Source: Verrucomicrobiia bacterium (lineage in GTDB: Bacteria > Verrucomicrobiota > Verrucomicrobiia > Limisphaerales > Pedosphaeraceae). From it: DNA of 64,000 nt. Below, piece after piece: positions 1-64,000 of the stretch; position 1 is the stretch's first letter, and each line of letters opens with the position of its first letter. The DNA lies in contig DATAUW010000012.1 in NCBI GenBank assembly GCA_036268055.1, positions 186,001-250,000 of the forward strand, read 5' to 3'. A program made the translations under genes and the position numbers. The notes under the pieces are model-generated. The model had not been told where the DNA came from and did no database searches. It saw nothing but the letters and a program-made list of their open reading frames with translations.

Positions 1-2
1 AA

Positions 3-173
3 TATTTTCATCCGGCGGGGGTGTCGCTGATCGAGTGGGCGGAACGCTGGCTGGGGGACGATGCGTCGGCGGAGATAAAAAATGTGAAGCGGGGAATTAT
101 TTTTCGCCGGGTGCGGATTGAGGTGGTGAGCGAGACGGAGCGGCGGATTATTTATGAAGATTTTGGCGGTTGA
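3..173 (+). CDS. tsaE: TsaE, tRNA threonylcarbamoyladenosine synthesis ATPase (3' end only)
   Basis: The window opens inside this gene; the last 56 codons are visible. The frame carries the typical C-terminal TsaE stretch GVSLIEWAERW followed by a beta-rich tail ending at TGA 171-173. TsaE is the ATPase partner of TsaB and TsaD in making the t6A modification of tRNAs that read ANN codons. Its end overlaps the tsaB start by 20 bases, so the two are almost certainly co-transcribed and translationally coupled. The Walker A part lies outside the window, so identity rests on the tail motif plus the tsaB neighbour. Confidence 0.8.
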   Translation, partial: YFHPAGVSLIEWAERWLGDDASAEIKNVKRGIIFRRVRIEVVSETERRIIYEDFGG

Positions 174-813
174 ATTTTCGTCGGAGCAACGGAGCGTGGC
201 GATCGCGGTGGATGGCCGGGTGGTGGCGTCGGCGAGCGAAATCGCGACGCGGGCGACGCATGCGTTTGGGTTGATCGAGCGGGCGTTGGGGGAGGCGAAA
301 TTGGAGCGGGAGGAGATCGAGGGAATCGCGGTGGGAATTGGGCCGGGGTCTTACACGGGGATACGGAGCGCGCTGGCGCTGGCGCAGGGGTGGCAACTGG
401 CGGCGGGGGTGAAGCTGGTGGGAATCGCGAGTGTGGAGTGCCTGGCGGCGGGGGCGCAAGCGGCGGGGTGGTTCGGCGTGGTGAATGTGGTGATTGACGC
501 GCAACGGAATGAATTTTATCTGGCGAGGTATGAGGTGGGGGGATCGGGGTATAGAGAGGTGGGGGAATTGAGGCTGGTGCGCGCGGATGAGGTGGGGTTG
601 CGCGCGAATGTGGGAGAAATAATCGTGGGACCGGAGGTGACGCGATGGTTTGGCGGGGGGAAGATTTTATTTCCGGAGGCGAGGGTGTTGGGGGAGTTGG
701 CGGAGGGGAGAAATAATTTTGTGAGCGGGGAAAAGTTGGAGCCGATTTATTTGCGCGAGACGAATTTTGTGAAGGCGCCGCCGTTGAGGGTGTTGCCGGG
801 AGAGAAGGGATAA
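154..813 (+). CDS. tsaB: TsaB, tRNA threonylcarbamoyladenosine biosynthesis protein
   Basis: 219 residues, close to the family's usual 220-230. The N-terminus MKILAVEFSS opens an ASKHA-fold domain, and GPGSYTGIR at residues 63-71 is the TsaB signature. TsaB is a catalytically inactive TsaD paralogue that scaffolds the TsaD-TsaE complex for cytoplasmic t6A synthesis. The ATG at 154 lies inside the end of tsaE, which supports this start. The codon use is unusually G-rich at third positions compared with later genes. A 42-base gap separates it from the following dehydrogenase, which may share the transcript. Confidence 0.93.
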   Translation: MKILAVEFSSEQRSVAIAVDGRVVASASEIATRATHAFGLIERALGEAKLEREEIEGIAVGIGPGSYTGIRSALALAQGWQLAAGVKLVGIASVECLAAGAQAAGWFGVVNVVIDAQRNEFYLARYEVGGSGYREVGELRLVRADEVGLRANVGEIIVGPEVTRWFGGGKILFPEARVLGELAEGRNNFVSGEKLEPIYLRETNFVKAPPLRVLPGEKG

Positions 814-855
814 ACATTCCATTGGCGGTGGCGGGATTTGATGGCATAAAGGGGC

Positions 856-1887
856 ATGCGCGCGGCAGTTTTATATGGGCAGGAGCGAATCAAAATTGAG
901 CAGATTGCGCCCAAGGCGCTATTGCCGGGAGAGGTGCGCGTCGCGGTCGAAGCGGCGTTGACGTGCGGCACGGATCTGAAAGTTTACAAGCGGGGTTATC
1001 ACGCACGGATGATCGTGCCGCCGGCGGTCTTCGGGCATGAACTCGCGGGCATCATCAGCGAAGTGACGCCGCAGGCGGGCGAATGGAAAGTTGGCGAGCG
1101 CGTGGTCGTGGCGAATTCCGCGCCGTGCGGCAAATGTTTTTATTGCCACAACCAGCAGGAAAATCTTTGCGACGATTTATTATTTCTCAATGGCGCTTAC
1201 GCGGAATCCATCGTTATCCCGGCGCGGCTGGTGGAGAAAAATCTTTTGCGGCTGAAACCGGAAACGGAATTTCTCGATGCGGCGCTCGTCGAACCGCTGG
1301 CGTGCGTGGTGCAGGGCGTGGCGGATTTGCAACTGCGCGCGGGACAAAATGTATTGGTGATCGGCGCGGGACCGATTGGCTTGATGTTCGTGGCGCTGGC
1401 GAAGCATTTGGGTTGCTCGGTGACGGCGGTGGGACGCGGCGATGCGCGGTTGAAGACGGCGCATGATCTGGGCGCGGAGAAGGTGATTGACCTGGCGGGC
1501 CACTCGAATTTGATGCGGGCGATCCAGGGCGAGCCGAATCCGCCGTTCGATGTGGTCATCGAAGCCGTGGGCAAAACGGAAGTGTGGGAGGCGGCGACGC
1601 GGCTGGTGCGCAAGGGCGGCAAGGTGAATTTCTTTGGCGGCTGCCCGTCGGGCTCGGCGGTTTCGCTGGACACGGGATTGATCCATTATTCGAACCTGGC
1701 ATTGCTCGCGAGTTTTCATCATACGCCGCGGACGATCCGGCGCGCTCTGGAACTGGTGGAGAGCGGAGTCATTCGCGCGAAGAATTTTGTGGATGGCGAG
1801 TGCCCGCTGTCGGAGTTGCCGGAGCTTTTCAAATCCATGACGGCGGGAAATCGCGTGGTCAAGACGCTCGTGCGCGTGCGGGAGTAA
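856..1887 (+). CDS. Zinc-dependent medium-chain alcohol/polyol dehydrogenase
   Basis: 343 residues of the MDR superfamily. Visible features are catalytic zinc ligands C37 and H61-E62, a structural zinc cluster at C91, C94, C97 and C105, and a Rossmann motif GAGPIG near residue 170. The overall pattern resembles L-threonine 3-dehydrogenase and sorbitol dehydrogenase more than classical ethanol dehydrogenase. It would oxidise a secondary alcohol or polyol with NAD(P) in the cytoplasm. The substrate cannot be read from the sequence, and neighbours do not help: tsaB lies upstream and the giant fibre gene downstream. Confidence 0.85.
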   Translation: MRAAVLYGQERIKIEQIAPKALLPGEVRVAVEAALTCGTDLKVYKRGYHARMIVPPAVFGHELAGIISEVTPQAGEWKVGERVVVANSAPCGKCFYCHNQQENLCDDLLFLNGAYAESIVIPARLVEKNLLRLKPETEFLDAALVEPLACVVQGVADLQLRAGQNVLVIGAGPIGLMFVALAKHLGCSVTAVGRGDARLKTAHDLGAEKVIDLAGHSNLMRAIQGEPNPPFDVVIEAVGKTEVWEAATRLVRKGGKVNFFGGCPSGSAVSLDTGLIHYSNLALLASFHHTPRTIRRALELVESGVIRAKNFVDGECPLSELPELFKSMTAGNRVVKTLVRVRE

Positions 1888-2089
1888 AAGCGCGCGATTG
1901 CCGGCGTGCTGTTTGAAGATGCGGGTCGGCTTTATCTTTTCTGTCCTCATATTTTTTCTAGCCAATTTTCTCCCCTTAAATCAGAATCGCGCCGCTCTTG
2001 CTTTAACCACGACGCACTTCGTGTGCGCTGTGGCGGCGGGGTTTTATTCAGATAGTTTGCCAATAAAAGTTTCTAACCAGGACCTCATC
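1888..2089. other. Upstream region of the giant fibre gene
   Basis: About 200 bases between the dehydrogenase stop and the preferred start of the giant gene. The reading frame is open through here back to 1898, but the translation has no signal-peptide logic until ATG 2090. An AGGA sits seven bases before that ATG. No convincing -35/-10 pair was identified. Confidence 0.45.
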
Positions 2090-5000
2090 ATGAAATTCAA
2101 AAGCCTTCGCTTTTTAATTGCCATCACTTTGTCGCTGCTCGCGTTCAGCCAGTTCGCGTCCGCACAAAGCACGGCCTTCACTTACCAGGGCCGGCTCAAT
2201 GCCAACGGCGCGCCCGCGACGGGAAATTACGATTTGCGCTTCGGCCTGTACGCGGGCAGTTCTGGCGGCTCGCCCGTCGGCTCGCTCGTGACGAGCCCCG
2301 GGGTCGCGGTGTCGGGTGGCTTGTTCACCACCACGCTCGATTTTGGCAATGTGTTCAGCGGCACGAATTATTTCCTCGAAATCGGCGTGCGCACGGCTGG
2401 CAGCACGGGCGTGTTCACCACGCTGGCGCCGCGTCAGCCGATCACGCCGGAGCCGTACGCACTTTTCGCGCCCACGGCCGGCACGATCACGGGCGTCCTG
2501 AGCACGAATAATCTTCCGACGAATGTCGCGCTGCTCAACAACGCGAATTTCTCCGGCACGATCAACGGTTCCGCGCTCAACCTCGGAGCGAGCAATCTGG
2601 TCGCGCCCTTGACGGTGGTGCCGAAGATGCCTATCGCCGCGGTTGGTTCAGTGGCGACGCTCGCGCAACCGCTCTCGCTCGCGGTGCTCGGCCGTTATGT
2701 GACGGTGGTGGATGCGAATGGCAACGCCCTGCAAATCGTGGACGCGAGCAACCCGACAAACCCGGTGGTGGTGGGCGCGGCGACGACAGGAGCGTATCCG
2801 GTTTCAATCGCCACGGCGGGCCGATTCGCGTACGTGGTGAATTACACCGACAGCACCATGCAAATTTTCGACATCAGCAATCCTTCGAGCCCGGTGGCGA
2901 CGGGAATTGTGGGCACGGGCGCGCAGCCTTATTCATTGGCGGTTTCGGGACGTTATGTTTACGTGGCGAATTTTGGCGCGAGCACCTTGCAAGTATTGGA
3001 TGCGAGCAATCCGACCAGGCCGGTGAGCGTGGGTTCGGTGAGCACAGGTTCAGGGCCGGTGTCGGTCGCGGTCGCGGGACGCTATGCGTACGTGGGAAAT
3101 TTCACGGCAAATAATCTCCAGGTTTTCGATTTGAATAATCCGGCGAACCCCGCGCTCGTGGGAACGGTGGCCGCGGGAAGCGGGCCTTCTTCGGTGGCGG
3201 TCATGGGGCGTTACGCGGTCGTCGGCACGACCAATGCGCTGCAAATTTTTGATGTTAAAAGTCCCACAGCTCCGGTTTTGGCCGGAAGCATCGCGGCAAC
3301 CGGCGGCCCGCGGTTTGCCATGCTCTCGGACCGCTATATATATGTGGCGAATGAAGGCGGTTCGACCAATGGCCTGCAACTGTTCGACATCAGCAATCCC
3401 GCCGCGCCGGCGCTGGTGGGTTCCACGCCAACGGCCAATTCGCCTTCGGACGTCGTGGTGTCGGGCCGTTACGCGTATGTCGTGGATTACAACAGCGACC
3501 TGTTGCAAATTTTCGATTTGGGCGGCGCTTACTTGCAGCAGTTGGAAGCGGGGAGTATCGAGACGGCCAACTTGCAAATCCGCGATTCCGCGACGGTGGC
3601 GAATGGGTTGAATGTGCGCGGCGGTTTCACGGCGTCGGGCAGCGCGCGCATCTCGGGCGGCTTGAGCGTGGATAACGGCAAAATCACCGGCGATGGTTCG
3701 GGACTTTCCAATTTGGTTTTCACCTCCACGACTTCGACGGCGATCACGAATTTCACCGGGCCGCTGGTCGGTGATGTGACGGGCACGCAATCGGCGACGG
3801 TGGTGAGCACGGTCGGCGGGGTGAATGCCGCGAGCATCGCGACGGGCGCGACGGCGGCGAATGCGGCGACGAGCGCGAACAGTCCCGGCGCTATTGTCAG
3901 CCGCGATGGCAGCGGCAATTTCAGCGCGGGCACGATCACGGGATCATTTGCGGGCAACGGCTCCGGGTTGACGAGCGTGCCAGCGGGCAATCTTACTGGC
4001 GTCTTGCCGAATTCCGCGCTGGCGGGAACGTATTCGAGCGCGTTGCAAATCACGAATACGAACAACGTCATCGTGGGCGCGTTCACTGGCAACGGCGCGG
4101 GTCTGACGAACTTGAACATCGCGGCGGGGAGCGTGGCGAATTTCACCGGTTCGCTCGCGGGTGACGTGACCGGCACGCAAGGCGCGACGACCGTCAGCAA
4201 AGTCGGCGGGGTTTCGGCGATTGGCGTGGCGACCGGCGTGAGCGCGGCTCTCAGTGCATCGAGCGCGAATACTCCTTCGCGGATCGTCACGCGCGATGGC
4301 ACCGGCAGTTTTTCCGCAGGCACGATCACAGCGGCATTCAGTGGCAACGGCGGTGGTCTGACGAATCTTTCCGCCGGAAATTTGACGGGCACTGTGCCGC
4401 AAAGCGCGTTGTCGGGAAGTTATTCCAACGCGCTTTCGTTGCCCAACACCAACAACGTGATCGTGGGCACGTTCACCGGCAACGGCGCGGGGTTGACCAA
4501 CTTGAATGTCGCGGCGGCGAGCGTGGCGAATTTCACTGGCTCGCTCGCGGGTGACGTGACGGGGACGCAAGGCGCAACGACCGTCAGTAAAGTCGGCGGC
4601 GTTTCGGCAATCGGCGTGGCGACCGGCGTGAGTGCGGCACTGAGCGCCACGAGCGTAAACACTCCGTCGCGGATCGTGACGCGCGACGGCACGGGCAGCT
4701 TTTCCGCGGGCACGATCACTGGCGCATTCTCCGGCAACGGCGGTGGGTTGACGAATGTCAGCGCCACGACGGCGACGAATTTCTCAGGCGCATTGGCGGG
4801 TGATGTGACGGGAATTCAAAGCGCGACCACGGTGGGCCGCGTTGGTGGAGTGACCGCGGCAAATGTCGCGAGTGGAGCGAGCGCGGCGAATGCGGCGACC
4901 AGCTTGAACACGCCTTCGACACTCGTCAGTCGTGATGCTTCGGGAAATTTCAGCGCGGGAACGATTACGGGTTCGTTTATTGGAAATGGCGCGGGGGTGG

Positions 5001-8000
5001 CTAATCTGAATGCGGCGAATCTTACTGGCACATTGCCGCAGGCCTTACTCAGTGGCACGTATTCCAATGCGCTTTCGCTGACAAATGTTACGAATATCAT
5101 CGCGGGAACTTTTACTGGCAGCGGCGCGGGCTTGAGCGGATTGAGTGCGGTCAACGCTACGAATTTTTCCGGGCCGCTGGCGGGTGATGTCACGGGAACG
5201 CAAGGCGCAACGGTGGTGGGTCATGTCGGTGGAGTGACGGCGGCGAATCTTGCGACGGGCGCGACCGCGGCGAATGCGGCGACGAGTGTGAATACGCCGG
5301 GCACGATTGTGACGCGCGATGTATCAGGCAACTTCAGCGCGGGAACCATCACCGGCGCATTCTCCGGCAACGGCGGCGGGTTGACGAATGTCAGCGCCAC
5401 GGCTGCGACAAATTTTTCCGGCGCACTGGCAGGCGATGTGACCGGAACTCAAAGTGCGACAGTCGTGGGCCGCGTCGGCGGTGTGACTGCTGCAAATGTC
5501 GCGAGTGGCGCGAATGCCGCGAATACCGCGACGAGTGTGAACACGCCTTCGACACTCGTCAGTCGTGATGCCTCGGGTAATTTCAGCGCGGGAACGATCA
5601 CGGGTTCGTTCGTTGGAAATGGCGCGGGGGTGGCCAATCTGAATGCGGCGAATCTTACCGGCATCCTTCCGCAAGCTTCAATCAGCGGTACGTATTCCAA
5701 TGCGCTTTCGCTTACTAATGTTACTAACATCATCGCGGGAACTTTTACCGGCAGCGGCGCGGGCTTGACTGGCGTCAGTTCCACGACAGCGACGAACTTC
5801 ACGGGAACGCTCGCGGGTGATGTCACGGGAACGCAAGGTGCGACGGTGGTCGGCCGCGTCGGCGGTGTCACGGCGGCGAATGTTGCCACGGGAGCGAATG
5901 CGGCCAATGCGGCGACGAGCGTGAATACGCCGGGCACGATTGTGACGCGCGATGTTTCGGGAAGTTTCAGCGCGGGAAATATCACGGGCGTGTTCATTGG
6001 CAACGGCGGCGGGTTAACGAATGTCAGCGCGACGACGGCGACGAATTTCTCCGGCGCACTCGCGGGCGATGTCACGGGCACGCAGGGAGCGACGACAGTT
6101 TCCAGAGTTGCCGGAGTCGCCGCAGCCACAATCGCAAGCGGCGCGCAGGCGGCGAATGGAGCCACCTTTTCCACCGTGCCTTCGACCATCGTCAGCCGCG
6201 ATGCCAACGGCAGTTTCAGTGCGACAACGATCACGGCCAATTTTGTTGGCAATGGCGCGGGTCTTACCAACCTCAACCTGAATGCGACGAACCTGACGGG
6301 CATCCTGCCGCAGTCTGCGCTTGCGGGGACTTACTCGAACGCGCTTTCACTAACGAATGTTACGAACCTCATCGCAGGAACTTTCACCGGCAACGGCGCA
6401 GGATTGACTGGATTGAATGTAGCGACCAACACGGCGGCGAATTTTTCCGGGCCGCTGGCGGGTGATGTCTCCGGCATACAAGGCGCGACGATTGTTGGCC
6501 GCGTCGGCGGTGTTACTGCGGCGAATGTCGCGAGCGGCGCGAATGCGGCGAATGCGGCAACGAGCGCGAACACGCCGGGCACGATTGTGACGCGCGATTC
6601 GGCTGGCAGTTTCAACGCCGGCACGGTCACGGGAGCTTTCATCGGCAACGGCGGCGGGTTAACGAATGTTAGCGCCACGACGGCGACGAATTTCTCCGGC
6701 GCACTCGCGGGTGATGTCACCGGCACGCAGGGAGCGACGACGGTTTCTCGAATCGCTGGAGTTGCGGCGACCACGATTGCAAACGGCGCGCAGGCGGCGA
6801 ACGGCGCAACATCCTCCACCGTGCCTTCCACCATCGTCAGCCGCGATGCCAACGGCAGTTTCAGTGCGACAACGATTACGGCCAATTTTGTCGGTAACGG
6901 CGCGGGTCTTACTAACCTCAATTTGAACGCGACGAACCTGACGGGCATCCTGCCGCAGTCCGCGCTTGCCGGGACTTACTCGAACGCGCTCTCGCTGACG
7001 AATACCACGAATATTTTTGCGGGCACGTTCACCGGCAACGGCGCAGGTCTGACCGGTTTGAACGTGGCGACAAACACGGCGGCGAATTTTTCCGGGCCGC
7101 TGGCGGGTGACGTTACAGGAACGCAAGGCGCGACGATCGTTGGCCGCGTTGGTGGAGTAACGGCGGCGAATGTCGCGAGCGGCGCGAATGCGGCCAATGC
7201 AGCGACCAGCGTGAATACGCCAGGCACGATTGTGACGCGCGATGTATCAGGCAACTTCAGCGCGGGAACCATTACTGGCATATTTTCCGGCAACGGCGGC
7301 GGATTGACGAATGTCAGCGCCACGACCGCGACGAATTTCTCCGGCACGCTTGCGGGTGATGTGACGGGCACGCAAGGCGCGACAGTGGTCATGACCGTTG
7401 GCGGCGTGCCGTCCACGATCGTGGCGCAGGATGCGTCGCGGCTCAGCGCCGCCACGAGCCTCTCGGCTCCGGGCACGCTCATCACGCGCGACGTGAGCAG
7501 TGGGTTCGCGGCGGGGCCGATCACGGCGTCGTTCATCGGCGATGGCGCGGGTCTTACGAATCTTAATCTGAATGCCACGAACCTCACGGGCGTTCTGCCG
7601 CAATCCGCGCTCGCGGGGACTTACTCGAACGCCCTCTCGCTGACGAATACCACGAATATTTTTGTGGGCACATTCACTGGCAACGGCGCGGGATTGACCG
7701 GCTTGAATGTGGCGACGAACACGGCGGCGAATTTCTCCGGGCCACTGGCGGGTGATGTCACGGGAACGCAAGGCGCGACGATTGTTGGCCGCGTCGGCGG
7801 TGTTACTGCGGCGAATGTTGCCACGGGCGCGAATGCGGCGAACGCGGCCACGAGCGCGAACACGGCGGGCACGATTGTGACGCGGGATACGTCGGGCAGT
7901 TTCAGCGCGGGCACGATCACTGGCGCGTTCTCGGGAAATGGCGGTGGCTTGACGAATGTTACGTCGGCGAATTTCTCAGGCGGCCTGGCGGGTGATGTTA

Positions 8001-11000
8001 TCGGCACGCAGACCACGACCAGCGTGAGATTCGTCGGTGGTGTCGCTGCCACGACGGTCGCAAACGGCGCGATCGCGGCCAACGCCGCAACGAACGCGAA
8101 TGTGATCGGCACGATCGTCAAGCGCGATGCCTCCGGGAATTTTAGCGCCAGCAACATCGTGGCGTCATTCACCGGCAACGGCGCGGGTCTTACCAATCTT
8201 CCCGCGAGCAATATTGTTGGCACGTTGCCTGGCGGCGCGTTGTCCGGCGTTTATTCCAATGCGCTCTCGCTGACCAACACGACCAACCTAATCGCGGGCA
8301 CGTTCACCGGCAATGGCGCGGGCTTGACTGGATTGAGCGCGGTCACGACCACGAATTTCTCCGGCCCGCTCGCGGGTGATGTGACGGGCACGCAAGGCGC
8401 AACGGTGGTCGGCCATGTCGGCGGATTGACCGCTGCGAACGTGACGGCCGGCGTGAATGCGGCGAATGCGGCGACTAGTGCCAACACGCCTTCGACCCTG
8501 GTCAGTCGCGATGCCTCGGGCAATTTCAGTGCGGGAACCATCACCGGCGCGTTCACCGGCAACGGCGGCGGGTTGACGAATGTCAGTGCGACGGCCGCGA
8601 CGAACTTCACTGGCACACTCGCGGGTGATGTCACTGGAACCCAGGGTGCGACGGCGGTTGTTAAAATTGACGGAGTCACGGCGGCCACGGTTGTGAGCGG
8701 CGCGCAGGCGGCGAACGGCGCGACTTTCCTGACCGTGCCCTCCACCATCGTCAGCCGCGATGCCAACGGCAGTTTCAGCGCCACGACCATCACCGCCAAT
8801 TTCATTGGCGACGGTTCGGGCCTCACCAATCTCAACCTGAACGCCACGAACCTCACCGGCATCCTGCCGCAGTCCGCGCTCGCCGGCACTTATTCGAACG
8901 CGCTCTCGCTGACCAACACGACGAACCTGATTGCGGGAACATTCACTGGCAACGGCGCTGGCTTGACGAACTTAAACATCGCGTCGGGAACGGTCGCCAA
9001 TTTTACCGGCGCGTTGAGCGGTGATGTCAACGGCACGCAAGGCGAGACGCTCGTGAGCAAAGTCGGCGGCGTGACCGCCGCGAGCGTGGCCAGCGGCGTA
9101 AATGCCGCGAACGCCGCGACCAGCGCCAATACTCCCAGCACCATCGTCACCCGCGATGCCTCCGGCAATTTCAGTGCCGGAACGATCACCGGCATCTTCA
9201 CTGGCAACGGTTCGGGTTTGACCTCTCTTAACGCCTCCAATCTCAGCGGCACGATTCCCACGACCAGCATCGCCGCCGGATCAATCGTAAATTCGCAACT
9301 GATGAGCAGTTCCATCACGATCACTCCGGGCAACGGCATCGCCAGCGCGGGCACGGTATCGCTCGGCGGCAGCGTCACGCTCAATACTACGGCCACACCC
9401 GGCAATACTTTCAACGCCATCGTCAGCCGCGATGACGGCGGCAGCTTCTCGGCCAGCGGCATTAATTTAAGCTCATCATTGAATCTGCCAGTGAGCACGG
9501 GCGGCCCGATTATTTTCTCGGGCATGAATTCGCTGATTTCCGATGCCGGCACGGGAAACTTTTTTGCGGGCCCCAACGCTGGCAACGTCACACTCACCGG
9601 TTCGCAGAACACCGGCCTGGGCGATTCCTCGCTGCTCAACATCAGCACCGGCGCATCGAACACCGCAGCGGGCAGCGCCACCTTGCAGGGCGACACCACC
9701 GGCAGCGGCAACACCGCGATTGGCCAATCCGCCCTTAATCAAACCACGGGTTCGTTCAACACCGCGCTCGGCTATAACGCGGGCGGTTTCACCACAAGCG
9801 GCTCGAACAATATTTTCCTCGGCGCGAACGCGGGTGATAACACCGATCCCGCGGCCTCCGGCCAATTCATCGCCGGCTCATCTATCGCGCCGATCGCAAA
9901 TGTTTTCTTCGGCAACGGCCAGAGCAACACCGCTCCGCAAAGCGTCACGATCCAGGCGACGTCCGGTGCCGGTCCCGGCACGGCCGGCGCGAACTTGAAC
10001 CTCGCTGCCGGGGCTGGCACCGGCGACAATTCAGGCGGTTCATTGGTATTCCTGACGTCGCCAGTCCCGACTCCGGCGCCGGCTGGTCATGCCAATCCTT
10101 TGATGGAACAAATGCGCATTACTTCCACCGGTCAGGTGGGCATCGGAACCAATAATCCAGCGACCGCGCTGCAAGTCGTGGGAACCGTGACCGCGACGGC
10201 TTTTGTCGGCGATGGTTCGGGGCTGACTAATTTGCCGGGCGGCATGGGCGGCGGTGGAACGCTTGCGGGCGATGTCTCCGGGCCGGCTACCAATAACGTG
10301 GTCAACACCGTGGGCGGTGTGTCGTCGGAATTGATCGCCAACGTGGTTGGCACCGTGCAGAACGCTTCCAGCACGGGCGGCAGCGGCAACCTGGTTTCGC
10401 GTGATGGCGAAGGCAATTTCTCCGCCAATGTAATCAGCGCCAGCTTCGCCGGTGATGGCACCGCGGTTACGAACCTTCAAGCGGCGAACCTGGTCGGGGT
10501 ATTGCCGAACACCAATCTGGCGGGTGTGTATTCGAGCGCGTTGCAACTGACGAACGCGAACAATGTCATCGCGGGCACGTTCACGGGAACCGTGGCGCAA
10601 AATGGCGTCAATCTGAATACCGGCACGCCCAACTTCGCGCCGTTGACGGTGGTGCCCGATGCCACCAGCCCGGCGATCACCACCATGTCCACCGGCGCGC
10701 CCGGCGGAGCGATGGTTATTTACGGCCGCTACGGCTTTTTCGGGGATGTCCCGGAAAGGTTGCTGAAAGTCTATGACTTCAGCAATCCGCAAGCTCCCGT
10801 CCAGTTAGGCACCACCGAATTGCCGCTCGCCCCGATTTTCCTGACCACGGATGGAAACTTCATTTACATAGCCGATTCATCGCTGAATGTCCTCGTCATG
10901 GACGTGACGAATCCAGCCCATCCAAGCCAGCTTGGCACGGGATCGTTCAGTGGCGATGGAGGCGTTACTACGTCACTCACAGTGGCGGGAAATTATCTCT

Positions 11001-13627
11001 ATATTGGCGGAGCGAACAGCGGAGTGGACACGATAATCACGGTGGATATTTCCAATCCTTTTTCCCCGAACCAGGTGGGCAGCGGAACTTTTGGTTCTGG
11101 CACCGCTTTCATCGCCAAGAGCGGCCGCTATGTTTATGCGGTGGATCCGACCGACAATTCCCTGGGCGCATTTGACATGAGTGATCCGACCAATCCTCAG
11201 TTGGCGGGCAACGGTACTACCGGCAACATCCCCTCAGCCATCGCCGTTTCGGGTCGCTATGCTTATGTTGCCAATGATGGCGATACCAATATGCAGATCA
11301 TGGACGTCAGCAATCCGGAAAATATCCACAGCGTGGGAACGGTTCCCACGGTGGGCTTGCCGATCTCGATTGCGGTGGCGGATCACTACGCTTACGTGGC
11401 CGGTGGCAGCGGCAGCGGATTTCTCCAAATTTTCGACGTGAGCAATCCCACTGCGCCAGTGAGTCTCGGCAGCCGCTCGGCGGCGAACAGCGCCCGGTCG
11501 TTGACAGTCTCGGGCCGCTACGCATTTTTGATCAGTTCAAATAACGCTTCGATGCAGGTCTTCGATCTCGGTGGCAGTTTTCTCCAGCAGGTTGAGGCGG
11601 GGACCATCGAGACGGGCAACCTTCAGGTGCGTGATAATGTGAACCTCGGCGGTGATCTCAATGTTCGCGGGGGATTGAGCGCGAGCGATGCCCGTTTTAC
11701 CGGCAACGTGGGAATTCACGGCGACATCGAGATTTCCGGCGTTATCAACGCCGACCAATTCAACGGCAGCGTGAATGGCGCAAATATTGGCGGGACACTT
11801 AATGCGTTTGCGTTGTCAGGCGCTTACGCTCAGCCGCTGCAATTCACTTCGATGGAGAACACCTTCAGCGGCGCCTTTACCGGCGACGGTTCGGGGCTGA
11901 CCGGTTTGCAATTCTCGAGCTTCAGCGGAATCCTTCCGGACGCGGACCTCTCGGGAACCTATTCACAGGCGCTAAACATGGTGAATATGGGGAATGTCTT
12001 TGGCGGCACATTTATCGGAACGGTTTCGCAAGGCGGTGTGACGCTTACGTCTGGTTCCGGGCCGGGTTTGTCGGCCGTACCGGAATCTACGAGTCCGCAG
12101 ATTGGTGCGGTGGACACAGGGGGACCGGTCGTCACGGTCGCCGTTTTTGGGCGCTATGCTTATGTGGGCGACGCGCAGGAGAACTTGCTGTTGGTTTATG
12201 ACGTCAGCGTTCCCTCTTCGCCGCAACTCATCGCCCAGTCGGAAATCGAAGTTTCTCCGAACATGCTCGCGACCGACGGCAACTATGTTTACGTCGCGGA
12301 CCTTGACTTGAATTTTGAGGCGATTGATGTCACCGATCCTTCGCAACCGGTCAACCTCGATCGCGTATCGCTCAATGACATGGGATTTGCCACGTCGCTA
12401 AGTATCGCCGGGCATTATGCGTACGTGGGTGGCAACGATGGCGAGGCGGACATTGTGTATGTTGTGGATATTTCCAATCCGAGCACGCCGGTTCTGACTG
12501 GCAGCACGAGTTTTGGTTTTGGCGCAAGCCTTCTCGCGCAGGACGGGCGCTATGTCTTCGGCGTGGATGAAAATGACAACACCATCGCGGGTGTGAATGT
12601 TTCGGATCCAACGAACCCGAGCGTCATTGGCACGACCGGCATCGGCGCGAACCCGGTCGGCATCGCGGTTTCGGGCCGTTACGCTTACGTGGTCAACGCG
12701 GGTGACGGCAATTTACAGGTCGTGGACATCAGCAATCCCGGCAATCTGACCAGCGTCAGCACGACGCCCACGGCGGGCACGCCTTCGAGTATTGTGGTTG
12801 CCGATCATTATGCGTATGTCATCGGCGAGAGTTCCGGCGGCTTCCTCCAGATTTTTGATGTGAGCAATCCCACAACGCCGGTGAGTCTCGGCAGCCGCTC
12901 GACTGCCGATTCGCCGATCCAGGTAGTGGTTTCTGGCCGCTACGCCTTTCTCGTCAGTTCGAATGACCACGAATTTCAAGTCTTCGACCTCGGCGGCGCG
13001 GACCTGGCGCAAGTGGAAGCGGCCTCGATTGAGGCGGGCAATGTGCAGGTGCGCAACAATGTGAACATCGGCAACGACCTCGCCGTGCGCGGCGGCATCA
13101 GCGGCGCCAATGGCCAGATCGGCGGAGATTTGGGGGTTCAGGGAAATGTCACCGTTGTTGGCAATGTCGGCATCGGAACCGACACGCCGGGTTTCACGCT
13201 TCAGGTCAACGGGACCGTGGCCGGTGTGGGCGCTTACAACAATATTTCCGACGAGCGTTACAAACAGAACATCACGCCGCTGACCCACGCGCTCGATAAG
13301 ATCATGAACATCGAAGGCGTGGAATATAATTGGCGCACGAACGAATTCCCGAAGATCAATTTTGATCACGGCACGCAGATTGGATTCATCGCGCAACAGC
13401 TTAAGGACGTGTTGCCCGAAGCCGTCACGCAGGATAGCTCCGGCTATTATTCCATCGCTTACAGCAAAGTCATTCCGGTGCTCGTGGAAGCCATGAAGGA
13501 CCAGCAAAAAGAAATCGCGAACAAAGATGCCGAGTTGTCGGCCATCAAACAGCATGACGCCGAAGTTGAAGCGCGTTTGACGGCGTTGGAAAATGCGCTG
13601 AAGACGGTTGCGGAAAATAAACGCTAA
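2090..13627 (+). CDS. Giant secreted fibre-like protein: LVIVD propellers, internal repeats, S74 chaperone
   Basis: About 3845 residues. ATG 2090 is preferred over an in-frame upstream start because it has an AGGA ribosome site and begins a clear signal peptide (MKFKSLRFLIAITLSLLAF, cleavage after ASA near residue 25). Order: N-terminal FTYQGRLN module; seven-bladed LVIVD beta-propeller (about 184-484); 17 tandem repeats of about 82 or 128 residues carrying LAGDVTGTQ, VSRD.SGNFSA and GNGAGLTNL (about 554-2385); YadA-head-like NTAIG/NTALG stretch (about 2500-2595); one isolated repeat copy; second and third seven-bladed propellers (about 2877-3164 and 3354-3637); C-terminal Peptidase_S74 domain with SDERYK (Ser3720, Lys3725) and a coiled-coil tail. 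S74 domains trimerise fibres and then cut themselves off. Likely a secreted trimeric fibre or surface adhesin; the target is unknown. Confidence 0.9.
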   Translation: MKFKSLRFLIAITLSLLAFSQFASAQSTAFTYQGRLNANGAPATGNYDLRFGLYAGSSGGSPVGSLVTSPGVAVSGGLFTTTLDFGNVFSGTNYFLEIGVRTAGSTGVFTTLAPRQPITPEPYALFAPTAGTITGVLSTNNLPTNVALLNNANFSGTINGSALNLGASNLVAPLTVVPKMPIAAVGSVATLAQPLSLAVLGRYVTVVDANGNALQIVDASNPTNPVVVGAATTGAYPVSIATAGRFAYVVNYTDSTMQIFDISNPSSPVATGIVGTGAQPYSLAVSGRYVYVANFGASTLQVLDASNPTRPVSVGSVSTGSGPVSVAVAGRYAYVGNFTANNLQVFDLNNPANPALVGTVAAGSGPSSVAVMGRYAVVGTTNALQIFDVKSPTAPVLAGSIAATGGPRFAMLSDRYIYVANEGGSTNGLQLFDISNPAAPALVGSTPTANSPSDVVVSGRYAYVVDYNSDLLQIFDLGGAYLQQLEAGSIETANLQIRDSATVANGLNVRGGFTASGSARISGGLSVDNGKITGDGSGLSNLVFTSTTSTAITNFTGPLVGDVTGTQSATVVSTVGGVNAASIATGATAANAATSANSPGAIVSRDGSGNFSAGTITGSFAGNGSGLTSVPAGNLTGVLPNSALAGTYSSALQITNTNNVIVGAFTGNGAGLTNLNIAAGSVANFTGSLAGDVTGTQGATTVSKVGGVSAIGVATGVSAALSASSANTPSRIVTRDGTGSFSAGTITAAFSGNGGGLTNLSAGNLTGTVPQSALSGSYSNALSLPNTNNVIVGTFTGNGAGLTNLNVAAASVANFTGSLAGDVTGTQGATTVSKVGGVSAIGVATGVSAALSATSVNTPSRIVTRDGTGSFSAGTITGAFSGNGGGLTNVSATTATNFSGALAGDVTGIQSATTVGRVGGVTAANVASGASAANAATSLNTPSTLVSRDASGNFSAGTITGSFIGNGAGVANLNAANLTGTLPQALLSGTYSNALSLTNVTNIIAGTFTGSGAGLSGLSAVNATNFSGPLAGDVTGTQGATVVGHVGGVTAANLATGATAANAATSVNTPGTIVTRDVSGNFSAGTITGAFSGNGGGLTNVSATAATNFSGALAGDVTGTQSATVVGRVGGVTAANVASGANAANTATSVNTPSTLVSRDASGNFSAGTITGSFVGNGAGVANLNAANLTGILPQASISGTYSNALSLTNVTNIIAGTFTGSGAGLTGVSSTTATNFTGTLAGDVTGTQGATVVGRVGGVTAANVATGANAANAATSVNTPGTIVTRDVSGSFSAGNITGVFIGNGGGLTNVSATTATNFSGALAGDVTGTQGATTVSRVAGVAAATIASGAQAANGATFSTVPSTIVSRDANGSFSATTITANFVGNGAGLTNLNLNATNLTGILPQSALAGTYSNALSLTNVTNLIAGTFTGNGAGLTGLNVATNTAANFSGPLAGDVSGIQGATIVGRVGGVTAANVASGANAANAATSANTPGTIVTRDSAGSFNAGTVTGAFIGNGGGLTNVSATTATNFSGALAGDVTGTQGATTVSRIAGVAATTIANGAQAANGATSSTVPSTIVSRDANGSFSATTITANFVGNGAGLTNLNLNATNLTGILPQSALAGTYSNALSLTNTTNIFAGTFTGNGAGLTGLNVATNTAANFSGPLAGDVTGTQGATIVGRVGGVTAANVASGANAANAATSVNTPGTIVTRDVSGNFSAGTITGIFSGNGGGLTNVSATTATNFSGTLAGDVTGTQGATVVMTVGGVPSTIVAQDASRLSAATSLSAPGTLITRDVSSGFAAGPITASFIGDGAGLTNLNLNATNLTGVLPQSALAGTYSNALSLTNTTNIFVGTFTGNGAGLTGLNVATNTAANFSGPLAGDVTGTQGATIVGRVGGVTAANVATGANAANAATSANTAGTIVTRDTSGSFSAGTITGAFSGNGGGLTNVTSANFSGGLAGDVIGTQTTTSVRFVGGVAATTVANGAIAANAATNANVIGTIVKRDASGNFSASNIVASFTGNGAGLTNLPASNIVGTLPGGALSGVYSNALSLTNTTNLIAGTFTGNGAGLTGLSAVTTTNFSGPLAGDVTGTQGATVVGHVGGLTAANVTAGVNAANAATSANTPSTLVSRDASGNFSAGTITGAFTGNGGGLTNVSATAATNFTGTLAGDVTGTQGATAVVKIDGVTAATVVSGAQAANGATFLTVPSTIVSRDANGSFSATTITANFIGDGSGLTNLNLNATNLTGILPQSALAGTYSNALSLTNTTNLIAGTFTGNGAGLTNLNIASGTVANFTGALSGDVNGTQGETLVSKVGGVTAASVASGVNAANAATSANTPSTIVTRDASGNFSAGTITGIFTGNGSGLTSLNASNLSGTIPTTSIAAGSIVNSQLMSSSITITPGNGIASAGTVSLGGSVTLNTTATPGNTFNAIVSRDDGGSFSASGINLSSSLNLPVSTGGPIIFSGMNSLISDAGTGNFFAGPNAGNVTLTGSQNTGLGDSSLLNISTGASNTAAGSATLQGDTTGSGNTAIGQSALNQTTGSFNTALGYNAGGFTTSGSNNIFLGANAGDNTDPAASGQFIAGSSIAPIANVFFGNGQSNTAPQSVTIQATSGAGPGTAGANLNLAAGAGTGDNSGGSLVFLTSPVPTPAPAGHANPLMEQMRITSTGQVGIGTNNPATALQVVGTVTATAFVGDGSGLTNLPGGMGGGGTLAGDVSGPATNNVVNTVGGVSSELIANVVGTVQNASSTGGSGNLVSRDGEGNFSANVISASFAGDGTAVTNLQAANLVGVLPNTNLAGVYSSALQLTNANNVIAGTFTGTVAQNGVNLNTGTPNFAPLTVVPDATSPAITTMSTGAPGGAMVIYGRYGFFGDVPERLLKVYDFSNPQAPVQLGTTELPLAPIFLTTDGNFIYIADSSLNVLVMDVTNPAHPSQLGTGSFSGDGGVTTSLTVAGNYLYIGGANSGVDTIITVDISNPFSPNQVGSGTFGSGTAFIAKSGRYVYAVDPTDNSLGAFDMSDPTNPQLAGNGTTGNIPSAIAVSGRYAYVANDGDTNMQIMDVSNPENIHSVGTVPTVGLPISIAVADHYAYVAGGSGSGFLQIFDVSNPTAPVSLGSRSAANSARSLTVSGRYAFLISSNNASMQVFDLGGSFLQQVEAGTIETGNLQVRDNVNLGGDLNVRGGLSASDARFTGNVGIHGDIEISGVINADQFNGSVNGANIGGTLNAFALSGAYAQPLQFTSMENTFSGAFTGDGSGLTGLQFSSFSGILPDADLSGTYSQALNMVNMGNVFGGTFIGTVSQGGVTLTSGSGPGLSAVPESTSPQIGAVDTGGPVVTVAVFGRYAYVGDAQENLLLVYDVSVPSSPQLIAQSEIEVSPNMLATDGNYVYVADLDLNFEAIDVTDPSQPVNLDRVSLNDMGFATSLSIAGHYAYVGGNDGEADIVYVVDISNPSTPVLTGSTSFGFGASLLAQDGRYVFGVDENDNTIAGVNVSDPTNPSVIGTTGIGANPVGIAVSGRYAYVVNAGDGNLQVVDISNPGNLTSVSTTPTAGTPSSIVVADHYAYVIGESSGGFLQIFDVSNPTTPVSLGSRSTADSPIQVVVSGRYAFLVSSNDHEFQVFDLGGADLAQVEAASIEAGNVQVRNNVNIGNDLAVRGGISGANGQIGGDLGVQGNVTVVGNVGIGTDTPGFTLQVNGTVAGVGAYNNISDERYKQNITPLTHALDKIMNIEGVEYNWRTNEFPKINFDHGTQIGFIAQQLKDVLPEAVTQDSSGYYSIAYSKVIPVLVEAMKDQQKEIANKDAELSAIKQHDAEVEARLTALENALKTVAENKR
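3749..9240 (+). repeat. Higher-order coding repeat array (17 units) inside the giant gene
   Basis: Seventeen consecutive units begin with NF[ST]G.LAGDVTGTQ or a variant and continue through VGGV, a TPSTIVSRD-type stretch and GNG.GLTN. From unit 2 to unit 16 a short unit (about 82 residues) mostly alternates with a long unit (about 128 residues) that adds an NLTG.LPQSALAGTYSNAL segment. The result is a dimeric higher-order period of roughly 625-645 bases. Successive dimers are close to identical at the DNA level, suggesting recent duplication or gene conversion. A further diverged copy lies at about 10255-10600. Confidence 0.9.
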
Positions 13628-13649
13628 ACCGCGCGGAGCAGGATAAAAG

Positions 13650-13740
13650 TTTTAGCCACTGATTGAACACGGACGAAACACGGATTAGAAATTATTCTTT
13701 TCTGTGCTCAATCGGTGTTTCATCCGTGGCTAATTCTTTT
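13650..13740. repeat. Imperfect inverted repeat element, dispersed (copy 1)
   Basis: The left arm AGCCACTGATTGAACACGGA and the right arm, whose reverse complement reads AGCCACGGATGAAACACCGA, form a long imperfect hairpin just after the giant gene. Positions 13650-13686 are repeated exactly at 28316-28352, and a related perfect hairpin is at 45092-45134. It probably also terminates transcription of the giant gene, or is a non-autonomous repeat that has settled there. Confidence 0.75.
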
Positions 13741-13745
13741 CCCCG

Positions 13746-13769
13746 CTCTGCGTCTCTGCGCCTCTGCGT
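13746..13769 (+). repeat. Three tandem copies of CTCTGCG[TC]
   Basis: Three consecutive 8-base units, CTCTGCGT, CTCTGCGC and CTCTGCGT, lie between the inverted repeat and the end of the hydrolase gene. They contain no reading frame of note. Function is unknown. Confidence 0.7.
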
Positions 13770-13794
13770 TAAAATGAATTGACCCAGAGGCCAA

Positions 13795-14727
13795 CTAAAA
13801 CACCTCCGGCACGCCCTCCTCCAGCATGCGGACTTTCTCACTCACGCCGTGGTCGTTCGCCAGTTGGCGCAGCCAGCGTGGCGGTTCGTCCATGTCCTCG
13901 AACGAAAGCCGGAACGTGCCGTAATGCATCGGCACAAACCATTTCGCGCAAACGTCGTGAAATACTTTCATCGCCTCGTCCGGCCCCATGTGGACATTGC
14001 GAAAAGACTCGGGCCGGTAGGCGCCGATCGGCAGCAACGCGATCTCCGGCGCGAAATGCTGGCCGATTTGTTTGAAGCCCTCGAAGTACGCGCTATCGCC
14101 CGCGTGATAAATTTTCCGGCCCTGATGTTCGAGCACGAAGCCGCCGTAGCCGCGATGATTATCGCGCAGCACGCGCGCGCCCCAATGTTTGCAAGGCGTC
14201 AGCGTGACCTTCCAATCGCCATGCTGAAAACTTTCCCACCAGTCGAGTTCGATGATGCGCTCGAAACCGAGATTTCGCGCGAGGTCGCCCATGCCCCAGG
14301 GCATCACGCCGATTTTCGGATGCGGCAGTTTGCGCAAACTTGGTTTGTGAAAATGATCAAAGTGCGCGTGTGTGAGCAGCACCAGATCAATCGGCGGCAA
14401 ATCCTCAATGCGCAATCCCGAGCGCTTGATGCGTTTCAGTAGAAAAAGCCAGTTCGCAAAATTCGGATCAATGAGCACGTTGAGATCGGTGAACTGCACG
14501 AGAAAGGACGCATGCCCGATCCAGGTGAGCGCGACCTGCCCGCGCGTAAGTTTTGGAAAAACCGGTCGCTTATGCTGGCCCGTGCGCGGCGTGAGAAACG
14601 CCTTCCAAACCATGTTGTGAAAAAACGTGCGCGGATTGAAGGCTTTTGACGGCGTCAAGTCCTTGAACGATTTCGGCAATGCCTGGCGAGTGCGCGGCGG
14701 GCGGGCCTTGGCGGGCGGTTTTGACAT
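13795..14727 (-). CDS. NAPE-PLD/RomA-like metallo-beta-lactamase-fold hydrolase
   Basis: 310 residues. The metallo-beta-lactamase zinc motif THAHFDH lies at about 119-125 (H120, H122, D124, H125). The later ligands are the aspartate of HAGDSAYF and the histidine of PMHYGTF. The spacing and the flanking GHASFLVQ and LIDPNF fit the family that includes N-acyl-phosphatidylethanolamine phospholipase D and RomA-type proteins. It probably hydrolyses a phospholipid-like or phosphodiester substrate in the cytoplasm. There is no signal peptide; the N-terminus is basic and proline-rich. It is divergent from the small secreted protein at 14829. The exact substrate is not shown. Confidence 0.82.
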   Translation of the reverse strand: MSKPPAKARPPRTRQALPKSFKDLTPSKAFNPRTFFHNMVWKAFLTPRTGQHKRPVFPKLTRGQVALTWIGHASFLVQFTDLNVLIDPNFANWLFLLKRIKRSGLRIEDLPPIDLVLLTHAHFDHFHKPSLRKLPHPKIGVMPWGMGDLARNLGFERIIELDWWESFQHGDWKVTLTPCKHWGARVLRDNHRGYGGFVLEHQGRKIYHAGDSAYFEGFKQIGQHFAPEIALLPIGAYRPESFRNVHMGPDEAMKVFHDVCAKWFVPMHYGTFRLSFEDMDEPPRWLRQLANDHGVSEKVRMLEEGVPEVF

Positions 14728-14789
14728 AAGTATTTGCTATGATGATTGATGCGATAGGATGAATAAAGACTCCTGCATCCCGTCTTATC

Positions 14790-14820
14790 TTTTAGTTGTT
14801 AGTTGGATCATAAACTAAAA
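14790..14820. promoter_or_regulatory. Inverted repeat before the YAPAPV protein
   Basis: TTTTAGTT (14790-14797) and AACTAAAA (14813-14820) are perfect 8-base arms separated by 15 bases. They end nine bases before ATG 14829, so the element would lie in the leader or at the promoter. It could be an operator in the divergent region or an RNA hairpin at the ribosome site. Confidence 0.4.
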
Positions 14821-14828
14821 AGGCAAAT

Positions 14829-15161
14829 ATGAAAAAAATTATTTTAGCGATGACTCTTCTGGGATTTGTAGCGACACAAGCGCCCACCGCAAAAGCGCAC
14901 AGTTTCCCCGTTGCAGCCGCGGTAATCGGCGGTGTCACGGTCGGCGCGGTTGTCGCTGATGTGGTCACTCACCCGGTCTATTACGCCCCGGCTCCGGTGG
15001 TGTACGCGCCCGCGCCGGTTGCGGTGGCTTATGCGCCTGCGCCCGTGGTCTATACCCAGCCCGGGTATGTCTGCGCGCCGGTCGTGACTTACGGCTTCGG
15101 CTTTGGCCGTCCCGTCTATGGTGGATATTATCATGGTTATCACGGCCGTTATTGGCGCTGA
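14829..15161 (+). CDS. Small secreted YAPAPV-repeat protein
   Basis: 110 residues, function unknown. A signal peptide (MKKIILAMTLLGFVATQ, cleavage near AKA-H at residue 23) is followed by a hydrophobic Ala/Gly/Val stretch. Then comes a Pro/Tyr/Val region with several YAPAPV copies, and a Gly/Tyr/His-rich tail ending GYHGRYWR. The composition suggests a small cell-envelope or matrix protein. Leader context AAAGGCAAATATG has no clear Shine-Dalgarno sequence. A strong terminator follows at 15197, so it is probably a single-gene transcript. Confidence 0.75.
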   Translation: MKKIILAMTLLGFVATQAPTAKAHSFPVAAAVIGGVTVGAVVADVVTHPVYYAPAPVVYAPAPVAVAYAPAPVVYTQPGYVCAPVVTYGFGFGRPVYGGYYHGYHGRYWR

Positions 15162-15196
15162 GTGATTGAGAATTGAGGAACCGAGAAAAATGCACT

Positions 15197-15227
15197 AACC
15201 CGCCGCGTTGAGTCGGCGGGTTTTTTA
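15197..15227 (+). terminator. Rho-independent terminator after the YAPAPV gene
   Basis: Stem AACCCGCCG with CGGCGGGTT, an 8-base loop, followed by a T run (15221-15226). It lies 36 bases after the stop. Confidence 0.88.
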
Positions 15228-15238
15228 TTTCCTCCTTG

Positions 15239-15402
15239 TGGACCGCGGGTCTGTGACCCGCAGCAAGATACATAAGGTCAAGCCGCTTGCGACTTAGTCC
15301 ACTGCATGCTCAATCCGTATTCAGAATCTGTTATTTTCAAAACGTCTTGATCGAAAGCGGCAATCCACGCGTGGGTGGCTGCGGGTCATAGGCCCACAAT
15401 CC
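15239..15402. repeat. REPIN-like pair of 25-bp palindromic repeats (pair 1)
   Basis: Positions 15239-15263 carry GGACCGCGGGTC-TGT-GACCCGC-AGC, with 7-base palindrome arms GCGGGTC and GACCCGC. Positions 15378-15402 carry a degenerate copy in the opposite orientation (GCTGCGGGTCATAGGCCCAC). The same 25-mer recurs as another inverted pair at 28399-28509. The pattern matches REP sequences in inverted pairs (REPINs). No transposase is seen in the window. Confidence 0.7.
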
Positions 15403-15520
15403 ATGTAGAGGCGATGAGTTTATGTTGCCACTTTAAGTCAAGGCTCGGTGGACGCTCGCCCTCCGAACGCTTCTCATTAACCCCGCGCTTCAGCGAGGGG
15501 ACTTTGCGACCCACGACGTC
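15264..15520. other. Intergenic stretch without a gene
   Basis: No credible coding frame. Apart from the degenerate repeat copy at 15378-15402, it holds a short GC hairpin, CCCCGCGCTTCAGCGAGGGG, at about 15481-15500. The remainder shows nothing recognisable. Confidence 0.5.
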
Positions 15521-15542
15521 GTAAACCGTTTTAACGGTTTAC
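15521..15542. promoter_or_regulatory. Perfect palindrome before the gamma-carbonic anhydrase gene
   Basis: GTAAACCGTT (15521-15530), TT, then AACGGTTTAC (15533-15542): perfect 10-base arms with a two-base centre, 18 bases before ATG 15561. It could be an operator for a dimeric regulator or another short dispersed palindrome. No regulator is recognised. Confidence 0.5.
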
Positions 15543-15560
15543 CGATCCGCGACGTAACTC

Positions 15561-16151
15561 ATGACATCCCTCACCTTTAATGTTATAACTCCCCCCGTGG
15601 GCGATCTCGACCGACAACTCGATAAATTTCTGCGCGCCAAACCGCAACTCGGCGCGGGCGTTTACATCGCGCGCGGCGCCGTGGTGTTGGGCGACGTGCG
15701 AATCGGCGATCATTCGAGCGTCTGGTATAACGCCGTCGTTCGCGGCGATATCAATTACATTTCCATCGGCCATCACAGCAACGTCCAGGACAATGCCGTG
15801 CTGCATCTCGCCGATGATTTTCCCTGCATTCTCGGCAATTACGTCACCGTTGGCCACTCCGCGATTGTGCATGCCTGCACCATCGGCGACGAAGTCCTGG
15901 TCGGCATGGGAGCGGTCGTGCTCGATGGCGCGGTGGTCGGCGCGCAAAGTCTTATCGGCGCGAAGGCGCTGGTGAAAGGCGGCATGGAAATTCCCCCCGG
16001 CTCCCTCGTGCTGGGCGCGCCCGCCAAAGTCGTTCGCGCCTTGACCGATGAAGAACGCGCCGGCCTAAAACATTGGGCGGACAAATACGTGGACAACGGC
16101 GCCTACTGTTTGAAACACGGCATCAACGTCGGCGGCCCGCTCGCGAGCTGA
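15561..16151 (+). CDS. Gamma-class carbonic anhydrase family protein
   Basis: 196 residues of left-handed beta-helix hexapeptide repeats (VVLGDVRIGDHSSVWYNAVV and so on). The metal histidines of the gamma class are present at H82, H99 and H104 (NAVLH and VGHSAIVH). The RGD..Y.SIG..SN.QD pattern is also family-typical. The protein should be a cytoplasmic trimer that interconverts CO2 and bicarbonate, although some homologues are inactive or acyl-transfer proteins. The next gene, on the other strand, ends immediately after this stop. Confidence 0.88.
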   Translation: MTSLTFNVITPPVGDLDRQLDKFLRAKPQLGAGVYIARGAVVLGDVRIGDHSSVWYNAVVRGDINYISIGHHSNVQDNAVLHLADDFPCILGNYVTVGHSAIVHACTIGDEVLVGMGAVVLDGAVVGAQSLIGAKALVKGGMEIPPGSLVLGAPAKVVRALTDEERAGLKHWADKYVDNGAYCLKHGINVGGPLAS

Positions 16152-16907
16152 TCAAATACCCGATTCGCGCTCCAACTTCGCCAGCACTTCGGGATCGCGC
16201 ACGTCCACCCAGCGCCCGGCGATTTCCATTCCCGCAATCGTGTGATGCGCATCCGACAATGCGCTGATGGCGTCCGTCAGTTCATATTCCCCGCGCGGAG
16301 ATTTTTGCAGCTTCGCGGTGAACTCAAACAGTGACGGGCGAAAAATATAGATGCCCGCATTATACCATGCGATGCCGCCCGGTTTGAGCCAGCCTTCATC
16401 GGTCAACGTCTGGATCTGCGCCGCATTCGGCTTTTCCACCAGCCGCTTCAAACAAAATTTCTCGTCGAAAAATACCAACCCGCCTTTCGTCACGTCTTCG
16501 CTGCCCGTCACCGTCAGGACGCCCGAAAAATAATCTTCGTTATAACGATGCACCATTTGGCTGTAAGTCTCGGGCTTCACGAGAATATCGCCATAGCTCA
16601 AAAAAAACGGCGATGCCCCGATAAATTCCCGCGCCAATTCCGGCGCTTTGCCCGTGCCATCCTGCACCGTTTGACGGCCGTAAGTGATGCGAACCTTCCA
16701 TTTCGTTCCATCGCCAAAATAATTTTCAATCACCTCGCCGCGATAACCGATCACAATAAAAAATTCCCGCACCCCCGCCGCCGCGATGCCGCCGATGATA
16801 TGTTCGAGGATGGGTTTGCCCTGCACCTTGAGCATGGGCTTGGGCGTCTCGTTGGTGAGTTCGCCCATGCGCGTGCCTTTGCCCGCGGCTAGAATAATCG
16901 CTTTCAC
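16152..16907 (-). CDS. Sugar-phosphate nucleotidyltransferase
   Basis: 251 residues from GTG 16907, chosen because it places the family start VKAIILAAGKGTRMG at the N-terminus. Upstream in-frame codons encode unrelated basic sequence. The nucleotide-binding loop AAGKGTRM and TPKPMLKVQGKPI are typical of glucose-1-phosphate or mannose-1-phosphate nucleotidyltransferases. It would make an NDP-sugar for cell-surface polysaccharide. There is no left-handed helix domain, so it is a single-domain enzyme. The sugar and nucleotide are not determinable here. The gene converges on the carbonic anhydrase gene with no gap. Confidence 0.85.
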   Translation of the reverse strand: MKAIILAAGKGTRMGELTNETPKPMLKVQGKPILEHIIGGIAAAGVREFFIVIGYRGEVIENYFGDGTKWKVRITYGRQTVQDGTGKAPELAREFIGASPFFLSYGDILVKPETYSQMVHRYNEDYFSGVLTVTGSEDVTKGGLVFFDEKFCLKRLVEKPNAAQIQTLTDEGWLKPGGIAWYNAGIYIFRPSLFEFTAKLQKSPRGEYELTDAISALSDAHHTIAGMEIAGRWVDVRDPEVLAKLERESGI

Positions 16908-17047
16908 AATTTTTAATTTATCGAAATTTTTTTTACAGCGCCCGACAAGCACAGCCTGAGGCTTATGGAAAAACAATAAAAATATTCAACCGCGTCCCTC
17001 CACGAATCAATCTTGACTGGCACGCGGCAAGGCGTAGCGTAGTCGCC

Positions 17048-17428
17048 GTGCTCGCCAGACTGAGTAAATTGGCCGTGATTCTCGCGCTTGTCGCGACGGT
17101 CGGCTTGCATTGGGTGGCGCTCCAAACGGTCGCGTGGACCACCATGCTGGCGGACAATCTTCAGTCCACTTCCATCGAGGAAGCCTTCGTCAAAACCTTC
17201 GATGGCAAACATCCCTGCCCTCTGTGCAAAGCCATTGCCGCCGGAAAAAAATCCGAGCGAAAGAATGAATCCACCGCGCCGTTGCAGAAATTTGAATTTC
17301 CTCCCACCACCGAAAATGTTGTTTTGATCGTGCGCGAACAATTTGACCTTTTGCCACCTGCAAATGTTCGCGCTGATACGCGCTCCCCAAGACCGCCGAC
17401 ACCTCCGCCCCGCACTCTTCCTGCCTGA
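17048..17428 (+). CDS. Small exported protein with a CPxC motif (copper cluster)
   Basis: 126 residues, unrecognised family. The N-terminal 30 residues form a signal peptide or membrane anchor, and HPCPLCKAI (C57, C60) is a possible metal or redox site. The tail is proline-rich (TRSPRPPTPPPRTLPA). The CPLC motif resembles DUF2946-like proteins found near bacterial copper genes. It is followed by a barrel protein, CopC and CopD on the same strand, which supports a role in periplasmic copper handling. That role is an inference from context. Confidence 0.65.
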   Translation: MLARLSKLAVILALVATVGLHWVALQTVAWTTMLADNLQSTSIEEAFVKTFDGKHPCPLCKAIAAGKKSERKNESTAPLQKFEFPPTTENVVLIVREQFDLLPPANVRADTRSPRPPTPPPRTLPA

Positions 17429-17533
17429 TCTTCTCATTCGTTTGCCGTCGTCGCGTGATGCCGGCATATAGGTTTTCCTTTTAATTTTGAAGCCCGCTCG
17501 CTGCGGATGCTTCGCAACTTTGAAGTTTCAGCC

Positions 17534-18475
17534 ATGAAGAATAACCATAAAAAAATGTCCCCGCAGTTTTTGAAAAATGGATTTGGCATGTTCGCCATTT
17601 CCATCAGTGCCGGTATCATTATTAACCTGGGAGCGGCAAACGCCTCCGCGCACGGGTTTGTCGGCGACCGTTTTTTTCCGCCGACGATCGCCACCGACGA
17701 CCCATTTGCAGTTGATGAATTACTGCTGCCGTCCGTTTCCCATATCAAAAGCCCCGGAGACGATGGCCCGGTCCGCACGACCGATATTGGTTTTGAATTC
17801 GACAAGGAAATCTTTCCCAAATTCGCGCTCGGCATCTCGGGAGATTATTTGCATTTGAAGCCGGATGACGGCCCGTCAGTTCACGGTTTCGACAACTTCA
17901 CCTTGAGCGCCAAATACCAGCTTTGGCAAAACGATGAACACGAAGCCATTTTTTCCGTCGGCGGCGAGTGGGAAATCGGCGGCAGCGGCAACAAAAATGT
18001 CGGCGCGGATTCCACCAGCACATTCACCCCGACGATCTATTACGGCAAAGGTTTCGGCGATCTGCCGGACGCCGTGAAATACGCCAGGCCATTCGCCATC
18101 ACCGGGACGGTGGGCGAAGATTTGCCCACGAGCGCGGATAATCCCAACGCTCTCGAATGGGCATTCGCACTGGAATACAGCCTCCCATATTTGCAGGCGC
18201 AGGTGAAAGACGTCGGCCTGCCGCGCGCGTTTAAAAATCTGATTCCCCTCGTGGAATTCTCCTTTGAGACACCGCAGAATCGCGGCGGCGGCCCGACGAC
18301 CGGAACCATCAATCCCGGCGTGCTCTATGAGAACCGCTATTTCCAAATCGGCGCCGAGGCGATCATTCCCGTCAACAGCGCCACCGGCAATAACGTGGGC
18401 GCAGTCGTGCAGGTGGAAATATTTCTGGACGATATTTTCCCAAAACTTTTTGGACGCCCGCTTTTCGGAAATTAA
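17534..18475 (+). CDS. Outer-membrane beta-barrel protein of the copper cluster
   Basis: 313 residues. ATG 17534 is preferred over a start nine codons upstream because it opens a basic n-region and hydrophobic signal peptide ending near NASA-HG. The mature part has alternating aromatic/aliphatic strands and no enzymatic motif, and ends with LFGRPLFGN. It looks like a transporter-type or porin-like barrel. It lies 33 bases before copC, so a shared transcript is likely. The substrate is unknown; copper is only suggested by the neighbours. Confidence 0.7.
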   Translation: MKNNHKKMSPQFLKNGFGMFAISISAGIIINLGAANASAHGFVGDRFFPPTIATDDPFAVDELLLPSVSHIKSPGDDGPVRTTDIGFEFDKEIFPKFALGISGDYLHLKPDDGPSVHGFDNFTLSAKYQLWQNDEHEAIFSVGGEWEIGGSGNKNVGADSTSTFTPTIYYGKGFGDLPDAVKYARPFAITGTVGEDLPTSADNPNALEWAFALEYSLPYLQAQVKDVGLPRAFKNLIPLVEFSFETPQNRGGGPTTGTINPGVLYENRYFQIGAEAIIPVNSATGNNVGAVVQVEIFLDDIFPKLFGRPLFGN

Positions 18476-18508
18476 TTTGAAACGATAAAAATTTAACTTC
18501 AAAAAATT

Positions 18509-18901
18509 ATGAAACATTTTGAAAAAGCTGGTTCGTTGCAACGCTGGGTAATCACCCTGTTTTTATTCGCCATCTGGCAGGCTCCCGCGTGGGCTCATGC
18601 ATTTTTGGATCATGCCGAACCTCGGGTCGGCAGCGCCGTCGCACAATCGCCTGGCGAAATAAAAATCTGGTTCACCCAAAATATTGAAGCCGCCTTCAGT
18701 TCGATGGAAGTTCGCGATGCGCAAGGCAAACAAGTGGACAAAAAGGATTCGCATCTCGATCCACAGTCCAAATCGCTGCTGCTCGTCTCCGTGCCGGCGC
18801 TGGCGCCCGGGACTTATACTGTGGCGTGGCACGTCATTTCGGTGGACACGCATAAAACCCAAGGCCATTTCGAATTCACCGTGCGGCCCGGGCAAAAATA
18901 A
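18509..18901 (+). CDS. copC: CopC-type periplasmic copper-binding protein
   Basis: 130 residues. A signal peptide ends at AWA-29, leaving His30 as the first mature residue (HAFLDHAEP), as in CopC proteins whose N-terminal histidine binds Cu(II). The distal SVDTHKTQGHFEFTV supplies the further Asp and His ligands. The family is an immunoglobulin-like beta-sandwich that hands copper to CopD. ATG 18509 follows the SD-less leader AAAAAATT seen at several other genes. copD begins 31 bases after the stop. Confidence 0.88.
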   Translation: MKHFEKAGSLQRWVITLFLFAIWQAPAWAHAFLDHAEPRVGSAVAQSPGEIKIWFTQNIEAAFSSMEVRDAQGKQVDKKDSHLDPQSKSLLLVSVPALAPGTYTVAWHVISVDTHKTQGHFEFTVRPGQK

Positions 18902-18932
18902 GCCCGATGCGAACACTGGAAAAAGCGCCAAC

Positions 18933-19868
18933 ATGCCCGCCAGCCTGAATGCCTGGTTTATCCTGGCGCGCGCTGTTCACTACGGCGCGTGCCTGATTTT
19001 CTTTGGCATTTTTGCGTTTGACCGTTTCGTGGCGGCGGCGGTCGCCACCGAAGCCGCCGCGTACTGGAAATCTTGCATGCGCCGGTTCAGCTTGGTTTTG
19101 CTGCCGCTTATTTTTATTTCCGGCATCGGGTGGTTTGTCTGCGTGGCTGCCACCATGAGCGGCCAATCGCCGGAAATGGAAACCTTGAAATCGGTTTGGA
19201 CCCAAACGCAGTTTGGCGATGTCTGGAAAACTCGGTGGATTTTTTGGTTCGCGGCCAGCGCGGCCGCGATTTGCCAATCATTCGAACTTCCGGCGTCATT
19301 TCAAAAAATCCTGATCTGGCTGCAACTCGTTTTCAGCGGCGTCATCCTCGGCAGTCTTGCCTGGACCGGGCACGGACTCGAAGGTTCCGCGGGGCATTTG
19401 ATCGCCGATGTATTGCACTTACTCGTCGCCGGGTTTTGGCCCGCCGGACTACTGCCATTTACGTTGCTGCTGCGCAAACTCGTCCAGCCTTCGGCCATTG
19501 CTTCCGGCGATTCAATCTCAACTTTGATTCGCCGTTTCTCCGCCTGGAGTCTGGCCAGTGTCGTATTGCTGGCCGCAACCGGGTTCGTCAACAGTTGGTT
19601 CCTGGTCGGTTCGCTTTCCGACTTCATTGATCACCCATACGGACGTTGGCTGCTCGCCAAAATTATCCTGTTCGTTTTCACCGTCGTACTGGGCGCAGTG
19701 AATCTCCTGCGTTTGAAACCGCGTTTGACGATGAAAACCCCAAATTCTCCCGCCGCCGCCGCCGCGATTTCGGGACTGCAACTCAATGTGCGCTGTGAAC
19801 TGTTTCTCAGCACCCTCATCATCATTGTCGTCGCGATTCTCGGGATGCTTCCGCCAACCTTCCGCTAG
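18933..19868 (+). CDS. copD: CopD-type copper import membrane protein
   Basis: 311 residues from ATG 18933; upstream in-frame codons overlap copC out of frame and are not expected to be used. It is an integral membrane protein with about eight hydrophobic segments and conserved features such as RAVHYGA near the start and GHGLEGSAGHLIADVLHLLVAG mid-protein, whose histidines are typical of CopD. It is thought to move copper from CopC into the cytoplasm. This may supply the oxidase encoded at 48901-53198, though nothing in the sequence links them directly. Confidence 0.83.
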   Translation: MPASLNAWFILARAVHYGACLIFFGIFAFDRFVAAAVATEAAAYWKSCMRRFSLVLLPLIFISGIGWFVCVAATMSGQSPEMETLKSVWTQTQFGDVWKTRWIFWFAASAAAICQSFELPASFQKILIWLQLVFSGVILGSLAWTGHGLEGSAGHLIADVLHLLVAGFWPAGLLPFTLLLRKLVQPSAIASGDSISTLIRRFSAWSLASVVLLAATGFVNSWFLVGSLSDFIDHPYGRWLLAKIILFVFTVVLGAVNLLRLKPRLTMKTPNSPAAAAAISGLQLNVRCELFLSTLIIIVVAILGMLPPTFR

Positions 19869-20092
19869 TTCCGCTTCAGCCGGATCCGTCATTAACTTTT
19901 GAAAAATCTGTGATGCGCCTGGAGCGTGTTGAATGATTCTAAAGGCGGGTGCCATTTTAATAATTTCTTTATGCTTAGGTATGGCATTTTAATTATCGTG
20001 CCCTGACGGTTCCGCTTATCTTGGCCTATGCTGAAACTTCAGCGCGAAATGCCGTTGCTGAAAAAATCCGCATCCCGAACTATCATTCTACC

Positions 20093-22774
20093 GTGAACGA
20101 CGACGCCAGAGCGGACCCCGATAGTCTCCTGCAAGCCATCCAGCGGCAGGAAGGCCGGCCGCAGCGCGGGCATCTCAAGATTTTTCTCGGCATGGCCGCC
20201 GGCGTTGGCAAGACCTACGCCATGCTCGAAGCCGCGCGCAAACAACTTTCTCTCGGCACCGATGTTGTCATCGGCTATGTCGAAACGCACGGGCGCAAGG
20301 ACACTGACGCCCTCGCCGTGGGCCTGCCGATGATCCCTCGTCGCGCCAGCGAACATCGCGGAATGTCTCTTTCCGAAATGGACGTGGACGCTGTGCTCGC
20401 GCGCCGGCCCAAGCTCGCGCTCGTGGATGAACTCGCCCACACGAACGCGCCCGGCTCGCGCCATCCCAAGCGTTATCAGGACATTCTGGAACTGCTCGAC
20501 GCGGGCATTGATGTTTATACTTCGCTCAATGTCCAGCACGTCGAAAGCCGCGCGCAAACAGTCGAGGAAATCACCGGTTCGACCATGCACGAGACCGTGC
20601 CCGACAGCGTGCTCGATCAGGCGGACATCGAATTGATTGATATTTCGCCCGAGGATTTGATGCGCCGGCTTGACGAGGGAAAAGTTTATATGCCCGACCG
20701 CGCCGCCGTCGCGATGGTGAATTTTTTTCGCGAAGGTAATTTGACCGCGCTTCGTGAAATGGCGTTGCGCCTGGCTGCTGAGCGCGTCGGCCACGACGTC
20801 CGCGATTATTTACAGGTGATGCAAATCCAGGGGCCGTGGAAGACCGGCCATCGCCTGCTTGTCGCGGTGAGCCCAAGCCCACTCTCCGCGCAAATGATCC
20901 GCTGGACGCGCCGCTTGGCCGACAGTCTCGACGCGCAATGGATGGCGGTGCATGTCGAGTCTGCCCGGCCATTGTCCGAGACCGCGCAAGAACGGCTCAA
21001 TAAAAATCTCGCGCTCGCCCGAGAACTCGGCGCGGAAGTGATTGCGACCGCTGACGAAGATTTCGCGCGGGGTTTGCTGCGCGTTGCTCGCCAGCGCAAC
21101 GCCACTCAAATCGTCGTCGGCAAACCCGCGCGCGGCGGCTGGCGCCAATTTTTCCGCGCAAACAATTTCCTGAAACGTCTCGTGGTGGAAAGCGGTGACA
21201 TTGATATCCACGTCGTGCGCGCGGACAAGTCCGAGACCGCCGTCAACGAACCGGCATTTCATTCGCACACGCGCGTGGCGTGGGACCAATATTTTCTCAG
21301 CGCGGGCGTCGTCGCCGCCTTGACCGTGCTGAATCTTTTTCTAACTCGCCTCATCGGTTACCGCGCGGTGGGTTTTGATTTTCTGCTGGCGGTGGTGGTG
21401 TTGGCACTTTTTATCGGACGCGGGCCGATCCTTGTCGGCGCGGCTTTGAGCGCGCTTTGCTGGGATTTCTTTTTTGTGCTGCCGCCCTACACTTTTTACA
21501 TTCACGAGACTGAGGACGCGATGATGTTCGTGATGTATTTCATCGTGGCGATCGTGATGGGCCAGTTGATCGCGCGTTTTCGCGGCCAGGAAAAGGCCGA
21601 GCGCCGCCGCGAGGAACGCACCACCGCGCTTTATCTGCTCACCCGCGAATTGGCCGATGCCGCGACCGTGGATGAGATCGCCAGTGCGTTGGTGCGGCAC
21701 GTCGGAAAATTATTGAATGCCGAAGTCGCCGTGCTGCTGGCCGAGAGCAACGGCAAACTGGCGCGCCAGCCGCAAGCGCCGAGCACGCTTGCGCTTTCCG
21801 AAAAAGAATGGGGCGTCGCGGTGTGGGTGTTCGAGCACAAACAAACCGCCGGGCAATTCACCGACAACCTGCCGCTTTCCGAAGCCCACTATTTGCCGGT
21901 TGCAACTTCGTCCGTCGTGCTGGGCGTGATCGGCGTGCGGTTCGCGCAGACCACCGCGCCCAGTCTTGAACAAAGTAATTTGCTCGAAGCCTTCGCGCGG
22001 CAGGCGGCGCTTGTGCTGGATCGGCGGCGCTTGCACGAAGCCGCCGAAGATACCCGCGTGGAAGCCGAGTCCGAGCGCCTCGGCAAGACGCTCCTCGATT
22101 CCATCTCTCACGAGATGCGCACGCCCATCGCCGCGATCACCAGCGCGGCGAGCGCGTTGGGTGACGCGAACCTGATGTCGCAACCCCAATTCACCAGTGC
22201 CATTGCGGGCGAAATCCGCGAGGCCGCCGCGCGGTTGAATCGGCTGGTGGGAAATCTGCTCGACAGCGCGCGAGTCGAGTCCGGCCATGTGAAGCCAAAA
22301 ATGGATTGGTGCGATGTCAGCGATTTGATTAACGTCACGCTCAAGTCGGTCACGAAGGAACTGGCCGCGCACAAAATCGAAGTTACAATCAAACCCGAGA
22401 TGCCGCTGGTGCGGATGGATTTTACGCTGATGGAACAGGCGCTGACCAATATACTACTCAATGCGGCATTTCATACTCCGGCGGGGACAAAAGTCGAACT
22501 GCGCGCCGAACGCGAGCGGGACGAATTGGTGTTGAGCGTGGCGGACCGCGGGCCGGGCATTTCGGCGGACGCATTGCCGAAAATATTTGGAAAGTTTTAT
22601 CGCGCTCCGGGCGCGCTGACGGGCGGGTCGGGCCTGGGATTGGCCATTGCGAAAAGTTTTGTCGAGGCGCAGGGCGGTCGCGCGCGCGCGGAGAACCGGC
22701 CCGGCGGCGGCGCGATTTTCACATTATATTTGCCGATCACGGAACCGCCGGCATTTCCCAGGGAAGCTGTATGA
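20093..22774 (+). CDS. kdpD: KdpD-type sensor histidine kinase
   Basis: 893 residues from GTG 20093, matching the E. coli length and its N-terminal DPD.LL pattern; a TTG 24 codons upstream is less likely. Order: KdpD N-terminal domain with Walker A GMAAGVGKT (33-41); universal-stress-like domain; four-helix DUF4118 membrane region (about 400-490); GAF-like region; HisKA with SHEMRTP, phospho-His H673; HATPase with GGSGLGLAIAK. KdpD senses K+ limitation or ionic stress and phosphorylates KdpE. The stop overlaps the kdpE start (ATGA). No kdpFABC pump genes lie in the window. Confidence 0.93.
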   Translation: MNDDARADPDSLLQAIQRQEGRPQRGHLKIFLGMAAGVGKTYAMLEAARKQLSLGTDVVIGYVETHGRKDTDALAVGLPMIPRRASEHRGMSLSEMDVDAVLARRPKLALVDELAHTNAPGSRHPKRYQDILELLDAGIDVYTSLNVQHVESRAQTVEEITGSTMHETVPDSVLDQADIELIDISPEDLMRRLDEGKVYMPDRAAVAMVNFFREGNLTALREMALRLAAERVGHDVRDYLQVMQIQGPWKTGHRLLVAVSPSPLSAQMIRWTRRLADSLDAQWMAVHVESARPLSETAQERLNKNLALARELGAEVIATADEDFARGLLRVARQRNATQIVVGKPARGGWRQFFRANNFLKRLVVESGDIDIHVVRADKSETAVNEPAFHSHTRVAWDQYFLSAGVVAALTVLNLFLTRLIGYRAVGFDFLLAVVVLALFIGRGPILVGAALSALCWDFFFVLPPYTFYIHETEDAMMFVMYFIVAIVMGQLIARFRGQEKAERRREERTTALYLLTRELADAATVDEIASALVRHVGKLLNAEVAVLLAESNGKLARQPQAPSTLALSEKEWGVAVWVFEHKQTAGQFTDNLPLSEAHYLPVATSSVVLGVIGVRFAQTTAPSLEQSNLLEAFARQAALVLDRRRLHEAAEDTRVEAESERLGKTLLDSISHEMRTPIAAITSAASALGDANLMSQPQFTSAIAGEIREAAARLNRLVGNLLDSARVESGHVKPKMDWCDVSDLINVTLKSVTKELAAHKIEVTIKPEMPLVRMDFTLMEQALTNILLNAAFHTPAGTKVELRAERERDELVLSVADRGPGISADALPKIFGKFYRAPGALTGGSGLGLAIAKSFVEAQGGRARAENRPGGGAIFTLYLPITEPPAFPREAV

Positions 22775-23469
22775 CTCAGGAGCGTTTGAATCCAGTGGTG
22801 CTCGTGATTGATGACGAAATCCAAATCCGCCGGCTGCTCAAGATCAGTTTGGAGGCGAATGGCTATCGCGTATTTGAAGCGGCCAACGGCACTACCGGTC
22901 TCGCGGAAGCCGCGCAACGCCGGCCGGATGTCGTCGTGCTCGACCTCGGTTTGCCCGACTTCGATGGCGTGACGGTGCTCAAGCGTTTGCGCGAATGGAG
23001 TAGCGTCCCGGTGCTGGTGCTTTCCGTGCGCGATCGCGAAGAGGATAAGATCGCCGCGCTCGACAACGGCGCTGACGATTATCTCACCAAGCCGTTCGGC
23101 ACCGGCGAATTATTGGCGCGCTTGCGGGTCGCCCAACGCCACGCCAAGCCCGCGGAGGATTCGGTCATTTTTCAAAATGGCCATCTCGAAGTGGACTTGT
23201 CCGCGCGGCTGGTGAAAGTAAAAGGCAAGCCAATCAAATTGACCGCCACGGAATATGCGCTGCTGCAATTATTCGTGCGGCACGCGGGCAAGGTTTTGAC
23301 GCACCGCCAAATCCTCAAGGAAGTTTGGGGGCCGACCTACGTGGAGCAAACGCATTATCTCCGGGTTTACATGACGCATCTGCGCGAGAAAATCGAAGTG
23401 AATCCTTCGCAGCCGGAATTGCTCATCACCGAGTCGGGCATCGGTTATCGGCTGATGGACAAAATTTAA
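22771..23469 (+). CDS. kdpE: KdpE-type response regulator
   Basis: 232 residues of the OmpR class. The receiver domain has the acidic pair DD (14-15), phospho-acceptor D58 in VVVLDLGLPD and the signalling lysine in YLTKPFG. A winged-helix DNA-binding domain follows, with LTATEYALLQLFVRHAGKVL and the final GIGYRLMD. It overlaps kdpD by four bases. In classical systems it activates kdpFABC; here the target must lie outside the window, or the pair controls other genes. Confidence 0.93.
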   Translation: MTQERLNPVVLVIDDEIQIRRLLKISLEANGYRVFEAANGTTGLAEAAQRRPDVVVLDLGLPDFDGVTVLKRLREWSSVPVLVLSVRDREEDKIAALDNGADDYLTKPFGTGELLARLRVAQRHAKPAEDSVIFQNGHLEVDLSARLVKVKGKPIKLTATEYALLQLFVRHAGKVLTHRQILKEVWGPTYVEQTHYLRVYMTHLREKIEVNPSQPELLITESGIGYRLMDKI

Positions 23470-23490
23470 AAGGATGGGCATCTTTTGGGG

Positions 23491-24921
23491 ATGCTTAAGT
23501 TTTCTGGTTTTCGCAAAGCAAGCGTCGCGCTCCGATTCGGATTTTTGTTATTGATCTCGATCGCTAGCCCGCAACTACGCGCCGACGAATCTTCGCCTCA
23601 CGGAAAACCGAATGTTAAAGCGTGGTCGGCCAAGCGCGAAGCCGGGCAAAAGGCTTTCGAGAAAAAAGATTTTTCCGCAGCTAAGGGATTTTTCACGGAA
23701 GCGCTCGAACAAGCGCGAAACTTTGATGCCAAAGATTATCGCCTCGCGGAATCACTCAGCGACCTCGCCGCTGTGGATGGGCGCTTGGGCGATTTGACCG
23801 AGGCGGAGCCGCTGTTTCACGAGGCCGCCGAAATCCGCCACGGAGATGCCAACGCGGGTTACGAATTGAGCGCGCTGTTCGGCTGGGGCGCGGTCAGCCA
23901 GGCGCTGAAGCATTTTGACGATGCCGCCACCGCCTATCAACGCGCCGAAGATCTTTGCTCGCGGAAGTTCGGACGCGACTCGGGCGAAACCGTGCTCTGC
24001 TCTTTTCGCCTGGGTATGGTTTATTATCACCAACGCGATTTTGCCAAGGCCGAACCGCTGCTCCGGCGCGCATTCACCTTGTTCCGAAATCCGGCTTCTA
24101 AAATTGTTTTCCGTAAAACCGACCCGATGTGGGGCGGCATGGATGTCTTTCGCGTGGAGTTTCGTCCGAATCACGTTTATGCCCTGCAAGCCATCGGCGC
24201 ACTCACGCAGATTTATATCGCGGAGAAAAATCTTCCCGAGGCGGAGCGGGCGCTCAAGGACGCGCTCGATCTCGTGGATGAATATGCCGGGAAAGACGAC
24301 CCGGAGATTCCCGACGTTCTCAGGGTATTATCCAATTTCTATTATTCGACCAGCAATTACGTTTCGGCTGAGCCGATTCTCCAGCGTTTGATGAAGATTC
24401 AGGACCGCAAGCAGGGCGCTAACGATGAAACGACCTTGTTCACAGAAGACCGGCTGGCGCAGGTTTACGCGCACGAAAACAAATCAGCTCAAGCCGAGTC
24501 GCTCTACGAAAAAATCATCGCGCAACGTGAAAAAAATTCCGGTCCGGAGAGCCGTGACACCATGATTGCCGTCGCCAATCTTGGGAAGCTTTACCTGGCC
24601 GAAGGCAAATATGAAAAAGCCGAACCGCTGTATCAAAGGCTATTCGCGCAAGTGGAAAAAAATTCCGGCGGCGATGTGGCGTTCACTCCGATTCTCGCCG
24701 ACCAGGTAATTATCTACTCCAAGCTCGGCAAGGATGCGGAATTGGAAGCCGCGTTGCGCCGGCAAATTTCAGTTTTCGAAAAAATGTTCGGGCCAAATTC
24801 TCGCGCGCTCGTGAAGCCATTAACCGATTGCGCCCAGGTCCTGCGCAAACAAAAACGCGACGCCGAAGCGGAGCCGCTCGAAGCGCGGGCCAACGTGATC
24901 AAGGCTGCGCAGGCGAAATAG
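23491..24921 (+). CDS. Exported tetratricopeptide-repeat protein
   Basis: 476 residues from ATG 23491, preceded by GGGG; a TTG two codons upstream is less likely. A signal peptide (ending near LRA-DES) is followed by a long series of TPR-like helical hairpins rich in AE.L, A..AY and KAEPL motifs, in the kinesin-light-chain style of 42-residue repeats. It is probably a periplasmic protein-interaction scaffold. It lies 21 bases after kdpE on the same strand and may be co-transcribed, but no established link to potassium sensing is known. It converges on the next gene with an 11-base gap. Confidence 0.75.
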   Translation: MLKFSGFRKASVALRFGFLLLISIASPQLRADESSPHGKPNVKAWSAKREAGQKAFEKKDFSAAKGFFTEALEQARNFDAKDYRLAESLSDLAAVDGRLGDLTEAEPLFHEAAEIRHGDANAGYELSALFGWGAVSQALKHFDDAATAYQRAEDLCSRKFGRDSGETVLCSFRLGMVYYHQRDFAKAEPLLRRAFTLFRNPASKIVFRKTDPMWGGMDVFRVEFRPNHVYALQAIGALTQIYIAEKNLPEAERALKDALDLVDEYAGKDDPEIPDVLRVLSNFYYSTSNYVSAEPILQRLMKIQDRKQGANDETTLFTEDRLAQVYAHENKSAQAESLYEKIIAQREKNSGPESRDTMIAVANLGKLYLAEGKYEKAEPLYQRLFAQVEKNSGGDVAFTPILADQVIIYSKLGKDAELEAALRRQISVFEKMFGPNSRALVKPLTDCAQVLRKQKRDAEAEPLEARANVIKAAQAK

Positions 24922-24932
24922 CCGGGCCTTGA

Positions 24933-27900
24933 TTATTTCTGCGTCGCCAAATATTCCACAAGGTTGCGCAGATCGCCCTTCGACAATATTTTGGCGATGC
25001 CCTCCGGCATCGGCGATTGTCCCTTCACCTGCGTCTTGATATCGCTCTTCTTCAATTTCACCAGGGCATTGTCTTCGATCGAGAAAAGGCTGAGCTGCGT
25101 GTCGTCCTGGCTTTTCACCACGCCCGCATAGGTTTGGCCGGCTTTCATTTCCACCAGCACGCTCTCGAAGCCCGGCGCGATCACTTTGTTCGGATACAAA
25201 ATGGATTCCAAAATATATTCGCGATCATGCCGTTTGATGATATCCGTCAAATCCGGGCCGACTGCGCCGCCCTCGCCCTTGATCTTATGGCAACGCACGC
25301 ACGAGGCATCCGGACGCTCGAAGAAAATGCGTTTACCCTCGACGGCATCGCCGCCATAAAGCACCGCGCGATAGCCATTAAATTCATCATCCTTGGGCTG
25401 GCTGTCGGCGTATTGCTGGAGCTTCGCTTTTAGCAACGGCGTGTTGCGCGCGGTCGCCGCCGCCAGCACGTCGAATTGGATTTCCTTCTGCACTTTGCCG
25501 GCGTTGAGCTTGTCCATCCAATCGGCCAGCAATTTTTCCGAAGCCTCGCCCGGCGTCGTGCCGAGCGCGGTCAATGCGCCCTGCTTCTCGCCGATCGAAC
25601 CGGTCTCGACCACCATGCCCAATTCTTCCACGGCGCCGCCCGGTTTCACTTTGCTGCGCCAGCGGTTGCCTTCCTTGTGCAAATCCTCGCTCGGATCGGC
25701 GAGCGCAACCCCGACGGCCTCCGTCAAATGCGGGTCGCCAAACTCGCCGAGCACATGCAACGCCGCCACGCGCACATTGTCCTTGAGATGTTTGTCCGCG
25801 ACCGCCGCGCGCAAGGCTGGCGCGGAATTGGTGATATATAATTGGCGCACGGCCAGTATCGCCGTGATCTGCGCCTGTCCCGGCGCGTCGTGCAGTAATT
25901 GTGGCAAAACTTTTTCCAACACTTGTGCCGCCGGATGCGGGTCGCGCCTGGCCAATGGGCGCACCATGCCGGTCAGGCGGTCGCGCTGATCGGGGTCATC
26001 CCACGTGCCCAGATCCTGCAAGGCTTCACTGCGCAATTTTTCGGGCGCGCTATGATTGAGCGCATAATCGCCCAGGGCTGCCGCATTTTTTTCGCTGCCC
26101 AGGCGGTAATTGGCGTTGACGATGCGCCAGTCGAGCATTTCGTTGCCGGTCGGATGATCAATCATTTCGGCCAGTTGCGGCAACGATTCGGTGATAGGCA
26201 GATCGTTGATCGCGCGCGCGGCTTCGAGCACGATGAGTTGGTCGGAGTCATGCAAAAATTGTTCAACTTGCGGCAGATGACGCCGACGCATCACCAGCAG
26301 CGCGGCCATGCGCACCGAGCGCGACGGGTCTTTCGCGAGATCCAGCAAGGGGGCGACTTGAATTGTGCCCAGCAAGCCCATCACACCGGCGTGCCGGAGA
26401 AAAACATCCTGATCGGCATTCGTGCGCAACATCTCGACGAGTGGAGTGACGGCGGCCTGATTGCCGAGTTTACCAAGGCTCAACGCGGCGAAGAAACGCA
26501 CGCGCAGGCTGGCGTCGGCCAGAGCGTTGGTAAGCTTATCAAACGCCAGCGCAAAATGCGCTTCGCCCAAAACTTTTGCCGTTTGCGCGCGCACTTCGGC
26601 GTCTGCGTCGTTGAGCAAGGGAAGCATCTCGCGCATGACATTTGGGCGTGAGCGGCCAATTTGGCCCACGCCCCAGATGCCATGCAAACGCGCCAAAGCG
26701 TTTGCGTCTTTGGCCGCGATGCGCGTCAGCGCGGCAGTGTATTGGTCATCACCCGCGAGCGCGCGGTCTACCATTTCAAACTGGGCTTCCTGGCGGACGC
26801 GTTGATCGGCGTGGCTGAGAAGTTTTTCCAATTCCGCCGGCGGACGCTTTTCCATGCCGTCGGCGATGATCTTTTTCGTTTCCAGCACGAGCGGAGTGTT
26901 CACGAAATTTGTGTTGGAGACGCGATAGATGCGGCCCAGCGCGGACTGCGGCCAGCCGCGCACCCAGTCCGTCACAAACAACTGGCCGTCCGGGCTGAAA
27001 TCGCAATCAGTCGCGAGGATGTGCCAGAAAAAATGATCGTGATCAATCATCGTAAAGCCCGCGCCCTTCGCGCTCACGCCGAAAGAATGCACGCCGCTGT
27101 TGACACTCGCGCCGCGAAAATCGCACAGGAAAAAATGATCGTCGTAGGCGGGAGGAAAGCCGATGCCCGGATTGTGCGCCAGTCCCGACGGGCCGTCGCC
27201 GAGGTACGCAATCGGCGGCACGATATACGCCGCCTGTTCGGGAAACTGCGTATGCCAAAGATTCTCGGAATTCCACACGCCGGCGGCCGTTGTCTCGCTG
27301 AATTGATTCGCCGTGCGCCAGCCGCTGTCGCCGCCCTCGACGACATACACAAGACGCGCGGCATCGCCGTGATCGCAATTATTATCGCCGGTGAAAAGAT
27401 TTCCGTGATTGTCGAACGCGAGTTCCTGCGGATTGCGTACGCCGTAGGCAAATACTTCGAGGTCGGACCCGTCGAGGTTGCAGCGCAACACCGAACCCAT
27501 CTCCGAATAATCGAGATGCTTGCCTTCATGCGTGATCACGTTCAGTGCGCGGTCGCCGATGGTGAAATAAAGTTTGCCGTCCGGGCCGATGCGTAAACCG
27601 TGCAAATCGTGGCCGGTATAGCCAAAACGCACGCCGTAGCCGTAGCTCAACGACTTGCGATCGGCGCCGTTCGTCTCGGACAACTGCCACAAATTCGGGA
27701 TGTCGGTGTAATAAATTTCGCCCTTGCGCGCCAGGATGCCGGCGCCGATGCCGTCAAGAATGGTATTGAAGCCGCTCGCAAAAACTTCCGCGTGATCTGC
27801 CATGCCTTTGCCGGAACGGTCCTCGACGAGTTGAATGATTTCCGATTCGCGCGTGAGTTCATTCGTTTTATCGCCGAGATATTTTTGCAGCAGTTTCACG

Positions 27901-28247
27901 CGATCCTCCACCGTGCGGCTGGCCAGATCGTCGAAATACATGTTCATGTGGTCGCGGATGTCATACACGCTCGTCTTGTAACGAAACGTCTCGGCGACAA
28001 AAACACGGCCCTTTTCGTCGAACGTGAAAGCGACGGGATTCTCCAGTTGCGGCTCCTTCGCCCACAAATCAATCTTGAAACCGTCCGGCACTTTGAATTG
28101 CTTGATCGCGAGTTCGGCGTCAATCGGCGCGTCCGAACCGCGCTGGTTGTTTTCCACGTCTGCCGCGTGCAGCGCGAAAGAAAAGCAAATGGTGGCGATC
28201 GTTCCGAACACTCGGCCGGCTTTCAGAAATGGTTTGGAGGCAAACAT
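24933..28247 (-). CDS. PVC-type membrane-bound dehydrogenase with HEAT repeats and heme c
   Basis: 1104 residues from ATG 28247, which begins a signal peptide (MFASKPFLKAGRVFGTIAT, ending near ALHA-AD). Layout: an N-terminal six-bladed propeller of the PVC membrane-bound dehydrogenase type (FKVPDGFKIDLWA, VAFTFDEKGRVFVAE), then HEAT-like helical repeats (LLNDADAEVRAQTAKVLGEA), then a cytochrome c domain with C983-V-R-C-H987. The family is common in Planctomycetes and Verrucomicrobia and is thought to oxidise sugars or other carbon compounds in the periplasm. The substrate is unknown. It is a single-gene unit. Confidence 0.85.
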   Translation of the reverse strand: MFASKPFLKAGRVFGTIATICFSFALHAADVENNQRGSDAPIDAELAIKQFKVPDGFKIDLWAKEPQLENPVAFTFDEKGRVFVAETFRYKTSVYDIRDHMNMYFDDLASRTVEDRVKLLQKYLGDKTNELTRESEIIQLVEDRSGKGMADHAEVFASGFNTILDGIGAGILARKGEIYYTDIPNLWQLSETNGADRKSLSYGYGVRFGYTGHDLHGLRIGPDGKLYFTIGDRALNVITHEGKHLDYSEMGSVLRCNLDGSDLEVFAYGVRNPQELAFDNHGNLFTGDNNCDHGDAARLVYVVEGGDSGWRTANQFSETTAAGVWNSENLWHTQFPEQAAYIVPPIAYLGDGPSGLAHNPGIGFPPAYDDHFFLCDFRGASVNSGVHSFGVSAKGAGFTMIDHDHFFWHILATDCDFSPDGQLFVTDWVRGWPQSALGRIYRVSNTNFVNTPLVLETKKIIADGMEKRPPAELEKLLSHADQRVRQEAQFEMVDRALAGDDQYTAALTRIAAKDANALARLHGIWGVGQIGRSRPNVMREMLPLLNDADAEVRAQTAKVLGEAHFALAFDKLTNALADASLRVRFFAALSLGKLGNQAAVTPLVEMLRTNADQDVFLRHAGVMGLLGTIQVAPLLDLAKDPSRSVRMAALLVMRRRHLPQVEQFLHDSDQLIVLEAARAINDLPITESLPQLAEMIDHPTGNEMLDWRIVNANYRLGSEKNAAALGDYALNHSAPEKLRSEALQDLGTWDDPDQRDRLTGMVRPLARRDPHPAAQVLEKVLPQLLHDAPGQAQITAILAVRQLYITNSAPALRAAVADKHLKDNVRVAALHVLGEFGDPHLTEAVGVALADPSEDLHKEGNRWRSKVKPGGAVEELGMVVETGSIGEKQGALTALGTTPGEASEKLLADWMDKLNAGKVQKEIQFDVLAAATARNTPLLKAKLQQYADSQPKDDEFNGYRAVLYGGDAVEGKRIFFERPDASCVRCHKIKGEGGAVGPDLTDIIKRHDREYILESILYPNKVIAPGFESVLVEMKAGQTYAGVVKSQDDTQLSLFSIEDNALVKLKKSDIKTQVKGQSPMPEGIAKILSKGDLRNLVEYLATQK

Positions 28248-28315
28248 GTTTAATAAGCATAAACCGGCAAAGGGCGGAATCAAGCACCCAAAATTGAGGA
28301 TAATTTCCTGGGAGT

Positions 28316-28352
28316 TTTTAGCCACTGATTGAACACGGACGAAACACGGATT
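28316..28352. repeat. Dispersed inverted-repeat element, half copy (copy 2)
   Basis: This 37-base segment is identical to 13650-13686. The second arm is missing; only a short remnant (CATCGGTGGT) follows at 28371-28380. It lies in the upstream region of the PVC dehydrogenase gene. Confidence 0.72.
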
Positions 28353-28398
28353 GATAAGAAATGGAACGGGCATCGGTGGTGAGCGCCAAATTTCCTGC

Positions 28399-28509
28399 GG
28401 ACCGCGGGTCTATGACCCGCAGCTATGTAAGAATGAGATTGCCGCTCAAGGCCGATTCGAGAACGGCTTGACCGTATGTACGTTGCTGCGGGTCGCAGAC
28501 CCGCGGTCC
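28399..28509. repeat. REPIN-like pair of 25-bp palindromic repeats (pair 2)
   Basis: Positions 28399-28423 (GGACCGCGGGTC-TAT-GACCCGC-AGC) and 28485-28509 (same element in reverse, centre GCA) are two good copies in inverted orientation, about 61 bases apart. They match the copy at 15239. The element lies 70 bases before recF and on the far side of the dehydrogenase upstream region. The arrangement is that of a REPIN. Confidence 0.78.
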
Positions 28510-28579
28510 GTTGGGAAGCAACCATTCTGGATAGTGCAAAAAACTCGCCGACGCGCAGCGGACAGGCCATGCTGTCCAC

Positions 28580-29656
28580 GTGCATCTGGCCCATCTGCGA
28601 CTTCGCGACTTCCGCAATTATGCGCGGTTGGATGCTGATTTCACGCCCGGCTTTCACGTCCTGCTCGGTGAGAATGCGCAGGGCAAGACCAATATCCTCG
28701 AAGCGATTTATCTCATGGCTACGCTGCGTTCGTTTCGTGGCGTCGGCGGCGCGCAAATGATCCGGCATGGGCAAAAGGGTTATTTTGTCGGCGGCAAAGC
28801 GGTGGGCCGCGACGCGCACGAAATCAAAATGTATTGGTCCGTTGGCGAACGCAAATTGAGTCTCGACAGCCAGCCTGTCCGCAAACTCACCGATTATCTG
28901 GGCGTGCTGCGCGTGGTGATTTTTTGCACCGAAGATTTGCAACTCGTCAAAGGCCCGTCGCGCGCGCGGCGGCGTTTCGTGGATTTGTTGCTTACGCAAA
29001 CTCACGCGGGTTATTTGCCGCTGCTCCAGCGTTACGCGCGCGCCTTGCGTTCGCGCAACGCCATCCTGAAGCAGCGCGCGCCGGATGAAGCCGCGCTCGA
29101 AAGTTTTTCCACGGAACTGATCAAGCTGGGCAACGACATCATCCGCGCGCGGCGAGAATTGTCGCCGCGTCTTTCTCCGCTCGCGCGGCTGGCCTATCGC
29201 CGCATCTCGAACGACGCCGAGGAATTGCGGCTCGAATATTCGCCGAGTGTCAAAAATGATTTTGCCGTCGAGTTGGCGCAATCGCGCAAACGCGAACGGG
29301 CGTATCGCTCCACGCTCATCGGGCCGCATCGCGACGAATTCCCCATGCTGCTCAACGACCGGTCCGCCGCACAATTCGGGAGCGAGGGCCAGAAACGCAC
29401 GCTCGCGATGTCCTTGAAGATGGCGCAGGCGGAATATCTCACGGGCATCCACGGCTCGCCGCCGATTTTGCTGATTGACGATGTAATGGGCGAACTCGAC
29501 GTGAAACGACGCAGTGGATTTTTGCCGTTGCTTGAGCGCACGCATCATTCGAGCGGCCAGGTTTTCATGACCTGCACCGAAGAAAATTGGCCGCGCGAAC
29601 TCGGTCGCGACTTGCAGCGCTGGGAAGTGAAGGCGGGAACGATCAAGAAGATTTGA
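28580..29656 (+). CDS. recF: RecF, DNA repair and recombination ATPase
   Basis: 358 residues from GTG 28580; the N-terminus MHLAHLRLRDFRNYARLD is the standard RecF opening and no ATG is in frame nearby. Walker A GENAQGKT lies at 30-37. The ABC-type signature SEGQKRT and Walker B ILLIDDVMGELD are present near the C-terminus. RecF loads RecA at single-strand gaps together with RecO and RecR. In many genomes it sits next to dnaN or gyrB; here it does not, and a REPIN-like element lies directly upstream. Confidence 0.92.
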   Translation: MHLAHLRLRDFRNYARLDADFTPGFHVLLGENAQGKTNILEAIYLMATLRSFRGVGGAQMIRHGQKGYFVGGKAVGRDAHEIKMYWSVGERKLSLDSQPVRKLTDYLGVLRVVIFCTEDLQLVKGPSRARRRFVDLLLTQTHAGYLPLLQRYARALRSRNAILKQRAPDEAALESFSTELIKLGNDIIRARRELSPRLSPLARLAYRRISNDAEELRLEYSPSVKNDFAVELAQSRKRERAYRSTLIGPHRDEFPMLLNDRSAAQFGSEGQKRTLAMSLKMAQAEYLTGIHGSPPILLIDDVMGELDVKRRSGFLPLLERTHHSSGQVFMTCTEENWPRELGRDLQRWEVKAGTIKKI

Positions 29657-29854
29657 GGCATAGGCAGGCACTTTTCACCGATTGACTTTTTCCGAGAGCG
29701 GGCCAAGTTGTCCGGGTCTTTCAACTTTCAGAAACAAGGCGTAATAACATTGGTTAATCAGGAAATTTTATGTGCTGTTTCACGCGATACGTCCTCGCGC
29801 TGGAACTTGATTTCAAAACGCAATTTAGAAAACTTCCAACAACTTAAAAAAATT

Positions 29855-30874
29855 ATGCCAAAAACCATGAAGGTCGTGCAGGTCCCCAGCGCCAGAGCGC
29901 CGTTTGAAATCGTCGAACGCCCCATTCCCGAGCCGCAACCCGGCTGGGTGCGTATCAAAGTGCAGGCGTGCGGCGTGTGCCATAGCGATTCGCTCACGAA
30001 AGAAGGCCTGTATCCCGGCCTGACTTTTCCGCGCGTGCCAGGCCACGAGGTCGTGGGCGTGGTGGATGCCGTCGGCGCGGGCGTGGATAATTGGAAACCG
30101 GGCCAGCGCGTCGGCGTTGGCTGGCACGGCGGGCAATGCGGTCAGTGCGACCCTTGCCGTCGCGGCGATTTTTTCGCGTGCGTGCTGGGACGTGTCACGG
30201 GCATCACGACCGATGGTGGTTACGCGGAATATATGGTCGCGCCGGCGTCAGCGATCGCGTTGCTGCCAAACGATCTCACGCCAATGGAAGCCGCGCCGTT
30301 GATGTGCGCGGGCATCACTACGTTCAACGCACTGCGCAACAGCGGCGCGAAGGCGGGCGAATTGGTGGCGATCCTCGGGCTCGGCGGGCTTGGCCATCTT
30401 GGCGTGCAATTTGCCGCGAAGATGGGCTTCAACACTGTGGCCATCGCGCGCGGAAAAGACAAAGAGCCGCTTGCGAAACAACTGGGCGCGCGGGCCTACA
30501 TTGATACGCAAGCGCAGGACCCCGCCGCTGAATTAAATAAACTCGGTGGCGCAAAAATAATTCTCGCCACCGTGACTGATGCCGCCGCGATGACCGCGCC
30601 GCTGGGCGGCCTCGCCTCGAACGGCACGCTCCTTGTGCTGGGCGCGCCGCATGGGCCGTTATCGGTCTCGGCATTGCTGTTGCTCGGCGGCCGCAAATCG
30701 GTCAAGGGCTGGTATTCGGGCACTTCGATGGATTCGCAGGAGACGCTTGCGTTCAGCGCGCTCAGCGGCGTCCGTTCGATGAACGAAGCCTTCCCGCTCG
30801 AACGCGCGGCGGAAGCCTATGAACGCATGATGAGCGGCAAGGCGCGTTTCCGCGTGGTGTTGACCATGCCATAG
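29855..30874 (+). CDS. Zinc-dependent alcohol dehydrogenase
   Basis: 339 residues from ATG 29855; upstream in-frame codons look non-coding, and the start has the AAAAAAATT leader. It is an MDR enzyme with ACGVCHSD (C42), GHE (H64-E65), a structural zinc set C95, C98, C101 and C109, and a Rossmann motif GLGGLGHLGVQFA. The pattern is that of AdhA/AdhP-type or cinnamyl-alcohol-type dehydrogenases that oxidise primary alcohols or reduce aldehydes with NAD(P)H. A 42-base gap leads to a second oxidoreductase, suggesting an operon through fdhD. Confidence 0.87.
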   Translation: MPKTMKVVQVPSARAPFEIVERPIPEPQPGWVRIKVQACGVCHSDSLTKEGLYPGLTFPRVPGHEVVGVVDAVGAGVDNWKPGQRVGVGWHGGQCGQCDPCRRGDFFACVLGRVTGITTDGGYAEYMVAPASAIALLPNDLTPMEAAPLMCAGITTFNALRNSGAKAGELVAILGLGGLGHLGVQFAAKMGFNTVAIARGKDKEPLAKQLGARAYIDTQAQDPAAELNKLGGAKIILATVTDAAAMTAPLGGLASNGTLLVLGAPHGPLSVSALLLLGGRKSVKGWYSGTSMDSQETLAFSALSGVRSMNEAFPLERAAEAYERMMSGKARFRVVLTMP

Positions 30875-30916
30875 TCTTCGGTCAAAATTCGTTTCAAAGC
30901 CGGTTACTAAAAAATT

Positions 30917-31807
30917 ATGGCGGAAAAAATTGGATTCGTCGGCGTGGGCCGGATGGGCAGCAACATGGCGCGCCGTCTAGCGGAACAAAATTACCAGGTC
31001 AGCGCCGTGTATGACGTCAATGCCGCCGCCGCGAAGGAATTGGCAAAAGAACTCGGCTGCGTCGCGTGCGGAAAACTTGAGCAGGTGACGCAATTGTCCG
31101 ACGTCATCATTACAGTTGTCACCGATGACGCGGCGATGAAAAAAATCTTCACCGGCGGATTGTTGCGCGGCGCGAAAGGCAAATTATTCATCAACTGCGC
31201 CACCATTACCCCGGAGGTTCACGTGCAAGTGGACAAGCTCGCGGCGAAAGCCGGCGCGCAATCGCTCGAAGCGTGCATGGCTTCGAGCATCACCCAGGCG
31301 CGCCAAGGCACGCTGTATTTGATGTGCGGCGGAAACCCAAAAACCTTCGAGCGCGCCAAGCCGATTTTGGAAAAATTAAGTTCGTCTTTGCGATATATCG
31401 GCCCGGCGGGCAAAGCCGCGCAGGTCAAGGCGCTGGTGAACATGGTCATGAACATCAATACCGCGGGACTCGCCGAAGGGCTCGGGCTCGGCGCGGCGCT
31501 CGGCCTCGACCTAGCGATGTTGCGCGAAGTCTTTGGGCAAACCGGCGCGCGTTCCGGCGTGTTGCAAACCGACGGCGAGGACATGCAGAACCGCGAGCAT
31601 AGCTGCTTTTTTTCCTGCGCCCACGCGGCGAAGGATTCGGGCATCGCCTTGAAACTCGGCAAGGCGCAGAAATTAAATCTGCCGCTCGCCGCAGCCACGA
31701 AAAAACAATACGACAAAATGGTGGCCGAGGGCATGGGCGAATTGGACAAGTCGGGCATTGCCGAATTGACGTTCAAGGGACGCGGCCAGCGCAAACGCAA
31801 AAAGTAG
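30917..31807 (+). CDS. 3-hydroxyisobutyrate dehydrogenase family oxidoreductase
   Basis: 296 residues. The N-terminal Rossmann fold has GFVGVGRMGSNMA. The catalytic region has GPAGKAAQVKALVNMV, whose lysine is family-typical, and an all-alpha C-terminal domain follows. Members reduce or oxidise beta-hydroxy acids, or act as glyoxylate/succinic semialdehyde reductases. The tail KGRGQRKRKK is an odd strongly basic extension. The start has the AAAAAATT leader, and the gene lies 17 bases from fdhD. The substrate is not determined. Confidence 0.83.
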   Translation: MAEKIGFVGVGRMGSNMARRLAEQNYQVSAVYDVNAAAAKELAKELGCVACGKLEQVTQLSDVIITVVTDDAAMKKIFTGGLLRGAKGKLFINCATITPEVHVQVDKLAAKAGAQSLEACMASSITQARQGTLYLMCGGNPKTFERAKPILEKLSSSLRYIGPAGKAAQVKALVNMVMNINTAGLAEGLGLGAALGLDLAMLREVFGQTGARSGVLQTDGEDMQNREHSCFFSCAHAAKDSGIALKLGKAQKLNLPLAAATKKQYDKMVAEGMGELDKSGIAELTFKGRGQRKRKK

Positions 31808-31824
31808 CGCAAGGATTTTCGCAA

Positions 31825-32685
31825 ATGCCCAAGCCTCGTTCTGAACAGCGGAGACGCGGGCGATTGCGCGAGGGCACGGACGTCGCCGTTTCGGAAATCT
31901 GGCAAAGCGGCAAACGCGCGGGGGCGGCGAAACGAAAAGATTTTTTGGCGCGGGAAGAACCGCTGGAAATCCGCGTGCGCGGAAAAAGCGTCGCGGTGAC
32001 GATGCGCACCCCGGGCCACGACGCGGAGTTGGCCGCGGGCTTCCTGCTTTCGGAGGGCGTCATCCGCGAGCGCGGCGATGTCGTGGAAATTGCTCCCTGC
32101 GCAACGGCGTCTGCCGGCGATGCCGAAAATATTCTGAACGTATTTTTGGCCCCGGCAATCGAGTTGGATTTGGCGCGGCTCGCGCGGCATGTGTTTGCGT
32201 CGTCCAGTTGCGGCATCTGCGGCAAGGCTTCGATAGACGCGGTCCATCAACACTTCGCGCCGGTGGAATCGAATTTAAAAGTTTCCCGAAAAACCATCGC
32301 GAACCTGCCCGAACAAATGCACAGGAAACAAAAATTATTTGCGAAGACCGGGGGCGCCCATGCGGCGGCGATTTTCGACATGCGCGGTAAAATGATCGTG
32401 ATACGTGAAGACGTCGGGCGGCACAACGCGGTGGACAAAGTTCTTGGTCATTGTTTTTTGCGCGGATCATTGCCTTTGGAAAAGCATCTGCTGTTGGTCA
32501 GTGGCCGCGCGTCCTTCGAGATCATGCAGAAAGCGCTCGCGGCGCGGGTGGCGATCATTTGCGCCGTCTCCGCGCCTTCGAGTCTGGCGGTTGAATTTGC
32601 GGAGGAAAGCCAGCAGACGCTCATAGGTTTTTTACGTGATGGCGAGATGAATATTTATACGAACCCGAATCGGATTGAAGGGTAA
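31825..32685 (+). CDS. fdhD: FdhD, sulfur carrier for formate dehydrogenase maturation
   Basis: 286 residues. SSCGICGK supplies the paired cysteines C129 and C132 that carry sulfur from a cysteine desulfurase to the molybdenum-bis-MGD cofactor. GAHAAA and REDVGRHNAVDKV are also family-typical, and SGRASFE..QK follows. FdhD activates formate dehydrogenases. No formate dehydrogenase gene is in the window, so its client lies elsewhere. The basic N-terminal 40 residues are longer than in many homologues. It is probably the last gene of the 29855-32685 operon. Confidence 0.92.
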   Translation: MPKPRSEQRRRGRLREGTDVAVSEIWQSGKRAGAAKRKDFLAREEPLEIRVRGKSVAVTMRTPGHDAELAAGFLLSEGVIRERGDVVEIAPCATASAGDAENILNVFLAPAIELDLARLARHVFASSSCGICGKASIDAVHQHFAPVESNLKVSRKTIANLPEQMHRKQKLFAKTGGAHAAAIFDMRGKMIVIREDVGRHNAVDKVLGHCFLRGSLPLEKHLLLVSGRASFEIMQKALAARVAIICAVSAPSSLAVEFAEESQQTLIGFLRDGEMNIYTNPNRIEG

Positions 32686-32692
32686 ACAGTAC

Positions 32693-32716
32693 CGTGGGTT
32701 CGAATCCCGGCGGTGG
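32693..32716 (+). other. tRNA T-arm-like fragment
   Basis: GTGGGTTCGAATCCCGG has the invariant TTCGAAT T-loop flanked by a partly paired stem, eight bases after the fdhD stop. The rest of a tRNA would fall inside fdhD and does not fold, so this is at most a remnant of a tRNA 3' end, for example a former integration site, or a chance match. Confidence 0.3.
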
Positions 32717-32730
32717 ATTGCGCGGGCCGG

Positions 32731-32772
32731 GTTTCACATTGACCGGATTGTGTGGCATTCTTATTGTGAAAC
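32731..32772. repeat. Inverted repeat GTTTCACA ... TGTGAAAC
   Basis: Perfect 8-base arms at 32731-32738 and 32765-32772, separated by 26 bases, lie 27 bases before the DUF5069-like start. The half-sites resemble those of the Rex-like operator at 56172, but the spacing is wrong for one Rex site. Confidence 0.4.
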
Positions 32773-32798
32773 TGAAAATCACCAAATAAATTGAAAAC

Positions 32799-33239
32799 AT
32801 GAATACGATTGTTCCTCTCATCAGTTCGGGTGTCGCGGGTCCGCTGGGTGTGCTGCATCTTCCGCGCCTGTGGCTCAAAAGCTCGCTCGAAGCGCAAGGC
32901 AAACTCGCCGCCGGTTATCATGGTTGCGGCCAGGGCTACGATCAAATGGTCATTGATGGCCTCGGCTTGAAACGCGAAGCGCTCCTGGAATTTATCAAGA
33001 CGAGCCACCCGACTTACCCGCAATTCGAAGCGTGGGTCAAAAAGAATGGCACCAAGCTCGACAAAACTTCCGTTGATAAACTGAATGCGTCCATCAAAGG
33101 CTACATGCACAGCGATGCGACTCGCAAAAATATCCTGGGCGCGAACGGATTACCGGACGATTTTTCATGCTGCAAAGACGCCGTGAACCTCAACAACCTC
33201 GACGACTGGAAGGAATTCCACGAAGCGGTTTTGAAATAA
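32799..33239 (+). CDS. DUF5069-like protein
   Basis: 146 residues, no known function. The arrangement LPRLWLKSSLEAQGKLAAGYH, then GQGYDQMVIDGLG and a stretch around EFIKTSHPTYPQFEAWV, resembles DUF5069 proteins, which are frequent in Verrucomicrobia and Planctomycetes. A CCKDAVNLNNLDDW segment closes the protein. There is no signal peptide, so it is probably cytoplasmic. Its own terminator follows at 33258. The family assignment is moderate, from pattern only. Confidence 0.65.
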   Translation: MNTIVPLISSGVAGPLGVLHLPRLWLKSSLEAQGKLAAGYHGCGQGYDQMVIDGLGLKREALLEFIKTSHPTYPQFEAWVKKNGTKLDKTSVDKLNASIKGYMHSDATRKNILGANGLPDDFSCCKDAVNLNNLDDWKEFHEAVLK

Positions 33240-33257
33240 TTCGCGAAAAAAAATTGG

Positions 33258-33290
33258 ACCGGCATGGGGAGACCTGTGCCGGTTTTTTTT
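33258..33290 (+). terminator. Rho-independent terminator after the DUF5069-like gene
   Basis: Stem ACCGGCA (33258-33264) with TGCCGGT (33277-33283), 12-base loop, T run through 33290. Confidence 0.87.
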
Positions 33291-33358
33291 GTTTTCGGGT
33301 TCGACAAACCGCGCGCGGTTCGATTAACTTTATTCGTTGACCCAGACCACTCACGTTT

Positions 33359-34456
33359 ATGAAAACCAAAGATTATCTTTTTCCCCATCGGCTGACGCGG
33401 CGCGATTTTCTCAAGATGGCCGGGGCTGCTTCCGCGGCGCTCGTAGTGCCGGGCTGCGCGACTTCATCGGCGGAGAAAAATTCCGGCGTGCGCATCGGCA
33501 GCGGCTACCATACTTACGAACTCGTTGACGATTGGGGCAAGCTGCCCGAAGGCATGACCTACGGTTTCGGCTGCGGCATCGTCGTGGACGGGCACGACCG
33601 TGTGTTTGTGACCTCGCGCGCGCCAAGCCACACGGTTTCGATTTTTGATCGTCACGGCAAATTGCTGGAAACGTGGGGCGATGATTTTGCGGAAAAGGTG
33701 GGATTGACCCAGGCGCAAGTCGCGAAGACGGCGCACGGACTGTACTGGAGCCGCGAAGGCAGTCAGGAATATTTGTATTGGACGGAAAATGTGAACAGCA
33801 CGAAGAAGCCCAATTACGGCGGGCGCGTCTATAAGACCGACCTGCACGGCAAAGTGCTTTACACCATCGGCAACGTGGAAAAGGAAGGCAGCGCGTCGCA
33901 AAAATTCGATTGGACCAATCCGACCGATGTGGCCGTCGCGCCGAATGGGGATATATATGTCGTGGATGGTTACGGCAGCCAGCGCGTGAGTCACTTCGAC
34001 AAGAATTTCACACATATCAAGACCATTGGCGGCCCGGGCAAGGAACACGGCCAGTTCAATACTTGCCACGGCGTCTGGATCAACACGCTCCAACCCGAGC
34101 CCGAAGTGTACATCGCTGACCGCGCGAATGGGCGTATCGAAGTTTATTCCCTCGCGCTCGACTATCGGCGAACTGTGCTCGAAGGCGACGTGCGCAACCC
34201 CTGTTGCTTTTTTCAGCACAAGGACAAGATTTACATTCCCGACCTCGATAGCCGTGTGACCGTGATGGACGCCCATGACAAAGTCGCTGCCCAACTCGGC
34301 GACGGCAAGGGCGATAAAAATAATGAGACCAATCCGGCGGTGTTCGCCAAGCCGCACGCGCTGAATGTGGATTCGCGCGGCGATTTGTATGTGATCGAGT
34401 GGATCGCTTCGGGCCGCCCGCGCAAGTTCAAGCACGTTCCGCAAGCCAGCGCGTAA
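33359..34456 (+). CDS. Tat-exported NHL-repeat propeller protein
   Basis: 365 residues. Twin-arginine signal LTRRDFLKMAGAASAALVV (R14-R15) is followed by PGC at residue 33, which could be a lipid-modification site although the lipobox is not standard. The rest is an NHL-type six-bladed propeller with repeats such as NPTDVAVAPNGDIYVVDGYG and KPHALNVDSRGDLYVIE. It resembles peptidyl-alpha-hydroxyglycine lyase-like and other NHL proteins. Tat export implies folding before export. It may be an envelope enzyme or sensor; no substrate can be assigned. Confidence 0.8.
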   Translation: MKTKDYLFPHRLTRRDFLKMAGAASAALVVPGCATSSAEKNSGVRIGSGYHTYELVDDWGKLPEGMTYGFGCGIVVDGHDRVFVTSRAPSHTVSIFDRHGKLLETWGDDFAEKVGLTQAQVAKTAHGLYWSREGSQEYLYWTENVNSTKKPNYGGRVYKTDLHGKVLYTIGNVEKEGSASQKFDWTNPTDVAVAPNGDIYVVDGYGSQRVSHFDKNFTHIKTIGGPGKEHGQFNTCHGVWINTLQPEPEVYIADRANGRIEVYSLALDYRRTVLEGDVRNPCCFFQHKDKIYIPDLDSRVTVMDAHDKVAAQLGDGKGDKNNETNPAVFAKPHALNVDSRGDLYVIEWIASGRPRKFKHVPQASA

Positions 34457-34468
34457 AAATTTTCGGCA

Positions 34469-36361
34469 TTATCCGTTGGCGGATTTTTTGCCGAACTCAG
34501 GATCGAGCGGAATGAGTTTCACGATGAGCACGCCGGGAAGCGTCGCCAGCAGCACCCAAAGAAAGAAATGCTGGTAGCCGATGATTTCCTGAAGCCAGCC
34601 GCTGAACATTCCCGGCAGCATCATGCCGAGCGCCATGAAGCCGGTGCAAATGGCGTAATGGGCCGTCGCGTAGCGGCCGCGCGCGATGTAAATCATGTAG
34701 AGCATGTACGCGGTGAACCCGAAACCGTAACCGAATTGCTCGATGGCGATGCCGGCGTTGATGACCCAAAAATTATCCGGCAATGCGTAAGCGAGATAGA
34801 CGAACACCGCGTCCGGCAGGTGAATCGCCAGCACCATCCACCACAGCCAGAATTTTAAACCCTTCTTCGCCGCGACCATGCCGCCGAGCAATCCCCCCAC
34901 AGTAAGCGCCGCGATGCCGACGGTCCCATAAACAAATCCGACCTGGCTGATGCCGAGTCCAAGGCCACCGACCTCGCGGGCATCCAGCAAAAACGGTGTG
35001 ACCATTTTCACAAGTTGCGCTTCGGCGAAGCGGTAGAACAGGAGAAAGAGCAGCAATATGCCGATCTTCGGCTTGCGAAAAAACGCGGCAAACGTGTGAA
35101 AAAATTCGCGCCAAAAAAGCGCCAACGAATGGCTCGTGCCCGGCTGATCGGTGACGGGATAAGGCAGCATCAGCCAATGATAAATGCCGAACACGGCGAA
35201 CATTCCAGCCAGCAACACGAAGGTGAGAGACCAGGCGAGTGGAAGATTGCCGGAGCGAATCTCCATCACGGTCGCGGCTGAGGCGTTGAGCTTGGGATCA
35301 AGTTGGATTGCGGTAAGGGCGTTTTGATTCCAGTTTTGGTCGTTGAAAATAATCCGGGAACCTTCGGCCACCGAAAAACTTTTATCATCGCTGGATTTCA
35401 ACCCGAACCCGACACGTGATCCGAGCGTGACCACGACTTCATGGCCTGGCGGCTGGGAAAGATGCAACGATACGAGGCCGAGATTGCCAAACGAATCGCT
35501 TTTGATATGAGACTGCGCTCCGAAATGCTGGCGCAACCAAGGTTCGACGACGGAGCCAAAAGCGCGAAAAGGTTTTCCGAGCGCGTCAAAAAATAAACTA
35601 AGAATGGAAGGAGTGCCGGCCTTTTCTTCCACCGTGTAGAAATGATGTTTGGTGTTCCAGGATTTTGTCTGCGCGAGGAGATTTTTGATTTCATCATGAG
35701 CGCGCGGGACGGGATTGATTTCGACTAACTCAGAACTGGTAACAATGCGCAATGGCCCATCTAGCGGAGCGTTGGTTAAAGAGTTGAGAGGAAGTGATTG
35801 AACGATGGCGACGCCCGGCTTCGCGGCAACAGCGAGATCAATTTTTGGCAAGCCGGTATGATTTTGAATGACGCCCGCAAAAATCACGAGCAATCCCTGG
35901 CCGAAAATCGTGGAGATGCGATAGAACGTCGTGCGAATGCCGACGAAGAAAGCCTGTTCCTTTTCCGTCGTCGCCAAAAGATAGAAACCATCAATCGCGA
36001 TGTCCTGCGTGGCCGAACTGAAGGCGAGCAGCCAGAACGCGGCGAGGGAATATTGAAAAAAGCGTGGCGCCTGCAACGTAAGCGCGAGCGCCGCCAGGCC
36101 GCCGCCGATGAGAATCTGCATGAACCAAATCCACGCCCGGCGCGTTTTCAGAATGTCCACGATCGGACTCCAAAACGGTTTGATGACCCACGGCAGATAG
36201 AGCCAGCTTGTGTAGAGTGCGATGTCGGCATTGGAGATGCCGAGCCCTTTATACATGATCACCGCCACGGTCATCACGACGACGTAGGGCAGGCCTTCAG
36301 CGAGATAGATGGTGGAAACCCAAGCCCAGGGATTGCGATAAGTTACTTTTGGATTGGGCAT
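34469..36361 (-). CDS. AmpG-like MFS transporter with a large periplasmic insert
   Basis: 630 residues from ATG 36361; a GTG 25 codons upstream is possible. The N-terminal half has about six membrane helices with YLAEGLPY, YTSWLYLPWVIKPFWSP and ATQDIAIDG, which fit the AmpG/PAT family that imports muropeptides or related solutes. Residues of about 165-374 form a soluble insert of roughly 210 residues between helices 6 and 7. This is far larger than the normal central loop and has beta-rich stretches. The C-terminal half supplies the remaining helices. The cargo is unknown. It is convergent with the NHL gene (12-base gap). Confidence 0.8.
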   Translation of the reverse strand: MPNPKVTYRNPWAWVSTIYLAEGLPYVVVMTVAVIMYKGLGISNADIALYTSWLYLPWVIKPFWSPIVDILKTRRAWIWFMQILIGGGLAALALTLQAPRFFQYSLAAFWLLAFSSATQDIAIDGFYLLATTEKEQAFFVGIRTTFYRISTIFGQGLLVIFAGVIQNHTGLPKIDLAVAAKPGVAIVQSLPLNSLTNAPLDGPLRIVTSSELVEINPVPRAHDEIKNLLAQTKSWNTKHHFYTVEEKAGTPSILSLFFDALGKPFRAFGSVVEPWLRQHFGAQSHIKSDSFGNLGLVSLHLSQPPGHEVVVTLGSRVGFGLKSSDDKSFSVAEGSRIIFNDQNWNQNALTAIQLDPKLNASAATVMEIRSGNLPLAWSLTFVLLAGMFAVFGIYHWLMLPYPVTDQPGTSHSLALFWREFFHTFAAFFRKPKIGILLLFLLFYRFAEAQLVKMVTPFLLDAREVGGLGLGISQVGFVYGTVGIAALTVGGLLGGMVAAKKGLKFWLWWMVLAIHLPDAVFVYLAYALPDNFWVINAGIAIEQFGYGFGFTAYMLYMIYIARGRYATAHYAICTGFMALGMMLPGMFSGWLQEIIGYQHFFLWVLLATLPGVLIVKLIPLDPEFGKKSANG

Positions 36362-36544
36362 CGGTTCGGCGCGGGCTTGCGCGCGCGCATTGGTTTTTAG
36401 CAGTAACTCCGGCGAATTTAAAATCAATAATTCCACCGCCCGTTTGGATTTGCGTTGGGAAATTTAAATTCGGATAATCGAGTTACTACATGCACCACTT
36501 GAAACCTATTGAGGCTGCCCGCAAGGGTTCACGCCCCGTTCGCA

Positions 36545-36799
36545 ATGGATACTGATTTTGCTTTTGAGAAACTCGCGGAATTGATCGAGGCGATTCGCGA
36601 AAGCGAAAAACTCACGCAATGGTTCGGCACTTTGGCCGCGCTGGAAGAAGCCGAGCGCAAGGACAGCGTCCAAAGCATGGCCAAGAAAATGTCGTTGGAA
36701 GACGAACCGGAAGATGTGGTGGCGTCGCTGTGGCTTTTGGCTAACCCGATAGTCTTCGCGGCTGTAAAACGCGCACTGGAAGAACCGCCTGAAGAATAA
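36545..36799 (+). CDS. Small acidic helical protein
   Basis: 84 residues from ATG 36545, not recognised. It is mostly helical (EKLAELIEAIRESEKLTQWF), acidic at the end (ALEEPPEE), and has no signal peptide. Codon use matches the neighbours, and no strong alternative frame competes. It lies 84 bases before the histidine kinase gene on the same strand. Confidence 0.6.
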   Translation: MDTDFAFEKLAELIEAIRESEKLTQWFGTLAALEEAERKDSVQSMAKKMSLEDEPEDVVASLWLLANPIVFAAVKRALEEPPEE

Positions 36800-36883
36800 T
36801 CGCGCGCGGGCATGTTCCCCGGTGAATCTCCTTGCCCGCCCCTGCCAGCTTTGCAAAGCTGTTACACGGATAAAACCGCCGCC

Positions 36884-38575
36884 ATGCTGAAATGGATTAA
36901 ATTCTCAGGCCCGTTGCTGCTCGCCTTGTGGGCTGTGACTTTGTACGCCGCGAATGAAGCGTCCACCAATGATGAGAGCGGATTGCTGGAGATACGGTCG
37001 GTATCGCTTTCGGGCAAAGCAATCCCGCTGCATGGTGATGCGAAGTTGAATCTCGGCCGGTTTCCGGAAAATGTTGTTTTTGGATTTGGCCCGAGCAAGG
37101 GGGCGACGCGGGTGCCGGTGCGGTTGCGTTATAAACTCGAAGGGTTTGATACGCAGTGGCACGAAGGCGACAGCGAAATGCACCTCGCCGTTCGCTTTAA
37201 CAACGACGCCGGCGACCAGGTTTTCCAAAAAATTTATCCGGTCAGCGGTTACAGCGCCGGCTGGCAGGGCGAGTTGACAAATTCGTTCTTTACTCACCGG
37301 CGCGAAACGCTGGTCGTGCCGCCGCAAGCGTCGCGCGTCTTAATCGTGATCGCATCCGCCGGTCCGCCGACGACGGTGGGAGTTTACGTGGTCCAGGGTT
37401 TAGTGGTGTCGCGGCTCGGCGCGGACAATCACACCGAAGTACTGTTGAAATCGCCATTCAGCGACCAGGGCGAGAATGAGTCGGACACGGCGGCATTGCG
37501 CACGTGGGCGCGAGACGGATTGCAACCCAGCATGGCAAAGATAGTGGACGTGGGCCAGGACCCCACGACGAAAGCATTCGCGTTATTCGACGACGATCCG
37601 TTTGGCCATTGTGAATGGCACAATCTTTTTCAATACGCGCCGCGCGTCAAGCCGGGCGACCACCTGGTGGTGGAGTGGAACGAAATGTTTTGCATGGGCA
37701 GCGGTGACGTTCGTTCCGCGATATATCCCTCGCTTCCGCCCGGCAAATTTCAATTTCGCCTGGAAGAACTGAATTTGATGGGCGTGCCGACCGGCGTGGA
37801 AACCTCGCTGGCGGTGATCGTGCCGCAGCCTTATTGGAAAGAGCCGTGGTATTGGGTGATGATCAGTCTGGCGGTCACGTTGATCCTGATCGTGATCTCG
37901 CGTTATTTCATTTCGCAAAAATTGCGGCGCGAAATGATGCGACTGGAAAACCAGCGCATGCTCGGGCAGGAGCGTTTGCGCATCGCGCACGACATCCATG
38001 ACGACCTCGGCGCACGCGTTACGCAGATTTCGCTCTTGAGCGCGATGGCGCACGACAATTTGAACTTTCCCGAAAAAGCACGCGCGGATTTTGACCAGAT
38101 TTCCCGGATGTCGCGCGACCTGGTTTCCGCGCTTTACGAGACGGTCTGGGCGGTGAACCCGGATAACGACAACCTGGACGCGCTGGGGAATTATATTTGC
38201 CAGATGGTGAACCAGCTTTGTTCGCGGGCGCATTTCGGCTGCCGCTTTCACATGCAGGATTTGCCGCGCGAGGTGGAAGTCTCGAGCCAGACGCGGCATA
38301 ATATCAGCATGGTCGTGAAGGAAGCGGTGCATAACGTGATCAAGCACGCCAAGGCTTCCGAAGTGACGGTGAGCATGGCGTTCACGGACGGGATTTTGAC
38401 GGCTTCGGTGCATGACGATGGCTGCGGTTTCAAGCTCGGGGAGTCCTCGGCGGGCAATGGTTTGACGAACATGAAACAGCGGCTTGAGGATATTGGCGGA
38501 ACGTGCTGGATCGAAAGCGCGCCCGGCAAAGGCACGACGGTGCATGTGCGGCTGCGGGTTAAGCCGCTTAGTTAA
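36884..38575 (+). CDS. NarL-system sensor histidine kinase with periplasmic domain
   Basis: 563 residues from ATG 36884, where a signal-anchor begins (MLKWIKFSGPLLLALWAV). A large periplasmic beta-rich region (about 30-325) resembles a Y_Y_Y-type sensor plus jelly-roll. One transmembrane helix follows at about 333-355. The dimerisation region is HisKA_3 type, IAHDIHDDLGARVTQ, with phospho-His H372, followed by an HATPase with HNVIKHAKA and DDGCGFKLG. Such kinases pair with LuxR-type regulators, and one follows 17 bases downstream. The signal is unknown. Confidence 0.87.
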   Translation: MLKWIKFSGPLLLALWAVTLYAANEASTNDESGLLEIRSVSLSGKAIPLHGDAKLNLGRFPENVVFGFGPSKGATRVPVRLRYKLEGFDTQWHEGDSEMHLAVRFNNDAGDQVFQKIYPVSGYSAGWQGELTNSFFTHRRETLVVPPQASRVLIVIASAGPPTTVGVYVVQGLVVSRLGADNHTEVLLKSPFSDQGENESDTAALRTWARDGLQPSMAKIVDVGQDPTTKAFALFDDDPFGHCEWHNLFQYAPRVKPGDHLVVEWNEMFCMGSGDVRSAIYPSLPPGKFQFRLEELNLMGVPTGVETSLAVIVPQPYWKEPWYWVMISLAVTLILIVISRYFISQKLRREMMRLENQRMLGQERLRIAHDIHDDLGARVTQISLLSAMAHDNLNFPEKARADFDQISRMSRDLVSALYETVWAVNPDNDNLDALGNYICQMVNQLCSRAHFGCRFHMQDLPREVEVSSQTRHNISMVVKEAVHNVIKHAKASEVTVSMAFTDGILTASVHDDGCGFKLGESSAGNGLTNMKQRLEDIGGTCWIESAPGKGTTVHVRLRVKPLS

Positions 38576-38592
38576 TTTCAAATTTTCACATT

Positions 38593-39225
38593 ATGAAAAA
38601 ATCAGTTGTTGTGGTTGAGGATGACCGCGGTTTGCGCGAACAGCTTGTGCAAATCCTCGGGACCGCCGCGGACATCAAATGCCTGGGCGCGTACTCCTCG
38701 GCGGAAAAAGCGCTGCCGCAAATTTTGGAAAAAAATCCCGACGTGGTGCTGATGGACATCAAATTGCCCGGCATGTCGGGGATTGATTGCGTGACGGAGA
38801 TCAAAAAAGTTTCGCCCGCGATGCAGATCATCATGGTCACCATCTACGAAGACAGCGAACGGATTTTTCGCGCGTTGAAAGCCGGCGCCAGCGGTTATCT
38901 GGTCAAGTCGAGTCCGCCGGAGCAATTACTGGAGGCGATTCGCGATGCGTATAAAGGCGGCGCACCGATGTCGAGCCACATCGCGCGCAAAGTGGTGCAA
39001 CATTTTCATTTGATTGGGCCGTCGTTGAAGGAAGCGGAAAATCTTTCGCCACGCGAACGCGAAGTGCTGGACCTGCTCGCGCTCGGTTTGATCTATAAGG
39101 AGATCGGCGCGAAGCTGGACATCGGCGCGGAGACGGTGCGCACGTACGTAAAAAATATTTGCCAGAAGATGCACGTCCGCAGCCGCATCGAGGCGGTCGC
39201 GAAACACAAGGCGGAATCTTACTGA
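38593..39225 (+). CDS. LuxR/NarL-type response regulator
   Basis: 210 residues. The receiver domain has ED..D at 9-11, phospho-acceptor D55 in VVLMDIKLPG and a Lys near GYLVKSS. The C-terminal GerE helix-turn-helix is LSPREREVLDLLALGLIYKEIGAKL..GAETVRTYVKNI. It is the cognate partner of the preceding kinase. Transcription of the exported CTERM-tailed gene 346 bases downstream could be one target, but NarL-type regulators act with sigma70 rather than sigma54, so this is uncertain. Confidence 0.9.
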   Translation: MKKSVVVVEDDRGLREQLVQILGTAADIKCLGAYSSAEKALPQILEKNPDVVLMDIKLPGMSGIDCVTEIKKVSPAMQIIMVTIYEDSERIFRALKAGASGYLVKSSPPEQLLEAIRDAYKGGAPMSSHIARKVVQHFHLIGPSLKEAENLSPREREVLDLLALGLIYKEIGAKLDIGAETVRTYVKNICQKMHVRSRIEAVAKHKAESY

Positions 39226-39354
39226 TGTGGCGTTAGAGAAATGATCGCCATGACCCAGTAGAGTAGCACTGCTGAGACTGCCTCCGCTCCGCCGCCTCTG
39301 ACCACGAGCCGAATTTATGAGCCCTAAACTCCATAATTTTGTTTTATGGCAAAT

Positions 39355-39388
39355 GTCGGAAAGCCTTATGAAACGTCGGAAAATCTTA
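39355..39388 (+). repeat. Direct repeats GTCGGAAA.NCTTA upstream of the CTERM gene
   Basis: GTCGGAAAGCCTTA (39355-39368) and GTCGGAAAATCTTA (39375-39388) are spaced exactly 20 bases, roughly two helical turns, so both would face the same side of the DNA. They lie about 130 bases before the predicted start of transcription, as expected for an upstream activator site. Confidence 0.5.
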
Positions 39389-39428
39389 CATATTTCGGTA
39401 AATTCAGCCAGACTAGCCAAAAGACTAA

Positions 39429-39461
39429 TAAAAGCTTAATGATCTGCGCATTAGGCTTTTA
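39429..39461. repeat. 13-base hairpin in the upstream region of the CTERM gene
   Basis: TAAAAGCTTAATG (39429-39441) pairs with CATTAGGCTTTTA (39449-39461) with one G-T wobble and a 7-base loop. It lies between the direct repeats and the sigma54-like site, so it may be an operator or an attenuating structure of unknown function. Confidence 0.45.
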
Positions 39462-39490
39462 CATAATGACAACCCATTAAGCCAAATCAT

Positions 39491-39507
39491 TTGGTACAGT
39501 TTGGGCT
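39491..39507 (+). promoter_or_regulatory. Possible sigma54 promoter of the CTERM-tailed gene
   Basis: TTGGTACAGTTTGGGCT has GG (39493-39494) and GC (39505-39506) separated by ten bases, the hallmark spacing of -24/-12 elements (TGGCAC-N5-TTGC). The -24 half matches five of six positions, while the -12 half has GGGC instead of TTGC. Transcription would start near 39518. PEP-CTERM-type genes are known to use sigma54 and an enhancer-binding regulator in several bacteria, so this is plausible. Confidence 0.4.
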
Positions 39508-39571
39508 CACCTTGCGCCATCACGGATTGATACCAACAGCATTATTGTCGCGACTCGGTAAAATAAATTAT

Positions 39572-40330
39572 ATGAAAAGCAAATTCTTTGTAATGGCGTC
39601 CTCCCTCGCTATCAGCAGCACGATGGCTTTGGCGCAGGGCAGCACGACCTTCGGCCCTTTGCCCGCCGCCACCTTCAATCCGACGGGCGCCAATAGCGGC
39701 AACCCAAACAGCCAGGTTGAAATCACGACCATCACCAGCCCGGTTTTTGGCGACACCATCACGCTCGGTCTCGCCGCGCAACAGCGTTATGACAATCCCG
39801 CGTTGACCGCGAATAACGGAACCTATCTCGCGACCCCCGGCGCCGATATCAAAGGTACGCCTCCGACACTCGGCGCATTGTGGAATGTGGATTTCTACGC
39901 GAACGTCTCGGGCGGCCAGGGCACGGTGGGCAATTACACCTTTAAACTGTTTTATGATTTCGATCCCGCCGCCGGCACTCCCAAGAGCCAGCTCGGCGTT
40001 TTGAATTTGAACGTCGCCAACCTCGCGCTCGGCGGCAGCCCCACAGTCAGCACTCTCCAGGATTCGGAAAATCTTGATTTCCCGTTTTTCGCGTCTTCCC
40101 TGGTTCCCGGAGTGACTCCACCCACCGGCGTGACCACTTTCGATCCGAACGCCACCGGGGAATACAGCTTCATCCTCGAAGTGGACCAGGATGGCCGTGA
40201 AATCGGCGAATCTGACATCACCGTGGACGTGCAAAACGCCCCCGACGTTTCCGCGACGGCTCCGTTGTTCGCGCTCGCGCTTGGCAGCCTCAGCGCCTTC
40301 GCCTCGCGCAAAAATCGCGCCGCGAAATAA
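39572..40330 (+). CDS. Exported protein with a VPDSG/PEP-CTERM-like sorting tail
   Basis: 252 residues from ATG 39572. A signal peptide (MKSKFFVMASSLAISSTMALA) precedes a mature domain with an unusual share of Gly, Asn, Thr and Pro and no cysteines. The C-terminus has the tripartite sorting layout: an APDVSATAPL motif (compare VPDSG/PEP), a hydrophobic helix LFALALGSLSAFA, and a basic end RKNRAAK. Such tails are cleaved by exosortase-type enzymes and direct proteins to extracellular polysaccharide. The motif is degenerate, so the assignment is moderate. A strong terminator follows. Confidence 0.7.
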   Translation: MKSKFFVMASSLAISSTMALAQGSTTFGPLPAATFNPTGANSGNPNSQVEITTITSPVFGDTITLGLAAQQRYDNPALTANNGTYLATPGADIKGTPPTLGALWNVDFYANVSGGQGTVGNYTFKLFYDFDPAAGTPKSQLGVLNLNVANLALGGSPTVSTLQDSENLDFPFFASSLVPGVTPPTGVTTFDPNATGEYSFILEVDQDGREIGESDITVDVQNAPDVSATAPLFALALGSLSAFASRKNRAAK

Positions 40331-40345
40331 TTAACCATCGGTTTC

Positions 40346-40380
40346 AAAAAGCGCCGGAGATTTTTCTCCGGCGCTTTTTT
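40346..40380 (+). terminator. Rho-independent terminator after the CTERM gene
   Basis: AAAAAGCGCCGGAGA (40346-40360) pairs with TCTCCGGCGCTTTTT (40365-40379), tetraloop TTTT, followed by T. The A and T runs on both sides make it usable in both directions. Confidence 0.93.
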
Positions 40381-40468
40381 ATTTCACAGCGAGCCAACCA
40401 AAAACTTTAATGGATTCAATTTTCAATTCCTTGCTGAAAATTTGAAACTTGAAACTGAAAACTTTTCC

Positions 40469-41251
40469 TTACTTCATCACTCGTGCCAGTGCTGCAACCC
40501 GTTTCACATCCACCGGATTCGCTAGTTTCCCAGATTTTTTGAGCGAACTGCCGACGATAAAGCCATCGGCGAAAGGCAGGAATTCCGCGGCGTTTTCGCG
40601 CGTGACACCGCTGCCGAGCAGGATGCGCGCGTTCGGACACGCCGTGCGGACTCGCCGTACGTCCTCGGGATCTGCCGCGTGACCAGTGCCCACGCCCGAG
40701 ATGATCAGCCCATCCGCAAGCCCGCGATCCAGCGTATCGTGCGCCGCGTCTTCCAGCGTCCAATCGCCCAGCGGCACGGCGTGTTTCACGTGAACATCAG
40801 CGAAAATTTCGGCCGCCGGACAAATCGTTTGGCGATAACGCAGCGTGGCAAAGGCATCGCCCTCAATGAGCCCCTGGTCGGTGAGCATCGCGCCGCTATG
40901 GACATTGACGCGGATGAAATCGCCGCCACACGCGGCGCACAACGCCAGCGCGGCGCGGGCGTCATTGCGGAGGACATTGAAACCGATCGGCAGCTTCACC
41001 GCCGCACGAATCGCGCAGCCGAGCGCGGCCATCGCCGCGATCGTTTCGGGTCCCACGGCGGATTTGGTGAACGGAACATCGCCAAAATTCTCGATGAAGA
41101 TCGCGTGCGCGCCGCCTTGCTCGTAAGCCCGGGCGTCCGCGACCGCGGATTTGATGATGGCGGCGAGATTCCCCTGCCAGCGCGGCGAACCCGGAAGCGG
41201 CGCGAGGTGAACCACGCCGATCAACACTTTGCGATTTCCATGAAATAACAT
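40469..41251 (-). CDS. BtpA/SgcQ family protein
   Basis: 260 residues from ATG 41251, where the family pattern starts (VLIGVVHLAPLPGSPRW). A TIM-barrel-like fold is suggested by IFIENFGDVPF, IGFNVLRNDA and ADGLIISGVGTG. BtpA stabilises photosystem I in cyanobacteria, and SgcQ is a related putative phosphosugar enzyme, but the function in bacteria of this type is unknown. The gene is divergent from ychF, with 118 bases between the starts. A possible upstream start would overlap ychF and is rejected. Confidence 0.75.
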   Translation of the reverse strand: MLFHGNRKVLIGVVHLAPLPGSPRWQGNLAAIIKSAVADARAYEQGGAHAIFIENFGDVPFTKSAVGPETIAAMAALGCAIRAAVKLPIGFNVLRNDARAALALCAACGGDFIRVNVHSGAMLTDQGLIEGDAFATLRYRQTICPAAEIFADVHVKHAVPLGDWTLEDAAHDTLDRGLADGLIISGVGTGHAADPEDVRRVRTACPNARILLGSGVTRENAAEFLPFADGFIVGSSLKKSGKLANPVDVKRVAALARVMK

Positions 41252-41369
41252 TGGGGGTTTGTCGCCGATTCCAGCGCGCGCTTCAAGCGGAATGGCACGC
41301 CGCACCCGCCGGATTTTTTCCTTTTGTTTTTCCCGCATCCGCGCAAGCTGTTCGCCGCTAATTTTATTT

Positions 41370-42473
41370 ATGTTAAAAGCTGGAATCGTCGGTCTGCCCA
41401 ACGTAGGCAAGTCCACCCTGTTCAACGCGGTCACCCGCACGCGCAAAGCCGTCGCCGCGAACTATCCCTTTTGCACGATTGATCCCAACGTCGGCATCGT
41501 CACCGTGCCGGACGCGCGGCTCGAAGTCTTGCGCAATATCGCCAAGACCACGGTCGTGATTCCCGCTGCGGTCGAGTTCGTGGACATTGCCGGGCTCGTG
41601 AAAGGCGCGGCGCAGGGCGAAGGTCTGGGCAATAAATTTCTTTCCGCCATTCGCGAAGTGGATGCCATCGTGCAAGTCGTCCGCTGCTTTGAAGATGCCG
41701 ACATCCATCACGTAGCCGGTTCGATCGATCCCGTGCGCGACATCGAAACGATTTTGACGGAACTCGTCCTGTCGGATTTGGATGCCGTGAAAAAGCGCAT
41801 CGAAAAAGGCGCGAAGGACGCCAAGCGCGGCGACAAAGTGGCCATCGCCGAAGCCGAAGTGCTCGCGAAACTCGAACCGCATCTCGACGCCGGCAAGCCC
41901 GCCATTCTGCTCGATCTGACGCCCGAAGAAAAAATCATCTCGCGCGGCTTTTATTTGCTGACCGACAAGCCCACAATTTTTGCCGCCAACGTCAAGGAAT
42001 CCGAACTCGCCACCGCCGATACCAACGCGCACGTGAAAAAAGTCCGCGACTACGCCAAGGCGCACATCGCCTGCGAAACCGTCGTTATCAGCGCGCAAAT
42101 CGAGAGCGACCTCGTGGACCTTTCGCCGGAGGAAGCGAAGGAATTTTTGAAGGAACTTGGCGTGGCGGAATCGGGCATCGGCGCGCTCATCCGCAGCACC
42201 TATCATTTGCTCGGTTTGCGCACTTACTTCACCGCTGGCGAAAAAGAAGTTCGCGCTTGGACCATCCACGCGGGCGATACCGCGCCGAAAGCGGCGGGCG
42301 TCATCCATAGCGATTTCGAGCGTGGCTTCATCAAAGCCGAAACCGTCGCCTACGATGACCTCGTCAAGTGCGGCTCCGTCGCCGCCGCCCGCGACAAAGG
42401 CCTCTACCGCATGGAAGGCAAGGAATACGTGGTGAAAGACGGCGACGTGCTGCTCTTCAAGTTCAACGTGTAA
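41370..42473 (+). CDS. ychF: YchF, redox-regulated ATPase of the Obg family
   Basis: 367 residues from ATG 41370; 37 in-frame codons upstream look non-coding. Walker [10 protein letters not shown] lies at 8-16. Switch motif [10 protein letters not shown] is present, and the G4 box is NVKE in place of NKxD, which gives YchF its preference for ATP over GTP. The TGS domain follows with [15 protein letters not shown] and ends VLLFKFNV. The protein associates with ribosomes and affects the oxidative stress response. The gene ends 15 bases from the convergent ClC gene. Confidence 0.95.
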
Positions 42474-42488
42474 AACTTATTGCGGGCT

Positions 42489-43781
42489 CTAAGATTTTTG
42501 ATCCTTCCATCCGTGTTTCGCAATTCCCATCCGTTGGGAATGATAAATCCCCGAATGCCCGCTGAAGAAATACGCGATGAAACACGCCGTCGCAAAATAG
42601 ACGGTGTTGCTCGCGCCGAATAATTCAATGCCCATGATCGTGCAGGCCATCGGCGTATTCGTCGCGCCCGCGAACACGGCGATGAATCCCAGTCCCGCGA
42701 ATAAATCCACCGGCGCGTGAAATAAAAACGCGAGCGTATTCCCCAGCGTCGCGCCAATAAAAAAGAGCGGCGTCACTTCGCCGCCTTTGAATCCGCTGCT
42801 CAACGTCACAACCGTGAAAAGCAATTTCCAAAGCCAGCTCCACGCGTAGGAGCCGTCCGGTTGAAACGCCGCGAGGATGGAGACCGGCCCGTCGTGCGGC
42901 GCAAAAACTCCGATGCCCAGATAATCCCGCGTGCCGATCGCGTACGTTCCGCCAATCACCAGCAACCCGCCGGCTACCGGACGCAGCCACGCGATGGGAA
43001 TATATTTTTTGAACAGCGTTTGTAGCGCGTGCGCCGATTCCGAAAACAAAAGGCTCGCCAATCCAAACGCCGCCGCCGCGATGACCACCTTGCCCAGCAG
43101 CAGCGGGTCCGCATGCAGAAATAATCCCGTGCCCACGTCGGCAAATTGAATGTGATACGCCGCATGTTTGATGCCCCACGCGGAACAGGTCATGTCGCCG
43201 ACCACACTCGCGATGAGTACCGGAATCAATGCTTCGTATTGCATCTTGCCGACCGTGAGCACTTCCATCGCAAACACCGCGCCCGTCAACGGCGTGCCGA
43301 AGACCGAGCCGAAACCCGCCGCCACACCCGACATGAGCAGCACGCGCAAATTCTCCTTCTCCAGGTGAAATAGTTTGCCGAAGAAACTGGAAATCGCGCC
43401 ACCCATTTGCACGGCCGTTCCTTCGCGTCCTGCCGAGCCACCGAATAGATGCGTCAGCAAAGTCCCGATCAAAACCAGCGGAGCCATTCGCACGGGCACG
43501 CCGCCGCCGGGTTCGTGAATCTGGTCCACGATCAAATTATTTCCTCCCTCAACAGATTTTCCCAGCCAGTGATAAATCAAGCCGACGAGCAAGCCCCCGG
43601 CGGGCAATAAAAACAGCAGCCACGGATGTTCCCAGCGCAATCGCGTGACTTTATCCAGCGCCCATAGAAAAAATGCGCTCGCCGAACCGGCGGCAATCGC
43701 CGGAGGAATGATCAATGCCGACCATTTAAGAAGTTGAAGAATGCTCGCGAGATGATTTTCAAAATTCAGAAATTTTTTCAT
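42489..43781 (-). CDS. ClC-family anion antiporter, possibly fluoride/H+ type
   Basis: 430 residues with about ten or more membrane helices. Family motifs are GREGTAVQ (118-125, gating Glu120), GSVFGTPLTGAVFAMEV and GFKGGEVTPLFFIGATLG. The anion-site motif GSGIP of chloride-type ClCs is replaced by GGNNL (79-83). In my recollection loss of the serine is a mark of CLC-F fluoride exporters, so it may protect against fluoride. No fluoride riboswitch consensus was found upstream. It could still be an ordinary voltage-gated-type chloride channel homologue. Confidence 0.83.
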   Translation of the reverse strand: MKKFLNFENHLASILQLLKWSALIIPPAIAAGSASAFFLWALDKVTRLRWEHPWLLFLLPAGGLLVGLIYHWLGKSVEGGNNLIVDQIHEPGGGVPVRMAPLVLIGTLLTHLFGGSAGREGTAVQMGGAISSFFGKLFHLEKENLRVLLMSGVAAGFGSVFGTPLTGAVFAMEVLTVGKMQYEALIPVLIASVVGDMTCSAWGIKHAAYHIQFADVGTGLFLHADPLLLGKVVIAAAAFGLASLLFSESAHALQTLFKKYIPIAWLRPVAGGLLVIGGTYAIGTRDYLGIGVFAPHDGPVSILAAFQPDGSYAWSWLWKLLFTVVTLSSGFKGGEVTPLFFIGATLGNTLAFLFHAPVDLFAGLGFIAVFAGATNTPMACTIMGIELFGASNTVYFATACFIAYFFSGHSGIYHSQRMGIAKHGWKDQKS

Positions 43782-44078
43782 GTCAAAATGAACCCTGGTG
43801 AAACCCTGTTTTCTGTGGAGCGAATAATTGCGGCGAAGTTGGGAACAAGATAATCATCCTCGGCTGGAGTTGTCCCCAACCAGTCAGTGCATGCCCTTTG
43901 ATTTTTGTTGAAAATCATACCCGACTCTTACCCAATCAAGACGCGATTGCTCTATCTGGTAGGAGTCATCAGCACTGAAACGATTCAGGCGGTTTTCCCG
44001 GAAGGGATGGCAGACAAACCATTGCCGGGCTTAGGAATACGGCTTGGGCTTCGCGAAGTCAATGCCGGAGCAAAAAGC
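43782..44078. other. Gene-free stretch between the ClC and isomerase genes
   Basis: This region is the upstream sequence of the ClC gene on one side and the downstream side of the isomerase-like gene on the other. It holds a short open frame at 43905-44138 which has a TTG start and no coding signs. No promoter, riboswitch or repeat stood out. Confidence 0.5.
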
Positions 44079-44108
44079 AAAAACCCGCCGTCACTTGCGC
44101 AACGGCGG
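44075..44108 (-). terminator. Rho-independent terminator after the isomerase-like gene
   Basis: On the minus strand, CCGCCGT (44108-44102) pairs with ACGGCGG (44091-44085), 10-base loop, followed by GTTTTTGC with a T run. It lies 27 bases after the stop. Confidence 0.87.
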
Positions 44109-44134
44109 ATTCTACAAATCCGAATCTTAACGGA

Positions 44135-45019
44135 TTAAAACTCGACCTTCTCCAAATACTTCAAACTCACAGGAATTTGCTGCTCCGAATTCGGCGATTC
44201 GTCTTCGATAAAATAAAATTTGATCCCCGCCTTCTGCCCGGCAGCCAAAACCTCCCGCATTTTGATCTGGCCCGTGCCGAGTGCGACGTCATTTTTCACG
44301 TCCGTGCCGCCGCTCAATGAACCCGTCGCCAAATCTTTATCCATGTCTTTCAAGTGCATCAATTCCCAGCGGCCGGGATATTTTTCCAACAGTTGAACCG
44401 GATCCTGGCCGGGGAACACGATCCAGAAAATATCCATTTCGTAATGCACATTTTTTTTGTCCGTCTCGTTCATTAACAGGTCGAGCAGTGTGCCGTCGTG
44501 GTAATGTTGAAATTCATAACCGTGGACGTGATAGAAAAATTGCATGCCGTGTTGCGCCAGCACTTCGCCCGCGTGATTGAAAACGGCGGCGGCCTCGCGG
44601 CACTTGCTCTCGTCAAAGTTGCCGGTGTGCGGAATCCACGCGCAGCCGACATACTTGAGGCCGAGCGCCTGTGCATCGCGCACGACATCATCCAAATGAT
44701 CCTTGAACAAATCATAACCGAAATGTCCGCTAACGGGCGTGATACCGCTGGCGAGCAGTTGCTCCTTGAACTCGGCGGGCGGCACGCCGTAAGTGCCGGC
44801 GGTCTCGGCATATTTGATGCCGAACTTTTTCACCTTGGCAATAGTGCCGGGGACATCCTTGCCGAATTGCGCGCGCAGGCTGTAGAGCTGCAATCCGATC
44901 GGCCCTTTAAAGCTCGGCCCGATGCCTGCCTCCTTTTCCGGCGCGGCGATAATCGTCGAAGCCAGAAAAAGTCCGGCGAACAAGGTAAGGCTGGTGAGAA
45001 ATCTTGCGTTTGGTTTCAT
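44135..45019 (-). CDS. Exported sugar phosphate isomerase/epimerase-like protein
   Basis: 294 residues from ATG 45019; a 62-codon in-frame extension upstream crosses the hairpin at 45092-45134 and overlaps the next gene, so it is rejected. A signal peptide (ARFLTSLTLFAGLFLAS, ending near IIAA-PEK) is followed by an AP-endonuclease-2/xylose isomerase TIM barrel (GLQLYSLRAQF, YHVHGYEF, MEIDIF-like DIFWIVF, WELMHLKDMD). Homologues isomerise or epimerise sugars, and export suggests action on a periplasmic sugar. Metal ligands His and Glu/Asp are visible. The substrate is unknown. A terminator follows. Confidence 0.82.
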   Translation of the reverse strand: MKPNARFLTSLTLFAGLFLASTIIAAPEKEAGIGPSFKGPIGLQLYSLRAQFGKDVPGTIAKVKKFGIKYAETAGTYGVPPAEFKEQLLASGITPVSGHFGYDLFKDHLDDVVRDAQALGLKYVGCAWIPHTGNFDESKCREAAAVFNHAGEVLAQHGMQFFYHVHGYEFQHYHDGTLLDLLMNETDKKNVHYEMDIFWIVFPGQDPVQLLEKYPGRWELMHLKDMDKDLATGSLSGGTDVKNDVALGTGQIKMREVLAAGQKAGIKFYFIEDESPNSEQQIPVSLKYLEKVEF

Positions 45020-45091
45020 GCTGCGATTTAACACGAAGCCCGGACGATTGGAAAAGAAATTTCTATGGACAATTTGAGGACATGAATTTGG

Positions 45092-45134
45092 GCCACGGAT
45101 GGAACACCTGTTTATTCCGTGTTCCATCCGTGGC
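45092..45134. repeat. Perfect 16-base hairpin (dispersed inverted repeat, copy 3)
   Basis: GCCACGGATGGAACAC (45092-45107) and its exact reverse complement (45119-45134) with an 11-base loop. It is related to the elements at 13650 and 28316 (CCAC.GAT.GAACAC) and lies between the end of the methyltransferase gene and the start of the isomerase gene. It could terminate the upstream gene. Confidence 0.8.
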
Positions 45135-45140
45135 TGGCAT

Positions 45141-46130
45141 TTAAACCTTCGCCCGGCGGCAAAGAAACACGCCTTCCTCCCGTGACTTCGTGATCCATTC
45201 GTCAACCACTTCCAGCCCGTGCGTGGCGAGCATTGCGCGAATTTGCGCGGGCATGTGGCGATACGAAAAAAACAGCCTCACACTCTCACCGGCGGCGAAT
45301 GCAAAAGTTTCAATATCTACTTTCACCTCGCGGGCGCGCTTGAAAAAAAAGCGCGCGGCCACGCGTTTAAGCCCGCTGCCCGCTGGATCGTCCTCAATGG
45401 AAAAATGGAGTTCGCCATCGCCGGCTTCCACGCCCAAATCAAACAAAAACGCGAGCAGCCAATCACGCGTGAGGGCGTTGTCGTAAAGCGGCAGGATGCG
45501 CTGGATGCCCGCCAGATAATCATCACCAGGCGCAAGGTTCGCGCCGAAGAAAAGGTGATCGCCGGGCCGCACCAGCGCGGCGAGCCGCGGCAGAATTTCC
45601 TGCGGCTCGAAATTCGGAATCATGCCGAAGAAGGTGATGAGCCGCGTGGCATCGGCAGGCGCGTGCTGATCGAGAACCGTCGAAAGATCATCCGCATTCA
45701 GAAGGTCACACACCAGCGGATGACAATCGTCATCGGCCAACAGCGTTTTCACCGATTGCCTGGCCACGAGGACCATTGCCGTGCTGACATCGCAGGGGGT
45801 ATAGGAAAGTTTATTCTCGCGGCTCTTCAAATGGAAAAGCAGTACCGCGTCTTTTCGCCCGCCCCCGCAGCCCAGGCCGATGAGATGAACTTTTTCCGCC
45901 CGGACCTGAAAGGCCGCTTTCGCAAAGGCCTTCGTATAAGTTTGGCTGCAATCCGGGTCCACGCGCGATGGCGCATACGCCTGGTGCAAGGCCAGCCACT
46001 TTTGCGTTTGCTTGATGCTGTCGTAATGAAATTTGTGGTTCACCCGGCGCGTGCGGAGTGATTCCAGCAGGTCACGGCGGACGGCATCGGGAAATTGGCT
46101 GGAGTGGATGGTCACGTTTGCGACAGGCAT
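45141..46130 (-). CDS. EgtD-like SAM-dependent methyltransferase
   Basis: 329 residues from ATG 46130; a longer in-frame extension of 58 codons is less plausible. The stretch RRVNHKFHYDSIKQTQKWLALHQAYAPSR aligns by pattern with the N-terminus of histidine-specific methyltransferases (Methyltransf_33), and IGLGCGGGRKDAVLL is the SAM-binding loop. EgtD trimethylates histidine in ergothioneine synthesis. No egtB, egtC or egtE lies nearby, so another small-molecule substrate is possible. Confidence 0.78.
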   Translation of the reverse strand: MPVANVTIHSSQFPDAVRRDLLESLRTRRVNHKFHYDSIKQTQKWLALHQAYAPSRVDPDCSQTYTKAFAKAAFQVRAEKVHLIGLGCGGGRKDAVLLFHLKSRENKLSYTPCDVSTAMVLVARQSVKTLLADDDCHPLVCDLLNADDLSTVLDQHAPADATRLITFFGMIPNFEPQEILPRLAALVRPGDHLFFGANLAPGDDYLAGIQRILPLYDNALTRDWLLAFLFDLGVEAGDGELHFSIEDDPAGSGLKRVAARFFFKRAREVKVDIETFAFAAGESVRLFFSYRHMPAQIRAMLATHGLEVVDEWITKSREEGVFLCRRAKV

Positions 46131-46361
46131 GAAACATTCTTCGCTCAAGTACGCGGCAAACACAAGTGCGAGCGGAAACGCGGATTTGACTCGGCGCTTT
46201 TTTGATTTTTGCGGCCAGCAATTTGATCTTTGAGTGCCGGAATAATCGCCCGCTTCGACACGCCCTTCGCAATTTTGAGAACGGCGGCGGATGTGCTGAT
46301 TCATTGGAGAACCGGCGGCGTTTTCGACTTTGGAAACTTGAAACTTTATAAGTTCGTTGCG

Positions 46362-46389
46362 TTGACTTGGAACGCCGCGCCATTATATT
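46362..46389 (+). promoter_or_regulatory. Sigma70 promoter of the UVR-motif gene (probable leaderless start)
   Basis: TTGACT (46362-46367), 16-base spacer, TATATT (46384-46389). Five of six bases match consensus in each hexamer. ATG 46397 lies only seven bases after the -10, so the transcript should begin at or within a base or two of the start codon. Confidence 0.7.
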
Positions 46390-46396
46390 CGCTCAA

Positions 46397-47158
46397 ATGA
46401 ATTTTGATATTTCACATCTCCTGGAGCAATGGGATTATCAGCCAGGGATGGCGTCGGTCCGGAGATTCACCGGCAAGGATGGCATGGAAAAAATCCAGTT
46501 GCGCCTGGACCTCGGCCTCTTGCAGATGAACAGCGAAGGCCGTCCCGACGGCAAACGCCCGCTGGGGCATCCGTCGCTTTACGATTATTATCAGTCCCGC
46601 CTCTACAAACATATCGCCGCGAATGACGGCAACGAAGCCGGTTTTCGCCTCAAGGCCGAAGATTGCGCCAAGCTTCAATTCGAGGCGTTGCAATATTATC
46701 AACGCCATAATTGCCTCTGGCAGCTTGAAGATTTTGCCGGCGTGATCCGCGATACTGAGCGCAACCTGGCCGTCTGCGATTTCGCCAGCAAGCATGCCGA
46801 AAGCGAAGAACTCGCGTGGTCGCTCCAACAATTCAAACCGCAACTGCTCATGATGCACACGCGCGCGCGCGGGACGGAGATGTTGCGGGCCAACGAATAT
46901 GAAACCGCGGTCACCTATATCGAAACCGGCATCAATCTCATCAAGGATTTTTATCGCGACCATTCGCGCGGCGAAATGATGGAGCAGAGCGGCGAATTGA
47001 ATTCTCTCAAAGCATGGCTCGACGAGCTTTCCTCGCAACGTCCCTTGAGCAAGCGCGAGAAACTCGAGCGCGCTTTAAATGATGCCGTCACCAACGAAGA
47101 CTATGAAAAGGCCGCGCAGATGCGCGATGCCTTGCGCAATCTCAAATCCACGGAATAA
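46397..47158 (+). CDS. UVR-motif protein
   Basis: 253 residues from ATG 46397. The first ~210 residues are helical with TPR-like character and no known family. The C-terminal LERALNDAVTNEDYEKAAQMRDALRNL is a UVR motif, as in UvrB, UvrC and McsA-type proteins, where it mediates binding to a partner. It may therefore act in protein quality control or nucleotide excision repair, but no direct evidence is present. A yqeY gene starts three bases after the stop, indicating co-translation. Confidence 0.75.
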   Translation: MNFDISHLLEQWDYQPGMASVRRFTGKDGMEKIQLRLDLGLLQMNSEGRPDGKRPLGHPSLYDYYQSRLYKHIAANDGNEAGFRLKAEDCAKLQFEALQYYQRHNCLWQLEDFAGVIRDTERNLAVCDFASKHAESEELAWSLQQFKPQLLMMHTRARGTEMLRANEYETAVTYIETGINLIKDFYRDHSRGEMMEQSGELNSLKAWLDELSSQRPLSKREKLERALNDAVTNEDYEKAAQMRDALRNLKSTE

Positions 47159-47161
47159 CCA

Positions 47162-47608
47162 ATGACCTTACAGGAAAAAGTCACGCAGGAAATCAAGTCG
47201 GCGATGCTCGCGAAGGACGCCGAGCGCCTCTCGACCTTGCGCATGTTGAAATCAGCCTTCGGCTACGTGCAGATCGAGCGCAAAGTGGAATCGCTTTCCG
47301 ACCCTGACGTCATCGCTATTGTGCAGAAAGAAGTGAAGAAGCGCCGCGATTCCGTCGAGCAATTTGAAAAAGGTGGTCGCGCTGAATTAGCAGCGAAGGA
47401 AAAGCAGGAGATCACCGTGCTCGAATCATTTTTGCCGCAGGCGCTCTCGCCCGAAGAATTGGAGCAACTCGTCCGCGCGACCATCCAGGAACTCGGCGCG
47501 ACCAGCAAGAAAGACATGGGCCCGGTCATCAAAGCGGTGCAAGCCAAAGCTGCCGGGCGCGCGGATGGCAAGACCGTAAGCGGTCTCGTGGGAAAATTTT
47601 TGCCGTAA
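47162..47608 (+). CDS. YqeY/GatB-tail domain protein
   Basis: 148 residues. The pattern LRMLKSAFGYVQIE, DVIAIVQKEVKKRRDSVEQF and MGPVIKAV..KAAGRADGKTVSGLVGKFL is typical of the YqeY family, which resembles the tail domain of the GatB amidotransferase subunit and binds tRNA. The function is unknown. It is the second gene of the pair with the UVR protein, and a small GCGGTC/GACCGC hairpin follows at 47623. Confidence 0.88.
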   Translation: MTLQEKVTQEIKSAMLAKDAERLSTLRMLKSAFGYVQIERKVESLSDPDVIAIVQKEVKKRRDSVEQFEKGGRAELAAKEKQEITVLESFLPQALSPEELEQLVRATIQELGATSKKDMGPVIKAVQAKAAGRADGKTVSGLVGKFLP

Positions 47609-47622
47609 CTCTTTCTCTAGCG

Positions 47623-47637
47623 GCGGTCCATGACCGC
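47623..47637. repeat. Short palindrome between convergent genes
   Basis: GCGGTC-CAT-GACCGC, 6-base arms with a 3-base loop, in the interval between yqeY and the DUF420 gene. It resembles the REP palindromes at 15239 and 28399 in layout but not in sequence, and may end transcription from both sides. Confidence 0.45.
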
Positions 47638-47692
47638 TGAATTCGAATGGGCGAGCGTACTCGCGAGCCGTAACTTAAATCAGCTCACAGGC

Positions 47693-48139
47693 TCAATGCG
47701 GCTGCGGGAATTTTATGTAGAGCAGCCAGTAGATGAGCACGCCCGTCACGGAAACATACATCCACAACGGCCAGGTCCAGCGCGCGATTTTTTTGTGCTG
47801 ATCAAAGCGTTCCCTCAACGCGCGAATCAGGGTGATGAAAATCAGCGGCACAATGACGACGGCGAGGATAAGGTGCGTGATGAGGATCGTCAGATAGATC
47901 GGGCGAAACCACGCCGGGTCTTTAAAAATTGTCGGGCCGCGATGCAGCACTTTCGCGAGATAGATATGGTAGGTCAGATAGCACGCGAGAAAAATCGTGG
48001 AAGTAATAAACGCGGCGATCATGCACTTGCGATGTGCGCTCACGTTTTTGCGGCGGATGAAAATAAATCCTGCCGTCAAAAAAATGGCGCTCAACGCGTT
48101 CAAGGAGCCGTTGACGGCCGGAAGATCGAAGATGGTCAT
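47693..48139 (-). CDS. DUF420 membrane protein of the oxidase operon
   Basis: 148 residues from ATG 48139, with four to five membrane helices and conserved histidines (AHRKCMIAAF, YHIYL, THLILA). DUF420 proteins (YozB, CtaM-like) lie in many cytochrome oxidase operons and assist biogenesis. The start overlaps the SCO stop by four bases (ATGA), so translation is coupled. It is the last gene of the block. Confidence 0.8.
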   Translation of the reverse strand: MTIFDLPAVNGSLNALSAIFLTAGFIFIRRKNVSAHRKCMIAAFITSTIFLACYLTYHIYLAKVLHRGPTIFKDPAWFRPIYLTILITHLILAVVIVPLIFITLIRALRERFDQHKKIARWTWPLWMYVSVTGVLIYWLLYIKFPQPH

Positions 48140-48804
48140 GATGACGCGGGTTCGCGGAGTAATTGTTTGATGGCCGCCAAGATTTGCCGCGGTGTGTCCG
48201 GGTCGAGCGAATCGAAATAGGCGTGCAGATGGCCGTCGGCATCCGTCCAGCCGCGCACGCGCCCCTGCTGGTCCACCAGCACGAACCACGTGCTATGGAT
48301 GAACAAATCCACCGGCGTTTCCTGTTCCTGGGCGCCCTTTTCCACGACGACAAATTTGAAATCGTTCACTTCGAGCTTGCGGATGTCCGGCTTGGGGCCG
48401 GTGAGGAACGTCCACACATTCGAGTCGGCATTGAAACGCGCGGCGTATTTCCTGAGCACCGGCGGCGTGTCGTAATCAGGATCGCTGGTGAGCGTGACGA
48501 GGCGGACGGGTTGGGCGGCGGGAAACGAGGATTGCAGTTGTTCCATGACGTGAGTCATCGTCGGGCACGGCCCGGCGCAACGCGTGAAGATGACATCGGC
48601 CACCCACACATGTCCGCGCAAGCTCGCCAGTGAAATGTGTTCGCCGTCCTGGTTGGTGAGATTGAAATCGGAAAGTTGGCCAGTGACGGGAAGCGATTTA
48701 ATGGGGCTCATCTTCGACCAGGCGAACGCGCCCACGATTGCTACGATGACGACTACTAACCCGCCCAATACCACCCATTCGATTTTGCGCGTGGAGTTAT
48801 TCAT
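48136..48804 (-). CDS. SCO1/SenC copper chaperone
   Basis: 222 residues. An N-terminal anchor helix (12-28) is followed by a thioredoxin fold with the copper-binding FTRCAGPCP motif (C76, C80). The third ligand is H170 in DLFIHSTWFVLVD. SCO proteins deliver copper to the CuA site of oxidase subunit II or keep its cysteines reduced. It lies 96 bases after the subunit II stop, which fits this role. Confidence 0.93.
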   Translation of the reverse strand: MNNSTRKIEWVVLGGLVVVIVAIVGAFAWSKMSPIKSLPVTGQLSDFNLTNQDGEHISLASLRGHVWVADVIFTRCAGPCPTMTHVMEQLQSSFPAAQPVRLVTLTSDPDYDTPPVLRKYAARFNADSNVWTFLTGPKPDIRKLEVNDFKFVVVEKGAQEQETPVDLFIHSTWFVLVDQQGRVRGWTDADGHLHAYFDSLDPDTPRQILAAIKQLLREPASS

Positions 48805-48900
48805 CGTTCGACCGGCAAACTGTGTGAAGCCGGCAAAGAATCATTCCGCGCAAGCGGCAAAAAGCGCACGACCGGGGGAACGCCCGCGGTCATGCAAAAC

Positions 48901-49695
48901 TTATTCAAAGCTCGCTGCCCCGCCGGCTGCCGCCTTGGATTTTGTAACTACCCACTTGTCGTAGTCTTGTTGAGATTCGACGGTGATGCGCCCACCCGAC
49001 ATGCTCGAATGACCGTTGCCGCAAAGTTGCGCGCAGTTGATTTGATAAACGCCCGGCTTGGTCGGGGTGAAATGCAGCGGGATACGCACGCCCGGAATCG
49101 CGTCCTGCGTCACGCGCATGGCGATCACCTTGAAAGAATGGATCACGTCCTTGGAAGTAAGCGTGATGATCACCGGCTGGTTGACCACGACATGAATATC
49201 GTTCAGCGTCGTGAAATCGTCCTTGCCTTTCGCGTCGGTCTTGTCGAAGCCCCACGGATTGTCACTCGCGATCAATGACATATCCTGGCGGCCAAATTCG
49301 CCGTCCGGGCCCGGGTAAAAAACATTCCACGCGAATTGCTGCGCAACGACGCGGATATTGACCGGATGATCGGTGGCCTTGGGGAATTGGTCTTCATCCA
49401 CCGCGCGCGCCCAGAGGGGCACGGCGAAACCGATGAGCAACACCGCTTCTACGAGGATAACCACAAGTTCAATGTAACTGGAAGCATGGCCCTTGATGCC
49501 TTCGTAATCAGCCTTGGGATTCGCCTTGTGATTGAAGCGAAACAGCACGTAAATGAAATACAAAATCCAGCCGAGGAACAGCGCGCCCATCAGGCAATGG
49601 ACATAAACGATGAGCTTGTCCACGTCGGCACCGTGCTTCGATGCCAGGACCGGCAGCCCCAGGACATTGTGGGCGAGAGTTAAAAAATTATCCAT
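48901..49695 (-). CDS. coxB: Cytochrome c oxidase subunit II
   Basis: 264 residues. Two membrane helices (about 27-52 and 75-97) precede a cupredoxin domain carrying the CuA site: H186, C221, C225, H229 and M232, in IHSF and CAQLCGNGHSSM. The usual CSELC has Gln at the Glu position here. There is no C-terminal cytochrome c domain and no obvious signal peptide. The gene sits after subunits I, III and IV in the operon, not before subunit I as in most operons. Confidence 0.93.
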   Translation of the reverse strand: MDNFLTLAHNVLGLPVLASKHGADVDKLIVYVHCLMGALFLGWILYFIYVLFRFNHKANPKADYEGIKGHASSYIELVVILVEAVLLIGFAVPLWARAVDEDQFPKATDHPVNIRVVAQQFAWNVFYPGPDGEFGRQDMSLIASDNPWGFDKTDAKGKDDFTTLNDIHVVVNQPVIITLTSKDVIHSFKVIAMRVTQDAIPGVRIPLHFTPTKPGVYQINCAQLCGNGHSSMSGGRITVESQQDYDKWVVTKSKAAAGGAASFE

Positions 49696-49697
49696 GA

Positions 49698-49970
49698 TCA
49701 GGTATTCTGGGTTGGGGGTGGCAGGTCACCGGGCCCGTTGATGGGCGGAACACTTGCCGCTTTTTTTGCCAAATAAACGAAGAAAGTCGCGCAACCGGCC
49801 AGCACACTGACCACGGTTCCGAGCAAGGCGAAGATGCCCCACTTCATGCCGTCCATGAGCGGGCCTTTGGCGGCGCCGTAGCAAGCCGCGCACGCGAGCG
49901 CGGAATGCGCCTGCGCCATCAGCGCCGTCACGAGCACAGCCGCGAATATTTTAAACTTGGAACGGTTCAT
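49698..49970 (-). CDS. Small membrane protein with a CAACYG motif
   Basis: 90 residues from ATG 49970. A signal peptide (FKIFAAVLVTALMAQAHS) leads to ACAACYGAAKG, a second membrane helix and a short proline-rich tail. The paired cysteines could bind copper or heme during oxidase assembly. It is unrecognised. It overlaps the preceding gene stop by four bases and lies two bases before coxB. Confidence 0.65.
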   Translation of the reverse strand: MNRSKFKIFAAVLVTALMAQAHSALACAACYGAAKGPLMDGMKWGIFALLGTVVSVLAGCATFFVYLAKKAASVPPINGPGDLPPPTQNT

Positions 49971-50173
49971 AGATAACTCACGTTCTTTAATTTTTTCAGG
50001 AAATAACGCTCGTAAAAAACCAGCGCGATCACCGCCGCGCCCGAACCAATCGCCGCCACCAAATACCACACACTCGCGCCATCGTGGTACGTCATCCCTG
50101 ACCACACGCCGAAAGCTATCGCCAGCGCGATAGACGCGATGATGAACACGAGATGAAACGCTTTGAGTGACAT
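49967..50173 (-). CDS. Small two-helix membrane protein
   Basis: 68 residues with two hydrophobic helices (FHLVFIIASIALAIAFGVW and a second segment AAIGSGAAVIALVFYERYF) and a basic end. It is not recognised. It lies four bases after the subunit IV stop and overlaps the CAACYG gene start, so it is part of the same transcript. It may be an accessory subunit. Confidence 0.65.
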   Translation of the reverse strand: MSLKAFHLVFIIASIALAIAFGVWSGMTYHDGASVWYLVAAIGSGAAVIALVFYERYFLKKLKNVSYL

Positions 50174-50177
50174 AAAA

Positions 50178-50531
50178 CTATTGGCGCATGTGGATCAGGC
50201 TCGATGGATGCATGGACCAGATCGTTAGGAACATCAACCCGGTGAAAAAGAAACCCGTCGCCAGCAAAATGCCGTAGATCATTTTCTTTTCCGAAATCAA
50301 GTGCATGAAATATCCCGCGACGAGAAAACCCTTGATGCACGCGATGAACAGCGCGATCGCCACCGTGAGCGCCACGCTGTCAATATGCAGGCGCGAAGCC
50401 GCAACCGTGACCACCGTGCCAACGATCAGCGCGTAGAAAACGAACAGGTAACGCTTGACGTGATGTTGAATGTCGTCATGGGAATCGTGAGCACCGTGAG
50501 ACTTCGGATTGGTATCAAGTAATTCAGTCAT
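50178..50531 (-). CDS. Cytochrome c oxidase subunit IV (caa3-type, prokaryotic)
   Basis: 117 residues. A His-rich N-terminus (SHGAHDSHDDIQHH) precedes three membrane helices, with FIACIKGFLVAGYFMHL, the hallmark of prokaryotic subunit IV. It stabilises the catalytic core. It lies five bases after the subunit III stop. Confidence 0.88.
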   Translation of the reverse strand: MTELLDTNPKSHGAHDSHDDIQHHVKRYLFVFYALIVGTVVTVAASRLHIDSVALTVAIALFIACIKGFLVAGYFMHLISEKKMIYGILLATGFFFTGLMFLTIWSMHPSSLIHMRQ

Positions 50532-50536
50532 GGTAG

Positions 50537-51364
50537 TTAGAGTAGGTAAAGCACCGGGAACAGGAAGATCCAGACCAGGTCAACGAAGTGCCAGAACAAA
50601 CCGGAGACTTCCACGCGGTTGGTGTAGCGTTCCGGGTCGGTCTTCCACATGCCCGCGCCCGGGCCCCAGATGAAACCGATCACCAGCGCGCCGCCGATGA
50701 CGTGCAAAGCGTGAAGACCGGTCAGCGTGAAATAAATCGCCGTGTAGGTGTTATGCCATGGGCCGTAATTTTCCATGAACTTCACGTCGGCCTGCTTGAT
50801 GGTGATTTCCTGTTCCTTGATCTCGCTTTCCTGCCAGGCGTGAGTCACTGCCGAGGCTTCCGCTTGATTTACGATGTGGCCGTGAATGACGACTTTGTCC
50901 GCGCTGCGTTCGATCAAATGGCCGTCCACGGAGTCGCCCGCCTTGATGGTGACATCCTTGCCGTCTTCAAAATGCACCACGGCGCCCGGATTAATGTCTA
51001 CTTCATAATGGATGAACTTGTCATGATATTCGTAGGACTTAATGCACAAAAACGCCACTGCGCAGAGCAGAGTAACAGTTTGATACATCTTGAACTTCCC
51101 AAAATCCTTCATCTTGAGCGAGGCCCACGCCATCACGACCGTGATGCTCGAAACGATGAGCACGATGGTGTTGGTCATGCCCAGCCAGACATTGAGCAGG
51201 CCGTGGGGCCACGCGCCCGGGGCCGCGCCGACGCGCAGAAGGATGTAGGAGGAGAACAGCGCACCGAACAACATCACTTCAGACGCCAGGAAAAGCCAGA
51301 TGCCGACTTTGGCGTTGAATAAGCCCGTGTCCGGACGGGGTTCTACTGTATACGGAATATCCAT
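50537..51364 (-). CDS. coxC: Cytochrome c oxidase subunit III with an extra hydrophilic insert
   Basis: 275 residues. WLFLASEVMLFGALFSSYILLR near the N-terminus carries the conserved Glu, and LTGLHALHVIGG and GLFWHFVDLVWIFLFP close the fold. Residues of about 115-200 are a hydrophilic, charged segment between two helices that ordinary subunit III lacks; it has a beta-rich part (VTIKAGDSVDGHLIE) and a helical part. The role of the insert is unknown. The gene follows subunit I by 31 bases. Confidence 0.9.
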   Translation of the reverse strand: MDIPYTVEPRPDTGLFNAKVGIWLFLASEVMLFGALFSSYILLRVGAAPGAWPHGLLNVWLGMTNTIVLIVSSITVVMAWASLKMKDFGKFKMYQTVTLLCAVAFLCIKSYEYHDKFIHYEVDINPGAVVHFEDGKDVTIKAGDSVDGHLIERSADKVVIHGHIVNQAEASAVTHAWQESEIKEQEITIKQADVKFMENYGPWHNTYTAIYFTLTGLHALHVIGGALVIGFIWGPGAGMWKTDPERYTNRVEVSGLFWHFVDLVWIFLFPVLYLL

Positions 51365-51395
51365 GAATAATTAGCGGTTAATGAATTCGATAAAA

Positions 51396-53198
51396 TTAAG
51401 GTTCGTTTTGGGGCGTATAATCAGTCGGGCGGCCCGGCACACTGTATTCATAAGGCCCACGATAAACCACCACCGGCTTGGGAAAATTCCCGTGCGGCGG
51501 AGGTGTCGGTGTCTGCCATTCCAAAGTGGTCGCATGCCACGGATTATCCGAATGGGTCTCTTTACCGTGCTTGATGCTCCAGAAAAAGTTGAAGATGAAC
51601 GGCAGTTGCGAGAGGCCCAGGCACCACGCGGCGATGGACACATAACTGTTCATGTGAATCACGCTGTCGCTCAGGCCGCCGATGGCGTCCACCTTGGCGG
51701 TGGAATAATTGATGCCGCCGTCATACATGCGGCGCAACATGCCCGCCATGCCTTGCGCGAACATCGGCTGGAAAATCGCATTCATGAAAATGAAGGACGT
51801 GGCAAAATGCACCTTGCCCCAGAACTCATTCATGAAACGCCCGGTTATTTTCGGGAACCAATAATATACCCCCGCGAAGAGCGCAAAAATTGTTCCCGGC
51901 GCTACGATGTAATGGAAGTGAGCGATGACGTAATAGGTGTCGTGCAGGTGCAGGTCGCTGAAGTTGAATCCCAGCGGAAGACCGGTCAAACCGCCGATGC
52001 CGAACATCGGCAGGAACGCCAGCACGAACAGCATCGGCGTGTTAAAGCGAATCGAGCCGCCCCACAGCGAGAGAAACAAGCACGAGAGAATGATCACCGA
52101 AGGAATCGAGATGATCATCGTCGTGGTTTGGAAGAACGTGCTGATGCGCGTGCCCATGCCGGTCAAATACATGTGATGCGCCCAGACGATGAACGACACG
52201 AAACCGATGACCATCGCCGAATAGACCAGCGATTTATAACCCCAGATAGGCTTGCGGGTGTTGTTCGCGAGGATTTCGCAGACGATACCCATCGCCGGCA
52301 GGATCAAGACATACACTTCCGGATGGCCGAGGAACCAAAACAAGTGCTGCCAGAGCAACGGACTGCCGCCGCCGCTGATATGGCCGAGGCTCGCCACCGC
52401 CAAACCGGTCGGCAGAAAGAAACTTGTGTGCGCGACCTTATCCATCAACTGCATGATGGCCGCGGCTTCAAGCGGCGGAAACGCCAGCAACAACAGAAAA
52501 CCGGTGACGAATTGCGCCCAAACGAAGAACGGCAGGCGCATCCAGGTCATGCCCGGCGCGCGAAGCTGGATGATGGTTGCAAGGAAGTTCACCGCGCCCA
52601 GCAGCGATGACGTAATCAGGAAAACCATGCCGACCAGCCAGTAAGTTTGTCCGTGGCCTTGGATGACCGTGGCCAGCGGGGAATAGGAAGTCCAGCCGGC
52701 TTGCGCCGCGCCGCCCGGCATGAAAAAGCTCACGAGCATGATGATGCCGCCCACGAAATAAGCCTGGTAGCTCGCCATGTTGATGCGGGGAAAGGTCATG
52801 TCCGGCGCGCCGATTTGCAGCGGCACGATCAGATTGCCAAACGCCGCGAAAGCCAGCGGCACGATGCCCAGGAACACCATGATCGTCCCGTGCATGGCGC
52901 CAAAGGAATTATACAGGTCCGCGCTCATGATGCCGTTGGCCGCGACGTCGCCGAGCATTTTGTTGAGCAAATGGCCGACGAGCGGGATGGGCGTGTTCGG
53001 ATGCGCGATAGACCAGCGCATCGTCATCATCAGGCAGAATCCCAGGAACAGAAAAATCAGGGCGGTGATGCCGTACTGGATGCCGATGGTTTTGTGGTCG
53101 GTGGAGAAAACGTATTTGTGCAGGAAACTCAGCTCATGATGGTGAGCGTCGTGGTCTCCGTGCGCGTGCGCGTGAGTGGTGGTTGCCTGCGTACTCAT
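51396..53198 (-). CDS. coxA: Cytochrome c oxidase subunit I, A1-type core without the K-channel lysine
   Basis: 600 residues with twelve helices and a His-rich N-terminus. The heme and CuB ligands are present: AMHG, GHPEVY (H292, E294, Y296), WAHHMY and IAHFHYI. The D-channel entry Asp of GAPDM, its partner Asn residues and E294 are intact, so it is A1-like. In the helix carrying the K-channel lysine, canonical PTG[IV]K-x8-WGG is replaced by PSVII-x8-WGG with identical spacing, so the lysine is Ile370. Electrons reach this subunit via CuA and heme a. Its operon has its own promoter at 53276-53304. Confidence 0.95.
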   Translation of the reverse strand: MSTQATTTHAHAHGDHDAHHHELSFLHKYVFSTDHKTIGIQYGITALIFLFLGFCLMMTMRWSIAHPNTPIPLVGHLLNKMLGDVAANGIMSADLYNSFGAMHGTIMVFLGIVPLAFAAFGNLIVPLQIGAPDMTFPRINMASYQAYFVGGIIMLVSFFMPGGAAQAGWTSYSPLATVIQGHGQTYWLVGMVFLITSSLLGAVNFLATIIQLRAPGMTWMRLPFFVWAQFVTGFLLLLAFPPLEAAAIMQLMDKVAHTSFFLPTGLAVASLGHISGGGSPLLWQHLFWFLGHPEVYVLILPAMGIVCEILANNTRKPIWGYKSLVYSAMVIGFVSFIVWAHHMYLTGMGTRISTFFQTTTMIISIPSVIILSCLFLSLWGGSIRFNTPMLFVLAFLPMFGIGGLTGLPLGFNFSDLHLHDTYYVIAHFHYIVAPGTIFALFAGVYYWFPKITGRFMNEFWGKVHFATSFIFMNAIFQPMFAQGMAGMLRRMYDGGINYSTAKVDAIGGLSDSVIHMNSYVSIAAWCLGLSQLPFIFNFFWSIKHGKETHSDNPWHATTLEWQTPTPPPHGNFPKPVVVYRGPYEYSVPGRPTDYTPQNEP

Positions 53199-53275
53199 GA
53201 TTTATTTTTTTGTTTGGCTCGGCCAACTATTAATTGAACTTACGGCCCCAAACTTTCCGAACATTTAAGGGCCAA

Positions 53276-53304
53276 AACATAATTTTCCAACTTATCAAAG
53301 TCAA
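53276..53304 (-). promoter_or_regulatory. Sigma70 promoter before coxA
   Basis: On the minus strand, TTGACT (53304-53299), 17-base spacer, TATGTT (53281-53276). Five of six and four of six consensus matches. Transcription would begin near 53268, giving a 70-base leader to ATG 53198. Confidence 0.55.
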
Positions 53305-53325
53305 CGGCAGAATACCGGTATAAGG

Positions 53326-54228
53326 TCACTTAATCTTATCCAGCACCATTAATCCTAACAGCAGCGGCAAATACAGGATCGAAACGAAAAATAATTGCCG
53401 CGCGCTGCGAAGCGTCAACCGCCGGGAAAATTGAATTGCGAATCCTAAAAATATCAGCCCGAGCACCAGTGCGCCGCAAAGATAAATTGGGCCCGCAAGT
53501 TGGAATAAAAACGGCCCCAAGCTCACCGGCAGCAATCCCAGCGTATGGCTGACGGCTTGGCGCCCGGTGCGTTCGCCTAATGGATCCACCACCGGTAACA
53601 TCACGAACCCGGCGCGCTCGTATTGCTCGCGGTAAATCCACGCGATCGCCAAAAAGTGCGGCAGTTGCCAGAAAAATAAAATCGCGAACAACGACCAGCC
53701 ACCCCGGCTGATGTCGCCGCGCGCCGCCGCCCAGCCCATCAACGGCGGCAAAGCCCCCGGGATTGCGCCCACAATCGTATTGAGCGTCGTGACACGTTTG
53801 AGCGGTGTGTAAATGAAAACGTAACTCACCAGCGTGATCGCTCCGAGCAAGCTCGTCAGTAAATTCACGGCGAAGGCGAGATAAATTAAACCAAGCGCAC
53901 TACACGCGCCGCCGAGGATGAGCACCGTGTCAGGCTGCATCCGGCCCGAGGGCAGCGGACGGTCTTCGGTGCGTTCCATGCGGGCATCGTGCTCGCGTTC
54001 GATCCATTGATTGAGCGCCGCCGCGCCGCTGGCGACCAGAGCCGTGCCAAGCATCGTGTGAACGAGCAGCATCAAATCCATCCGCCCCTGGAAACCGGCA
54101 TAGAACCCGACCAGCGTAGTCAGCAGCACCAGAAACGTCAGGCGCGCTTTGATCAAGTCGGCAAACACCGCGAACCGTGTCTTTTCGACACTGGCGGCTG
54201 CGGTCAACGGTTGGGCGGTGGCTTTCAA
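53326..54228 (-). CDS. ctaB: Protoheme IX farnesyltransferase (heme O synthase)
   Basis: 300 residues with about nine membrane helices. The prenyltransferase signature is NQWIEREHDARMERTEDRPLP, with the second motif YTPLKRVTTLNTIVGAIPGALPP. It makes heme O from heme B for the oxidase. It lies seven bases after the heme A synthase stop and 127 bases before coxA. Confidence 0.93.
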   Translation of the reverse strand: MKATAQPLTAAASVEKTRFAVFADLIKARLTFLVLLTTLVGFYAGFQGRMDLMLLVHTMLGTALVASGAAALNQWIEREHDARMERTEDRPLPSGRMQPDTVLILGGACSALGLIYLAFAVNLLTSLLGAITLVSYVFIYTPLKRVTTLNTIVGAIPGALPPLMGWAAARGDISRGGWSLFAILFFWQLPHFLAIAWIYREQYERAGFVMLPVVDPLGERTGRQAVSHTLGLLPVSLGPFLFQLAGPIYLCGALVLGLIFLGFAIQFSRRLTLRSARQLFFVSILYLPLLLGLMVLDKIK

Positions 54229-54235
54229 ATGTTTA

Positions 54236-55324
54236 TCAGTTGCTTCGCGTCGTCACATGCACATCACCCGGCAGGACTTTCCCGGACATGACCGGTGAAG
54301 GCGCGGGGACAGTCGTGCTCGGAACAGCAACGCGAGCGGGCATTAAAACTCGAAAAGAAATAATGGTCAAGAGCGCACCGGTTGTCAGCGAAATGGCGCC
54401 GACCACCACATGCGCCGTCGCAATGTCCGCGGCTTTGTTCGACCAGATGGTGGCCGCGCCCAGCATGGCTTGTAAGGCAATCAAGCCCACCCACACCAGC
54501 GAATAACGCGAGAGCAGATGCCGCGGGCTTAAATATTTGCGCATCTTCCTCGCGGTATAAACTACAGCGCAAAAAATCAGCAGCGCAATAAAGCGATGGA
54601 TCATTTGCAATAGAATTTGAAACGCGGTGATGGGATTGGGGTCGTTGACTTCGAGGCGATGCTGATTATACAAAGTGACCGATGCGGCATCCATCGGCGG
54701 CCAAAGTTTATGATAAGCGAGCGGGAAATCGGGGATCGCCAGGCCCGCGTGTTGATGCCGCATGGTCGCGCCAAGGACGAGTTGCCCAAAAATCAAAAGC
54801 GTGACCGCCAGCAACAGGCGGCGCAGTCCGTGACGGTCGAAAATAACCATGTCGCGATGCGGCAACTCAATCCACCAGCGGCTGGTGACCAATGCAATCG
54901 CGCACAGCAACACGAAGAAACTTTGCGCCAGCGCCGCATGAACAATACCCAGATTGTCCCACGCCAGCACCACCCGCAGGCCGCCCAATACTCCCTGCAA
55001 CACTACGCCAAAAAATGCCGCGACCCCCAGCCAGCGCAGCCAGCCACGCGGTTCTTTCAACCAAAGCCACACCATCAAAATGATAGTCAAAAATCCCACC
55101 GCCGACGCCAGCAGCCGATGGGAATGCTCATAGAATATGCCGCCCATCCATTTCGAGATGGGGAATAAAAACATGTTATAGCCGTAAGTCGTCGGCCAAT
55201 CCGGCACAGCCATGCCCACGCCATGACTCGTCACCAATCCGCCCACGGCAATCAACGCGAGCGTCGCCACCGCCGTAAGAACGGCGAAACGATGCAGCCA
55301 CGGATTAACAGCGGAACGGTTCAT
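54236..55324 (-). CDS. ctaA: Heme A synthase, COX15/CtaA family
   Basis: 362 residues, eight membrane helices. Conserved heme-ligand histidines appear in EHSHRLLAS, IVHAALAQ, MIHRFIALL and ATAHVVVG. It oxidises the methyl group of heme O to form heme A in the cytoplasmic membrane. VGGLVTSHGVGMAVPDWP is typical of the family. It is followed within seven bases by ctaB. Confidence 0.92.
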   Translation of the reverse strand: MNRSAVNPWLHRFAVLTAVATLALIAVGGLVTSHGVGMAVPDWPTTYGYNMFLFPISKWMGGIFYEHSHRLLASAVGFLTIILMVWLWLKEPRGWLRWLGVAAFFGVVLQGVLGGLRVVLAWDNLGIVHAALAQSFFVLLCAIALVTSRWWIELPHRDMVIFDRHGLRRLLLAVTLLIFGQLVLGATMRHQHAGLAIPDFPLAYHKLWPPMDAASVTLYNQHRLEVNDPNPITAFQILLQMIHRFIALLIFCAVVYTARKMRKYLSPRHLLSRYSLVWVGLIALQAMLGAATIWSNKAADIATAHVVVGAISLTTGALLTIISFRVLMPARVAVPSTTVPAPSPVMSGKVLPGDVHVTTRSN

Positions 55325-55402
55325 TTTCAGGCGATCAATCAGGTTCTAAAAGCGAAGCCGCTGCGGCATCACTACCGCAGCGGCCCCCTTAAATCCCGTG
55401 AA

Positions 55403-56110
55403 TTATTTCACTTCCATCGTGAAATCCAGCTTGTTCGAGCCGTCTTTCACTTCAATTTCTTTGCTGACCGTGCCCGCCTTGCGGTGCGAGGCTTCGATCG
55501 TGTATTTGCCCGGCGGCAAATTCGAGATTTTGTAAGTGCCGTCCTTGGCGCTCACGGAGAAATACGGGCTGTCCACCACGGTCACATACGCGAACATCCA
55601 GGGATGCACATCGCACTTGAAACGCAGGAAGTTTTCCGGAGCGGGAAAACTGATGGAAACATCCGGCGCGTTAGGACCCTGCGCGGCGTTCTTCGCACTT
55701 GAAGCATTTCCGGCCGCGGCGGGAATCACATCCACGTTGTGGAAAAGCGGGTCGGAATTCTTCACGATAATCTTCTGTCCCGTCTGCACCGCGCCAATAT
55801 AAGGAATATATTCACAACCCTTTTGGTCGAGAACCAGCGGAGCGGCGGAAGCGCCGGAAGATGCGGGCGCGCCTTTGACCACGACTACGACGTCGGCCAA
55901 ATCATTCTTGCCGTCCACCACGTAAAACTGCGTCTTGACAGGCTCGCTGTGGAGCTTGCCGCAATCCGGATTGGAAGCGATCGCCTCGTTGACCTTTTCT
56001 GGCGGCGGCGTGCCGCTCAAAGTAATGGTGCCAGTGACATCCGCCGCCACCGCCGCTTGCAAGCCGGCCACAAGCGCCGGGACGATTAAAAATCGAGGAT
56101 TTATTCTCAT
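55403..56110 (-). CDS. Exported cupredoxin-like protein with a regulatory-like beta domain
   Basis: 235 residues from ATG 56110. A signal peptide (ending near VAA-DV) is followed by a plastocyanin-like fold with a type-1 copper set H124 (LFHN), C166, H169 and M172 (KCDVHPWM). A C-terminal beta domain resembles carboxypeptidase-regulatory-like folds (YKISNLPPGKYTIEASH). It may shuttle electrons to the oxidase or sense copper. It is the first gene of the oxidase block, 78 bases before ctaA, and the Rex-like operator lies in front of it. Confidence 0.75.
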   Translation of the reverse strand: MRINPRFLIVPALVAGLQAAVAADVTGTITLSGTPPPEKVNEAIASNPDCGKLHSEPVKTQFYVVDGKNDLADVVVVVKGAPASSGASAAPLVLDQKGCEYIPYIGAVQTGQKIIVKNSDPLFHNVDVIPAAAGNASSAKNAAQGPNAPDVSISFPAPENFLRFKCDVHPWMFAYVTVVDSPYFSVSAKDGTYKISNLPPGKYTIEASHRKAGTVSKEIEVKDGSNKLDFTMEVK

Positions 56111-56171
56111 AGTAATGTAATTGTTAAAAACCAAACCAAAATAACCAAGACTTATTTTTCCCGCAAGTGGT

Positions 56172-56189
56172 TTGTGAAACATTTCACAA
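56172..56189. promoter_or_regulatory. Rex-type operator before the oxidase block
   Basis: TTGTGAAACATTTCACAA is an 18-base palindrome with perfect 8-base arms, and matches the consensus TTGTGAA-N4-TTCACAA of the NADH/NAD+-sensing repressor Rex. It lies about 62 bases before the cupredoxin ATG and also upstream of the divergent alpha/beta hydrolase gene. A weak promoter (TTGCGG, 17 bases, TATTTT) lies just downstream toward the cupredoxin gene. No rex gene is in the window. Confidence 0.65.
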
Positions 56190-56279
56190 GCCCCATTTAA
56201 TTCATTTCATCGCCGTCCCATCTTCAGCCATTAACAAATGAGGCTCGCGAGTGCGCTCCCTCTCCCATAATTTACGCGC

Positions 56280-57077
56280 ATGCTCCGTTGGTTTGAAAAT
56301 AGGCAGGTTTACCATCCCACGCGGGAATGGAATGTCTCGCCTGCTGAGGCCGGTTCATCGGTCGAAGATGTTTATTTCACAACAGCCGATGGCGTGCGGC
56401 TCAACGCCTGGTTTTTTCCGGCCGGGAAAAATTCTCCGCGCGCATCATTCGCCGCACTCGTTTGCCACGGCAACGGCGGCAATGTCAGTCACCGTGCCGG
56501 CTTCTGCCAGATGCTCGTCCGGCTCGGCCTCAATGCGTTCGTATTCGATTATCGCGGTTACGGCCGCAGCGAAGGACGGCCGACCGAGGAAGGCACTTAT
56601 CAGGATGCCCAGGCCGCGTATCGCTGGCTGCGCGCACGCGGTTTTGCGCTACAAAATATCATTGCGCTCGGCAAATCACTGGGCGGTGCCGTCGCCACCG
56701 AACTCGCTCTGCGCGAAACCGTGGGCGGCCTCGTGTTGCAAAGCGCGTTCACGAGCATCGCGGATGTCGGCGAGGAACGCTTCCCGTGGTTGCCCGTGCG
56801 CCGGCTGCACCGCATCAAATACGAGACGTTGAAAAAACTTCCGCGTCTCCAGGTACCCGTGCTCATCCTCCACAGCCGCGATGATGAAACCATCAGCTTC
56901 AGCCACGGCGAACGCAATTTCGCCGCGATCACCGGCCCAAAACTTTTCGTCGAAGTCAACGGCCCGCATAATTATCGCGACGTCGCAAATGTGAATCGCC
57001 ACGCCGAAGGCTTGGAAAAATTTCTTCGCCAGCTCAAGCAGCGGGATAAAAATAATCCACTCGCGCCCGAAAAATAA
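56280..57077 (+). CDS. Alpha/beta hydrolase (Bem46/ABHD13-like)
   Basis: 265 residues. The oxyanion motif HGNGGN (63-68), the nucleophile elbow GKSLGG with S133, the acid D201/D202 in HSRDDETI and the base H230 in NGPHNY form a complete catalytic triad. The family hydrolyses esters or thioesters of unknown nature. There is no clear signal peptide, but an N-terminal RWFENRQVYHPTRE segment is typical of ABHD13-type proteins. The gene is divergent from the oxidase block. Confidence 0.82.
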   Translation: MLRWFENRQVYHPTREWNVSPAEAGSSVEDVYFTTADGVRLNAWFFPAGKNSPRASFAALVCHGNGGNVSHRAGFCQMLVRLGLNAFVFDYRGYGRSEGRPTEEGTYQDAQAAYRWLRARGFALQNIIALGKSLGGAVATELALRETVGGLVLQSAFTSIADVGEERFPWLPVRRLHRIKYETLKKLPRLQVPVLILHSRDDETISFSHGERNFAAITGPKLFVEVNGPHNYRDVANVNRHAEGLEKFLRQLKQRDKNNPLAPEK

Positions 57078-57109
57078 ATCTCGGCACAAGCAAAGATTCC
57101 AGGCGGCAA

Positions 57110-57448
57110 TCAACCGGGCGGCCATGCCAATTCCCGCCCGCCGAGAATGTGACAATGCAGATGCGGCACGCTCTCACCCGCATGCGGGCCGCTATTGATC
57201 ACGAGGCGAAAACCGGTTTTTTCCAAACCCAGTTTGTGCGCGACTTCACCCGCCTTGAGCAGCAGATGTCCCAAAACTTTTTCATCCCCCGGCTTCGCCG
57301 CGCCAATGCGCGGGATGACTTTCTTGGGCACGATGAGCACATGCGTGGGCGCGTGCGGATGGATATCGCGAAAGGCGAGCACGAGATCGTCTTCATAGAC
57401 GATGTCCGCCGGGATTTCGCGCGCGATGATTTTTTCGAAAAGTGTCAT
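57110..57448 (-). CDS. HIT family nucleotide hydrolase (HinT-like)
   Basis: 112 residues. The catalytic histidine triad HLHCHILGG lies at 96-104 (H96, H98, H100), preceded by GPHAGESVP. HinT proteins hydrolyse adenosine phosphoramidates and lysyl-AMP. It follows the unknown gene by 27 bases on the minus strand and probably shares the nrdR transcript. Confidence 0.92.
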   Translation of the reverse strand: MTLFEKIIAREIPADIVYEDDLVLAFRDIHPHAPTHVLIVPKKVIPRIGAAKPGDEKVLGHLLLKAGEVAHKLGLEKTGFRLVINSGPHAGESVPHLHCHILGGRELAWPPG

Positions 57449-57475
57449 CGGAAAAATATTCCGCGAAATTATTTT

Positions 57476-58033
57476 TTATTTCACGACCAGCGCGCAATTT
57501 GTCCCGTGATTTTCCTGGGACACGCACGAGCGCAAAAATTCCACGATCTGGTCGTGCAAACTCTGGCAGCGCGTCGTCCATCGGCGCGCGCCGGCCAGTT
57601 GCTTCACGCATTGGCGAAGCCCGCGAAAACACAGCATCTGCGGCGCGTCCTGCATTTGCGTCCGCAACTCATCGCGCAGGCGGGAAAAGAAAAACAATTC
57701 GCCCGCCTCGTCTTCCTTGCCAATCAGCCGGCACAAATCGGATTGCACCACGCGCGGCGCGGGCGTATCCGATTGCGCTTCTTCGCTGGCGAGCGAGAAG
57801 CCGCGCAGAATTTTTTCCAGCGCAAGCGAAAATTCCGCCACCGTCACCGATTCGCGCCCGAGTTCATCGCGAAAATAATGGAATACGGCGGCCGCCGCGT
57901 GCTGGATGAATTCCGTGTCGAAAAACGACGCCGAATCTCCGACGATTTCCACCGAGATCATTTCCGCGGAGTAAGGGATGCTGTCTCCCCCCGCGGTCCG
58001 AAACACGAGGCACTCCTGGGCGAGTTGAATCAT
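57476..58033 (-). CDS. Unrecognised conserved-looking protein of the nrdR operon
   Basis: 185 residues, no signal peptide, no known domain. Regular helix-forming segments (FIQHAAAAVFHYFRDELGRESVTVAEFSLALEKIL), several cysteines in the second half and a final GTNCALVVK. The start overlaps the nrdR stop by four bases (ATGA), so translation is coupled. Codon use matches the neighbours. A role with NrdR is possible only by position. Confidence 0.7.
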   Translation of the reverse strand: MIQLAQECLVFRTAGGDSIPYSAEMISVEIVGDSASFFDTEFIQHAAAAVFHYFRDELGRESVTVAEFSLALEKILRGFSLASEEAQSDTPAPRVVQSDLCRLIGKEDEAGELFFFSRLRDELRTQMQDAPQMLCFRGLRQCVKQLAGARRWTTRCQSLHDQIVEFLRSCVSQENHGTNCALVVK

Positions 58034-58488
58034 GCGGCGTTGTCCTCCAATTTTTTGACTTCCTGGACGAAGTCGGTTGCTTCCTGGAACCGCCGGTAAA
58101 CGCTGGCAAAACGCACATAAGCGACCTCGTCCACTTCGCGCAGGCCGGCCATGACGCGCTCGCCGATTACCGAACCGGGCACTTCGCGTTCATATTTATT
58201 CGTGATTTCGTTCACAATTTTCTCGAGCAAATCTTCAATCGCCTCGGGGCTGACCGGCCGTTTCTGGAAGGCTTTCTTGAGTCCCGAAAGCAATTTCTCG
58301 CGTGAAAAACTCTCCCGCCGGCCGTCGCGCTTGACCACCATAAGTTCATCGCGCTCAATCTCTTCGTAAGTCGTGAAACGATGTTCACACGCGGTGCATT
58401 CGCGGCGTCGGCGGATGGTGGCGCCCTCGCGAGAGGCGCGAGAATCAATCACCTTGTCATCCTGACAACCGCATTTCGGGCAACGCAT
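58030..58488 (-). CDS. nrdR: NrdR, transcriptional repressor of ribonucleotide reductase genes
   Basis: 152 residues from ATG 58488; a start five codons upstream would split the family N-terminus MRCPKCG. The zinc ribbon has C3, C6, C31 and C34. The ATP-cone domain follows (VVKRDGRRESFSREKLLSGLKKAF). NrdR senses ATP and dATP and represses nrd genes. The two following genes are coupled or closely spaced. A promoter is predicted at 58524-58552. Confidence 0.96.
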   Translation of the reverse strand: MRCPKCGCQDDKVIDSRASREGATIRRRRECTACEHRFTTYEEIERDELMVVKRDGRRESFSREKLLSGLKKAFQKRPVSPEAIEDLLEKIVNEITNKYEREVPGSVIGERVMAGLREVDEVAYVRFASVYRRFQEATDFVQEVKKLEDNAA

Positions 58489-58523
58489 AAGGGAACCTGC
58501 CACTTCTTATGGTGGTGACGGGT

Positions 58524-58552
58524 GTTTAACATACTAAGGATAGTGGCGTCAA
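58524..58552 (-). promoter_or_regulatory. Probable sigma70 promoter of the nrdR operon
   Basis: On the minus strand, TTGACG (58552-58547), 17-base spacer, TTAAAC with TG immediately before it (58529-58524). An AT-rich palindromic stretch AGTATATATGCT lies at 58567-58578, just upstream of the -35, and resembles the AT core of NrdR boxes. Confidence 0.5.
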
Positions 58553-58579
58553 GAGGTTCTAATCGTAGTATATATGCTG

Positions 58580-58921
58580 CCCCTGTATTAGCAACTTCAC
58601 TCAACCCCGACCGTCCGCCCAAAATATTTTTACCCCCTTAAGCGAACTTATCCGAGCTTAAGCGGACCAACGCGGACCAATCCGAACGATTCGACCGCAT
58701 CTGCTCACAAAATTTACCCGCAAATATCTGCACTTACGCGCACCGAGCCGCACTTTTGGGCTCGCTTGGCAATTCAACTGGCGTTTTTTATCCATTTCAG
58801 AATTAAAACCGCTGGAATCGCCAAATTTCAATCCCGGGCAGACTTCAACTCCATTTCAAAGAACTGCCCCCACCATGACACATTCCTCCAATACAATCCA
58901 CCCTTCCATAGGTTACAAATT
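58580..58921. other. Gene-free stretch upstream of nrdR
   Basis: No reading frame of note. A tandem GCGGACCAAC, GCGGACCAAT and then CCGAACGATT at about 58660-58690 forms a 10-base near-periodic pattern of unknown meaning. The end of the cyclase gene borders this region on the other side. Confidence 0.45.
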
Positions 58922-61108
58922 CTATTTCTCCGTCATGACAAATACGCCGTTCCAATGCGCATCCGGCGGGTTCTTCAACAACTCCTCACACTCCTTGATA
59001 TACATCTGGCTCAAATAATCGTCAGCGTGATCTTCCAGGCAGCGCTTGAACCATTCGATGCCTTCCATGAATTTCTGCGCGCGATATAATTTCACCGCGG
59101 TTTCATAACCGGCGAGCCACGCTTCGATTTTTTCATCCGCAGCCGTGCCGCGCTCGCCCATCACGGTATAAACCTCCACGCCCACGGTTTTACCTTTAGG
59201 CTGAATCAAGCCCACCGTCCGCAAAATAAATTTGTCCCGCACCAATCTGCCCATTTCCGGGCCGAGCAACAAATCAACGTGAAATTTTTTCGTCAAGCCT
59301 TCGAGCCGTGAGGCCGTGTTCACCGTGTCGCCAATCACCGTCAACTCCATCTTCTCCATCGAACCCATGTTGGCCACGATGGCTTCGCCGTGATTAATGC
59401 CGATGCCGAAGGCCAATTTGATCATCCCGCGCTTTTCCCAATCGGCATTGAGCTTGACCAAACTGCGCTTCATCGCCAGCGCGGTGGACACGGCGTGTTG
59501 CGCATCTTTTTCCGGGCCCTGCGTGACGATGTTTCCCCACACGGCCATGACGGCATCGCCGATGAATTTATCCAGCGTGCCTTGCGAACTGAAAACATCC
59601 TTCACCATCTCGGCGAAATATTCATTGAGCTGGCGGACGAGCGCCGCGGAGTCTGCTCCTTCAGTGAGCGTGGTGAACCCGCGCACGTCGGAAAATAAAA
59701 TCGTCACCTTTTTGCGAACGCCTTCGAGCGTGTGAAAATACGTGGCGGGATTGTCCAGCAATTCCTTGACGACATTTTTGGAGACATAACGCTCCAATGT
59801 CTTGCGCGTGCGCGTCTTCTCGAATCGTTCGCTGAAATAATCGAATGCCAGCACCAGAACGCCGGAGAGCGCGAGCACCAGCAACGGATTGGCCACGCCC
59901 CATACGATGTTCCAGTGGTTCCAGGCCCACAACGAAGCGTAACTATAAAGCACCATCAGCGCTATGATTGCTATCAATCGCCGCAATGGCTGATGCACCA
60001 GAAAGGAAAGCGCCGTCGCGAGCAGTCCTGCCAACACCACAATCAGTGAATTTTCGTAATCGCTTGCCTCCGTCAAAAAAGTGCGATGCAGCGCCGCGCC
60101 CAGCATGTTCAAATGGATTTCCGGGCCGTGCATGACCGAGTTATAATCCACGCGGATGCCTTGTATCACCGCTTGCTTGTCCGGCAGTGGAGTTTTGTGC
60201 GCGTCCTGAAAAATATCCGCCGTTGGGCCGACCAGCACGATCTTGCCGCGAAAAAATTCTCCGTCTTTGAAATTGTGTTTCCAATATCGCGGCGCAAGGA
60301 CATCGCCCAACGAGATCACTGGATAACCTCGCCCCGCCCAATCCGTGTAACGAAAGCGCAGCGGCTGTGATCCCGGCGGAATCAATTCAGGCCGGCCAAA
60401 CTTGCGCAACGCCCGTGCCTCCAGCGATTCCAACACCGTACCCGTTGGCAGCAAATCACCGGCTTGCGACGCCTCCAAACGATACCGCGCAAAGCGTATG
60501 ACATCGTCAAATGGGTCCGGCCAGATATTGACAAAACCCACGCGCTCATCGAAGCCCGGCGAAAGCGTGCTTGAGCTTTCGAGCACCGAGGGATTCGGCA
60601 CATCCAATGTCATGGAAATGCCGCGATCGGTTTTGACATCATGAATATTGCAGCCGATGACGACATGATCGCGATATTTGTCCATCGCCGCTTTCATGGC
60701 TTCGTCTCCCTCGCCCTGCCCGCCAAAAACCAAATCCAGCACGACTACTTTCGCTCCGGCATCACAAAGGTGCGTGATCAAATCCGCCCAAACCGCGCGC
60801 GACCACGGGAAACTTGTCTGTAAAAGTCGCAGCGTGGGATCTTGTTTTAATTCGTCGTCGCTGTAGTCAAGATAGGCCGGTTTATCAATGCCGATGAGAA
60901 CGAGTTGCGGGTCTATCGGTGTTTTCGTGCCGTATGTGGCGCGCAAATCTTCGGTGTAAGCCTCCAGTCCGACCAGCGAGGATAAATTGTTATGCGTCCA
61001 CCCCAGCATCAAAAACAAAAGCGCCGTGCCTCCGCAAATCGCCGTCACGACCCAGAAACGGCGGTTGTGTTTTTTGAACTTGAAAGCGCTTAGGAATTTG
61101 CGAAACAC
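58922..61108 (-). CDS. CHASE2-domain class III adenylate cyclase
   Basis: 728 residues. After an N-terminal helix (about 18-40), a CHASE2 sensor domain spans about 45-330 (VLIGIDKPAYLDYSDDEL), then three membrane helices (about 340-420). The cyclase domain has metal aspartates D474 (LFSDVRGF) and D518 (FIGDAVM), Lys514 for adenine choice, ELTVIGDTVN (Thr instead of Asp, class IIIb) and NTASRLE with the transition-state Arg. Class IIIb cyclases are known to respond to bicarbonate. A TPR-like tail follows. It is divergent from the FecR-domain gene (145-base gap). Confidence 0.93.
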   Translation of the reverse strand: MFRKFLSAFKFKKHNRRFWVVTAICGGTALLFLMLGWTHNNLSSLVGLEAYTEDLRATYGTKTPIDPQLVLIGIDKPAYLDYSDDELKQDPTLRLLQTSFPWSRAVWADLITHLCDAGAKVVVLDLVFGGQGEGDEAMKAAMDKYRDHVVIGCNIHDVKTDRGISMTLDVPNPSVLESSSTLSPGFDERVGFVNIWPDPFDDVIRFARYRLEASQAGDLLPTGTVLESLEARALRKFGRPELIPPGSQPLRFRYTDWAGRGYPVISLGDVLAPRYWKHNFKDGEFFRGKIVLVGPTADIFQDAHKTPLPDKQAVIQGIRVDYNSVMHGPEIHLNMLGAALHRTFLTEASDYENSLIVVLAGLLATALSFLVHQPLRRLIAIIALMVLYSYASLWAWNHWNIVWGVANPLLVLALSGVLVLAFDYFSERFEKTRTRKTLERYVSKNVVKELLDNPATYFHTLEGVRKKVTILFSDVRGFTTLTEGADSAALVRQLNEYFAEMVKDVFSSQGTLDKFIGDAVMAVWGNIVTQGPEKDAQHAVSTALAMKRSLVKLNADWEKRGMIKLAFGIGINHGEAIVANMGSMEKMELTVIGDTVNTASRLEGLTKKFHVDLLLGPEMGRLVRDKFILRTVGLIQPKGKTVGVEVYTVMGERGTAADEKIEAWLAGYETAVKLYRAQKFMEGIEWFKRCLEDHADDYLSQMYIKECEELLKNPPDAHWNGVFVMTEK

Positions 61109-61253
61109 GCCGCAGCTTACCGGGTGCGCGTGGCGTTGACAATTTCCTTCGCTTTGCTTACACGAGTGGTGGTAACATTCCCTCGTCGCAACGAATTAAC
61201 TTTTCCGCGCTGGACGGCGAAAGTATGCCGCCCTCGGCGAGGGTCGCGCTCTG

Positions 61254-62150
61254 GTGAATACGAGATTACTGATAGGCATGGTGCTGCTGGCTTCGCGGCT
61301 GCCGCTCGCGGCGGTCCCGCTGACTGAAAGCACGTTCACGGACGTCGTGCGCTCCGTCGAGGTCATCAATGCCTCCGATAAAAATGCCGCCCCCGCGAAG
61401 CTCAACGGGATTTTCAAGGCGCCCAACCTCATCCGCACCGGCGTTGCTTCACGCGCGGAATTGACCGCGCCGGACCAGACGCTCACCCGCGTCGGCGCGA
61501 ACACGGTTTTTTCCTTTGCTCCCGTTGGCCGTGAAGTGGATCTCGCGCAAGGCAGCATTCTTTTTCATTCGCCGACCGGGCGCGGCGGCGGCACGATCAA
61601 AAGCGGAGGCGCTTCCGCCGCCGTGAGCGGAACCACGCTCATCGTCGCCACCACGGCGGTCGAACATCCCGGCGATCACAACGGCTTCAAAGTCATCCTG
61701 CTCGAAGGCACCGGTCACGTGACGCTTGCCAATGGTGAAACCATCACCGTCAAAGCCGGGCAAATGATTTATGTTCTGCCGGACCACACCGGCTTCGGCC
61801 CGCTGCTCAACATCAATCTCGGAAAACTCGTCAACGGCTCCGCGCTCGTCAATGGTTTCAGCCATCCCCTGCCGTCGCTTCCGCTCATCGAGATCGTCAT
61901 TCACGATCAGGACATTCGTTTGAAATCCGGCACAGTGGTGGATACCGGCAAACCCGCGGACAAATTTCTTCACAATCCACCCACGCTGAATTTCGGCCCC
62001 CATTCCGCCCCCAGCGGTGGAGATCCCAACATCCCGGGAATGGCGCCCGCGCCGACGCTTGGCCCGACGATTGATGGCCAGCCGTCGAACAATCCTTTTC
62101 AACATGAGGTTCCGCGCTCGTTCCAACTCCAGCCACCTTTCGGTCCCTGA
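61254..62150 (+). CDS. FecR-domain exported protein
   Basis: 298 residues from GTG 61254. A signal peptide (ending near AAVP) leads to a FecR-type beta domain (LTRVGANTVFSF, DLAQGSILFHSP, IKSGGASAAVSGTTLIV), then a charged stretch and a proline-rich tail. FecR domains act as envelope signal proteins. Here no sigma factor or TonB receptor is adjacent; a CHASE2 cyclase is divergent and a barrel follows after six bases, an arrangement known in other bacteria too. The ligand is unknown. Confidence 0.82.
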   Translation: MNTRLLIGMVLLASRLPLAAVPLTESTFTDVVRSVEVINASDKNAAPAKLNGIFKAPNLIRTGVASRAELTAPDQTLTRVGANTVFSFAPVGREVDLAQGSILFHSPTGRGGGTIKSGGASAAVSGTTLIVATTAVEHPGDHNGFKVILLEGTGHVTLANGETITVKAGQMIYVLPDHTGFGPLLNINLGKLVNGSALVNGFSHPLPSLPLIEIVIHDQDIRLKSGTVVDTGKPADKFLHNPPTLNFGPHSAPSGGDPNIPGMAPAPTLGPTIDGQPSNNPFQHEVPRSFQLQPPFGP

Positions 62151-62156
62151 GCGCGC

Positions 62157-63149
62157 ATGAGATTATCTATCCTTCGAAAAACCATTGCCGCGTCCCTGCT
62201 GATTTCCGCCAGCGCGGCGGCGTGGGCGCAATCTCCCGCCGCGCTTGACCAGCTCAACACCACCCAGCAGCATCGCGACCTTGATCAGGCCGGCGAATCG
62301 CTTTACGACAAGGACTCACTCGCGCCCGAACTTTATCCGCACGAGGCCGACGACATTGGCCCGCAATCTGTTCTCAGCACGAAATCGCCGCGCACACTTT
62401 TTGAAGGCGTCGCCGACGTCCAATATTATTATAGCGACAACGCCTTTCTCGATCACAACGTGCGCCTGCCTGCCGGCGTGCTGGTGAGCAGCGCGCAGTT
62501 TTCCCTCGCGCCCACGCCGTCTCCATTAGGCAATGGACAATCCGCGCCGCGCGTCGGTTTTCGTGAGCAATGGTTCGATTTCCTGCAATACGACAGCCAC
62601 GGCCTCAACCTCAATGCGTTCGATTTCAATGTCCAAACCGTATTCGCCGAGGAACGGTGGAGTTACAAGAATTGGATCTTCGGCGCGGGCTTTGATTACA
62701 ACCGATTGCTCACCACGTCAGCGTACCGGCAATTTTATTCCGAGTATGTTCCGCGCTGGGAAGCGACCCGGATTTTCAGCACCGGCCGGCATCAGGCATT
62801 TTCCCTGGGTTATCAAGGCTACTATCACTTTGGAAATTCCAGCGTCTTTCAACTTCCCGACTCGGGATTTGCCGACCGGCTCGACCAGGTGCTGCTCGCC
62901 ACTTACTCGTACGGCGTGACCTCCGATTTTATTCTCCAGCCCTACTACACGTTTCGCTACACGCATTTCACCGGCGAGAACCGCGAGGACTACGAAAATT
63001 CCGTCGGCCTCGGCCTGTATTATTTCATCGGCAATTACGTCAGCGCGCGGGCTTATGTCGGTTACGACGTGCGCAACTCCAGCGTCCTCGACGCGGAATA
63101 TCACCAGTTCGATGCCGGCGGCGGGTTGAATTTTACGATTAGGTTTTAG
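62157..63149 (+). CDS. Outer-membrane beta-barrel protein
   Basis: 330 residues with a signal peptide (ending near AWA-QS). The C-terminal half has many alternating aromatic strands and ends in FTIRF, the usual barrel signature with a terminal phenylalanine. It starts six bases after the FecR-domain stop, so the two are co-transcribed and probably work together at the envelope. The transported or sensed molecule is unknown. Confidence 0.75.
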   Translation: MRLSILRKTIAASLLISASAAAWAQSPAALDQLNTTQQHRDLDQAGESLYDKDSLAPELYPHEADDIGPQSVLSTKSPRTLFEGVADVQYYYSDNAFLDHNVRLPAGVLVSSAQFSLAPTPSPLGNGQSAPRVGFREQWFDFLQYDSHGLNLNAFDFNVQTVFAEERWSYKNWIFGAGFDYNRLLTTSAYRQFYSEYVPRWEATRIFSTGRHQAFSLGYQGYYHFGNSSVFQLPDSGFADRLDQVLLATYSYGVTSDFILQPYYTFRYTHFTGENREDYENSVGLGLYYFIGNYVSARAYVGYDVRNSSVLDAEYHQFDAGGGLNFTIRF

Positions 63150-63187
63150 AAATCAGCGTACTCCGGCAATTTTGTCGTTGGTAAGAT

Positions 63188-63622
63188 TCATCGCCACATG
63201 CCATCCAAAAAATTGGTACAACCAATTATTTTTTGTTTGTGAATGCTCCAGATGCGAAGTTGGGCTTGCATGCGCCCGTGAGCGTTGGTTTGAGAAACAA
63301 TTTCAAGATGATAAGGTTCTCCCCATAGATCCGTGAATTGTTCCTTTTGATGCCAAATCCCGTTTCCAGTCGCGACAAAATCAATGAATGAATCATTCAC
63401 TTTCAAATGGCTCAATCGTTTATATAATAAATGATTGTTGGTGATAACCGATTCGTCGATTTGGCTGTCAGTCACGATGGAATATTGTTCGATGGCCTCA
63501 GCGATGCCAATAAAGTCTGATCGCACGGTCTTCTCAATCGGTTCAACGATCACATGACTCGGCGCCAAATAAATCGCGAGGACGATAGCGGCAAAGATGA
63601 TCATCAACGATAACTTGCTCAT
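63188..63622 (-). CDS. Small anchored or exported protein with a pseudopilin-like tail
   Basis: 144 residues. An N-terminal hydrophobic segment (LSLMIIFAAIVLAIYL) anchors or exports it. The C-terminal DLWGEPYHLEIVSQ..ARMQAQLRIWSI resembles the WG.PY-type end of GspG-like pseudopilins, but the normal prepilin peptidase site is absent. It is unrecognised. The gene is a single unit, convergent with the barrel gene. Confidence 0.6.
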   Translation of the reverse strand: MSKLSLMIIFAAIVLAIYLAPSHVIVEPIEKTVRSDFIGIAEAIEQYSIVTDSQIDESVITNNHLLYKRLSHLKVNDSFIDFVATGNGIWHQKEQFTDLWGEPYHLEIVSQTNAHGRMQAQLRIWSIHKQKIIGCTNFLDGMWR

Positions 63623-63712
63623 TGGCGGTGAAATTGAATCCTTAAATTAAAAAATGATCGGTGTCTCCTTTTCTGTCGCACACAATCAACAAACGGCAAG
63701 TATAATTCGCTT

Positions 63713-64000
63713 ATGATGAACTGGGTTTTCTGGGCAGTGCTCTCCGCCTTCTTCGCGGGTGTCACCGCCGTGCTCGCCAAAAAAGGTGTCGAGGGCATTG
63801 ACTCCAATCTTGCCACCGCCATTCGCACAACAGTGGTACTCGTGTTCAGTTGGGCGATTGTCTTTGCGCTGCAAACGCGTTTCACGCTGACGGAAATTTC
63901 CCGCCGCGCCTGGATTTTTCTGGTGCTCTCCGGGCTTGCGACGGGACTTTCGTGGCTCTGCTATTTTCGCGCGCTTCAACTGGGCGAGGCCTCACGCGTC
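63713..64000 (+). CDS. EamA-family transporter (5' part)
   Basis: The first 96 codons are inside the window and run off its end. Two ATG codons (63713, 63716) are possible. The sequence has three hydrophobic segments with WAVLSAFFAGVTAVLAKKG and SGLATGLSWLCYFRALQLG, typical of the first half of EamA/DMT exporters. The substrate is unknown. Confidence 0.83.
   Translation, partial: MMNWVFWAVLSAFFAGVTAVLAKKGVEGIDSNLATAIRTTVVLVFSWAIVFALQTRFTLTEISRRAWIFLVLSGLATGLSWLCYFRALQLGEASRV

Follow-up and report, generated by a model that had tools for sequence, protein, structure and literature searches.

Background

The closest described counterparts of the protein analyzed here are the MAT (mosaic adhesive trimer) fibers of Bdellovibrio bacteriovorus, such as Bd3182, which are described as a signal peptide followed by a beta-rich domain and a long beta fiber (PMC10769870). 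That account gives MATs a typical length of about 1,000 amino acids and a role in predation, and places an S74 domain with the motif SDxxxK at the C-terminus of 13 of 21 Bdellovibrio MATs, the tips varying by member; it puts the Bd3182 fiber at about 550 Å and records that Bd3182 cleaves itself at S782, which the S782A mutant does not (PMC10769870). The K1F endosialidase is described as a homotrimer in which a propeller is combined with a beta-helix stalk and with a C-terminal chaperone that is removed by cleavage (PMC12632334); its propeller is a sialidase and is accompanied by a phage-attachment domain (PMC12632334, PMC4901313), and an arrangement of propellers around a stem is likewise on record for trimeric receptor-binding proteins (PMC4901313). 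A further likeness is to the LVIVD-repeat surface proteins (PF08309), a term used in the abstract of PMC2447325, with which the protein analyzed here shares LVIVD repeats and probable export. Among eukaryotes, an S74 (ICA) domain is found in MYRF, a membrane-bound transcription factor rather than a fiber, in which S578 and K583 are the counterparts of the endosialidase catalytic dyad (PMC3742443).

Here we analyze a gene in a stretch of 64,000 nucleotides from a bacterium of the order Limisphaerales (Verrucomicrobiota); this whole stretch is called the window below. Its product shows, in an unusually large and rearranged form, a design already described for phage spikes and for the fibers with which Bdellovibrio binds prey, and we consider it likely that the gene encodes a secreted adhesive fiber of MAT-like kind. 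The protein shares with the MATs the signal peptide with a beta-rich domain immediately behind it, a long predicted beta fiber, the C-terminal S74 domain with SDxxxK and the variation of tips from member to member (PMC10769870). It differs in being about four times longer, in its LVIVD propellers (the word "propeller" does not occur in the main text of PMC10769870), and in an N-terminal domain (N-domain) that falls below the cut-off of the curated MAT model.

The gene and its neighborhood

A single uninterrupted frame runs on the + strand from the ATG at position 2090 to the stop at 13627 and encodes 3845 residues (Table 1), as the original prediction had held. A longer frame from a TTG at 1898 is also open; the ATG at 2090 is the start of a signal-peptide-like sequence and has AGGA just 5' of it. 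The proposed signal peptide likewise stood up, with a mean hydropathy of +2.03 over residues 8-22 and a cleavage site after ASA recognized by eye. The protein contains no cysteine. At 3928 codons from stop to stop, this frame exceeds all others listed with an S74 match in 116 genomes, the window's genome included; the second-longest of those listed has 1734 codons, some frames being broken by contig ends. It is the only S74 gene in its genome.

Table 1. Features of the protein and their positions in the window
Feature	Position	Strand	Residues	Basis and remarks
Signal peptide	2090..2164	+	1-25	Sequence and hydropathy; cleavage after ASA by eye
N-terminal beta domain, MAT-like	2165..2482	+	26-131 (~106)	Family A4, hhalign; six strands in model
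LVIVD propeller 1, seven blades	2636..3529	+	183-480	Pfam LVIVD; 28-strand model
Stalk motif 1 after propeller 1, FDLGGAYLQQLEAG...LNVRGG	3512..3625	+	475-512	Alignment A1
Repetitive shaft, 17 LxGDVxGxQ units	3746..9289	+	553-2400	
NTAxG-type stretch (called YadA-head-like)	9545..9874	+	2486-2595	By eye, without Pfam support
Internal tip-like loop VGIGTNNPATALQV (VGIGTNNP)	10136..10186	+	2683-2699	Sequence; no S74 domain after it
LVIVD propeller 2	10676..11575	+	2863-3162	Pfam; 52% identity to propeller 3
Stalk motif 2	11561..11671	+	3158-3194	Alignment A1
LVIVD propeller 3, seven blades	12098..13000	+	3337-3637	28-strand model; solved-propeller matches
Stalk motif 3	12983..13093	+	3632-3668	Alignment A1
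Stalk tip with VGIGTDTPGFTLQVNGTV (VGIGTDTP)	13154..13219	+	3689-3710	Aligned with MYRF structure 7dc3
Peptidase_S74 chaperone	13247..13489	+	3720-3800	PF13884
C-terminal long helix of chaperone	13457..13624	+	3790-3845	Model

Upstream, on the same strand, an alcohol dehydrogenase gene ends 202 bases from the fiber gene; downstream lies a metallo-hydrolase gene in the opposite orientation. Pfam reports no phage family among 10 neighboring ORFs within the first ~33 kb of the window. When 10 neighbors from this region were compared with PHROGs, seven matched families that are classed as "other" (dehydrogenases and a hydrolase) or as of "unknown function", three had no match, and no structural or packaging family appeared. 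For the neighbors tested, the earlier statement that no phage gene lies nearby thus holds, and the gene, for which confinement to prophages had been named as a refuting result, was not found in a prophage. A short frame at 14830-15162 of the window has a signal-like start and PVYYAPAPVVYAPAP-type repeats.

Relationship to phage proteins

The protein could be a domesticated tail fiber, taken whole from a phage and now serving as a host adhesin or as the fiber of a phage-derived particle. Its C-terminal part does find phage counterparts: in a tblastn search with a query reaching from propeller 3 to S74, 924 of 50,697 phage records matched, and the best 20 of these 924 start at query residue 277 or beyond, so that they consist mainly of stalk tip and S74. 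Moreover, phrog_22523 (unknown function) matches the propellers (E 1.8e-62), phrog_33119, a long-tail-fiber family, matches the C-terminus (E 5.2e-16), and BFVD yields a weak structural match to A0A6J5KKT3, a phage protein named for an intramolecular chaperone domain (E 2.5e-8). However, the best-ranked phage record covers 42% of the C-terminal query and none of the 924 covers 80%, while the N-domain together with propeller 1 has no match in any phage record at E<=0.001. The signal peptide and the 10 neighbors without a structural family also oppose a phage origin. Viral contigs point the same way, as just one of 38 pattern matches to the N-domain encodes a relative (L169), in a frame that lacks S74 by our own profile. 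A domesticated phage fiber is consequently very unlikely in our assessment. Judged from sequence, the phage likeness lies at the S74 end, except that propeller families are known in viruses as well.

The C-terminal 538 residues gave 10 pattern matches and no relative in viral contigs, and the propeller profile found three loci on two contigs, the fetched parts of which contain neither S74 nor N-domain at E<=0.001 (one reaches 0.0017). A prophage origin was rejected on the neighbors, the phage records and the viral contigs. The relative in L169 (3435-6281, on a contig of the viral collection) is an N-domain protein with an end that looks Kelch-like by eye; it lies near HTH and HNH genes and is therefore possibly at a provirus edge. 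A viral contig of 42.9 kb has LVIVD-type propeller coding at each end (L181 and L182), as if the contig were circular; neither S74 nor N-domain was seen in the parts of it that were fetched.

The S74 chaperone and the propellers

The S74 domain of the original prediction is well supported, with Peptidase_S74 (PF13884) scoring 63.5 bits against a cut-off of 22 over residues 3720-3780 and the SDxxxK motif intact as SDERYK (S3720 at 13247-13249, K3725 at 13262-13264). The serine and lysine stand five residues apart, the same spacing as in MYRF S578/K583, and the likeness to MYRF extends to the S74 domain itself and a stalk tip of the form VGIxTDxP (PMC3742443; 7dc3). Among solved structures, the MYRF ICA domain (7dc3, E 4e-7) and a phage tail fiber (8jov, E 2.9e-4) are matched by the S74 domain taken together with the stalk tip. 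The SDxxxK string is present, within the match or the 40 residues before it, in 65 of 68 distinct S74 frames of the fetched loci, which were found with an S74 profile made in this analysis. From the conserved motif, a self-cut of the window protein before S3720 is to be expected.

Pfam LVIVD matches the protein at E 3.2e-93 in 17 stretches. Single-chain models built from 16-row alignments (mean pLDDT 84.1 for the C part and 81.7 for the N part, pTM 0.61-0.62, stalk parts at low confidence) contain 28 strands in propeller 1 and 28 in propeller 3, with a block pLDDT of 81-98 over these two propellers; we count these strands as seven blades of four each. Three seven-bladed LVIVD propellers had been predicted. 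All three are present, and the blade count stands in the models of propellers 1 and 3; propeller 2 with its stalk is 52% identical, over 366 columns, to propeller 3 with its stalk. The propellers alone are 42% (1 and 2), 40% (1 and 3) and 53% (2 and 3) identical. LVIVD-repeat surface proteins are not known to carry S74 or MAT-like parts.

The best solved match of the C-part model is YncE (Z 36.2, rmsd 1.6, 277 aligned), with WD40 proteins close behind; the structure matches are propellers throughout, and bear on the propeller region alone. The order propeller, stalk, S74 is that of the K1F endosialidase (PMC12632334), which raises the prospect of an endosialidase-like enzyme, bound at the surface and acting on glycans, whose propellers would cut a polymer at three tiers of active sites. 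Unlike the K1F enzyme, the window protein starts with a signal peptide and has seven-bladed LVIVD propellers, three per chain; at E<=0.1 Pfam lists five families for it, none of them a sialidase or BNR family. The YncE and WD40 matches, for their part, indicate a fold rather than a function. We regard such an enzyme as unlikely, and infer that the propellers bind a ligand.

The shaft and the NTAxG stretch

The first two spacings of the LxGDVxGxQ units are 130 residues, after which spacings of 80-83 alternate with 128-132, making a super-repeat of ~211 residues. Seven super-repeats that were compared are 69-92% identical in protein and 70-86% in DNA. Since they are at most 86% identical in DNA, a false expansion of the shaft in the assembly is not obvious; assembly may nonetheless have inflated the repeat number. 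Neither the internal stalks nor the VGIGTNNP loop is followed by an S74 domain.

The stretch that had been called YadA-head-like could not be upheld as such, because residues 2466-2595 scanned alone match no Pfam family at E<=1, and for the same reason its NTAxG motifs are a reading by eye. In the whole protein, neither the YadA head nor the YadA-type C-terminal membrane anchor is listed by Pfam at E<=0.1, and Pfam reports no outer-membrane anchor or secretion partner in it. On these Pfam results, the protein is not classed as a trimeric autotransporter of the YadA type.

The N-terminal domain and its indirect link to MATs

None of the 17 members of family A4, to which the N-domain belongs, has a Pfam family in this domain. 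Against the NCBIfam model Bdello_MAT_N (NF053851), 10 of the 17 reach E<=0.1, the best at 0.0018; the window's own N-domain gives no match at E<=0.1, and its genome none at E<=0.001. At the latter threshold the model matches in 23 of 58 genomes around the window, as against 0 of 14 controls, with a best value of 1.1e-12 and some matches partial; its cut-off is exceeded in none of the 58. The E-values against it for five proteins of related genomes are 1e-12, 4.1e-13, 6.9e-10, 5.9e-11 and 3.8e-10. Among the other five N-domain proteins of the window's genome, one (L175) matches weakly and partially (E 0.001) and four do not match. The five proteins of related genomes and two G008-cluster genes that match the model at about 1e-8 make up a seven-row family, which hhalign aligns with the A4 family of the window at probability 99.0 and E 6.4e-18.

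These comparisons suggest that the N-domain is a distant homolog of the MAT N-domain, connected to it through intermediates. The link is indirect because the window's N-domain and its genome give no match to NF053851 at the thresholds used and none of the 58 genomes exceeds its cut-off, and as the N-domain scores below the cut-off we do not file it in the curated Bdello_MAT_N subfamily. Sequence comparison of the N-domain with solved structures gave a weak match to 4mkm, a surface-anchored protein (E 2.1e-4, although none of its stretches passes singly; three lie at 0.31-0.41), which hints at a similar sandwich. The original prediction passed over this domain, which would tie the protein, indirectly, to MAT fibers rather than to phages. 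In a separate locus (L086, G008:C171:1-20000), at least four genes within 20 kb encode N-domains with sub-cut-off matches to the Bdellovibrio MAT model, and the contig also has S74 matches.

The distant, indirect homology of the N-domain to prey-handling fibers, together with the shared S74 cap, would be consistent with a fiber that seizes prey bacteria in the manner of Bdellovibrio MATs. However, the N-domain is present in 205 of 313 genomes of the order (E<=1e-5), and we know of no predation in this order. As nothing examined points to predation, the predatory role that had been suggested was not borne out, and we consider it extremely improbable.

Distribution and probable exchange of tips

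With six close N-domains as queries against named genomes, 276 relatives were found, and the best 80 of these 276, in 78 loci, were kept: 76 of the loci are from Verrucomicrobiota, one is from Chloroflexi and one from Planctomycetota. Together with the viral locus L169 they hold 103 N-domain frames, 88 of them complete in their locus; these 88 were picked by N-domain similarity and include near-copies. S74 is found in 27 of the 88, a count that is the same by our own profile and by Pfam. Other tips, overlapping in their Pfam assignments, are sortilin-like (8), Kelch (7), FG-GAP (6), FGE-sulfatase (3) and YadA_head (2), and in all 49 Pfam families occur across the last <=450 residues of these frames. 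LVIVD, by our own profile, occurs in two of the 88 and is joined by S74 in one, so that the pairing of propeller and S74 is rare.

The window's genome encodes six N-domain proteins, one of which has S74. The five others (L171-L175) lie on other contigs and have other ends: for L174 Pfam gives a sortilin match that is weak and below threshold, and for the remaining four it reports no family at E<=0.01. By eye, the ends of L172 and L173 look TNF/C1q-like, without a Pfam match. Within the fetched loci, the N-domains nearest to that of the window protein are at most 63% identical, the nearest tip is that of L071 (56%) and the nearest propeller that of L073 (41%); the nearest N-domains belong to different proteins from the nearest tip or propeller, as an exchange of parts would predict.

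A model of the fiber and its implications

We infer surface export, trimerization, self-cleavage, adhesion and the kind of ligand as follows. The MAT-like chain would be exported via its signal peptide, with the N-domain staying beside the cell surface. By analogy with known systems the fiber is probably trimeric, and the repeated shaft would form an intertwined beta fiber of three chains, from which the LVIVD propellers would protrude in groups of three, the first tier close to the cell and the other two towards the tip. The S74 domain would gather the three chains, drive folding of the stalk and finally release itself by a cut before Ser3720. The mature chain would then have ~3694 residues, and propellers 2 and 3, which would lie close to its tip, would be the probable ligand-binding parts, the ligand being most likely a glycan. 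Analogy with K1F and the stem-propeller proteins would give nine propellers in three tiers on three chains, and scaling Bd3182 by the residues outside the propellers puts the fiber, as a rough guess, at 100-200 nm.

The findings suggest that the plan of the prey-handling fibers of Bdellovibrio is, in distant form, common in this order of Verrucomicrobia, which is known here mostly from assembled genomes and of which one genome has six such proteins with differing tips. This set of six offers testable candidates for sticking to polymers or cells, and the giant protein is a naturally occurring case in which propellers recur along a single S74 fiber. More tentatively, and as an idea that could well prove wrong, Verrucomicrobia of the subdivision 3 / Limisphaerales kind might possess a large MAT branch that attaches to polymers or particles and not to prey, with this protein as its giant form: a fiber of perhaps 100-200 nm that would bear three tiers of seven-bladed propellers, nine in all, and would have either converged on or borrowed the endosialidase plan. 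In the open literature searched, we found nothing on S74 with LVIVD among the matches listed, and nothing on endosialidase-chaperone or tail-fiber-domain proteins in Verrucomicrobia, or on Limisphaer adhesins. MATs from bacteria other than Bdellovibrio are tabulated with PMC10769870 and may overlap with the present group.

Siblings of the window protein

A profile of propeller plus stalk, run at E<=1e-40 against 387 genomes of the phylum, finds the window's genome alone among the matches listed; at E<=1e-20 it matches 69 of 320 genomes of the order. Among the matches listed, the stalk end (position 341-342) is reached in G269, G251, G074 and G212 and in the window's genome. The G269 frame and one G212 frame stop at a contig end and were left out of the S74-bearing count; a second G212 frame starts at a contig end and has no S74 match at its own end.

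The search of related genomes for the same domain order, which had been proposed as a check, found it in L071, from another genome of the order (G074). This frame of 1154 open codons encodes an N-domain, two propellers, two stalks and S74; its stalk-to-S74 part is 52% identical to that of the window protein over 188 columns. It differs from the window protein in having two propellers and no long repeat shaft, and its neighbors are a dehydratase D-component gene and a PIN gene. In L074 (1756 codons), the N-domain is accompanied by a single propeller and its stalk; the GDVTGTQGATVV shaft is similar, NTAxG stretches are present, and the S74 domain is of the SDRNAK type. L073, which is cut by a contig end, has an N-domain and three propeller regions.

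Two further frames may be recorded. In L087 (2756-6106), an N-domain, NTAxG repeats, collagen-like GPxG repeats and S74 occur in one chain. A frame of 4434 codons with LVIVD propellers (L079:190-13491, G115:C527) showed neither N-domain nor S74 with our own profiles.
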